38,618 bases of DNA from Prochlorococcus sp. AG-418-G18 (GTDB taxonomy: Bacteria; Cyanobacteriota; Cyanobacteriia; PCC-6307; Cyanobiaceae), in contig QCLX01000012.1 of assembly GCA_003214215.1 (NCBI GenBank), positions 1 through 38,618 of the forward strand, written 5' to 3'. Shown here piece by piece: positions 1 through 38,618 of this stretch. The notes below the pieces were generated by a model. It worked only from the letters and a program-made list of their open reading frames with translations, did not search any database and was not told the DNA's origin. A program made the position numbers and the translations under genes. Position 1 is the stretch's first letter, and each line of letters begins with the position of its first letter.

Positions 1-922
1 AAGGATTCTAAAAATTTTAGAAAAACAATCACCTGGTTTAAAAAATAACGTTGAATTAAGCGTTGGCGATATAAGAAATTTAGAATTCTTAGAAAAATTA
101 TTTGGTTCAAAAAAATCAGATCGAATAGGATTTGATGGGGTAATTCATTGTTGTGGTTTAAAAGCCGTTAATGATTCAATTTCTAATCCTATTGAATATT
201 GGGATGTCAATGTGGGAGGGACTTTAAACTTAATTAAAGTTATGAAAAATCATAATTGTAATGTACTTGTTTTTAGCAGTAGTGCTACTGTATATGGTCA
301 ACCTTCATTGATACCTATAAAAGAAAGTAAAAAGTTAGACCCTCTTAATCCATATGGTAGGACAAAAGCAGCTGTTGAAAATATTCTTTTTGATTTACAT
401 AAGGCATATCCAAAAACTTTTAGGATTGCTATTCTTCGTTACTTTAATCCAGTTGGTGCCCATGAATCAGGATTAATTGGAGAACTTCCAGTGGGAACAC
501 CAAATAATATTTTCCCATTATTAAATCAAGCTGCCTTAGGTATTAGAAAAAGATTTGAAATTTATGGTAACGACTGGCCAACAAAAGATGGTACCTGTAT
601 CAGAGATTATATTCATGTGATGGATCTAGCTAGTGGTCATTTATGTGCAATGGAGTACTTATTAGAAAATGAACCAAGTATTGAGTGTTTTAATTTAGGT
701 ACTGGATTAGGTACTAGCGTTTTAGAATTAGTTAAGGTTTTTCAAAAAGTAAATAAGGTAAATTTCCCATTTCGGTTTTGTGAAAAAAGAAAAGGAGATA
801 TAGCTGAAGCTGTTGCTGATAATTTATTAGCCAAGAAGAAATTAAATTGGGTTCCCAAAAAAGACATAAACCAAATGTGTACAGATGGATGGAGATGGTT
901 TTTAAATCATCATAATTCTTGA
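1..922 (+). CDS. galE: UDP-glucose 4-epimerase, 5' end cut by window
   Basis: Interconverts UDP-glucose and UDP-galactose for surface glycan synthesis in the cytosol. The reading frame is open from base 2, upstream of the first in-frame ATG. It encodes the family motif VIHCCGLKAV (matching the usual VIHFAGLKAV) and NVGGT before that ATG, so the gene starts outside the window. About 306 residues are visible against a usual 340-350, so only the N-terminal NAD-binding GxxGxxG part is missing. The short-chain dehydrogenase catalytic set is present: SSATVYG (Ser) and NPYGRTK (Tyr-x3-Lys), followed by RYFNPVGAH and CIRDYIHVMDLA, both typical of GalE. It is followed by a 245-base gap and then glycosyltransferases on the same strand. 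Identification as a GalE-type epimerase is very secure; exact substrate is inferred. Confidence 0.93.
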   Translation, partial: RILKILEKQSPGLKNNVELSVGDIRNLEFLEKLFGSKKSDRIGFDGVIHCCGLKAVNDSISNPIEYWDVNVGGTLNLIKVMKNHNCNVLVFSSSATVYGQPSLIPIKESKKLDPLNPYGRTKAAVENILFDLHKAYPKTFRIAILRYFNPVGAHESGLIGELPVGTPNNIFPLLNQAALGIRKRFEIYGNDWPTKDGTCIRDYIHVMDLASGHLCAMEYLLENEPSIECFNLGTGLGTSVLELVKVFQKVNKVNFPFRFCEKRKGDIAEAVADNLLAKKKLNWVPKKDINQMCTDGWRWFLNHHNS

Positions 923-1167
923 TTTTGTTTCTGCTTTCTTGTTTTCTTAAAATCTTAATGCTAATTTCTTAAGCTTATATTTTTCTATCATAATCATCTT
1001 TTAATCTTAAGCTATCCTCCTCTCAGGTATACTTTCCACTTTGTATTTCTGTTAATTTAAGTATTTGGGATGATATTAAAAATTTATTTTTCAATACTTA
1101 AATATATATTTTCAGATAGAATAATCATTATTAAAAATATTTGGATATTAAATATTCTGGTAAGCAT
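923..1167. other. intergenic gap after galE with inverted and direct repeats
   Basis: This is the longest gene-free stretch in the window (245 bases) and contains no convincing ORF. It holds an exact 9-base direct repeat (TCTTAAGCT at 967-975 and 1005-1013) and an exact 11-bp inverted repeat listed separately. A promoter for the downstream glycosyltransferase could lie here, but the A/T richness makes any single -10 call unreliable. No strong GC-stem terminator is visible after galE. Confidence 0.4.
1055..1103. repeat. 11-bp perfect inverted repeat upstream of a glycosyltransferase
   Basis: ATTTAAGTATT at 1055-1065 is the exact reverse complement of AATACTTAAAT at 1093-1103, with a 27-base spacer. 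It lies 65 bases before the ATG at 1168. It could form a transcript hairpin (terminator or leader structure) or be a binding site. The stem has only two G:C pairs, and in DNA this AT-rich chance pairing is a real alternative. Confidence 0.3.
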
Positions 1168-2115
1168 ATGAATACTGCAATTTTATTATTAATTTGGAGA
1201 CGGCCTGAACATACAAAAGAAATAATTAAATCAATTCGTAAAATATCACCGAAGAGAATATATGTTTCATCTGATGGACCAATAGAAAATGATATTAAGA
1301 ATAAAAAGTTAGTTGAATTAACTAGAGAAATTGTATCAAGAGAAATAAATTGGGAATGTACCATAAAAACAAATTATTTAAAAGTCAATAAAGGATGTAA
1401 AATAGCGGTCTCTGATGGTATAACTTGGTTTTTTAGTCATGAGGAGGAAGGAATTATTCTTGAAGATGATTGCCTTCCAAATAAAGATTTCTATTATTTC
1501 TGTGAATCAATACTAAAAAAATATCGTAATGATCATAGAATTTGGGCAGTTTGTGGCAATGGGTATCAAAATAACAAAATTATTAATAAAAATAGTTACT
1601 TTTTCAGTAGATATGTTGATGTTTGGGGATGGGCTACTTGGAAGAGATGCTGGGACCGATATGATCGTGATATCGTCACTTGGAAAGATAATAAATCTTT
1701 GTTGAAGTTAAAAGATTTGTTTAGAAATAATAGAGAATTTAAATATTGGAAAATTATTTTTGATGATCTTTATTTTAAAAATAAGCCTGATACTTGGGAT
1801 TATCAGTGGCAATATTTATGTTTTATGAATTCCGGAATGATATGTATGCCATATACAAATCTTGTTGAAAATATTGGCTTTGATAAAGATGCAACTCACA
1901 CAAAAAATTTTCCGATAACTCTTGATAACAATATTAACAAAATAGGTAAGATGACATTTCCTTTGAAGCATCCAAATGAATTTGTAAGATCAAAGAATTG
2001 TGATAATTATCTTCAAAATATATTTTATTCTGGCTATCCAGTTTTATCAATAAGTGGCATAAAACTTAGAATAAAAAAATTTATATCTAAAGTGAAAAAA
2101 CTATTTTTTAATTGA
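1168..2115 (+). CDS. HlpA-like glycosyltransferase
   Basis: A predicted soluble sugar transferase of the kind often labelled 'hemolytic protein HlpA-like' in cyanobacterial surface-glycan clusters; the fold is that of a nucleotide-sugar (GT-A) transferase. The N-terminus begins a beta strand at once (AILLLIWRRPEH). There is an SSDGP segment near residue 35, an acidic EDD near residue 98 as the likely metal/sugar-nucleotide site, and WGWATW near residue 152. Near the C-terminus is DATHTKN. An in-frame TTG lies nine codons upstream at 1141, but ATG 1168 puts the first strand at the N-terminus as in its paralogue at 17945, so I prefer ATG. It overlaps or abuts the next gene. Sugar donor and acceptor are unknown. 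Confidence 0.75.
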   Translation: MNTAILLLIWRRPEHTKEIIKSIRKISPKRIYVSSDGPIENDIKNKKLVELTREIVSREINWECTIKTNYLKVNKGCKIAVSDGITWFFSHEEEGIILEDDCLPNKDFYYFCESILKKYRNDHRIWAVCGNGYQNNKIINKNSYFFSRYVDVWGWATWKRCWDRYDRDIVTWKDNKSLLKLKDLFRNNREFKYWKIIFDDLYFKNKPDTWDYQWQYLCFMNSGMICMPYTNLVENIGFDKDATHTKNFPITLDNNINKIGKMTFPLKHPNEFVRSKNCDNYLQNIFYSGYPVLSISGIKLRIKKFISKVKKLFFN

Positions 2116-2117
2116 TA

Positions 2118-3350
2118 ATGTTAAAGTTTATAAGAATATTTTTAAATAAAAAAAATACACAGACTTGTTATAGATTACTATTATCTTTTTTTATTTTCAT
2201 GTGGGAAAAAATAAAAAGATTAATCAAATTTATTTATCAATTAGTTGCGATTTTATTACGCAAGACTATATCCATAAAAAAATTAATAAAGAGAGGAGAA
2301 GCGAGTTCGGAAAAAATTTTTGAAGGACACTGGTATTGTTTACCAGAAAAAAATGATATCAATAATCAAAGATTTAAATATGTCCCTTTTGGTAAATACT
2401 ATGTTCCTGAGTATTTTATTTATATTATAAAAAATGCTTTTATACAAGCTGGAACAAATAACATATTTTCTTCAAGGGGCAAAAGAATTACGGATATAAA
2501 TTTTCAAAAATTACCTTTTGATTATAAGGTAATTTTCAAACATAGAAATTTAGATTTTTTTTATATCAAAGGTACTTTATTAATCCTAGGCATTGGAGAA
2601 ATAGAAAAAAACTATAGCCATGTTTGGACAGAGTTTGCTGCTAGAGCATATGCAACTAAATTATCGAAAATTAAATATGACTATATTTTGGTTGATTCTG
2701 ATAGTAAATTTCTTCAAGAGATCTTAAAACTAATTGGTTTACCTCTTAAAAAGGTAATTTGCAGTAAAAAATATAAATATATTAAAGCCAAAAAGTTAAT
2801 TTATCCTGAATTAATATCAAACTTTAAAGAATATTATTTGAATGGAATTCATGTTTATCATAGAAAGTATTTACCTTCATGGTTAAATTCACTATATCAA
2901 GATGTTTCGAAAAATATAAAATCTTCAAACTTGAATATTGCTCATAAGAAGATTTATATTAGTAGAAAAAATAAAAGGGAAAGAAGAATTATCAATGAAA
3001 TTAATCTAATAAGTACTCTTGATAAACTAGGATTTAAGGTGATATATTTTGAAGACTACACTGTTTCAGATCAGATAAAAATTGTAAAAAATGCAACTCA
3101 AATAATTGGCATTCATGGTGCTGGTTTTGTAAATATAAACTTCTGTAGAAAAGCTACAAATATTCTTGAGTTATTTCCTTTTTATTATCAATGTGCATTT
3201 TTTTATATGCATGCGAGAGAGTGTGGTCTTAAATATGATTTTTATATCGGAAAAACAACCAACAAAATATGGAAAAAAAGTCCCATTATGGAGGACTTTT
3301 ACGTGGATACAAAAATTATAAAGGATTTTATTGAAAGTAATTGGAATTAA
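2118..3350 (+). CDS. GT61-family (DUF563) glycosyltransferase
   Basis: Likely transfers a sugar (xylose or GlcNAc in known family members) during capsule/O-antigen assembly. The diagnostic part is the C-terminal half: KKIYISRK, then NATQIIGIHGAGFVNINFC near residues 325-345 and NILELFPF, the usual DUF563 signature. The first 60 or so residues are very basic and hydrophobic in patches (LLLSFFIFMWEKI), suggesting membrane association or an N-terminal anchor. A TTG at 2112 overlapping the previous stop is possible, but the ATG at 2118 is two codons in and more conventional. It is the last plus-strand gene before a convergent manC, with an inverted repeat between them. Family confident; specificity unknown. 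Confidence 0.75.
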   Translation: MLKFIRIFLNKKNTQTCYRLLLSFFIFMWEKIKRLIKFIYQLVAILLRKTISIKKLIKRGEASSEKIFEGHWYCLPEKNDINNQRFKYVPFGKYYVPEYFIYIIKNAFIQAGTNNIFSSRGKRITDINFQKLPFDYKVIFKHRNLDFFYIKGTLLILGIGEIEKNYSHVWTEFAARAYATKLSKIKYDYILVDSDSKFLQEILKLIGLPLKKVICSKKYKYIKAKKLIYPELISNFKEYYLNGIHVYHRKYLPSWLNSLYQDVSKNIKSSNLNIAHKKIYISRKNKRERRIINEINLISTLDKLGFKVIYFEDYTVSDQIKIVKNATQIIGIHGAGFVNINFCRKATNILELFPFYYQCAFFYMHARECGLKYDFYIGKTTNKIWKKSPIMEDFYVDTKIIKDFIESNWN

Positions 3351-3433
3351 AAATTACTAAATCAATTCCTTATTGAAGTTTTAAAAAGGATTTAGATATT
3401 ATTAAAGTTACTATTTATAAGATTTAGTAATTT
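3351..3433. terminator. long-loop inverted repeat between convergent genes
   Basis: AAATTACTAAATC at 3351-3363 is the exact reverse complement of GATTTAGTAATTT at 3421-3433, which runs straight into a T tract on the plus strand. The left arm starts directly after the stop codon of the GT61 gene, and manC converges from the right, so a shared terminator is plausible. The 57-base loop is longer than normal and the stem has only three G:C pairs, so this is a candidate, not a firm call. A nearby AAGGATTTAG at 3387-3396 could pair competitively with part of the left arm. Confidence 0.4.
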
Positions 3434-3468
3434 TTTTAGTTTATTTTAGTAAAGTCTTGTTCATCATT

Positions 3469-4947
3469 TTATTTAATTTCATTATTTCTTCCATACAAAT
3501 CATCGAATCTAATTATGTCATCTTCTCCTAAATAATCACCACTCTGTACTTCAATCAAAGCAAGTTTAATTTTGCCAGGATTAGATAATCGGTGTTTCGC
3601 ACCTAGTGGAATAAAAGTACTTTGATTTTCAGAAAGAATGAAAATTTTTTCATTAATTTGAACACGAGCTGTCCCCTCAACTACGGTCCAATGTTCAGCT
3701 CTGTGATTATGCATCTGAAGTGAAAGAGTTGAACCTGGATTTACTTCTATTCTTTTAACTTGCCATCTTTTATCTTGTATTAAAGAAATATAGTTGCCCC
3801 ACGGCCTGTAGATCTTTTTATGGAGTACCCCTTCTTCAAACCCGTTAAATTCAAGATTTGATACAACTGACTTTAAATGATCTGAATTTTTTTTATCAGA
3901 GATGAGAATCGCATCCTGGGTTTCAATTACTATTAAATTTTTTAAACCAAGGGTTACTAAAAGTCTATTTTCACTTCTTATATAACAGTCTTTTGAATCA
4001 TTATCTACCACTTTACCTTTAATAACATTACCTGAAGAATCCTTTTCTTCTTTAGCCCATAAAGATTTCCAGCTACCAATATCACTCCAGCCAGCATCTA
4101 AAGGTATTACTATGCCTAGATTTGTTTTTTCCATGACAGCTATATCAATTGGTATATTTGGTGATTTTGAAAATTCGCTAGGATCAATTCTTATAAAGTC
4201 AAGATCATTAACATTTTTACTAATTGCTTTATTACATTGATCTAATACCAAAGGAGCATGTTTTTTAAGTTCTTTCAAAATTAGGCTGGTTTTAAAAATA
4301 AACATTCCGCTATTCCAAGTAAATTTATTACTTTTAATAAATTTCATTGCTAATTCTTTGTCAGGTTTTTCAATGAATTTTTTAATTTCTGATCCATTAA
4401 TTTCACCTTTCTTAAAGATAGATTCACTTTCTATATATCCATATCCTGATTCTGGATATTCAGGAATTATTCCAAAAGTTACTAGTTTATCTTTCTCTGC
4501 GTAACTAATACCCTTTTTTAAAACTTTTTGAAAAATAGTAATTTCTTCAATGATATGATCAGCAGAAAGAATTAATAAAAGAGTATCTTCTTCAAAAAAT
4601 TCTTGAGCTTTTATTGCTCCTAATGCTATTGCAGGCGCAGTATTTCTACCCTCATTTTCTAGAATTATAGCTTTTGGTTTTACTCCTATTTCTCTCATCT
4701 GCTCAGCCACTATAAATCTATGTTCTTGATTGCAAATAATAATTGGATCATCTAAGCCTTCTAATCCTAATAGTCGTTGGTGGGTGTTTTGTAATAAAGA
4801 ATTTTTATTCTCTCCATATAGAGATAAAAATTGTTTTGGATAACTTTTTCTTGATAAAGGCCAAAGCCTCGTACCTTTACCTCCGCATAAAATTAAAGGG
4901 ATAACTTTTATCATTTTTTTACTATGAGAAGATTTTTTAATTTTCAC
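3469..4947 (-). CDS. manC: mannose-1-phosphate guanylyltransferase / mannose-6-phosphate isomerase
   Basis: Bifunctional enzyme: isomerises fructose-6-P to mannose-6-P and makes GDP-mannose from mannose-1-P and GTP in the cytosol. The N-terminal nucleotidyltransferase domain carries GGKGTRLWPLSR (about residues 22-33) and YPKQF, with FIEKPD as a further family element. The C-terminal type II isomerase cupin (about 375-485) shows RPWGNY, QMHNHRAEHW and FIPLGAKHRL with the metal-binding His residues in place. Length 492 is slightly above the usual 460-480 because of a short basic N-terminal lead; a second ATG at codon 12 (4914) is an alternative start. It ends the minus-strand block starting at 12095 and supplies GDP-mannose for Gmd elsewhere in the window. 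The phosphomannomutase needed between its two steps is not visible here. Confidence 0.95.
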   Translation of the reverse strand: MKIKKSSHSKKMIKVIPLILCGGKGTRLWPLSRKSYPKQFLSLYGENKNSLLQNTHQRLLGLEGLDDPIIICNQEHRFIVAEQMREIGVKPKAIILENEGRNTAPAIALGAIKAQEFFEEDTLLLILSADHIIEEITIFQKVLKKGISYAEKDKLVTFGIIPEYPESGYGYIESESIFKKGEINGSEIKKFIEKPDKELAMKFIKSNKFTWNSGMFIFKTSLILKELKKHAPLVLDQCNKAISKNVNDLDFIRIDPSEFSKSPNIPIDIAVMEKTNLGIVIPLDAGWSDIGSWKSLWAKEEKDSSGNVIKGKVVDNDSKDCYIRSENRLLVTLGLKNLIVIETQDAILISDKKNSDHLKSVVSNLEFNGFEEGVLHKKIYRPWGNYISLIQDKRWQVKRIEVNPGSTLSLQMHNHRAEHWTVVEGTARVQINEKIFILSENQSTFIPLGAKHRLSNPGKIKLALIEVQSGDYLGEDDIIRFDDLYGRNNEIK

Positions 4948-4966
4948 CTATATTTTCCTTTTGAAA

Positions 4967-6199
4967 TTATTCTCTTATTTTAAAATTACTATATTTCTGA
5001 ATAAATGGGATTATGATCTTCTCTAAAGAATCAAGTCGATAATAATTTTTACTTTTATTTGCCACTTCATATCCCTTATTTATTAATTCCTTTCTTAGGT
5101 GTTTATTTTCAAGTAATTTTAAAAGACACTCAGATAATGTATCGGGATCATTTAAATCTATTAATAATGCCGCATCACCAACTTGATCTCTTAACCCCAT
5201 TAAATCTGGATAAATTACTGGCACACCTAAATTAAAAGCTTCTAATGGAGGCAGATTTGTTGGGCCAAAGAAAGTTGGCATTACCAAAGCGATTGAGTTT
5301 TTATAAAGCATAACTAATTCTTCATCTGAAACAAAATCTGTAAAAAATAATCTATCTTGTATTTTTAGCTCGTTTGCATATGATTTAATTCTTTTTTTGT
5401 TTCCTTTATCTTCTCCTGAGAAAACCATACTTAATTTAATATTATGTTTTTCCTGAAGAATATATATGCCCTTCAATATAAAAAAATGATTTTTATGTGG
5501 CCAAAATTGAGCAGGATAAAAAATATATTTATTTTTAATTTTATCTTTATAGGATGTATTAAATGACTTATTATTTTTAGCTGATTTGACTTTGTACATG
5601 GGCTCAAATGGTATTACGCATATTCTCTCTTCTTCAATATTATATTTCTTTGATAAATTTAATTTTCCATATTCTGAGTCAACAATAATTGATATTGCTC
5701 TCTTGGTAGCATAATTTATTCTTAGTTCTCGATTTTCGAATTCCCCTTTTAATTTTATTTCTGGAAACTCTACATGATCTCTATGGCATAGATCCCATAT
5801 TGTAAAGATAAAGTTTATTTTCTCCAGATCTAATGCAAATCTTGATGGTGAAATAAAGTAAACTAGATCTATTTGTTTTTTTGCTAAAAATGACTCAAAG
5901 AAGTTTGTATCAATTATTAATTTTAATAATTTATATATAACTCTATATTTAGCAGTCGTTTTAATATATAAATATAATTTTTTTATTAAAGAAATATTTA
6001 TTAATTCAGAATCAATCCCGTTTTCTTGTAGTTTATTTGCTAATTTTCTTTTTGTATGAAAAACCGATATTTTTGCTAATTTGGGATTAATTTTTAAAGC
6101 TAAAATTGCAGCATTTAATCCTTGTTGATAACCTCCTCCGGAGGAGACCTCTTGATCAAAAATTAGAGCAATATTTATTGGGTTTTCAAATGTATTCAT
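4967..6199 (-). CDS. GT4-family glycosyltransferase
   Basis: Retaining GT-B glycosyltransferase (group 1), probably adding mannose or a derived sugar from a GDP donor on the cytosolic face. The N-terminal domain starts NIALIFDQEVSSGGGYQQG, a typical acceptor-side glycine-rich loop. The C-terminal donor domain shows YPAQFWPHKNH near residue 230, VMPTFFGPTNLPPLEAF near 325 (the acidic motif of the family) and GVPVIYPDLMG. Length 410 is normal. Its ATG overlaps the stop of the upstream aminotransferase gene by one base (TAATG), so the two are probably translationally coupled. Specificity is inferred only from context. Confidence 0.85.
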   Translation of the reverse strand: MNTFENPINIALIFDQEVSSGGGYQQGLNAAILALKINPKLAKISVFHTKRKLANKLQENGIDSELINISLIKKLYLYIKTTAKYRVIYKLLKLIIDTNFFESFLAKKQIDLVYFISPSRFALDLEKINFIFTIWDLCHRDHVEFPEIKLKGEFENRELRINYATKRAISIIVDSEYGKLNLSKKYNIEEERICVIPFEPMYKVKSAKNNKSFNTSYKDKIKNKYIFYPAQFWPHKNHFFILKGIYILQEKHNIKLSMVFSGEDKGNKKRIKSYANELKIQDRLFFTDFVSDEELVMLYKNSIALVMPTFFGPTNLPPLEAFNLGVPVIYPDLMGLRDQVGDAALLIDLNDPDTLSECLLKLLENKHLRKELINKGYEVANKSKNYYRLDSLEKIIIPFIQKYSNFKIRE

Positions 6200-7314
6200 T
6201 ATTGAATAAAATTCTTGAGGACCTCTGATACTTTCTTGATATTTTCAAATTTTAAATTAAGACCACTTGGTAAATAAAAACCTTTTTTATAGAGGTCCTC
6301 AGAAATAGGAAAAGGTTTGTTATCAAATATGCCCATCTCTTTGAAAACGGGTTGTTTGTGCATTGGATAAAAAAATGGTCTAGTACCAATATTAGAAACC
6401 TTTAATTTGCCCATTATTTCCTCTGCTGTTGAAATCTCAGAATTAATTAAAATACCATAAACCCAATAAATATTTTCAGCATAACTAGTTTTTTTTAGAG
6501 GAGTTTCTAAACCTCTTATACCCTCAAGGAATTGATTATAGATTTCCCCATTTTTAATTTTAACTTTAATTATTGATTCTAGTTTTTCTAATTGTGCTAT
6601 TCCTAGTGCTGCTTGTAAATTAGTCATCCTATAATTCCATCCCAATTCTTCATGAATAAAGCGTTTGTTTTTTTGAAAACATAAATTTCTAAGTGATTTA
6701 CACCTATTACTTATTTGTATATCATTAGTAACAACCATCCCCCCCTCACCTGTAGTGATCTGTTTATTTGGATAAAAACTAAATGTACTTATATGTCCAA
6801 ATGATCCACATGGATTATTTTTATATTTAGCACCTATTAATTCTGCTGCGTCCTCAATCACAATTAATTTGTATTTGTTAGCTATTTCTAGAAGAGGATC
6901 CATATCGACTGGTAAGCCATAAATATGAACAGCCATTATTGCGACAGTTTTTGAAGTTATTGATGCCTCTATTTCTTTAACATTCATATTCCATGTCTTT
7001 GGATCTGCATCAATAAGTACAGGTTTTGCTCCTCTTCTTATTACTGAGGAAGCACATGAGATTATTGTAAAAGTTGGCATTATTACTTCATCGCCTGGAC
7101 CTATATTTAGAGATGCGACTGCCAAATCTAATGCGGCAGTACCACTAGAGCAAGAAATACCATATTTTCGATTAACTTTATTACTAAAGGAATTTTCAAA
7201 TCTTTCTACAAATGGTCCTTCAGATGAGATCCATCCAGTATCAATACATTCTATTAAAAGTTCTTTTTCCCTTTCACCTAAGGAAGGCTCGTTTACTGGT
7301 ATAAATTTATCCAT
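6199..7314 (-). CDS. DegT/DnrJ/EryC1 sugar aminotransferase, GDP-perosamine synthase-like
   Basis: PLP enzyme that aminates a keto-sugar nucleotide. In residues of the 371-aa product: GWISSEGPFVERFE near 27-40, SCSSGTAALDLA near 54-65, EDAAE at 154-158 (Asp contacting the PLP ring) and FYPNKQITTGEGG with the Schiff-base Lys at 184. RPFFYPMHKQP near the C-terminus closely recalls perosamine synthases (RfbE/Per), which act on GDP-4-keto-6-deoxymannose, the Gmd product; gmd is in this window. The frame is open further upstream to 7416, but that extension lies inside the preceding methyltransferase gene and lacks family resemblance, so ATG 7314 (MDKFIPVNEPS) is the start, giving an 8-base overlap. 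GDP-perosamine synthase is likely; a related amino-sugar product is possible. Confidence 0.88.
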   Translation of the reverse strand: MDKFIPVNEPSLGEREKELLIECIDTGWISSEGPFVERFENSFSNKVNRKYGISCSSGTAALDLAVASLNIGPGDEVIMPTFTIISCASSVIRRGAKPVLIDADPKTWNMNVKEIEASITSKTVAIMAVHIYGLPVDMDPLLEIANKYKLIVIEDAAELIGAKYKNNPCGSFGHISTFSFYPNKQITTGEGGMVVTNDIQISNRCKSLRNLCFQKNKRFIHEELGWNYRMTNLQAALGIAQLEKLESIIKVKIKNGEIYNQFLEGIRGLETPLKKTSYAENIYWVYGILINSEISTAEEIMGKLKVSNIGTRPFFYPMHKQPVFKEMGIFDNKPFPISEDLYKKGFYLPSGLNLKFENIKKVSEVLKNFIQ

Positions 7315-8056
7315 TTTTTTTAAAAATAAAGTATATTCCCCAAGTATCAAGTGATGGATTTGCACCAGTAAGTAATTCTTTAAAATCAATAACTTCAAAG
7401 CCAGTCTTTTGTGCAAAAAATTTTAATTCTGGAATCGAGAAATATCTCATTGGATGTATCTCTTCTGTTATTTTTAATTGATTTGAATTAGAATTTAAAT
7501 CATAAAATGTATATTTTACATTGACTTGATTATTATTAACTAATAACTCTGGCTCAGCGATTCTTGTTATGTAGTTACTTTCAGTTTTAATTTTTTTAAC
7601 TCTAATTGTTGGCTTTTGATGAAGAACTGCCGGACCATACCATACGTCAAATAAAAATAAACCATTTTCTTCAAGGCTCTCATAGGCAGTTTTAAAAACA
7701 GACAATAAACTCTCATTTGACACTTGATAACTTATTACATGAAATAATGAAATCACACTATCAAACTTTTCTCGAAGTTTGAATTTCGTTATATCTCCTT
7801 GCCTACATTCAAAATTTTTAATTTTTTCTGCAGAATTTATCATTTGAATACTTTTTTCAATGCCAAGTATCTTATAACCAAATTCTGATAATATTTTCGC
7901 ATGTTTTCCTGTCCCACATCCAAGTTCTAATAGCCTTTTACCTTTTATATTATTCTCTATAAGTTTTTCATGGATGCATCTAGCTTCATTTGCATAATCT
8001 TTATCTTTATAAAAAAGATCATAATATTCGCCTGAATTAAAAAGTGTATTTTTCAC
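7307..8056 (-). CDS. class I SAM-dependent methyltransferase
   Basis: Probably methylates a sugar or sugar nucleotide. The SAM-binding motif I is LLELGCGTGKHAKIL (about residues 42-56), followed by GIEKSIQMI (acidic ribose-binding Glu) and later DSVISLFHVISY and LFLFDVWYG, all typical of the Rossmann-like fold. Length 249 matches sugar N-methyltransferases. The start is GTG at 8056, overlapping the stop of the cupin gene by one base (TAGTG), and its end overlaps the aminotransferase by 8 bases. The tight link to the aminotransferase suggests it may N-methylate the amino sugar; that is inference. Confidence 0.8.
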   Translation of the reverse strand: MKNTLFNSGEYYDLFYKDKDYANEARCIHEKLIENNIKGKRLLELGCGTGKHAKILSEFGYKILGIEKSIQMINSAEKIKNFECRQGDITKFKLREKFDSVISLFHVISYQVSNESLLSVFKTAYESLEENGLFLFDVWYGPAVLHQKPTIRVKKIKTESNYITRIAEPELLVNNNQVNVKYTFYDLNSNSNQLKITEEIHPMRYFSIPELKFFAQKTGFEVIDFKELLTGANPSLDTWGIYFIFKKNG

Positions 8057-8529
8057 TATTCAATAATAATTTTATTTTTCGAAACGAATTCGAATCTAGA
8101 TTTATCAATATTACCAGCGAAAGGACCTTGCTTGACCTCTATTATTTCAGAGTCTTCAAGCATTTCAAATCCGTGGCCGCCAAAAGAAAGTAAAATTACA
8201 TCACCAGTGTGCAATATTTTACTTTTTAAGTATGTTTTATCAGCTTTATAGAAATCAACTCTAACTAGCCCTCTTTTTATGAAAAGGACCTCTTGAGTGT
8301 AATTAATAGTTCGTTCAACTTCGTTGTGAATGTGTGGTTGAATTTTATATCCCTTATTTCTATTCATATAACCTAATTGCTGAGAAAAATTAGAAGGGGT
8401 AAAAAAGTTAATACCTTCTTTCTTATAGGAAGTTCTGAGAATTATTGCTAAAAGTTTTTCATCTTCAAAAATGTGTTCAATATAACTTCTTTGATCTGTA
8501 TTATTGAGATGATTATAAGATTCAGGCAT
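8056..8529 (-). CDS. small cupin-fold protein
   Basis: A 157-residue single-domain protein with a cupin pattern: PHIHNE with His66 and His68 as probable metal ligands, VLFIKRGLVRVDFY as the following strands, then GDVILLSFGGHGFEML as the second conserved cupin box. Similar-sized cupins in sugar clusters include sugar-nucleotide ketoisomerases (FdtA/QdtA) and epimerases, so a role in shaping the keto-sugar before amination is possible. It is also possible that it is a regulator-like or lyase cupin; no motif decides. It is coupled directly to the methyltransferase downstream (TAGTG) and follows the ABC transporter by 16 bases. Cupin fold is likely, function unknown. Confidence 0.65.
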   Translation of the reverse strand: MPESYNHLNNTDQRSYIEHIFEDEKLLAIILRTSYKKEGINFFTPSNFSQQLGYMNRNKGYKIQPHIHNEVERTINYTQEVLFIKRGLVRVDFYKADKTYLKSKILHTGDVILLSFGGHGFEMLEDSEIIEVKQGPFAGNIDKSRFEFVSKNKIIIE

Positions 8530-8545
8530 TTAAATTAAAAAATAT

Positions 8546-10339
8546 CTAAAAGAGGTTTTTAAATTTTTCAATATATTCTTTGTTATTGTATAGACCGGTT
8601 ATTGATCCATCTTTCAATTCAATAATTTTGTCACAATATCTCAGTGTTGATAATCGATGTGCGATTGTAATTGTGGTTAAATTTGAATTGGAATTCTTAC
8701 AAAATATTGATTCGATGACCGACTTTTCAGTTTTGAAATCTAATGCACTTGTAGACTCATCAAGAATAAGTAATTCGGAATTGCTATAAATTGCTCTAGC
8801 AAGTCCTATTCTTTGCTTTTGGCCTCCACTTAATTTAATACCTTTATCACCCACAAATGTTTCATAACCATTGATAGTTTTACTTATAAATTCGTGGGCA
8901 CATGCAATCTTCGCTGCATTTACGACTCTTTGAAATTCAATTTTTTCTTTAGGGACGCAGAAAGCAATATTTTCAGTTATTGAAGCATCATATAAAAATA
9001 TATCTTGAGGTACAAGAGATATGTTGTTTTTCCATTTTTTTAGGAGATTTGTTTTATTTTGATTAAAAAGATCTACATCATCAATTGAGATACTGCCGCT
9101 ATTTGGACTAAGAATACCCATTAAAATATTTATTAGGGTTGTTTTACCGCTTCCAGTTCTACCAAATATTCCTAGATTTTCTCCTTTATGAATTGTTAAA
9201 TTAATATTTTTGGATATATTTTCATTGCTCACTTCATAGTTAAAGTTTAAATTATTAATCTTAATTTGTCTTTGAAATGACAATTTATCTTTAATAACAT
9301 TATTGTATTCATTTGTCTTTAATTTTATTAGGTCTAAAACTCTGTACAAAGGCTTATTATAAAAATAAAGTAATGACCAAGATTTATAAGAAGTTTGCAT
9401 TGCTGGCAGAAGTTTTTGTGCCCCAAGAGCAAAAGCCCCCAATAATGCAATAATATTTGAAGAATTATTAATGCTTGAGTAGATGATATATCCTGATAAT
9501 CCTAAGAATAAAAGGCCAATGCCTTCGAATAAATATCTTGGAAAGGTTGTTATAAATCCAATTATACCTTGATATTTTCTAAGATTATGATTATTTTGAT
9601 TGAAATTTTTTATATAAAATTCATGATTATTGGAAATGATAATCTCTTTTATTGCATTTAAACTATTTAGGATTGTTTTATGAAGACTATAGTTAGACTT
9701 CATTTCAATTTTGCTATATCTTTCAACTCTTTTATTAATAAATATTCCTAATAAAGTATAAATCGTCGAAAAGAAAATAACAGAGAAAAATGTAATGTAG
9801 AAGTTTAATTTGATAAGGGATAAAATTATACTTAGAGATAAGATAATGGAAGTAGTAAGTGTTAATAGGTTTTCAAAAAAGAAGTTAGTTTTTTCAATAT
9901 TAGAAGTTAAATCAGTTAAAAGTTCACTGCTATTTTGATTTATAAAAAAATAATATTCTTGATTTATGACTTTTCGATAAACTTTGTTTGAAATATAATT
10001 TAGAAAAGATATCCTGAATTTTGTATTTAACCACAAATTAAAAATTCTAATTATTGTTGTAATTAAATTAATTGTTAAGAATGTTATTGTAGATAAAGTA
10101 ATTAACTCTTTCTCATTTGAGATACTAAAAGTAGAAATTAAAAAAGAAAAAGATGAAGAAATCTTCTTTGGATCTGTTAATGATTCAATAAATAACAAAG
10201 CTGATCCTATTGAAATAAATTCAAAGAGACCATTAAATATATTTATAAACAGTATGCCAAGAAATTGAACCCTCCTTTTTTTATCAAGTGAATTAAATAA
10301 TAAAATAATTGAATTAAATAGTTTATAACTTCTTTTCAT
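8546..10339 (-). CDS. ABC transporter half-molecule, lipid-linked glycan flippase type
   Basis: Fused membrane plus ATPase protein of 597 residues, the MsbA/PglK layout. About six transmembrane segments lie in residues 20-330. The nucleotide-binding domain has Walker A GRTGSGKTT (393-401), Q-loop SLVPQD (441-446), signature LSGGQKQR (503-510), Walker B LLILDEST (523-530) and the H-loop His561 in TIAHRL. PglK-like members flip lipid-linked oligosaccharides; with no Wzx flippase in the window this is the best candidate for that task. MsbA-like lipid A export or an unrelated exporter are alternatives. It sits mid-operon with 15-16 base gaps on both sides. Confidence 0.88.
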   Translation of the reverse strand: MKRSYKLFNSIILLFNSLDKKRRVQFLGILFINIFNGLFEFISIGSALLFIESLTDPKKISSSFSFLISTFSISNEKELITLSTITFLTINLITTIIRIFNLWLNTKFRISFLNYISNKVYRKVINQEYYFFINQNSSELLTDLTSNIEKTNFFFENLLTLTTSIILSLSIILSLIKLNFYITFFSVIFFSTIYTLLGIFINKRVERYSKIEMKSNYSLHKTILNSLNAIKEIIISNNHEFYIKNFNQNNHNLRKYQGIIGFITTFPRYLFEGIGLLFLGLSGYIIYSSINNSSNIIALLGAFALGAQKLLPAMQTSYKSWSLLYFYNKPLYRVLDLIKLKTNEYNNVIKDKLSFQRQIKINNLNFNYEVSNENISKNINLTIHKGENLGIFGRTGSGKTTLINILMGILSPNSGSISIDDVDLFNQNKTNLLKKWKNNISLVPQDIFLYDASITENIAFCVPKEKIEFQRVVNAAKIACAHEFISKTINGYETFVGDKGIKLSGGQKQRIGLARAIYSNSELLILDESTSALDFKTEKSVIESIFCKNSNSNLTTITIAHRLSTLRYCDKIIELKDGSITGLYNNKEYIEKFKNLF

Positions 10340-10354
10340 TTTTCAACTTTAATT

Positions 10355-11191
10355 TTAATTGAAATAAACTTTTAATTTATTTTTTATTCTATTAAATATA
10401 GTACCTTTCATCCAACTCATTTCCCAATGATGAATTCCAATACTTATATCTTCTATTTCTTTATATTTATCAATTTGTTTATTAAGCATAAAGTTGGGAT
10501 ATGGGTAGAAATAATTTGAAGGAAGGATAAGACTTTCTTTCCCAATTAAATCTTTTCGAGAGAAATATTCCTTAGTTACAATTTCAGGTCCTGAATTTTC
10601 GATAATGGAATTTATGTCATCCTTGTATTCAGTTAATTTTATCTTGTTGAGTATTTTATTTAAAAGTATATAGTTTGGTGAGCTAAATAATATTGAATTA
10701 CCCAAACATGGTTTAGCACCAAACATCATTCCAGCGATGAATTTATATTTGAGTATATTTGAGGGGATCGATTTGAGGCATTCAAAATCTGTATCTACAT
10801 ATAGCCCCCCGTATTTATTCAAGATAATGTACCTTAAAATATCACTTCTGTGCCCAGGATTAATTTTTTTTGAATAAATGTTGAAGTCTTTTATGTCTAG
10901 ATTTTTGATACTTTCCTCATCCCATAAAATATATTCCCAATCTGGATTGAATTTTTGCCATGATTTCATCCATGGTAAACAGTTTTTAGGTGGTTTTTTG
11001 CTCCCTAACCATATTTGATGAATTTTTTTTGGAATTAAAGCCTCACTGTAATATTGATCTGAATTTTTAAGATAAGATTTAAATTGGGATACTAAGAATA
11101 ACCATTCATCATGTTTAAGAATATTTCCTACAAAGTTCTTATCAAATTTTGAGTTTTTTGCGAAATCAGAGTTAAATAAGGTATCAATCAT
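10355..11191 (-). CDS. GT32-family glycosyltransferase (sugar-binding DXD region)
   Basis: Retaining GT-A transferase of the capsular polysaccharide / Och1-like group. The defining features are IPKKIHQIWLG (about residues 53-63), WMKSWQKFNPDWEYILWDE (about 74-92), then GHRSDILRYIILNKYGGLY followed by the metal-binding DTD at 133-135. The 50 residues before the first motif have no recognisable domain. The C-terminal GIHHWEMSWMKG is also typical for the family, where the late His-x-Trp region completes the active site. Length 278 is normal. Four bases separate it from the upstream methyltransferase, so co-transcription is likely. Donor sugar unknown. Confidence 0.85.
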   Translation of the reverse strand: MIDTLFNSDFAKNSKFDKNFVGNILKHDEWLFLVSQFKSYLKNSDQYYSEALIPKKIHQIWLGSKKPPKNCLPWMKSWQKFNPDWEYILWDEESIKNLDIKDFNIYSKKINPGHRSDILRYIILNKYGGLYVDTDFECLKSIPSNILKYKFIAGMMFGAKPCLGNSILFSSPNYILLNKILNKIKLTEYKDDINSIIENSGPEIVTKEYFSRKDLIGKESLILPSNYFYPYPNFMLNKQIDKYKEIEDISIGIHHWEMSWMKGTIFNRIKNKLKVYFN

Positions 11192-11195
11192 TTAT

Positions 11196-12095
11196 CTATA
11201 AATAGGGGTTAATCGGTAGATGTTTATAATTCCATTTCATTTTTTTTAGGTTATGCACTATTAGTTTTTCAGGCTTTTCTTTAAAAAGTATTGCTTCGCC
11301 TATAGAGTAATTCAAAAATCCTAAATTACACAAAAAGTCTTTTATGAGAATTGCAGATTTTAGTTTTAAACAAATTGCCTTTTCTTTTAAAGTTGTATTT
11401 TTAGTAGAAACATACTCTATTTTTTTGAAATAATGATCATTTATATTGTTAAATGCGATTCTTGTTTTATGTATACCTAATAAGAATTTCTCTAGCTCAC
11501 GCATATTGATTGTATAAATAAAGTTTCCAACTTCTTCAAAACCATACTCATCTTTGTAAACTTTTTTATTTAATAAATTTTTCACTAAGTTTTTAGAACT
11601 TATAAAAAATTTTTTTAAAAAATGGCTATAAGCGTAAGTGTCGTTAGGTTCAATTATTACAACACCTTTCTTGCAAACTCTATATGCCTCGTAAATTGCT
11701 AACCAAGGCCTTGGAAGATGGTGCAAAGTTTCTTTTATTAAAACATAGTCAAAACTATTTGCCTCGAAATTTAAGTTTTCAGCGTTTTGTTTGCTGAATG
11801 AATCAACTATACCTTTTTTATAAGCTAACTCTAGTAAATTGGTATGCATATCACTAGAGTGACAAACCACATCATGTCTTTTTAACCATGCTGCCTCTGA
11901 TCCATACCTACCATCTCCAATTGTCAACCATGTTTCATTTTGTTTTAAAATTGGCTTGATAAGATTTAGTATTCGGTTATGTCGCCAGTAATCTAGACTT
12001 TCTAAATTTAACCATGCCTCAGCAATTTTAGATTGTTTTTCGTTATTGACATAAGCTTCATATTGCTTGTCATGCTTATCATAAAAAGTATCCAT
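11196..12095 (-). CDS. class I SAM-dependent methyltransferase
   Basis: First gene of the minus-strand block. Motif I is WLTIGDGRYGSEAAWL (about residues 56-71), unusual in having GDGRYG instead of the common GCGxG, followed by HSSDMHTNLLELA (acidic position). Later FDYVLIKETLHHLPRPW is a standard motif IV region, and VVIIEPND closes the core. The 90 or so C-terminal residues are basic and without recognised motif. Likely O-methylates a glycan or its precursor; the substrate cannot be told from sequence. Its ATG faces the gmhA gene across a 182-base divergent region. Confidence 0.75.
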   Translation of the reverse strand: MDTFYDKHDKQYEAYVNNEKQSKIAEAWLNLESLDYWRHNRILNLIKPILKQNETWLTIGDGRYGSEAAWLKRHDVVCHSSDMHTNLLELAYKKGIVDSFSKQNAENLNFEANSFDYVLIKETLHHLPRPWLAIYEAYRVCKKGVVIIEPNDTYAYSHFLKKFFISSKNLVKNLLNKKVYKDEYGFEEVGNFIYTINMRELEKFLLGIHKTRIAFNNINDHYFKKIEYVSTKNTTLKEKAICLKLKSAILIKDFLCNLGFLNYSIGEAILFKEKPEKLIVHNLKKMKWNYKHLPINPYL

Positions 12096-12256
12096 ATTTT
12101 AATTTCAGATATAATTTACATAAAAGAGATAAAAATTAATTTAATAACATTAAGACCTCGATCGACGAAATAATGCAATTAGGAAAAGAAAATTTAAAAA
12201 AAATTACTTAACTAAAGAAAGTGTCTACATATTAATTTAATGTTATTTATTTAAGA

Positions 12257-12262
12257 TATAAT
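12257..12262 (+). promoter_or_regulatory. candidate -10 box for the heptose operon
   Basis: An exact TATAAT lies in the 182-base divergent region, 15 bases before the ATG of gmhA at 12278. A start about seven bases downstream would leave an almost leaderless transcript. No convincing -35 hexamer is seen at 16-18 bases, and the region is extremely AT-rich, so chance is possible. Confidence 0.4.
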
Positions 12263-12277
12263 TAAAAAAAATTTAAA

Positions 12278-12910
12278 ATGGCGATTGTAAATAAATTTAA
12301 ATTTAGAGATTACACTAAAGAATTAATAAAAGCATTAGATTTAGTTGACCAAAAACAAATTGATCAATTTTTTGATGTATTTAATTCTTACGTTGGGAGT
12401 AATTCAAATATTTTTCTTTTAGGAAATGGTGGAAGCCAAGCTAACGCTCATCATATCTCAGGAGATTTCATAAAAACATTTTCTTTAGCTGGCCTAAAAT
12501 TAAAAATTTCATGCTTAGCAGATAATGTTTGTCATTTAACTGCAGCTTCAAATGATCTTTCTTATGATGATGCTTATAGTATTTTGGTTGATAATTTAAT
12601 AGATAAAGAAGATTTTTTGATATATTTATCTGGAAGTGGGAATTCTATAAATTTGGTTAAATGCGCTAGAAAAGCTAAGTTAAGGAATATTAGGCAAGCA
12701 GCTTTAACTGGTTTTAATGGCGGAGCTTTGAAAGAAATTGTTGATTATCCAATACATGTTAAATTTGACGATATGGAAATTTGTGAAGATATTCAATTAT
12801 CAATTTTCCATTATATAAAACAAAGATTGATAACTAAATATTCTGATTATTTTACTAATTTGGATTTACCCAAATACCAAAAAAGAACATTAGAGGATCT
12901 TATTTCATGA
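12278..12910 (+). CDS. gmhA: sedoheptulose-7-phosphate isomerase (SIS domain)
   Basis: First step of heptose activation: converts sedoheptulose-7-phosphate to D-glycero-D-manno-heptose-7-phosphate. The SIS-domain phosphate-binding motif IFLLGNGGSQANAHHISGDF (about residues 45-64) is very close to family members, followed by CLADNVCHLTAASND and LSGSGNS near 108-114, the second phosphosugar-binding loop. At the C-terminus EDIQLSIFH gives a Glu-x7-His pattern where E. coli GmhA has Gln-x7-His as zinc ligands. Length 210 is normal. It overlaps the kinase gene by four bases (ATGA). A general SIS sugar isomerase is the only alternative, and the neighbours make heptose firm. Confidence 0.9.
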   Translation: MAIVNKFKFRDYTKELIKALDLVDQKQIDQFFDVFNSYVGSNSNIFLLGNGGSQANAHHISGDFIKTFSLAGLKLKISCLADNVCHLTAASNDLSYDDAYSILVDNLIDKEDFLIYLSGSGNSINLVKCARKAKLRNIRQAALTGFNGGALKEIVDYPIHVKFDDMEICEDIQLSIFHYIKQRLITKYSDYFTNLDLPKYQKRTLEDLIS

Positions 12911-13899
12911 TTTACATTGGTAAATCACCATATAGGGTATCTTTATTGGGTGGTGGTTCAGATTTAGATTGGTTCGTTAAGCAAGAAAAATTTGGGATTT
13001 GTTTGGGATACTCATTAGATAAATACTCCTACTCAGTTTTAAATGTGCTCCCATCAATTTCTAAAAAAGGTATATTGGAATATTCGACTAGAGAAGAGTA
13101 TAAAAATGCTGATGAAATTGTTCATCCAATTGTTAGAGAAGTTTTTTCATATTTTGAGATTCCTAATTATATAGAGTTAAAAACCTTCGGATTCGCTTCT
13201 GGAGGATCTGGATTAGGAGGCTCAGCTTCATTCCTTTTATCATTACTGAGCTCATTATCTAGAGCATTTGATTTTAGGCTTTCCAAAGATCAAATAATTG
13301 AAAAAGCTTGTTTTTTGGAAATTCATAAATTAAGTAAACCTATTGGTAAACAGGATCAATATTTATGTGCAAACGAAGGATTTAATTCATTTACTTTTTT
13401 TGAAGATAATAGTGTCAAGAAAAATATCCTTTCAAATCAAAAAAAAGAAGTCTTAAATAGATTATCTGATAGCTTTTATTTAATCCCAACAAATAAAAAA
13501 AGAAGTTCAGATTCTGTTTTAAAAACAATAAAAAACGATGGAGAAGCTTCACAAAAAATTATTAATATTAGAGAAATTGCAGTAAATTTCTTAAATTTTG
13601 ATGATCTTAGAGATTATAAAATTGAAGAATGTTTCAATAATTCAGTAAGAGATTCTTGGATAATCAAAAAATCTATTTCTAATACAATGAATAGTACTTT
13701 AAGTGAACAATATGATTTGATAGATCACTTAATCCCAAATAATTGGATAAGATTGATTGGTGCTGGTAATGGAGGATATTTTCTTGTCTCTTCTAAAGTT
13801 GATCAAAATAAAATTAAAGATATATCTTCAAAAAATGGTATAAAAGGTATTTTCAAAGCAAAACCTTCAAATGAAGGGATATCAAGCTTTCAGATATGA
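12907..13899 (+). CDS. hddA: D-glycero-D-manno-heptose 7-phosphate 1-kinase (GHMP family)
   Basis: Phosphorylates heptose-7-phosphate at C1 to give the 1,7-bisphosphate. The N-terminus YIGKSPYRVSLLGGGSDLDW is the GHMP substrate loop, and GGSGLGGSASFLLSLL (about residues 99-114) is the ATP-binding P-loop of this superfamily. IGKQDQYLCANEGFNSF near 155 is characteristic of heptose/sugar kinases of the HddA group, and IGAGNGGYFLV near 280 is the C-terminal glycine-rich motif. Length 330 is typical. ATGA overlaps exist with both the upstream isomerase and the downstream fused gene, indicating coupled translation. Confidence 0.9.
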   Translation: MIYIGKSPYRVSLLGGGSDLDWFVKQEKFGICLGYSLDKYSYSVLNVLPSISKKGILEYSTREEYKNADEIVHPIVREVFSYFEIPNYIELKTFGFASGGSGLGGSASFLLSLLSSLSRAFDFRLSKDQIIEKACFLEIHKLSKPIGKQDQYLCANEGFNSFTFFEDNSVKKNILSNQKKEVLNRLSDSFYLIPTNKKRSSDSVLKTIKNDGEASQKIINIREIAVNFLNFDDLRDYKIEECFNNSVRDSWIIKKSISNTMNSTLSEQYDLIDHLIPNNWIRLIGAGNGGYFLVSSKVDQNKIKDISSKNGIKGIFKAKPSNEGISSFQI

Positions 13900-15140
13900 A
13901 AACCAAAAAATTTGACGCAGTTGTAGCTTGTGGAGGATATGGGACTCGTTTAAAGGCGTTAACAAATGATATCCCAAAGCCTCTTTTTTTATTGAATGGT
14001 AAGAGTACTCTTGAAAGATGTATAAAAGAATTAGATACTTATCAATTTAAAAATGTCATCCTAACAATTGGATTTAAAAGCAATAAGTTTTTTGAATTGA
14101 TAGAACAATTAAATAAAAAATATCGAATCAACATAGAAGTATTTTTAGAAAAAAAACCTATGGGTGAATGTGGGGCTCTATGGATAATAAAAGATAAATT
14201 ATGTGATGATTTTTTATTTATCAACGGTGATATTATTTTCTCGATTGAGTTTAAAAAATTACTGAATTTCCACAAGAGATTATCTTCTAATTTAACTTTA
14301 GTTACCCATACTTGTGATCATCCTGAGGATTCAGATTTAGTATCTGTTCCAAATGGATCTCTTGTTGAAGATATTTTTCTGAAAGGTAAAAACAAAGAAA
14401 TCAAAAAAAATGCATATCTTGGAAATTCTGGTATTTGTGTAATTAATAAATTTTCATTAGATAAAATTGGACCTCCTATTAAAAATCAATCAAATTCAAT
14501 TTTTCATTACATAGTAAAAAATCTTTTTGATTTGAATATTAATGTTTTTTCGTATAACACTACTGAGTATATAAAAGATATGGGAACACCTAAAAGATTC
14601 CGGGTCGTAGAAGAAGACTTATCAAGCAATAAAGTGAACAAAAAAAACTACATTAATTTGCAAAAAACATTATTTTTAGATCGAGACAATACACTTATAA
14701 AGTGTGAAACTGGAAAATATATTTTAAAAAAAGAAGATATTGATTTTTACAGAGAGAATATAGAGAAAATTATACCAATATCTTTAAATTATGATTTCGT
14801 TTGTTTGATAACTAATCAACCAACCATATCAATGGGTAAATTAAGTTTAAAAGACTTAAATGAAATCAACAGTTTGATTATTAAATTTTGTCTTTCAGTT
14901 GGCTTGAAAATCGATGTAGTAACATTTTGTCCACATCATCCTCATAAAGGGTTTGAAGGCGAAATACAAATACTTAAACAAGATTGTTTCTGCAGAAAAC
15001 CCAATCCTGGTTTATTCTTTGAACAGTCTTTTTTAAGGAATATTGATCTCAAGGAATCCTTAATGATAGGTGATTCCCAGAATGACTTATTTGCGGCTCT
15101 TAATGCTGGTTGCAAATTTTTGAACGTTAATGATTTATGA
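13896..15140 (+). CDS. fused heptose-1-phosphate guanylyltransferase (HddC) and heptose-bisphosphate phosphatase (GmhB)
   Basis: One 414-residue protein carries two activities. Residues 1 to about 240 are a sugar nucleotidyltransferase: CGGYGTRLKALTNDIPKPL (12-30), FINGDIIF (108-115, metal Asp), and DMGTPKRF (228-235). Residues about 258-414 are a HAD phosphatase: LFLDRDNTL (259-267, nucleophile Asp), LITNQP, the zinc-site pattern C345-x-H347 with C364-x-C366, and GDSQNDLFAA (392-401). GmhB removes the C7 phosphate and HddC then adds GMP, so the fusion couples the last two steps to GDP-heptose. Separate genes are more usual. The nucleophile motif has Asn (DRDN) where GmhB normally has Gly. 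ATGA overlaps join both neighbours. Domain identities are confident. Confidence 0.88.
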   Translation: MKTKKFDAVVACGGYGTRLKALTNDIPKPLFLLNGKSTLERCIKELDTYQFKNVILTIGFKSNKFFELIEQLNKKYRINIEVFLEKKPMGECGALWIIKDKLCDDFLFINGDIIFSIEFKKLLNFHKRLSSNLTLVTHTCDHPEDSDLVSVPNGSLVEDIFLKGKNKEIKKNAYLGNSGICVINKFSLDKIGPPIKNQSNSIFHYIVKNLFDLNINVFSYNTTEYIKDMGTPKRFRVVEEDLSSNKVNKKNYINLQKTLFLDRDNTLIKCETGKYILKKEDIDFYRENIEKIIPISLNYDFVCLITNQPTISMGKLSLKDLNEINSLIIKFCLSVGLKIDVVTFCPHHPHKGFEGEIQILKQDCFCRKPNPGLFFEQSFLRNIDLKESLMIGDSQNDLFAALNAGCKFLNVNDL

Positions 15141-16120
15141 GTTATTCATTTTTTGGGACTTGTTTTAATGACCATAAACAATTATTTGATTGTTTAAATT
15201 CCATTCTTAATCAAACAATTTCTCCCAAGGAAATTATTTTAATAAATTCTGGTGAAAAAAATATTGAGAAAGAAATTCAAGATAAGATTTTGGATAAGAA
15301 AATTAAATTAGTATATATTCAGAGAAAATTGTCTCGTGTTGGTGCACTCAATTTAGCTATTGATAAATCTACATCTGAATTTTCATTAAGATTTGATACT
15401 AGATCTAGATTTTCTAAGGATTATGCTGAAGAAGCTTTAAAAGTTTTAAGAGATAAGAATTTAAATGTTGCGGTTGTTGGTGGAGTCCCCTCGGTAAAAA
15501 GCATTTCTAAAAATATTAGAGCCATAATTTGTTCAGAAATTATGGAACGTACTTATCTATATTTTTTTCCAAAGCATAGAAATAAGAAATATACTGGATA
15601 TGCTTCCTCAATTTATTTAGGTTGTTTTAGAACCTCTGTATTAAAAGAAATAAGATTTAGTGAAAAAAAAGATCTGATATCTGAAGATTCATTAATAATA
15701 AGTAATTTCTTGGGAAATGGATTTAAAGCTTACATTTCATCCAAAATAAAATTAAGTTATATTTGCAGGTCATCATTTTTAAATATTTTAAAGTTATTCA
15801 ATACATACGGATATTGTAGAGGAAATACAATTTTACTTTCCAGAAAATTATTTATTTCAAAGAGGCATTTATATGTTTGTTTTTCTCTAGTTTCTATTTT
15901 GATGATATTATTTCAATTTTCATTAAAAAGTTTAACTTTTCTCCCCTTTTTGTTTATTTTTTTTAATATTTTTAATGAATTAATTTTTTATAGAAACAAA
16001 ATAAATTTATTTGTGCCCATTTATGGCACTTTGTGTCAGTTTTCTTGGATATTAGGATTTTTTTGGTGTTTACTTACTATTTTTAAATCTAATGTTTCTA
16101 AATCAAATTTTATATCTTGA
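15137..16120 (+). CDS. membrane-bound GT2-family glycosyltransferase
   Basis: Inverting GT-A transferase probably adding a sugar, possibly heptose, to the lipid-linked glycan. The N-terminal domain has the GT2 opening (SILNQTISPKEIILINSG near residues 22-39), LSRVGALNLAIDKS near 65-78, and RFDTRSRF near 84-91, where DTR stands at the DXD position. From about residue 245 there are two to three hydrophobic stretches (LVSILMILFQFSL, FLPFLFIFFNIF, FSWILGFFWCLLTIF), as in ExoA-like transferases anchored by their C-terminus. ATGA overlap with the upstream fusion gene and a TTGA overlap with the downstream epimerase place it firmly in the heptose operon. The third acidic residue of DXD is Arg, so metal binding may differ. 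Confidence 0.78.
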   Translation: MSYSFFGTCFNDHKQLFDCLNSILNQTISPKEIILINSGEKNIEKEIQDKILDKKIKLVYIQRKLSRVGALNLAIDKSTSEFSLRFDTRSRFSKDYAEEALKVLRDKNLNVAVVGGVPSVKSISKNIRAIICSEIMERTYLYFFPKHRNKKYTGYASSIYLGCFRTSVLKEIRFSEKKDLISEDSLIISNFLGNGFKAYISSKIKLSYICRSSFLNILKLFNTYGYCRGNTILLSRKLFISKRHLYVCFSLVSILMILFQFSLKSLTFLPFLFIFFNIFNELIFYRNKINLFVPIYGTLCQFSWILGFFWCLLTIFKSNVSKSNFIS

Positions 16121-17058
16121 ATTCTGAAGTTATTATCACTGGTGGGGCGGGTTTTATTGGAGCTAATCTTGTTAAATCTCTACTAAATAAGGGATTTAAA
16201 GTATATGTGTTCGATAATTTATCTACTGGAAATATAAATAATTTGCCTTTAGATAAAATAGAGTTTTACAATTTTGATTTAAAAAATGCTTGGCAAAATT
16301 GGCCTACTATTAATGCATCTTGCATTTATCATTTAGCTGCTAATGCAGATGTAAGAGGAGGAATTAAGGATCATAATATTGATTTAAATGAAAACTTACT
16401 TGTTACGAAGAATGTTTGTGATTATTTAATCAAAAATCAAATCAGAGAATTAGTTTTTGCAAGTAGTGCAACAGTTTATGGTGAACCAAATATTTATCCA
16501 ACTCCTGAAAGTTTTATATCTAATCAGACATCCCTTTATGGTGCTAGCAAAATTTCTTGTGAAGCATTTATTCAAGCTTATTCCAATTATGGCTACTTTA
16601 AATCCACAATTTTTAGATTTGTTTCATGGACAGGATATGGTTATTCTCATGGAGTAGTTTATGATTTTGTAAATAAATTATTAAAGAACTCATCAAAATT
16701 GAAAATATTGGGAGATGGTAAACAAGTTAAATCTTATTTAGATGTTAACGATGGAATTGAAGGTGTAATTAATATTCCAAATCTTCATAATGAGTTTTCT
16801 TCTGTATTTAATTTAGGGCATAACCAAACAATGAATGTAAAGGATTTGGCAGATATTGTTTGTGATGAAATGAATTTGAATAATGTTGAATACGAATTTG
16901 CTGGTGGCGAGAGGGGTTGGGTTGGCGATTCACCACTTGTACATTTGAATACAAAAAAAGCTAACGATTATGGTTGGAAACCTAAAATTACAATCGAAAA
17001 TAGTATTAGGAATACTGTAAGGTACTTATTATCAAATAATTCAAGACGATTTAGATAA
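16117..17058 (+). CDS. NAD-dependent sugar-nucleotide epimerase/dehydratase
   Basis: Extended short-chain dehydrogenase acting on a sugar nucleotide. GGAGFIGANL (9-18) is the NAD-binding loop, FDNLSTGN (32-39) contacts the adenosine ribose, ASSATVYGEP (115-124) gives the catalytic Ser/Thr, and YGASK (141-145) the Tyr-Lys pair. It resembles UDP-glucose 4-epimerases in outline but is short (313) and its operon suggests a role on the heptose branch or another GDP sugar. The start is TTG at 16117, overlapping the previous stop as TTGA; no earlier or nearby ATG precedes the Rossmann motif, so TTG is well supported. The gene ends two bases before a convergent glycosyltransferase. Confidence 0.83.
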   Translation: MNSEVIITGGAGFIGANLVKSLLNKGFKVYVFDNLSTGNINNLPLDKIEFYNFDLKNAWQNWPTINASCIYHLAANADVRGGIKDHNIDLNENLLVTKNVCDYLIKNQIRELVFASSATVYGEPNIYPTPESFISNQTSLYGASKISCEAFIQAYSNYGYFKSTIFRFVSWTGYGYSHGVVYDFVNKLLKNSSKLKILGDGKQVKSYLDVNDGIEGVINIPNLHNEFSSVFNLGHNQTMNVKDLADIVCDEMNLNNVEYEFAGGERGWVGDSPLVHLNTKKANDYGWKPKITIENSIRNTVRYLLSNNSRRFR

Positions 17059-17060
17059 AT

Positions 17061-17885
17061 TTAAATTATTAAATCAATTAAATTAGATTTAAATTTCTGA
17101 AACAAAAAATATACAAAGAAAATTCTAGATGGGAATATAAATTTAATTAAGAAAATAATTTTTCTTATATAAGAGATATTTTTATTTGAGATTATATCTC
17201 CAATTAATTTTTTGGATGGTTTAGTAGAAGATACGCCATCCAAGAAAAACTTAATGACAGGTGATTGTATATAAACCACTTTATCTGCATTTTCTATTAT
17301 TTTTCTTTTCCAATATCCATCTCCAATTAAATTATACTTCTTTGTGAAATCAAATCTATTAGCTAATTTCCTAGAAATAAGCATAGTTTGGTGATTTGGT
17401 TCAAAATATCTTAGCCATTTATTTATATTTTTTAATCTTTTGCCAGGAAAAAACCAATTGAGCTTATTATTAGCAATAATTTTTGCCTGTCCAAATATCA
17501 ATCCAAATTGATTATCTATATTTAAGGAGTTTCTGAAAAATAATTCTAGCGATCCTTTATTATAAAATTTATCTCCGCTATTTAAAAAAATAATGTATTT
17601 GCCTTTAGAAAATTTTTTACCATAATTCATGCATGGATATATTCCATTTATATTTAGATCTTTTGAATTTATATGATTAATTGATATTTTATCTTCTTTA
17701 GAAAAATTTTTTGTTATTTCATTTTTATTTTTTATAAATTTTTTTTTGTTTGAGCCATCTATAATTATCCATTCAACATTAAATTTTTTTTCTTGTTTTT
17801 TTATACTTCTTAGAGTTCTAAGGAATTTTAAATTGTCATCTTTGGTAAGTGTTATTATTGAGATCTGAAAATTAAATTTTAACAT
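17061..17885 (-). CDS. GT2-family glycosyltransferase (WcaE-like)
   Basis: Predicted inverting GT-A transferase of 274 residues. ISIITLTKDDNLKFLRTLRS (about residues 9-28) and WIIIDGSN (about 39-46) open the nucleotide-binding fold; GIYPCMNYGKKFSKGKYIIF followed by LNSGDKF (near 80-106) is the usual WcaE-type region, with SGD at the DXD place. EPNHQTMLISRKL further on is also typical. A hydrophobic C-terminal stretch (IIFLIKFIFPSRIFFVYFLF) may associate with the membrane. It is a single minus-strand gene between a convergent epimerase (2-base gap) and a divergent HlpA-like gene (59-base gap). Sugar specificity unknown. Confidence 0.78.
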   Translation of the reverse strand: MLKFNFQISIITLTKDDNLKFLRTLRSIKKQEKKFNVEWIIIDGSNKKKFIKNKNEITKNFSKEDKISINHINSKDLNINGIYPCMNYGKKFSKGKYIIFLNSGDKFYNKGSLELFFRNSLNIDNQFGLIFGQAKIIANNKLNWFFPGKRLKNINKWLRYFEPNHQTMLISRKLANRFDFTKKYNLIGDGYWKRKIIENADKVVYIQSPVIKFFLDGVSSTKPSKKLIGDIISNKNISYIRKIIFLIKFIFPSRIFFVYFLFQKFKSNLIDLII

Positions 17886-17944
17886 TTAGCTTACCTAAAC
17901 ATATACGATAGCTATATTAAAATAATTTAAAAGAAATCCTTAGC

Positions 17945-18907
17945 ATGGATGATATAAAAGATTTACCTACTTTAATACTAGGTTATAACAGATTTGATAA
18001 ATTCACTAGATGCATAACAACTTTAAAAGAAAAAGGTATTAAAAAAATATATGTTTGTATAGATGGGCCAAAAAATGATTTTGATAAAGAAAGCCAGGAA
18101 AAAATAATAAATTTTTGTTCAAATAATAAACTTGGGTTAAAGATACAATTAAAAAAGCTAGATAAAAATTATGGTTGTAGATTAGGACCAATTAAGGGAA
18201 TTTCTTGGTTCTTTGAAGAGAATAAATATGGAGTCATTTTTGAAGATGATGTGGTAGTTTCTAGAAAATGTTTGGAAACCTTCTCAATATTATTAAAAAA
18301 ACATTTTTTTAATGACAATATTATGTCTATTTCTTCTTTTAATGAATTTACTAGCAAAAGAGTTGAATCAATATATGAGATTCCAGTTTGGCGAAGTTGG
18401 GGATGGGCTACTTGGGCGAATAAATGGAAAATGCATTTAAATTTTTCAAATAGTATTAAAGACTTTAATATTTGGAAAATATATAATTTGTTACCTAAAG
18501 AATTTAGATTGATTGAAACGGCAGAACTATTAAAGTCATGTCAATTAAACCTAATGGATGCTTGGGATTATGAATTTAATTTTTCTCATATAGTTAATAA
18601 AAAAAAATCATTAACTATTGGAGGTATCAATAATTATGTTTATGGATTTGATGATTCTGCTACTCATACAAAGAATATTGAAAATATAGAAATTGATTTT
18701 AAACTATTTTGTGAGAGAGAAATAGATACAAGTCAAATAATAAAACTTAAAAAAATTGATGAAATTTATACATTAAGGAAATGTGGTTTCTTTGCATCAA
18801 AGAAGAAAAATATATTTTCTTCGACCATAGATTTCTCAAAATCTAGGCTTTATTCTTTAATTTTTTATTTAAGAATAATTAAAAGAATTTTACATAAAAA
18901 TTTTTAG
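17945..18907 (+). CDS. HlpA-like glycosyltransferase, paralogue of the one at 1168
   Basis: Same architecture as the gene at 1168. PTLILGYNRFDKF opens the fold; CIDGP lies near residue 40, KNYGCRLG near 75, FEDDVVV near 99, and WRSWGWATW near 149. DDSATHTKN near the C-terminus also matches the first copy (DATHTKN). The EDD and WGWATW motifs fall at nearly the same residue numbers in both, so they are true paralogues that have diverged strongly. Likely a sugar transferase with a GT-A fold; the substrate is not known. The ATG start is clear and shares a 59-base divergent region with the minus-strand GT2. Confidence 0.75.
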   Translation: MDDIKDLPTLILGYNRFDKFTRCITTLKEKGIKKIYVCIDGPKNDFDKESQEKIINFCSNNKLGLKIQLKKLDKNYGCRLGPIKGISWFFEENKYGVIFEDDVVVSRKCLETFSILLKKHFFNDNIMSISSFNEFTSKRVESIYEIPVWRSWGWATWANKWKMHLNFSNSIKDFNIWKIYNLLPKEFRLIETAELLKSCQLNLMDAWDYEFNFSHIVNKKKSLTIGGINNYVYGFDDSATHTKNIENIEIDFKLFCEREIDTSQIIKLKKIDEIYTLRKCGFFASKKKNIFSSTIDFSKSRLYSLIFYLRIIKRILHKNF

Positions 18908-18950
18908 TGACTTTTATTATTGTATATTCATCATTATTATCAGATAAATA

Positions 18951-19889
18951 TTGGCTTTAATTTTTTCTTCTGGTGGAGGGAGACTTGGTAATCAATTACT
19001 TAATATTATTCATTTGAATGCCTTCGCATTTGAGTATGATTTAGATATATATAAGATTAATGACTTATATATAAAAAGTAAAAATAGAAAATTTATATAT
19101 AAACTTGAAAGAAATAAAATTAATTGGGAAATTGTTTCCGATTATTCAAGAGAAAAAAAATTTGATAAATTATTTCTGAAGATTTATATCAGGATGATCC
19201 ATCTATATTATTTTATACACCCAAATAAAAAATCTTACAAAATTGTACTAAATTATAATTTGCATAAATTTATTTTTGGAATTAGCCTAAAAAAAAATTT
19301 CTCTATATGTAATTTAATTAAAGAAGCCAAGAAAAAAAATATTGTTTTGTCAGGATGGGGATTAAGAGATTGGGATTTAGTCTTAAAGCATAAAGCATCT
19401 ATTGTTAGAAATTTGTTTGAAGGATTTTTACCTATTCTTAAGTTTGAGAAAAAGATAGAAGGTGATTATTTATTTGTTCACATGAGAAGATCAGATTTTT
19501 TAGAGATAGCAGAATTTAAAGAACTTAACTTTTCGGATGAGGTATGGTTGAAATCAATTATTAAAGTTTGCAATATTGAGTCTATTAAAAAAGTAATAAT
19601 TTTTAGTGATTCTAATATTGATAATTTAATTATTTCTGGATTAGAGAAAAATAAAATTGATGTTTTTATACCTAACCAACAAATAAATCAAAATAATTTA
19701 TTTTTGGATCTATTTGTGAATTATTTATTTAATGCTAAATCTGTTATTTGTAATTCATCAACATTAGTTTTAAGTATATCTTTTTTGTTTAAGGAAGAAG
19801 TATATTTACCATCTATAAGAACAGATTTTCAGAAGATATTTCTAAATAATGCTCATAATTCTTATCCGACTTCATTAAATTGGAATTAG
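18951..19889 (+). CDS. GT11-like (alpha-1,2-fucosyltransferase family) glycosyltransferase
   Basis: Likely transfers fucose or a related 6-deoxy sugar from a GDP donor. FSSGGGRLGNQLLN (about residues 5-18) corresponds to the family's N-terminal GGLGNQ motif, and DYLFVHMRRSDF near 170-181 to the HxRRxD(Y) donor-binding motif. FSDSN near 220 and ICNSSTLVLS near 263 match the later motifs of the fold. Length 312 is usual. The start is TTG at 18951; the glycine motif is only seven residues in, so little could be added upstream. It converges on and overlaps fcl by four bases, which suits a fucose function because fcl makes GDP-fucose. Confidence 0.72.
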   Translation: MALIFSSGGGRLGNQLLNIIHLNAFAFEYDLDIYKINDLYIKSKNRKFIYKLERNKINWEIVSDYSREKKFDKLFLKIYIRMIHLYYFIHPNKKSYKIVLNYNLHKFIFGISLKKNFSICNLIKEAKKKNIVLSGWGLRDWDLVLKHKASIVRNLFEGFLPILKFEKKIEGDYLFVHMRRSDFLEIAEFKELNFSDEVWLKSIIKVCNIESIKKVIIFSDSNIDNLIISGLEKNKIDVFIPNQQINQNNLFLDLFVNYLFNAKSVICNSSTLVLSISFLFKEEVYLPSIRTDFQKIFLNNAHNSYPTSLNWN

Positions 19890-20890
19890 TTTTTTTTATT
19901 CCTCAAATTGTTTTCTTTGAAATCATTTTTATATTCTTCATATGTAAGTTTTAATCCTTCTTGAAGTGATATTTTTGAATACCAACCCAGACTACTTAAT
20001 TTTGAAACATCTAAAAGTTTCTGGAAAGTACCATCTGGCTTATTGGAGTCCCAAATTATTTTTCCATCAAATGATGTTATTTTGGCAATCATTTCTGCCA
20101 GTTCTTTTATTGATATATCTATCCCTGTACCAACGTTTAACCAAGTTAAAGGTTCACCTAATTCATCTTTTGGTGCATATAAATCATTTGGATCCCAATT
20201 CTCCAATGCAAAAATACATGCTTCAGCTAAATCATCAACGTGCATGAACTCCCTTCTTGGCATGCCCGAACCCCAACATTCTACAAAATCTTTATGCTCT
20301 ATTTTGTGGACATGGAATCTATCTAATAATGCGGGCAATACATGACTATTGTATTTGTGATAATTATCACCTTTGCCATATAGATTTGTTGGCATAAGTG
20401 AAATTGCATCGAATCCATATTGTTTTCTTAATGCTTGACATATTTTGATACCGCTTATCTTCGCTAAGGCATACCATTCATTAGTTCTTTCAAGTGAACT
20501 TTTCAATAATTCTTCTTCTTTTATTGGCTGCTTTGAATATTTAGGATAAATGCAACTACTTCCTAAAAATAGTAATCTTTTGGAATCATTTTTCCAAGCA
20601 TTTTCAATAACATTATTTTGGATTTTTAAATTTTCTAGTAGAAAATCTACTGGGTATTTGTCATTTGCATATATCCCACCTACCTTTGCTGCTGCTAGGA
20701 TTACTACATCTGGTTTTTTTGCTCTGAACCAATTAGAAACTAATTCTGTTTTTGTAAGATCAAGCTCTTCTCTCGATGGGCATTCTATATTTAAATATTT
20801 ACATTCATAAAGTTTCCTTTTTATTGCACTACCTACCATGCCATTTGCACCTGCAATAAATATTTTATCTTTATTATTAATTAAGGACAT
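19886..20890 (-). CDS. fcl: GDP-L-fucose synthase
   Basis: Epimerase-reductase turning GDP-4-keto-6-deoxymannose into GDP-L-fucose with NADPH. FIAGANGMVGSAI (11-23) is the nucleotide-binding loop (usual form AGHxGMVGSA), AAAKVGGIYAN (66-76) and SSCIYPK (111-117) are strongly diagnostic of this enzyme, and WYALAK (139-144) holds the catalytic Tyr140 and Lys144. NLYGKGDNYH and SHVLPALLDRFH follow as in E. coli WcaG. Length 334 is close to the usual 310-320. It directly abuts the WcaJ-like gene upstream (stop and start are adjacent). Confidence is high. Confidence 0.95.
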   Translation of the reverse strand: MSLINNKDKIFIAGANGMVGSAIKRKLYECKYLNIECPSREELDLTKTELVSNWFRAKKPDVVILAAAKVGGIYANDKYPVDFLLENLKIQNNVIENAWKNDSKRLLFLGSSCIYPKYSKQPIKEEELLKSSLERTNEWYALAKISGIKICQALRKQYGFDAISLMPTNLYGKGDNYHKYNSHVLPALLDRFHVHKIEHKDFVECWGSGMPRREFMHVDDLAEACIFALENWDPNDLYAPKDELGEPLTWLNVGTGIDISIKELAEMIAKITSFDGKIIWDSNKPDGTFQKLLDVSKLSSLGWYSKISLQEGLKLTYEEYKNDFKENNLRNKKN

Positions 20891-22264
20891 TTATTTTAAA
20901 ACACTTTCATTTTGTTTTTTTGGTGTAGAACCTTTTGCATTTAAAACTAACCTAATAGTTTTTAAAAATATAATAAAGTCAAGAAAGATTGAAAAGTTTT
21001 TAATATAGTAAATGTCATAACTTAATTTATATTCAGAGTCCTTAATGGATGATCCATATGGATAATTTACTTGTGCCCAGCCACTTATGCCGGGTTTAAT
21101 TGAATATCTAAGGTCATAATTTGGTAAATGATCTCTCAAAAAATTATCTATTTTGGGTCTTTCAGGTCTTGGTCCTATTAAACTCATTTCTCCTGAAATT
21201 ACTAATAAAAGTTGAGGTAGTTCATCTATTCTTAATTTTCTTAATATTCTACCTACTTTAGTAATTCTTTGGTCTGAATACTTTGCCCATTGAATGCCAT
21301 CTTTTTCTGCATTTATTATCATTGTTCTTAATTTTAATATTCTGAACCTCTTACCCTCAAAACCATTACGAATTTGACTATAAAATATAGGCCCATTATC
21401 TTCTATTTTTATTAGTAATGCTGATATGAATAATATTGGTAAGGATAATAGTAAAATTATTAAACTTAGAATTAATTCTCCAATACGTTTAATTCTAGCT
21501 CTTAAGCTGAACTCATTATACAAAAATTTCCCATCGATTATATCCGAAGCTTTTATAAGTTCTGAAGGGAATCTATTAAGATAATTTTCACACCAATTAG
21601 ACATTTTCATGAATCTTATACCTTGGTTATTAAGGTCAAATAAAAATTGTAAATTTTTCTTTTCTACTATTTCGTCGTCATCAATTATTATTCCTTTGCA
21701 ATTAAATTTTTGATTTAATGAAAATTCTTGATTAAATAATTTTATTTCAAATCTTGATTTCGAACCTATAAGACTTTTAAGATATTTTTGCCTATCAACT
21801 TTTCCTAATAAAAGCCAAATTGATTTAGATTTTGATCTATTTGCTGAAATGAAATTTATAAAAGTTTGTGTAAATAAAGTTAATAAGAAAAATTTTAAAT
21901 AAAAACTAATAAAACTATCCAGAAAATCTGAAAATGAATCAAAGTTCATATCATTCCAATTCCATAATAATCCAAAGAAAAATTGTGTAAAAAATATGTT
22001 TATCAAAATATTAAAAATTATTTTTAAAAAAGGATTCGTAAAGAAATAAATATCTCCTCTTTTTTTATATGAATAAAGACCAATAATGTAACTAGAAATT
22101 ATCCATATTAATCCATTGATTAAGAATAAAAATATTAATATTGATTTATTTGAGATTGAATTCTGAAAATTATTTAAGAATAAGAAAATATATAAACAAA
22201 AATCTAATAAACTTGCGATTAATAAGTTTTTTCTAGCATTCAACCAATAAATTCTAAATTTCAT
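20891..22264 (-). CDS. undecaprenyl-phosphate sugar phosphotransferase (WcaJ-like initiating enzyme)
   Basis: Starts glycan assembly by moving a sugar-1-phosphate to the lipid carrier at the inner membrane. Residues 1 to about 165 contain four or so hydrophobic segments; a hydrophobic stretch near 265-285 (ELILSLIILLLSLPILF) precedes the catalytic bacterial sugar transferase domain. The latter has GPIFYSQIRNG, KLRTM, LRKLRIDELPQLL, GEMSLIGPRPERP and YSIKPGISGWAQVN, all standard for this family. Length 457 is typical for the polyisoprenyl-phosphate hexose-1-P transferase type. It sits between gmd (22-base gap) and fcl (no gap). Which sugar it loads is not known. Confidence 0.92.
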   Translation of the reverse strand: MKFRIYWLNARKNLLIASLLDFCLYIFLFLNNFQNSISNKSILIFLFLINGLIWIISSYIIGLYSYKKRGDIYFFTNPFLKIIFNILINIFFTQFFFGLLWNWNDMNFDSFSDFLDSFISFYLKFFLLTLFTQTFINFISANRSKSKSIWLLLGKVDRQKYLKSLIGSKSRFEIKLFNQEFSLNQKFNCKGIIIDDDEIVEKKNLQFLFDLNNQGIRFMKMSNWCENYLNRFPSELIKASDIIDGKFLYNEFSLRARIKRIGELILSLIILLLSLPILFISALLIKIEDNGPIFYSQIRNGFEGKRFRILKLRTMIINAEKDGIQWAKYSDQRITKVGRILRKLRIDELPQLLLVISGEMSLIGPRPERPKIDNFLRDHLPNYDLRYSIKPGISGWAQVNYPYGSSIKDSEYKLSYDIYYIKNFSIFLDFIIFLKTIRLVLNAKGSTPKKQNESVLK

Positions 22265-22286
22265 GAAATCTCTTGATATGTAAATA

Positions 22287-23417
22287 TTATTCTTTAGAGC
22301 TACTTATATTGAAACCAGAATTTTTTAAGATCCGTTCTTTCTTTGCTTCTTCTTTATCATTCTCTATCATTTCTTTGATTAGTTCTTCAAGGTTTATCTT
22401 GGGTGACCATCCTAATTTGCTTCTAGCTTTTTTAGAATCACCTAAAAGAAAATCAACTTCTGTTGGTCTGAAGTATCGTGGATCAACTTTTATAACCACT
22501 TCTAAAGTATCTGCTCTTTTGCCAACTTCATTTAATCCTTCACCCTCCCAAATAATCCCTTTATTATTTTCTTTACTCCATCCTAAATAATGTGCACTTA
22601 TTTCAGCAAATTTTCTAACACTTTCAGCTCTACCAGTTGAAATAACATAATCTTCAGGTTTATCTTGTTGCAGCATTAACCATTGCATTTCAATATAATC
22701 TCTGGCATGACCCCAATCCCTCATTGAATTTAAGTTTCCAAGAAAAAGATATTTATCAAGACCAGCATCGATTCTCGCTAGTCCTCTTGTGATTTTTCTT
22801 GTAATAAAAGTTTCTCCTCTCCTTGGACTCTCGTGATTGAATAAAATTCCATTACAAGCATACATACTATATGCCTCTCTATAATTGACCGTTATCCAAT
22901 AGGCATAAAGTTTAGATGCACCATATGGACTTCTTGGATAAAAGGGAGTCTTTTCATTCTGTGGGGTTTCTTGTACCAAACCATAAAGTTCACTTGTACT
23001 AGCCTGATAGATTCTTGTTTTATTTGTTAGACCTAGAATTCTAACCGCTTCTAGAATTCTGAGTGTGCCTAAAGCATCGCAGTTGGCTGTATATTCTGGA
23101 GTCTCGAAACTAACTGCCACATGACTTTGAGCCCCTAAGTTATAGATCTCATCAGGTTCAATATCTTTTATAAGTCTTATTAAATTAGTACTGTCTGTTA
23201 AATCTCCATAGTGCATAAAAAATTTAGGATTAAAATCATGTGGATCTTGATATAAGTGATCTACTCTTTGTGTATTTAAACTACTACTTCTTCTTTTGAT
23301 TCCATGCACTTCATAATTTTTTTCTAAAAGAAATTCAACTAGATAACTACCGTCCTGTCCTGTTACTCCAGTAATTAAAGCTTTTTTTTTCGGAGTTAAT
23401 TTTTTTTCATTTTTCAT
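22287..23417 (-). CDS. gmd: GDP-mannose 4,6-dehydratase
   Basis: Converts GDP-mannose to GDP-4-keto-6-deoxymannose, the branch point to fucose and perosamine. [19 protein letters not shown] (13-31) is the signature NAD(P)-binding start, GIKRRSS (about 37-43) is the Gmd-specific loop, and STSELYG with SPYGASK (Tyr-x3-Lys) supply the catalytic groups. [18 protein letters not shown] and [10 protein letters not shown] are further diagnostic stretches. Length 376 is normal. Its substrate comes from ManC (3469) and its product feeds Fcl (19886) and probably the DegT enzyme (6199), which lies in a different operon of the same island. Confidence 0.97.
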
Positions 23418-23525
23418 TTTTCATTTCTTAATTTGATTTACTTGAATTAAGGAAAAAAATATGTAGTTTTCTTATTAGATTAAATTTTACAATCATTTTG
23501 ATAGTTAGTTAGCTTAAATACAAAA

Positions 23526-24860
23526 TTAATTATTTAATGTTATTACTTTCTTTTCTAGATCTTCTTTTAAGTACGATCTTAGTCCCGCTAGTAATATCCA
23601 ACAAAAAGTACTTATTCTTACATCAAAATATTGTATATCAACAAGGTGAGAGAGAAAAAATATTAAAGAAGCAGCATACCAAGCTTTATAATTTAGAAAA
23701 TACTTTTGATTTTTATCTCTTCTTTTTGATAGTTTAGAAATCTTTCTATAAGATAAATAAAGGATAAGTACAAAAAAAGAAAAAATAATTGCTGAGGGTA
23801 AAAATCCATAACTTATGGCTAATTCAAGAGGTAGGTTATGTGAATGTCCAAACCATTCGCCACTTTTTAGAGAATAAAGTATTGGGAAAGATGCTGCTCC
23901 CCATCCAAAAACTGGTTTTTGAAAAATGAAAGAAAATGATGCTAGCCATTTATTAATTCTTGGATAAGACGTTAAATTACTTAATCCGATTTCAGGAAAT
24001 AATGTATATATTCTTGTTGGAATTATAGTTTTCATAAAAACTTGTATTTCATTGGGGATTATTGGTAATACAGTTAATGCTAGTGATAAAAAAGCAAGTA
24101 TAATAATAGGTAAATACCATACAAGACTTGCTGAACCTAATACAATAGGCGAAGAAATAATAAATCCTAAAAATGCATTTCTAGAATCAGTAAGAGTTAT
24201 AAAAGCTATAAATAAAGAGCAAATGATTGATAATATAATCCTTTTATTTAATTCTATGTTAGGCCTTATTAATTCCGATAAACAAAAAGGCCAAACAAGA
24301 ACCATCCATAATCCTGCATAATTTTGATTATTAAAAAGACCTGCTACTGATCCTATATCTGATATCGGTTTCTGAAACCATATGATAAAACCATTAAATA
24401 ATTCAAAGGGACCATTAATATTCAAAAGTTGAAGGATCCCTGAGAAAATTACGGGAATAGAACCGCAAATTAATAGTTTTGATGTAAGTAATCTTTTCCC
24501 TGGCGAATTTAGATATTTCTGGAATCCCCAAAAACATAAAAAAAATGGTAACCAATTTATTAATCCTAATAAAGATAATTTTGGATCTAAATTTAAATCT
24601 ATATACTTCTCATATCTAAGAAAGTGAACAAAACTACTTATAGACATAAGTATTGCGCTTGTAATTAGTGGATAATTCCATTTATCTTTTAGATACTGGG
24701 ATGGTTTTAAAAAACTTATAAATTGTGAAACTAGTAAAAAAATCATGGATAAGCCAACTGCAGATGCTAAAAAAAACACACCTATATAAAAAGAGTAAGT
24801 GCCTATTTTTTCTTGATTTAAACCTTTAAAAATATTTATTTGATTGAAAGATATTACCAT
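23526..24860 (-). CDS. O-antigen polymerase / ligase-like membrane protein
   Basis: A 444-residue integral membrane protein with roughly ten hydrophobic segments, probably either Wzy-type polymerase or WaaL-type ligase of the O-antigen (PF04932-like group). The supporting feature is the large exoplasmic loop with VFGWGAASFPILYS and EWFGHSHNLPLELAISYGF near residues 315-350; the GHSHN histidine region is typical of the Wzy/WaaL superfamily. LTDSRNAFLGF near 220 is the other commonly conserved spot. The two functions cannot be told apart from sequence alone. It follows the GT32 gene (107-base gap) and precedes gmd. Confidence 0.82.
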   Translation of the reverse strand: MVISFNQINIFKGLNQEKIGTYSFYIGVFFLASAVGLSMIFLLVSQFISFLKPSQYLKDKWNYPLITSAILMSISSFVHFLRYEKYIDLNLDPKLSLLGLINWLPFFLCFWGFQKYLNSPGKRLLTSKLLICGSIPVIFSGILQLLNINGPFELFNGFIIWFQKPISDIGSVAGLFNNQNYAGLWMVLVWPFCLSELIRPNIELNKRIILSIICSLFIAFITLTDSRNAFLGFIISSPIVLGSASLVWYLPIIILAFLSLALTVLPIIPNEIQVFMKTIIPTRIYTLFPEIGLSNLTSYPRINKWLASFSFIFQKPVFGWGAASFPILYSLKSGEWFGHSHNLPLELAISYGFLPSAIIFSFFVLILYLSYRKISKLSKRRDKNQKYFLNYKAWYAASLIFFLSHLVDIQYFDVRISTFCWILLAGLRSYLKEDLEKKVITLNN

Positions 24861-24967
24861 ACGTTTTTAGATTATATTTAATTATATTTGGATAAATTGC
24901 ATAAGAGTTTAGCCTTGTTTCGCTTAATTAATTGCACATTTGAAGAAAACTAATGTATGTTAATTTT

Positions 24968-25813
24968 CTAATTTAAATCTAATTTCTTTGATGAGTCTAT
25001 AGTTTTTAATTTATTTAATTTTGAATAATGTTTTATTTTTTTAAAAGGTGACAGAAATTCACCATATTTTGAATAAAAAACCCATTCAATATCTTCCTGT
25101 GAAACGAGATTAGGTCTTTTACTTTTTCCAATGTTGTAATAATTTCTAGTGAATTGATGTGGTCCCGTCAGATTCATTATCCCCTGTTTAGGAGAACAAA
25201 AAACTATATCTTGAAAATAAAGATAGTCTCTTTTTATCTTGAAGATAAGTTCTTTTAAAAAATGAGATCCTTTTGGTAACGCAAAAAAACCATTATGAAT
25301 TACATTTTGCCTTGATTTTGTTTGTTCCTCTCCTGAGGAAGTTATAACTTCAATTTTTCTAGGCTCCCACATCAGGATCCCATTAGATTTACTCTTCTTA
25401 TAAAGCTCTAATACTTTCTGAGGGTTAATTTCTGACTTAAGATCTAGCCATATTCCTCCATATAAATAAATACAGCAAATTCTAAATAAATCAATTTTCT
25501 GAACTGGTAAGATTGATCGTTGATAAATTTCATAAATTAAGTCATCCTCAAAATGATCTTTCATAAATTTATTAACTTGATTATTAGAATAAATGCTTAA
25601 ATCAATTTTTTTGTAGTTTGAATAATTATTCCATTTTTTGTACATGCTTTTAGCAACCCAAAAATTATCTGTGCTAGAAACTAAATTTATTTTTTTTGGG
25701 GATTTAAGATTTGATATTACAGACGATTTTAAAAGAGTATTAGGATATTCATTGAGAATAAATCTAATGCATAGTTTTCTTAAAAATATAAAAAAGTTTT
25801 GCAATAAGTTCAT
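24968..25813 (-). CDS. GT32-like glycosyltransferase with altered DXD
   Basis: Second GT32-type gene in the window. NLVSSTDNFWVAKSMYKKWN resembles the family's early region, and LFRICCIYLYGGIWLDLKSE carries the hallmark YGG(I/L)(W/Y) followed by the metal site. Here the site reads DLK instead of DXD: the second Asp is Lys, with a Glu two residues later, so metal binding may be altered. GFFALPKGSHFLKELI and LTGPHQFTR fit the C-terminal half. The frame is open for 16 more codons to 25861, but these are antisense to the tRNA and spell the familiar tRNA-derived GQWFESIR, so ATG 25813 (MNLLQNFFIF) is the real start, 17 bases past the tRNA 3' end. Confidence 0.75.
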   Translation of the reverse strand: MNLLQNFFIFLRKLCIRFILNEYPNTLLKSSVISNLKSPKKINLVSSTDNFWVAKSMYKKWNNYSNYKKIDLSIYSNNQVNKFMKDHFEDDLIYEIYQRSILPVQKIDLFRICCIYLYGGIWLDLKSEINPQKVLELYKKSKSNGILMWEPRKIEVITSSGEEQTKSRQNVIHNGFFALPKGSHFLKELIFKIKRDYLYFQDIVFCSPKQGIMNLTGPHQFTRNYYNIGKSKRPNLVSQEDIEWVFYSKYGEFLSPFKKIKHYSKLNKLKTIDSSKKLDLN

Positions 25814-25829
25814 ATTTTCGATTTTATAA

Positions 25830-25903
<74 letters not shown>

Positions 25904-25911
25904 ACCATATT

Positions 25912-25940
25912 ATTATATCCGAACACAACTTACTAAACAA
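25912..25940 (-). promoter_or_regulatory. promoter of tRNA-Arg
   Basis: On the minus strand a TTGTTT (25940-25935) stands exactly 17 bases before an exact TATAAT (25917-25912). A start about seven bases further on falls within two or so bases of the mature tRNA 5' end at 25903. Spacing and position fit a sigma70-type promoter well. Confidence 0.6.
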
Positions 25941-26036
25941 ACAAAGTAATCCTATTAATTTTTTTTAAAGACAAAAAACTATTTGCTTGGAATTTCAATC
26001 AAATCTTCTTAGAATGGATAATAAATAATTATTATT

Positions 26037-26723
26037 TTGGTAAATAGACTCTCTGATAAGCAAAAAGAAGAGATAGTAAGAGGATTTAGGGAAGGTAAAT
26101 CTGTAGATGTATTAGCCAAAGATTATAATTGTACAAAATTAACAATTTCAAGAAATTTAAAAAAGAATATTGGTGAAAATGAATTTAACTCAATAAAACT
26201 TAAAAAGTTCTCGCAAGAGAAGGTTATTCCTTTAAAAGAAGAAAAAAGTAAAGATTTGAGAATTAGTAAACAGGTTAATCTAAAAGAAAATGAGGAAATT
26301 TCAAGTTATCAAAATCAATCAGAAAAAAAAATTGAAGAGGGTATTGATTCGGAATTTTCTCACTTTGTAGAACTTACACCTTTAAATGAAGATATAGATA
26401 ATTCATTACAAAAAGATTTATCTTCTGTTCCAATATCTGAGACATCATTACCCAAGGTAGTTTATATGGTTGTGGATAAAAAAATTGAATTAGAAATTAA
26501 AACTTTAGGGGATTTCCCAGAGTGGCAATTTCTATCTGAAAATGAATTAAAAAGAAAAACCATTCAACTTTTTGCCGATCTAAAAACTGCTAAAAGAAAC
26601 TGCGGTAATGACCAGAAGGTAATAAAGGTTCCTAATACAAGAGTATTCGAGATAGTAGCTCCTATTTTGATCTCTAGAGGGATTTCTAGAATTATAAGCG
26701 ATAATCAATTAATATCTCTTTAA
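26037..26723 (+). CDS. helix-turn-helix protein of unknown function
   Basis: A 228-residue protein in three parts. Residues 1 to about 45 form a putative helix-turn-helix like those of resolvases/transposase N-termini: LSDKQKEEIVRGFREGKSVDVLAKDYNCTK (positions 4-33), where the second and third helices start after GKS and CTK. Residues 50-130 are Lys/Glu-rich and low in complexity, probably a flexible linker. Residues 140-228 form a compact mixed region (VVYMVVDKKIELEI, LGDFPEWQFLSE, RNCGNDQKVIKVPNTRVFEIVAPILISRGISR) that I do not recognise. TTG at 26037 is the only start before the HTH. No recombinase catalytic domain follows, so a regulator or nucleoid protein is more likely than a transposase. 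Function unknown. Confidence 0.75.
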   Translation: MVNRLSDKQKEEIVRGFREGKSVDVLAKDYNCTKLTISRNLKKNIGENEFNSIKLKKFSQEKVIPLKEEKSKDLRISKQVNLKENEEISSYQNQSEKKIEEGIDSEFSHFVELTPLNEDIDNSLQKDLSSVPISETSLPKVVYMVVDKKIELEIKTLGDFPEWQFLSENELKRKTIQLFADLKTAKRNCGNDQKVIKVPNTRVFEIVAPILISRGISRIISDNQLISL

Positions 26724-26727
26724 ATTT

Positions 26728-26934
26728 TTAATCCTTTTTAAGGGAAAGGTTTAAAAAACTACTTGCTATTGATCCACTTATAAAACTTATTCCAATAATA
26801 AAGCTAATCGGCAAGTGTACGGATTCATTACTTAATAGATAAATATTTTCTTTTTTTGTACTATTTTGTATTCCTATTATCAATATTAAAAATAAACTAA
26901 GGTTAAAAAAAAGAGTGAAAATTATTTTTTTCAA
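26728..26934 (-). CDS. small two-helix membrane protein, LapA/DUF1049-like
   Basis: A 68-residue protein with two hydrophobic helices: about residues 4-22 (IIFTLFFNLSLFLILIIGI) and 42-62 (LPISFIIGISFISGSIASS), joined by a short polar loop with QNS. That hairpin layout, the QN after the first helix and the position of the second helix resemble LapA-domain (DUF1049) proteins, often linked to LPS assembly or membrane organisation. A short basic tail ends the protein. It converges with the HTH gene with four bases between and lies just downstream of rsmI. Family assignment is tentative. Confidence 0.6.
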   Translation of the reverse strand: MKKIIFTLFFNLSLFLILIIGIQNSTKKENIYLLSNESVHLPISFIIGISFISGSIASSFLNLSLKKD

Positions 26935-26966
26935 TTTTTGGAAATATTTAATTCAATATACACATT

Positions 26967-27827
26967 TTAATACAAATTATATATTTTGCTTTTAGTTAGA
27001 TTTCTCTTCTTAGCAAGATAACTAGAGGCTGCTGATAAACTTAATCCTGCATCTATAAGTTCATTAAGTTCTTTTTTTATAAGAGATTTGTTAAATTCAG
27101 AATCTATTTTATTAATACCTTTGATGACTAAAGTTAGTTCTCCAAGTACTTCTCTTTTTTCAAAATAATTAAGGACCTCATCAATATTAGAATTTAAATG
27201 CTCTTCGTATCTCTTTGTTATCTCTCTTGAAATTTGAATTTCTCTTTCTCCTCCGCAAAAATCTTTTAATTCCTTAAGTAGCTTAAATAGACGATGAGGT
27301 GACTCGAATAAAATAGTTGTTTTTTGGTTTTTACTAATCTCTAGAAGTATTTCCTCTCTATCTTTTTTCTTCTTAGGCAGAAAGCCCTCAAAGATAAAAT
27401 TTGAACTAGGCATTCCGCTAGAAATAAGTGCATTTATAGCAGCGCAGGGGCCTGGGATACAAATTGCATCTAAGCCATTAATTTTTACATTTCTTACAAG
27501 ATCCTCACCTGGATCGCAAATGCTTGGCATCCCAGCATCACTAACTAATGCAAGTGTTTTCCCTGATTTAAGATAATTAATTAATTTTGGAATTTTCTTG
27601 TATGAATTTTCTTTGTTAAAGCTTATAAGTTTGTTTTGGATCTCAAATTTATTCATAATTTTTCTTGTTTGTCTTGTATCTTCACATGCAATTAAAGAAA
27701 CATTTTTTAGAATAGATAAAGCTCTAAATGAAATATCATCCAAATTACCTATTGGAGTGCCAACAATATATAAGACGCTTTCCTCAGGTTCTTGTCTTCT
27801 ATGAGATAATGATAATTTAGAGTTCAT
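26967..27827 (-). CDS. rsmI: 16S rRNA (cytidine-1402 2'-O)-methyltransferase
   Basis: Methylates the ribose of C1402 in the decoding centre of 16S rRNA with SAM. LYIVGTPIGNLDDISFRAL (about residues 19-37) is the family signature, then CEDTRQTRKIM (49-59), ALVSDAGMPSICDPG (93-107) and IPGPCAAINALISSGMP near 126-142, the SAM-binding tetrapyrrole-methylase-fold motifs. LPKKKKDREEIL near 151-162 and LFESPHRL follow as usual. Length 286 is normal, with about 17 extra residues before the signature. Its ATG lies only three bases from the start of the divergent cysQ. Confidence 0.95.
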   Translation of the reverse strand: MNSKLSLSHRRQEPEESVLYIVGTPIGNLDDISFRALSILKNVSLIACEDTRQTRKIMNKFEIQNKLISFNKENSYKKIPKLINYLKSGKTLALVSDAGMPSICDPGEDLVRNVKINGLDAICIPGPCAAINALISSGMPSSNFIFEGFLPKKKKDREEILLEISKNQKTTILFESPHRLFKLLKELKDFCGGEREIQISREITKRYEEHLNSNIDEVLNYFEKREVLGELTLVIKGINKIDSEFNKSLIKKELNELIDAGLSLSAASSYLAKKRNLTKSKIYNLY

Positions 27828-27830
27828 TTT

Positions 27831-28745
27831 GTGGTGAAACTACCTTTTGGTGTTGATATTAATAATCTTATCGATGATCTAATAATTTTCAGCTGGGAAG
27901 CTTCAGATATCTTGCTTTATTATTCCAGAGAACTAAGAAATTCAAAACAAAAAAATAATATAATTAAAAATAATAATGAAAAAGATCCTGTAACAATTGC
28001 TGACTTGGAGGTTAATGATTTAATTCTTAAAAGGATGCAAGAAAAATATCGAAGTATTGACTGGAAATATCTAAGTGAGGAAAATGCGAAATTCAATTTT
28101 AGAAAAGACTCCGCAATTTTTTCGGAATGGCTATGGATTCTTGATCCTTTAGATGGTACCAAAGACTTTATCCAAGGAACAGGTGATTATGCAATGCATT
28201 TTGCTCTTAATTACGAAAATAAACCTTTAATAGGAGTAGTTCTTATTCCTGAAAAAGATGAATTATGGATATCAAATGGTAAAACTGTTTGGTGCGAGAG
28301 AAGGGATAATTCCACTCAAAGTCAAAATTTGTCATCTGAGAAAGACATTAAAGAAATGACTTTAGTTACCAGTAAAAATCATAACAATCAATCTTTGAAA
28401 AGTTTAGTTGACAAAATAAAGTTTAAAAAAACAATTAAAATGGGAAGTATAGGATGTAAAATTGCCTCAATAATAAGAGGTGAAAGTGATATATATATCT
28501 CTTTAAGTCTTCCAGGTGAAAGTGCTCCCAAAGACTGGGATTTTGCGGCACCTGAAGCTATCTTAAGGGCATCAGGAGGAGAAATAACTAACTTAGAAAA
28601 TGAGCCCTTGATTTATGGTCAAACTGGTTTCGAGCAAAGAGGTTTAATTGTAGCTTCAAATAATCGAAATATTCATAAAAGAATATGCCTTCAAATTAAA
28701 GAAATAATTGAAAAAGAAAATATTTTCCCGATATTATTTAGTTAA
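27831..28745 (+). CDS. cysQ: 3'(2'),5'-bisphosphate nucleotidase / inositol monophosphatase family
   Basis: Probably removes the 3'-phosphate from PAP (and PAPS), protecting sulfate assimilation. The metal-site set of the family is complete: LSEENA (Glu84), [12 protein letters not shown] (Asp105, Asp108), and [10 protein letters not shown] near 240 with its Asp. [11 protein letters not shown] (about 52-62) is the usual front motif. Length 304 is typical for the cyanobacterial form. The start is GTG at 27831 (another GTG follows at 27834). It is the only plus-strand gene among these housekeeping genes and overlaps the end of pnp by 8 bases at its 3' end. Other inositol-phosphatase-like substrates cannot be excluded. 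Confidence 0.88.
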
Positions 28746-30903
28746 GTGGTGCTACAGGAGTTGGAGTTGGCTCTGGATAAGACATTCCTCCATTTTGAGC
28801 AACTCCTCTTAAAGTCAGATTAATCCGTCCTCTGCTGTCAATCTCCCTTACTCTTACAGTGACTTCATCACCTTGTCTTACGACGTCTTCAACTCTTTCT
28901 ACCCTTGCATCGGATAGTTGGGATATGTGAACCATCCCTTCTTTACCGGGAAGAATTTCTACAAAAGCTCCAATTGGAATAATTCTGGTGACTACACCAG
29001 AAAATATTTCACCTTCATGAACTTTTCTAGTTAGCCCCTCGATAATCTTTTGTGCTTCTTCTGCAGCAGCACCATCATGAGAAGCAATAGTAACAATACC
29101 GCCATCCTCAATATCAATTTTGGTATTTGTCCTTTCAGTGATACCTTTAATAGTTCTTCCTCCAGGACCTATAACAGTACCAATAAGTTCAGGATCAATT
29201 CTAAAGCTTAGAAGTCTGGGCGCATGAGGTGATAATGATTCTTGAGGCTGTTCAATAGCCTCTTTCATTTTCTCTAAAATATGAATCCTAGCAGGTCTTG
29301 CTTTTTTAATGGCATCAGAAATAATATTGACAGGCAAACCTGTAATTTTCATATCCATTTGTAAAGCTGTTATACCTTTTTCAGTACCAGCAACCTTGAA
29401 ATCCATATCCCCAAGGAAATCCTCAATACCCTGAATATCTGTAAGTATTCGAACTTCTTTGCCTTCTTTGATTAGTCCCATGGCAGTTCCACTTACGGGC
29501 GCTTTTAAAGGAACCCCCGCATCTAATAATGAAAGAGTGCTTCCGCAAACAGAACCCATTGAAGTAGAACCGTTAGAGCTTAAAACTTCACTTACGACTC
29601 TTAAAACATATGGGAATGTCTCTTTGCCAGGTAAAACAGGAATTATTGCCCTTTCCGCAAGTGCTCCATGACCAATTTCTCTCCTTCCAGGAGTTCTCAT
29701 AGGCCTAGTTTCACCAACTGAATAAGGAGGAAAGTTGTAATGATGCAAATATGTTTTTTCAGTACTTGGATTTAAGTCATCCATCTCTTGAGCATCGCTT
29801 GGTGTGCCAAGTGTCGTAGTAGATAAGACTTGAGTGAGACCTCTTTGAAAAAGTGCAGAGCCATGAACTCTTTTTGGGAGAATGCCTGCAGACGCTGTTA
29901 TCTTTCTAACTTCGTCAAGTTCTCTTCCATCAACTCTTTTACCATCATTAATGATTTGAGACCTCATTAATTTCTTGGTGAGTTTTTTAAAGTCTGAACT
30001 TAATAACTTCTCATTTTCTGAGAGAAGAATCTTTAATTGGTTGTCATCTTTCAAAGATTCGATTTTAACTTGAGTTTCAAATTGTACTTTCTCGAGTTCA
30101 AGATCTCTTTCCTCCTTTGACTGATCAAATTTCTTTAAAATCAACTCAATCGGTTTTGTACAATTTTTCTCTAAATAAAATGGCAATGTTTTATCTTCTT
30201 CAGGATCTGTCGGCTTAATCTGTTTTATTCCTAAATCTTTAAGTAAATCTTCTTGAGATTTAATAAGTTCAGTAACAGCCTCATATCCAAAATCTATAGC
30301 TTCGATAGTATCTTGCTCTGATAATTGGTTCGCACCTGCTTCAATCATGACTATTCCTTCAGGTGATCCAGCCACAACAATATCAAGATCTCCTTTCTCA
30401 ATTTCTCTGTAGCTGGGATTTAGGATGAAATCATCGCCTATGAGGCCAACTCTAACAGCAGCCATTGGACCATAGAATGGAATCTCGCCAAGCAAAGTTG
30501 CTATTGAAGCCCCAGTGACAGCCAAAACGTCTGCTGGAACTCGTTCATCTAGAGAAAGGCAAGAAGCGACTATTTGAATTTCATCTCTCATCCATGCAGG
30601 GAAAAGTGGCCTCATTGGCCTATCAATTAATCTTGAAATTAAAGTCGCTCTTTCTGGTGGGCGACCTTCTCTTCTCATAAACCCACCTGGAATTCTCCCC
30701 GCAGCATAAAGTTTTTCCTCATAGTCACATATCAGAGGTAGAAAGTCTGATGGTTCTTTTTTTGAATTTTTTGTTGCTGTAACTAATAGAGATGTGTCAC
30801 CACACTCAATCATTACTGATCCACTTGCTTGAGGAGCATATAGTCCTGTAGTTAGTCGTATCTCTCGTCCGTCAAACGTGATCGACTTATTTTGTCCTTC
30901 CAC
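28738..30903 (-). CDS. pnp: polyribonucleotide nucleotidyltransferase (PNPase)
   Basis: 3'-5' phosphorolytic exoribonuclease and RNA polymerase-like enzyme of the degradosome, acting in mRNA decay. Two RNase PH domains are present: the first from about residue 10 ([21 protein letters not shown], then [24 protein letters not shown]) and the second from about 320 ([60 protein letters not shown]). A KH domain ([16 protein letters not shown], near 583-598) and an S1 domain ([20 protein letters not shown], near 632-651) complete the enzyme. Length 721 is usual. The tail is a short Pro-rich segment. It lies 172 bases downstream of rpsN, which suggests its own promoter. Confidence 0.98.
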
Positions 30904-31058
30904 TTTTTAAATTATAAATCTATACATAATTTATTCTTACATTTTATAGGGACATATTGAGTAAATTATTTAGATAAGCTATAAAAATTTTTAAAAATGT
31001 CCTAAAAATGAATTTTAATTTCCAAAAGTATTATTTTTTCTTGAGAAAATATAGTGAT

Positions 31059-31073
31059 TGAGTTAAAAACTCA
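31059..31073 (-). terminator. short hairpin just after rpsN
   Basis: TGAGTT-AAA-AACTCA is a perfect 6-bp stem with a 3-base loop, two bases beyond the rpsN stop codon. On the minus strand it is not followed by a clear U run, so it may be a weak terminator or an mRNA 3'-end stabiliser instead. Confidence 0.3.
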
Positions 31074-31075
31074 TA

Positions 31076-31378
31076 CTACCAACTTGATTTAACTACTCCA
31101 GGAAGTTCACCGTTATGGGCTCTTTGCCTTAACTGATTCCTGCAAAGACCAAAATCTCTATATACTCCTCTAGGTTTACCAGTTGCCCAACACCTATTTC
31201 TTACTCTGTTTGGTGCAGAGTTTCTTGGCAGAGCTTGTATCTTTCTATGAATTTCTAACCTTTCCATTGGATCTTTTGCGGCATTAAATTCATCTAATAA
31301 TGTTTTCCTTTTTGCAGCATATTTTTTCACAAGTTTTTTGCGTTTAACTTCTCTCGCAATCATGGACTTTTTAGCCAT
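31076..31378 (-). CDS. rpsN: 30S ribosomal protein S14
   Basis: Primary structural protein of the 30S subunit head. The 100-residue product begins [20 protein letters not shown] and ends in the canonical [28 protein letters not shown] with LPGVVKSSW. It is the long, zinc-independent type: the CxxC pairs of the short zinc-binding form are missing. It stands apart from the main ribosomal operons, as is common in cyanobacteria, between pnp and rseP. Confidence 0.98.
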
Positions 31379-31440
31379 TTAACATAATTTTTAAACTGAT
31401 TAATATATTAACAGCTTGGAGAACAGTTTTAAAAATTTAT

Positions 31441-32520
31441 TTATTGGTTTAATAATCTTTGTACGATTAATAATTGACTAGTATCTCTGATAATAAGCAG
31501 AACACTTAGTCCAACTAATAGAAAAAAACTGGACTGAGTAACAACCATTTGTACCTTGACTGGCACAGGCTTTCCCCTGAACCCTTCAATTAAAGTGAAA
31601 ACAAGTTGTCCTCCATCTAACAATGGTAAAGGTAATGAATTAAGTACTGCTAAATTAATAGAAATTAAAGCCGCAAATAATAATATACCTGTCCCCCCTT
31701 GTTGAGATAATTGTGCTCCAATCTCAACGATTTTTACCGGCCCACTTAATTGTTGAGCTGTTGAGGAAAAATTTGTTATTAAACCTTTGTAACCTTGAAT
31801 TGTTTTTACCAAAAGTGATGAAAACTCATTATTAGTGTATTTAAAGAGTTCGAAAACGCTTTTTGTCTTTTTAGTTTCTTTCCTTATATTCGGTTGCAAT
31901 TGAGCACCTATTGTTCCTTTCCCATCAAGATTTTTTGGTATCAAAGTTAAATCTTTAAAAATCCCATCTCTCTCAATTTTTATTGAAATTTTTTCATCTG
32001 ATGAACTTTGAATTTCTTTTACTAATGTAGAAACAGCTTGATCACCACTTCCCAAAGTACTATTTTCAATTTCTAATATTTTATCTCCTGGTTTTAGGCC
32101 AGCAAGAGAGGCAGCTTTCTCAGGTTGAGTCGCCAAAACTAAAATACCTGGATCTGGATCAAATGGAATACCAATAGTAGTTACATTTATAATTAAGATT
32201 GTATAAGCAAGTATTAAATTAGCGAATACTCCAGCGGAGATTACAATAACTCTTTGGATTATGGGCCTATTTTTTAAAAGATTTGGATCTTTAGGGTCAA
32301 TATTATTTAGCTCTTCATCGGGAAAGGAAACAAAGCCTCCAAGAGGAAAGGCTCTTAATGAATAAGTGATATCTCTAAATTTTTTTTGAATAATTGAGGG
32401 TCCAAAGCCAATAGAGAATCCATCAACATAAATTCCTTGTAAAATTGCTGCAAGAAAATGCCCCATCTCATGAAAAAATATGAGGAATCCGAGTACTGTT
32501 ATTGAGGTTAAGACATTCAT
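31441..32520 (-). CDS. rseP: site-2 protease, RseP-like zinc metalloprotease
   Basis: Intramembrane protease that cleaves membrane-anchored substrates such as anti-sigma factors. HEMGH at residues 17-21, in the first transmembrane helix, is the zinc-binding HExxH. A PDZ domain lies at about 115-200 (AASLAGLKPGDKILEIENS). The second catalytic motif, SLPLPLLDGGQ near 310, has the third zinc ligand Asp (usual N-x2-P-x2-LDGG). Four hydrophobic segments agree with the family. Length 359 is normal for cyanobacteria, which have one PDZ domain. It starts 9 bases after the serS stop and is probably co-transcribed with it. Confidence 0.93.
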   Translation of the reverse strand: MNVLTSITVLGFLIFFHEMGHFLAAILQGIYVDGFSIGFGPSIIQKKFRDITYSLRAFPLGGFVSFPDEELNNIDPKDPNLLKNRPIIQRVIVISAGVFANLILAYTILIINVTTIGIPFDPDPGILVLATQPEKAASLAGLKPGDKILEIENSTLGSGDQAVSTLVKEIQSSSDEKISIKIERDGIFKDLTLIPKNLDGKGTIGAQLQPNIRKETKKTKSVFELFKYTNNEFSSLLVKTIQGYKGLITNFSSTAQQLSGPVKIVEIGAQLSQQGGTGILLFAALISINLAVLNSLPLPLLDGGQLVFTLIEGFRGKPVPVKVQMVVTQSSFFLLVGLSVLLIIRDTSQLLIVQRLLNQ

Positions 32521-32529
32521 TGTTTTATA

Positions 32530-33807
32530 TTAGGCAGTTTTTAAAAAATTTGATCCAAAATATGGAACCAGAGCATCTGGAATCTTAACGCTGCCATCTA
32601 CTTGTTGGCCATTCTCAAGAATCGCGGCCATTGTTCTTCCCACAGCAAGCCCACTGCCATTTAAGGTATGTAAATACGTATTTTTTTTATCAATTTTTGA
32701 TCTTATAGATGATCTACGTGCCTGAAAGTCAAGACAATTACTGCAACTTGAAATTTCTCTATAACATTTACTACTGGGAAGCCAAACTTCAAGATCAAAT
32801 GTTCTACTAGAAGAAAAGCCTAAGTCTCCAGTACAAATATCTACTAATCTGTACGGTAAATTAAGCATTTTTAAAATGCTTTCTGCATCAGAAGTGATTT
32901 TTTTATGAGCTTCTAAAGATTTACTAGGATCACAAAACCAATAAAGCTCAACCTTATTAAATTGATGAAGTCTTATTAAACCTTTAGTATCCCTTCCATA
33001 ACTTCCCGCTTCTCTTCTAAAACATGGGCTATATGCTACATATTTAATAGGTAACTGCTTGGGATCGATAATTTCGTTTCTATGAAAAGCAGTTAGTGGA
33101 ACTTCCGCTGTTGGAGAAAGCCATAAATCGTCATTAGAGCATTTAAAACTTTCATTTGAAAATTTAGGTAATTGTCCAGATCCCTTAAGACTTTCTGAAT
33201 TTACTAAAGCTGGAGGCATTAACTCTAAATAACCATTTTTAGTATGCATGTCGATCATAAAATTAATCAGTGCCCTCTCTAATCTGGCACCATTACCTAT
33301 AAGAGTGATAAAACGACTTTTTGATATTTTTGTTGATTTTACAGAGTCGAAAATATTAAGACTTTCTCCTATTTCCCAGTGTGATTTTATATTCTCTTTT
33401 CTAAAAGGGTCACCCCAGGTTCTTATTTCTACATTATCATTTTCATCTTTGCCAATAGGTGCATCTTTGCTAGGAAAATTTGGCAAATTATAAATCTCAT
33501 CATCTACTTGTTTATCTAATGTTCTTTGTTTTTCTTCAAGTTCAGAAATTTTGACCCTGTATTCGTTTCCCCTTTTCTTTAAATCCTTTAGTTGTTCCGA
33601 ATTAGTGTTTTGTGATTTCCCAATTACTTGACCGATTAATTTGCTTAATTTTTTACTCTCGGATTGAAGAGTGGATATTTCTATATCAATTTCTTTTTTT
33701 TTAACTGTTAATTCGTGAATGTGGGATATCTTATAAACTTTTCCTCTTAAGGATAAATTCTCTTCAACAGAAGTTGGATTTTCTCTTATTAATTTTAGAT
33801 CTAACAC
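32530..33807 (-). CDS. serS: seryl-tRNA synthetase
   Basis: Class II aminoacyl-tRNA synthetase charging tRNA-Ser (and tRNA-Sec where present). Residues 1-110 form the long helical arm, a coiled coil that contacts the tRNA variable arm ([17 protein letters not shown] start). The catalytic domain has [19 protein letters not shown], motif 2 [20 protein letters not shown] and motif 3 [17 protein letters not shown], all intact. Length 425 is typical. The frame begins at ATG 33807, ahead of the expected [10 protein letters not shown], so the start is secure. Confidence 0.98.
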
Positions 33808-33931
33808 TCTTTTTTTTTTATACCTTAATTAAGATAGTTAATCTCAATTCATTATTTGGGATTTTTGATGAAAAATTAACTAAATTAACGAATTTTAACT
33901 GATTGAACACCTTAAATAAATTAAATTTTAA

Positions 33932-35398
33932 TTACGATGCAGAACGAGCCCGCCCTGTAGATGACCAATTTTTCAGTAAATCAATTTGCTCTTTAGCTGT
34001 TCTGGATAAGGGAACCAATTCGGAAACTGCCATTATTAAATCTTTTTCCATAAGCTCTCTATTTTCTGAGAATGAAATGTGCATACCCTCTATTACTGCC
34101 TGTTCAAGTTCTGCGCCTGAGAATCCATCTGTTCTGTCAATGATTGTAGAGAGAGGGAAGTTGTAACTTGGTCTTCTTTTTTTTAGGTGCAAATCTAGAA
34201 TGCTTAATCTTTCTTCAGAATTTGGTAAATCAAGAAAAAATATTTCATCAAATCTACCTTTCCTTAATAATTCAGCAGGAAGCTTATCTATAGCATTTGC
34301 GGTGGCAATTACAAATACGGCGGACTCTTTCTCAGCCATCCAGGTTAACAAACTTGCTAAAACTCTTTGACTTGTCCCTCCATCACTTCTTGCATCGCCT
34401 CCAAAACCCTTGTCAATTTCATCTATCCAAAGGATACAAGGTGACATGGCCTCAGCTCTCGATATTGTTTCTCTTGTTCTTGCCTCGCTTGAACCGACAA
34501 GGCTAGAAAATAGTCTTCCTACATCTAATCTAAGAAGTGGCATCGACCAACTCTTGGAAATTGATTTTGCAGTAAGTGATTTTCCTGTTCCTTGCGCTCC
34601 AACGAGTAAGACCCCCTTGGGGATAGGAAGTCCATAGTCTCTAGCTTCTTTTGAAAAAGCCCTATATCTTTGATTAAGCCAAACTTTTAAAACATTTAAA
34701 CCACCAATATCATCTTGACTTGATTTAGCATCGAAAAATTCTAAAATTTCACTTCTGGCGATAACCTGTTTTTTTTCTTCAAGAATATCTTTAATATCCT
34801 CTTTACTTATTTTCCCTCTTTGAGCAAGGGCCTTAGCAGTGACTTGCTTTACTTTTATTTCGGTTAATCCACTTGAAGCTATAGAAAGTTCATTTAAGTC
34901 TTGTTCCTCAAGATTTGAATTGGAATTAATAGCGATTTTTTTTATAAGATTTTTCAATTCTTTTTGCTCAGGCAAAGGTAAGTTTATGATTGTCATTAAT
35001 TCATCCAGCTCTTCTGATGATGGAAATAGATGAGAACTAATAATTAAATTGTGACTGGTTCCCTTAAGGGCTGAAGATAGTTCTTTAATAGTTCTATTGA
35101 TAATCGGATCATCATAAAATTTATGAAAATCTTTTACTAATAACACTGTTGAAACTTCAGAACTTTGTTCCTTAAGCCAATTTAGGACTCCTAAAGGATT
35201 ATTAGAAAATTTACCTTCCTCATTTATTAAACCTTTTATACCATTAACACAATCCCAACTAACGAATCTTTTTATTTTTAATCTTTCAAGAGAGAAAATA
35301 ACTAACTTTTCTAATCTTTCCTCTTCTTTAGTCCTTATCCAAATTAATGAAGTTCTTGATTTTATAAGTAATTCTAAATTTCTACACCAAGGATTCAT
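33932..35398 (-). CDS. ycf46: Ycf46-type AAA ATPase
   Basis: AAA-family protein found in cyanobacteria and algal plastids; in Synechocystis it has been linked to CO2 uptake and photosynthesis regulation. The N-terminal half (1-220) is the Ycf46-specific region, itself a degenerate ATPase-like domain (VLLVKDFHKFY). The AAA core has LLVGAQGTGKSLTAK with Walker A 267-274, CILWIDEIDKGF (321-332, Walker B), sensor-1 VIATANAIDKLP, arginine finger region LLRKGRFDEIF and a C-terminal lid (GFSGAELEQAVIEG). Length 488 is normal. It lies between yidC (15-base gap) and serS, probably in the same transcription unit. Confidence 0.94.
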   Translation of the reverse strand: MNPWCRNLELLIKSRTSLIWIRTKEEERLEKLVIFSLERLKIKRFVSWDCVNGIKGLINEEGKFSNNPLGVLNWLKEQSSEVSTVLLVKDFHKFYDDPIINRTIKELSSALKGTSHNLIISSHLFPSSEELDELMTIINLPLPEQKELKNLIKKIAINSNSNLEEQDLNELSIASSGLTEIKVKQVTAKALAQRGKISKEDIKDILEEKKQVIARSEILEFFDAKSSQDDIGGLNVLKVWLNQRYRAFSKEARDYGLPIPKGVLLVGAQGTGKSLTAKSISKSWSMPLLRLDVGRLFSSLVGSSEARTRETISRAEAMSPCILWIDEIDKGFGGDARSDGGTSQRVLASLLTWMAEKESAVFVIATANAIDKLPAELLRKGRFDEIFFLDLPNSEERLSILDLHLKKRRPSYNFPLSTIIDRTDGFSGAELEQAVIEGMHISFSENRELMEKDLIMAVSELVPLSRTAKEQIDLLKNWSSTGRARSAS

Positions 35399-35413
35399 TA
35401 TTGAAGATTAAGT

Positions 35414-36556
35414 CTATTTTTTACTGTTAGGTTCAAAAGGTAGTCTTTTCTCTGAGATAGTTGAAGCAGAAGTTGTGATTACTTCATCTTTTGCCAATAA
35501 TTGTTGATCCAAAATTTTCTGAAGATTCTCGGGAAGAGATTCTTTATTAAGAAGAAAAGTCTGGAATGCCTGAAATATATTAGCAACAACCATATACAAT
35601 AAAACTCCTGCTGGTAATGGGAAAAATAGAAACATGCCAGTAATCATGACCGGCGTAATTTTGTTGGCTGTAGATTGCTGTGGATTTGCAGGCATCCCTT
35701 GGCTAGACAAAACTTGTGAAAGAAGTAGAGTTAATCCAAAAGCACCAACTAGTGCAGCAATATCCCAATTGATAGCCCCATCTACATAAAACCCTACTTG
35801 ACCAAGAGCTTTAATAAAAAGAAAACCACTTTTTGCTGCTAATCCTGGAATTTTTGCTTCAATTGTTGCATCACCAGGTTTAATTGCTGTTACTGTTCCA
35901 TCTTGGGAAATTTTAAGATTCTCTGATCCTTTTGAAACCTTCCAAGTAGGCAGAAATTTTGATCCATTATCGTATTTGGATAAAACTTCAGAGTAGCTGT
36001 TTCCATTTGTTGTTTCTAAATTTACTTTTATGGATTCTTCTGTTCCTAATTTCGTTCCGTTTGGAATTGTGGCTATTACAGGAAAATGTGATTTTTCAGT
36101 AATAAAAATAGAGTGTCTAGGGGATTTATAAGGCTTTGGATCAATAGCTGCAATTTGATCTTGAGGAACGACTTTAAGATTTATGTTGTAAGGAACATCA
36201 GCAAATGGCGAGCCTCTAAGAGTTGCAAACAATGCAAATAGTACAGGCATTTGTACAATTAATGGAAGGCAACCTGCAAGAGGACTGCCAAACTCATTCA
36301 TTAGTTTCCCTAATTCTTCTTGCTGTTTCTTTGGATCACCTGAGAACTTAGATTTTATTTCTGCTTGCCTTTTTTGCATCACAGGTTGCGCAATCTTCAT
36401 CCTTCTTGCGCTTCTGATAGAACCTGCACTTAAAGGGAAAAGTGCAATTCTAATAACAACTGTTAATGCAACAATCGCTAAACCATAACTAGGCACTAAG
36501 CCGTAGAAAAAATCTAGAATCGGGATAAGTAATTTTTCAGAAATGAACCCTATCAC
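35414..36556 (-). CDS. yidC: YidC/Oxa1/Alb3 membrane protein insertase with an Ig-like insertion
   Basis: Inserts proteins into the plasma and thylakoid membranes. TM1 holds [10 protein letters not shown] with the key Arg36 region; [19 protein letters not shown] starts the cytoplasmic coiled-coil loop; TM2 lies in [17 protein letters not shown] (about 98-113); TM3 near 265-282; the last helices include [24 protein letters not shown]. Between TM2 and TM3 there are about 145 residues instead of the usual 20-30. Residues about 163-245 resemble a Big_2 Ig-like fold, with the typical ending [20 protein letters not shown]. By topology this lies on the periplasm/lumen side. As is usual outside the Gram-negative proteobacteria, the large P1 domain is missing. 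The extra domain may be a cyanobacterial trait. Confidence 0.93.
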
Positions 36557-36628
36557 GATATTAAAGAGAGTGTAATTTTACTAGACATTTTATTTTACAG
36601 GAAAAGAAGGTTTTTGTAATTAACTTAA

Positions 36629-37042
36629 TTAGGATTTAGTAGCAAATCCTTCTACCTCGTTAAGATTTGGGATTTGTGTCCTTTTATTTATATTTTCCTC
36701 AATAAATTTTTGCTTTTCTCTGAATAGAGGTAGTGATTTCATTTCAACCTTTGATCCGTCATTAAGAATAAGAACCATATCACCATATGAACCGAATCCT
36801 CTTGGAATAGATCTTATCTCTTCAATATTACTTAATGAAACCTGTGTTTTGTTTTTACCAAACCATCCACCATCAATTGTAATTCTTTTGTTTGTAATCT
36901 TGTATCTCAACCACAAGGCTCTAACTATTGCGGCGAAGGTGAATGGCAAACCAAGAAGAGTAACACTTGCAAGTAGATTTATTATTAAATCACTTTTTGC
37001 AGGACCACCCTCGTAAAGGATTTCTTCGAGATTGTTAATCAT
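36629..37042 (-). CDS. membrane-anchored PH-domain (bPH2-like) protein
   Basis: A 137-residue protein with one or two N-terminal hydrophobic segments (INLLASVTLLGLPFTFAAIVRALWL, about residues 22-46), then a small beta-rich domain: YKITNKRITIDGGWFGKNKTQVSLSNIEEI and DMVLILNDGSKVEMKSL. The pattern R-(I/L)-x-x-x-x-G-(W/F)-F with a following IPRGFGSYGD loop is that of bacterial PH-like (DUF304/bPH2) domains. Its ATG overlaps the rnpA stop by four bases (ATGA), so the two are coupled. It stands where many bacteria have yidD between rnpA and yidC. Function unknown; a role in membrane insertion is an inference from position. Confidence 0.75.
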   Translation of the reverse strand: MINNLEEILYEGGPAKSDLIINLLASVTLLGLPFTFAAIVRALWLRYKITNKRITIDGGWFGKNKTQVSLSNIEEIRSIPRGFGSYGDMVLILNDGSKVEMKSLPLFREKQKFIEENINKRTQIPNLNEVEGFATKS

Positions 37043-37425
37043 TTGATTAGTCGAGATTTGAACATTAAGTTTTGAAATTCCTCCAAAAGTCTATTTTTAT
37101 CATTGCAGAAATCTCCAAATCTAAGGTTAACAAGTAACCAATAAGGTTTGTGGCTATTAATTTTATGTATATTTGATAATAACCACTCTTGCAGTATTCT
37201 CCTTATTCTATTTCTATCTACAGCTTTTTTAGAAACTTTTTTACTTATGGCTATTGCCACCCTCAAATTGTTTGAGGTATACGTACTTTTATGGGATAAG
37301 ATGATATCTGGATTTGATCTTGCCACCTTAAAAGTCATTAATTTTCCTTGATATTTTATTGAATTATTATGTATGTAATTAAAAGTCCTATGACCCTTTA
37401 AACGCATATCTCTGGGTAAGCCCAT
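37039..37425 (-). CDS. rnpA: ribonuclease P protein component
   Basis: Protein subunit of RNase P, which matures the 5' ends of tRNAs; it binds the leader with the catalytic RNA (rnpB is not in this window). The family motif VDRNRIRRILQEWL (about residues 69-82) with the basic RNR is intact, along with AIAISKKVSKKAV ahead of it. The start MGLPRDMRLKGHRTFNYIH is the usual LxxxxFxxV-like N-terminus. Length 128 is typical. It lies 12 bases downstream of rpmH, as in almost all bacteria. Confidence 0.94.
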   Translation of the reverse strand: MGLPRDMRLKGHRTFNYIHNNSIKYQGKLMTFKVARSNPDIILSHKSTYTSNNLRVAIAISKKVSKKAVDRNRIRRILQEWLLSNIHKINSHKPYWLLVNLRFGDFCNDKNRLLEEFQNLMFKSRLIK

Positions 37426-37437
37426 CGTAATTTAAAG

Positions 37438-37575
37438 TTAGACTGCTATTCTTTCTCTGCCTTTTTGTCTTCTGCTTTTAATGACTCTTCTACCAGTATG
37501 AGAACGCATTCTTACTCTAAAACCAGATACACGTTTTCTTTTTCTTGAAGTTCCGCCAAAAGTTCTTTTAGTCAT
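37438..37575 (-). CDS. rpmH: 50S ribosomal protein L34
   Basis: A 45-residue, extremely basic protein of the large subunit. On the minus strand the ATG at 37575 opens [20 protein letters not shown], followed by [20 protein letters not shown] and ERIAV, ending in TAA at 37438-37440. This is the standard cyanobacterial L34 sequence with its RMRTxxGRxVxxxRRxKGR core. The adjacent rnpA supports it. It is a very short gene and easy to overlook. Confidence 0.98.
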
Positions 37576-37605
37576 TTTTTTTATTATCCATAATTAATTT
37601 ATCAT

Positions 37606-38184
37606 TTAATCGATCACAATAGTCGAACTGCCTAAATAACTTGAAACTGTTTCCCCTTTAGGTTGCCCATATAAATGGAATTGGTATAAGCCTGATTTTT
37701 TTGGATTAATTACTTTTAAGACAATTGCATAACTTTCTTTATTATTGGGAATTGGTTTATAAGGATAAATATTTATTGAACGTAAGGATGATTCATCGGT
37801 ATTGATTTCAATATCAGCTGGAATATCTTCTAAACATTTTGTTCTACCCTCAAAACCACCGATTTTAACTTTACAAAAACTTATTTTTTCTTTCTTTAGA
37901 GCTGATTTAAATTTTTTAGGAAGGGCTAGATTGATTTTTAAGAGTTCATTATTTCTATCCATTGGCCTCAAGAAAAAGTAAATTGTGTTTCTGAATCTTT
38001 TTGTGTTTTGTTTTTGCAGCCACTTTAATCGTCTAAGCCCAGAGTTTTGGTCCCATTGGAATTCTAAGCCTGCCTTCGCGTCTTGGATGTTATGAACTAA
38101 TGGAGTTGAAAGTAAAATTGCAGGAATAAGAAAAAATTTTAAAATTTTAAAATTTAAAGTAAGTTTCTTTGCTTTTTTTAACAT
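37606..38184 (-). CDS. secreted DUF2808-family protein
   Basis: A 192-residue protein with a signal peptide: basic start, hydrophobic core FFLIPAILLSTPLV (about residues 17-30) and a probable cleavage after AKA near residue 38. The mature part GLEFQWDQNSGLRRLKWLQ, then NTIYFFLRPMDRNNELLKINLALP, LEDIPADIEI, SINIYPYKPIPNNKESYAIVLKVINPKKSGLYQFHLYG is the DUF2808 pattern, a cyanobacterial periplasmic/outer-envelope family. The beta-strand-rich C-terminus ends close to GSSTIVID. Its function is unknown. It is 30 bases downstream of... the rpmH start region on the same strand, but read-through into rpmH rather than shared function is the simplest view. Confidence 0.85.
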   Translation of the reverse strand: MLKKAKKLTLNFKILKFFLIPAILLSTPLVHNIQDAKAGLEFQWDQNSGLRRLKWLQKQNTKRFRNTIYFFLRPMDRNNELLKINLALPKKFKSALKKEKISFCKVKIGGFEGRTKCLEDIPADIEINTDESSLRSINIYPYKPIPNNKESYAIVLKVINPKKSGLYQFHLYGQPKGETVSSYLGSSTIVID

Positions 38185-38254
38185 TGATTAAATAAATTTT
38201 TGAAGGATTAACTAGCTTTATCCAGATTTTTAGTGGAAAATTCTTGTTTTAAGG

Positions 38255-38618
38255 TTAACACCTATCTGCTCTTAATTTTGAAGCGCCTCTTAGGTATGGA
38301 TGCTTAACAGTATTATTTGGTGGTAATAAAACTTGTGCCATTAATCTTATACAAAATTTGACATCATCATTAACATACATTTGTTGACAGTCTAAAAATG
38401 CTACTGTGTCGAGTTTATTACATTTTCTGGCAATTGAAGCAGGGAAGCATGCATCTAAATCTTTTGTTGAGGTGAATGTAATAGACAATAAATTTGTCTT
38501 ATTTATATGGTTTCGTGAAATTAATTCATCAATTAATTCTACTACTGCAACTTCTATCTCCTTAACAGAATTCCCAGATGCTGTTGTAGCTCCTCTAATA
38601 AACGCAATTTTATAATCA
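38255..38618 (-). CDS. aroH: AroH-type chorismate mutase, N-terminus cut by window
   Basis: Converts chorismate to prephenate for phenylalanine and tyrosine synthesis. The minus frame is open past the first in-window TTG to the window edge and reads FIRGATTASGN with the substrate-binding Arg (Bacillus subtilis Arg7), so the gene starts just outside. Later FTSTKDLDACFPA, CIRLM (Arg90 equivalent) and HPYLRGASKLR (Tyr108 equivalent) match the family. Against the Bacillus C-x-x-E-M-D-V segment this protein reads D-C-Q-Q-M-Y-V: Gln replaces Glu78 and Asp replaces Cys75. About 121 residues are present, near full length. An overlapping plus-strand ORF here is a shadow. Confidence 0.9.
   Translation of the reverse strand, partial: DYKIAFIRGATTASGNSVKEIEVAVVELIDELISRNHINKTNLLSITFTSTKDLDACFPASIARKCNKLDTVAFLDCQQMYVNDDVKFCIRLMAQVLLPPNNTVKHPYLRGASKLRADRC

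Follow-up and report, generated by a model that had tools for sequence, protein, structure and literature searches.

The amino-sugar N-methyltransferases DesVI, TylM1, KedS8, and CalS10 belong to antibiotic pathways, and in mycaminose biosynthesis a ketoisomerase, a 3-aminotransferase, and an N,N-dimethyltransferase act on dTDP-4-keto-6-deoxyglucose. The mycosamine of polyenes is not known to be N-methylated. According to a 2022 review (PMC8944477), the polyene mycosamine pathway (AmphDIII and AmphDII) leads to a GDP-linked amino-6-deoxymannose through GDP-mannose 4,6-dehydratase (Gmd) and an aminotransferase of the perosamine-synthase kind. The review also states that no ketoisomerase for the GDP sugar of this pathway has been identified and that in vitro reconstitution of the GDP-mycosamine pathway with only Gmd and the aminotransferase has not been achieved. 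Perosamine is described there as requiring only Gmd and perosamine synthase (PMC8944477).

The window analyzed here is a 38,618-nucleotide stretch of Prochlorococcus sp. AG-418-G18, whose genome is only 66% complete. The trio of cupin, methyltransferase, and aminotransferase genes reported in the initial annotation was found where it had been placed, entirely on the minus strand and with overlaps of 1 and 8 nt (Table 1). The GTG start of the methyltransferase gene shares 1 nt with the cupin stop codon (TAGTG), and the aminotransferase start overlaps the methyltransferase gene by 8 nt. The aminotransferase reading frame spans 6199–7416 when delimited mechanically, while the family-consistent start is the ATG at 7314. 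The GT4 gene, which overlaps the aminotransferase gene as TAATG, lay outside the range of the initial annotation and was absent from its cassette. A Pfam scan of 30 window proteins bears out the absence of an acetyl- or formyltransferase noted there, as no N-acetyl- or N-formyltransferase family of the acylated perosamine pathway was matched at 1e-3.

Table 1 Coordinates of the cassette and of related sugar-nucleotide genes in the window.
Feature	Position	Strand	Basis or remark
Cupin, 157 aa	8056–8529	−	Putative metalloenzyme, distantly WbuC-like
SAM-dependent methyltransferase, 249 aa, DesVI/TylM1-like	7307–8056	−	Pfam, profile match, model
DegT-type sugar aminotransferase, 371 aa	6199–7314	−	Nearest solved relative GDP-perosamine synthase
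GT4 glycosyltransferase, 410 aa	4967–6199	−	Coupled to aminotransferase by overlap; Pfam
Mannose-1-phosphate guanylyltransferase/mannose-6-phosphate isomerase (GDP-mannose supply)	3469–4947	−	TIGR01479, 650.9 bits (cut-off 372.95)
Gmd, possible source of the 4-keto sugar	22287–23417	−	TIGR01472, 575.1 bits (cut-off 415)
GDP-L-fucose synthase, which would compete for the Gmd product	19886–20890	−	Best solved relatives GDP-fucose synthases, E 1.2e-100

We propose, with a probability of roughly 0.55, that this four-gene mobile cassette makes an N-methylated amino-6-deoxyhexose and attaches it in a surface polysaccharide, with the cupin probably setting the site of amination. The input would be a nucleotide-activated 4-keto-6-deoxyhexose, most likely GDP-4-keto-6-deoxy-D-mannose supplied by Gmd. 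The cupin, as a metal-dependent enzyme, would act on this keto sugar jointly with the aminotransferase; its role is probably that of an isomerase or epimerase fixing the position or configuration for amination. The PLP-dependent aminotransferase would then install the amino group, the methyltransferase would place one or two methyl groups on that nitrogen in place of the usual N-acyl cap, and the GT4 enzyme would pass the sugar on to the polysaccharide. In this way, a marine cyanobacterium probably decorates its surface polysaccharide with an N-methylated amino sugar. N-methyl amines would keep a positive charge at the cell surface, which we infer could matter for recognition by phages or grazers.

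The association of these genes is conserved across several phyla. Of 44 loci, counted with the window itself, the short loci L001–L009, and the distant cupins L054 and L055 set aside, 38 have the aminotransferase at most 2.5 kb from the cupin, 33 the methyltransferase within 5 kb, and 18 a GT4 relative within 5 kb (score limits against the window proteins of 350, 85, and 130 bits, respectively; the methyltransferase reaches only 89–101 bits in L010, L038, L040–L042, and L046). These loci are not all independent, because L025 and L027 look nearly identical and L039 and L047 share one draft genome. In the six loci lacking a nearby aminotransferase, one contig ends at the cupin (L018), and the other five genomes encode the aminotransferase elsewhere with 52–59% identity. 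The cassette occurs in two gene orders. Its carriers are relatives of the window genome, Bacteroidota, several classes of Proteobacteria, a Puniceicoccaceae genome, and some draft candidate-phylum and archaeal genomes. Since the same arrangement recurs across phyla, we regard it as real and not due to chance. Among 197 relatives of the window genome, a close cupin is present in six, and both the aminotransferase and the methyltransferase are present in the same six plus one, whose contig ends 57 bases past the aminotransferase match. On plasmids, the cupin was found in 8 of 72,556 records (four of the eight were examined as loci). A search with the aminotransferase at 1e-60 gave 29 plasmid records, and identity is at least 44% in the same eight and 39% in the next. 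The cupin and aminotransferase distances are correlated (r = 0.54 for 31 loci including the window), exceeding all 1000 permutations. In almost every genome examined, the cupin is thus accompanied by the aminotransferase. In phage records, one weak cupin match (28.8%) and no aminotransferase match at 1e-60 were obtained, and a pattern scan of IMG/VR contigs matched seven stretches, none of them a cupin relative. Among the papers listed by searches of open-licence literature, none describes a cupin–aminotransferase–methyltransferase cassette for polysaccharide sugars.

The aminotransferase is a member of the DegT_DnrJ_EryC1 family (PF01041, 3.9e-111). As anticipated in the initial annotation, its best solved relative is a perosamine synthetase (3bn1, E 3.6e-86). 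With the aminotransferase profile, PerA scored 418.7 bits and the next protein 353.1 bits. Like PerA (3bn1 and 3dr7), the enzyme is alignable over its full length and has the conserved lysine; Lys184, presumably the residue holding PLP, is invariant in 33 of 33 sequences and is aligned with a lysine of 3bn1. The identity to GDP-perosamine synthase is, however, 40.5%, and the cassette enzymes, which are accompanied by the cupin, form a separate clade. In a tree with a single PerA and several long branches flagged, 35 cassette aminotransferases form one group (94/96) with PerA just outside. No residues discriminating the polyene GDP-perosamine synthases from the GDP-mycosamine synthases are reported in the review (PMC8944477), and the aminotransferase sequence therefore does not reveal whether the amino group is at C3 or C4.

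The alternative that survives best, although doubtful, is an N4-methylated perosamine made without isomerization, in which the cupin would be an accessory protein for side-product removal, protection of the keto intermediate, or tailoring at another position. It overlaps with the preferred reading except for the role of the cupin. The position of PerA as the nearest solved structure and the presence of Gmd in the window both fit it, as does the cupin being sometimes far from the other two genes (2,503 kb vs 1,551 kb in G181). Against it, such a pathway would have no need of the cupin, which is found in nearly every genome checked that has the aminotransferase clade, and the cassette clade is separate from the single PerA in the tree.

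The cupin of the window has no Pfam match at 1e-3. His66, His68, Glu80, and His119 are invariant in 40 of 40 aligned relatives, and because of this His-x-His/Glu/His set the sequence suggests a metalloenzyme. All 40 aligned cupins match the uncharacterized WbuC family (TIGR04366) with E values no higher than 0.1, the best being 2.3e-11, which suggests a distant relationship, while the window protein scores 20.8 bits, below the curated cut-off of 42. The distant relative in L055 scores 43.7 bits. No reaction for WbuC was found in the open-licence papers searched.

The FdtA/QdtA ketoisomerases (PF05523) are likewise small cupins encoded beside a sugar aminotransferase, and the initial annotation raised the possibility of an FdtA-like enzyme. 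Membership of this family was rejected on sequence grounds. At E 0.1, the 40 aligned cupins hit 12 families but not PF05523, the cupin profile retrieved no FdtA chain at E 10, whereas phmmer from an FdtA relative did retrieve those chains, and hhalign gave a probability of 0.3% against an FdtA alignment of two sequences only. By eye, two FdtA relatives have Gln at the position of Glu80, the third putative metal ligand. The suggested structural comparison gave a mixed answer: the ketoisomerase domain of FdtD tops the list (101 aligned residues, 3.9 Å), with a VIA Z of 7.8, which is the best value obtained but is below 8 and is tied with RmlC-type cupins, and the best Foldseek E was 0.027, so that the fold comparison is weak. 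The cupin could work like a ketoisomerase although no sequence relation to the FdtA family was found. A more specific form of our proposal, which we hold to be unlikely, is that the cupin is a metal-dependent 3,4-ketoisomerase/epimerase for GDP-4-keto-6-deoxy-D-mannose with an active site unlike that of FdtA, giving GDP-linked N-methyl 3-amino-3,6-dideoxymannose (N-methyl mycosamine) for surface polysaccharides. If the cupin isomerizes a GDP-keto sugar, it would fill the missing step of the GDP-mycosamine pathway, for which, according to the review, no GDP-sugar ketoisomerase has been identified (PMC8944477). The recurrence of the cassette across phyla points to a link between an uncharacterized cupin family and the amino sugars of many surface polysaccharides.

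GDP is favored as the sugar nucleotide but is not proven. A dTDP sugar is possible because RmlB exceeds the cut-off in the source genome (379.1 vs 365.1 bits). In 40 carrier genomes, counted apart from L037, L027, L047, and the plasmid loci, Gmd is over the cut-off in 34 and RmlB in 32 (Gmd only in four, RmlB only in two, and neither in four). Two of these genomes (G021 and G071) carry only a distant cupin; excluding both, the values are 33 and 31 of 38. The 197 relatives at large have Gmd in 149 and RmlB in 100, and the seven with the aminotransferase have them in six and five, respectively. This co-occurrence is not decisive between GDP and dTDP. A mycaminose-like dTDP pathway would employ the same three activities in kind, and the methyltransferase is nearest to DesVI and to TylM1, an enzyme of a dTDP-3-amino sugar. 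We nevertheless consider such a pathway improbable, as FdtB-like, WecE, and ArnB aminotransferases fall outside the group of PerA and the cassette enzymes (87/90), E. coli-type RmlB is within 10 kb in 1 of the 44 loci versus 8 for Gmd, and the cupin sequence is not FdtA-like. GDP-heptose, considered as a general substrate from the heptose-like gene set at 12278–15140, was dropped because relatives of 12278–12910 and 12907–13899 occur near the cassette only in G058.

The methyltransferase matches Pfam Methyltransf_23/25. Its nearest relatives by sequence are amino-sugar N-methyltransferases, the best solved matches of its profile being DesVI (1.1e-38) and then TylM1. Its model (pLDDT 94.3) aligns to TylM1, CalS10, and KedS8 at Z of 27.3–27.8 and has the same fold as TylM1 along its whole length (Z 27.8, 232 aligned residues, 2.2 Å). 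DesVI and these three enzymes share this fold, but their identity to the cassette methyltransferase in the structural alignments is 18–22%, and the cassette enzymes lie in polysaccharide loci. The reading in the initial annotation is partly supported, by the PerA-like aminotransferase, the sequence affinity of the methyltransferase, and the aminotransferase-linked cupin; its mannose derivative is a candidate product, and membership of the cupin in the FdtA family is not supported. In 11 genomes checked for the methyltransferase, G228 had a weak match only and three had none: the draft G201, where the best aminotransferase match is 37%, and G208 (SAR86) and the draft G211, in which both the cupin and the aminotransferase are present. 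It is least probable that the methyltransferase places an O- or C-methyl group on a different polysaccharide residue and that the cupin and aminotransferase yield a free amino sugar: the latter two genomes, the variable gene order, and a fold tied with the C-methyltransferases SgMT (Z 28.0), SeMT (27.8), and PsmD (27.7) are consistent with this, whereas amino-sugar N-methyltransferases rank first by sequence and the methyltransferase is present in all seven aminotransferase-bearing genomes among the 197 relatives. An uncharacterized protein (Z 28.7) shares in this tie.

The cupin, methyltransferase and aminotransferase genes are located on the minus strand at the positions given in the initial annotation, and the coupling by overlaps described there was confirmed: the cupin/methyltransferase junction is TAGTG, and the methyltransferase and aminotransferase genes overlap by 8 nt. 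The aminotransferase is joined to a GT4 glycosyltransferase gene by TAATG. The same-strand run extends upstream to an ABC transporter and downstream to GDP-mannose pyrophosphorylase, and the genes for GDP-mannose 4,6-dehydratase (Gmd) and GDP-fucose synthase lie farther along the window. The window is itself contig C12 of a genome that measures 1.15 Mb and is 66% complete, and the G+C fraction is low (0.288). The cassette is best read as a route in which the cupin would isomerise or epimerise a keto-6-deoxy nucleotide sugar, an aminotransferase of the type of GDP-perosamine synthase (PerA) would aminate the keto sugar, the methyltransferase would N-methylate the amino sugar, and the GT4 enzyme would transfer the finished sugar. 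Antibiotic amino-sugar routes such as that of tylosin, with a ketoisomerase, an aminotransferase and an N-methyltransferase, work alike; the cassette differs from them by its PerA-type aminotransferase and its unrelated cupin.

Table. Locations of the cassette genes and of other features discussed in the text.
Feature	Location	Strand	Remark
Cupin	window 8056-8529	-	cassette gene
Methyltransferase	window 7307-8056	-	cassette gene
Aminotransferase	window 6199-7314	-	cassette gene
GT4 glycosyltransferase	window 4967-6199	-	joined to aminotransferase
GmhA-, HddA-, HddC/GmhB-like genes	window 12278-15140	+	likely GDP-heptose set
Cupin, Gmd-like dehydratase, other DegT aminotransferase	L055 9300-11880 and L054 6689-9226		loci of distant cupins
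Second cupin copy	L037 17574-18011		apparently decayed
G029 cupin match	L004 / G029:C10:111392-111799		one TAA within
G029 cupin reading frame taken	L050 9405-9800

A protein search found close cupins in 6 of the 197 related genomes; two further cupins were distant, at 26% and 29% identity. Scanning genome contigs yielded 35 loci and scanning plasmids 8 records; those 35, 4 retrieved plasmid records and 5 loci from whole genomes make up the 44 loci counted. The aminotransferase lies within 2.5 kb of the cupin in 38 of these. At a distance of up to 5 kb, 33 loci have the methyltransferase and 18 have a GT4 relative. Two gene orders were seen, cupin-aminotransferase-methyltransferase and cupin-methyltransferase-aminotransferase. 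Six loci have no nearby aminotransferase; in one (L018) the sequence stops at the cupin. The genomes of the other five (G216, G228, G217, G225, and G181) encode an aminotransferase elsewhere at 52-59% identity, together with a methyltransferase match of 1.5e-74 or better in four and a weak one in G228 (1.4e-31). In G181, a 100% complete single-contig genome of the same class, the cupin is at 2,503 kb and the aminotransferase and methyltransferase are at 1,551-1,553 kb, and the cassette is thus in two places about 0.95 Mb apart. In L037, the second, apparently decayed cupin copy (42 bits) belongs to the same Paraburkholderia locus as the first. The cupin match of G029 was flagged for an internal TAA. 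The cassette was also found on two short contigs labelled Gracilibacteria (L014) and Calditenuaceae archaeon (L030, in which the cupin start is lost at the contig end); these labels possibly reflect misbinning.

The aminotransferase (E ≤ 1e-100) is present in 7 of the 197 relatives and the methyltransferase (E ≤ 1e-50) in the identical 7, of which 6 have the cupin. The exception, G031, is 58% complete, and its 4,921-base contig stops 57 bases past the aminotransferase match, in the direction in which a cupin is often encoded. Among 29 plasmid records matched by the aminotransferase at 1e-60, the 8 with at least 44% identity are the 8 cupin records, and the next below has 39%. In 10 of 11 genomes checked, the cupin is accompanied by an aminotransferase of at least 49% identity, the exception being the draft genome G201 (best 37%), whose contig stops at the cupin. 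The methyltransferase match is strong in 7 of the same 11 and weak in one (G228), and three gave no match (G201, G208, and G211), which indicates that the cupin is tied more tightly to the aminotransferase than to the methyltransferase. Cupin distances correlated with those of the aminotransferase (r 0.54, 31 loci including the window; 1000 permutations reached at most 0.34) and the methyltransferase (r 0.66, 28 loci; permutations at most 0.26), both values including shared host descent.

The description of the aminotransferase as perosamine-synthase-like was borne out. A profile of 33 cassette members matched perosamine synthetase (3bn1) best at 418.7 bits, followed by the sugar aminotransferase 7b0m (353.1) and QdtB (270.5), and the window enzyme shares 40.5% identity with 3bn1 across 365 residues. 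It scored 333.1 against the NCBIfam LegC model (cut-off 420). In a tree of 48 sequences, arbitrarily rooted and with several long branches flagged, 35 cassette aminotransferases form a single group (94/96). Its closest neighbours (87/90) are PerA, 7b0m and two further aminotransferases of the retrieved loci; WecE, ArnB and an FdtB-like enzyme fall outside. According to PMC8944477, the GDP-perosamine synthases of polyene pathways share 69-73% identity with the mycosamine synthase AmphDII but just 36-40% with perosamine synthases of Gram-negative lipopolysaccharide, and no residues separating the polyene perosamine from mycosamine synthases were found; on that basis, likeness to PerA cannot tell C4 from C3 amination.

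DesVI was the first match of the window methyltransferase (1.5e-17) and of a 33-member profile (136.5 bits), the latter followed by TylM1 (up to 120), KedS8 (101) and CalS10 (94), with three uncharacterised proteins at 102-115 bits. The predicted structure (pLDDT 94.3) aligns with TylM1, CalS10 and KedS8 (Z 27.3-27.8) and DesVI (26.7), best with an uncharacterised protein (28.7), and equally with the C-methyltransferases SgMT, SeMT and PsmD. Sequence and context, rather than the fold, thus make N-methylation the preferred reading.

The window cupin had no Pfam match at 1e-3, and its 40 relatives had just weak ones at E ≤ 0.1, generic cupin models included (best E 0.0026); all 40 weakly matched the WbuC family (TIGR04366). 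His66, His68, Glu80 and His119, the metal ligands typical of cupins, do not vary among the aligned sequences, and neither do Gln51, Asp110, Glu131, Lys133 and the G-P of a QGP motif. The top structural neighbours of the model (pLDDT 91.2) are mostly nucleotide-sugar cupins (FdtD, Z 7.8; ChmJ and RmlC, 7.5; WbcA, 7.1), and dioxygenases rank beneath them at about 6; every value is below 8, a range where a common arrangement alone may account for a match. The initial annotation had also raised an FdtA-like cupin, and sequence argues against membership of that family: the hhalign probability was 0.3% (two FdtA sequences compared), and the cupin profile retrieved zero FdtA chains up to E 10, while an FdtA relative retrieved them at 2.2e-38 to 4.3e-24. 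In G021 and G071, of the same genus, the gene for a distant cupin is immediately next to those for a Gmd-like dehydratase and another kind of DegT aminotransferase; the G021 cupin (L055) exceeds the WbuC cut-off of 42.

Among 40 cupin carriers, Gmd exceeded its cut-off in 34 and RmlB, of the dTDP route, in 32, including the genome of the window. Four (G029, G208, G211, and G220) have Gmd without RmlB and two (G207 and G226) the reverse, G226 having a Gmd-like protein at 403.6 bits (cut-off 415); G071, G197, G201 and G212 have neither over cut-off. Within 10 kb of the cupin, Gmd was found in 8 of 44 loci versus 1 for RmlB. In 7 loci a GDP-fucose synthase lies nearby as well, so the adjacent Gmd may serve fucose; Gmd is common among the relatives at large (149/197).

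Every enzyme type of the cassette is already known; among the literature matches listed, none described this cupin combined with the aminotransferase and methyltransferase in loci for polysaccharides. The cassette touches a question raised in PMC8944477, where no 3,4-ketoisomerase for GDP-4-keto-6-deoxymannose is identified, the conversion may be spontaneous, and the two known enzymes had not yielded GDP-mycosamine from GDP-mannose in vitro. For such a step the cupin offers a direct and testable, if rather unlikely, candidate.

Elsewhere in the window, a GmhA-like isomerase, an HddA-like kinase and a 414-aa fusion of an HddC-like nucleotidyltransferase with a GmhB-like phosphatase are likely to form a GDP-heptose set, every score being below the cut-off of the heptose models. 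Relatives of the GmhA-like and HddA-like proteins also adjoin the cassette in another genome (G058, locus L049).
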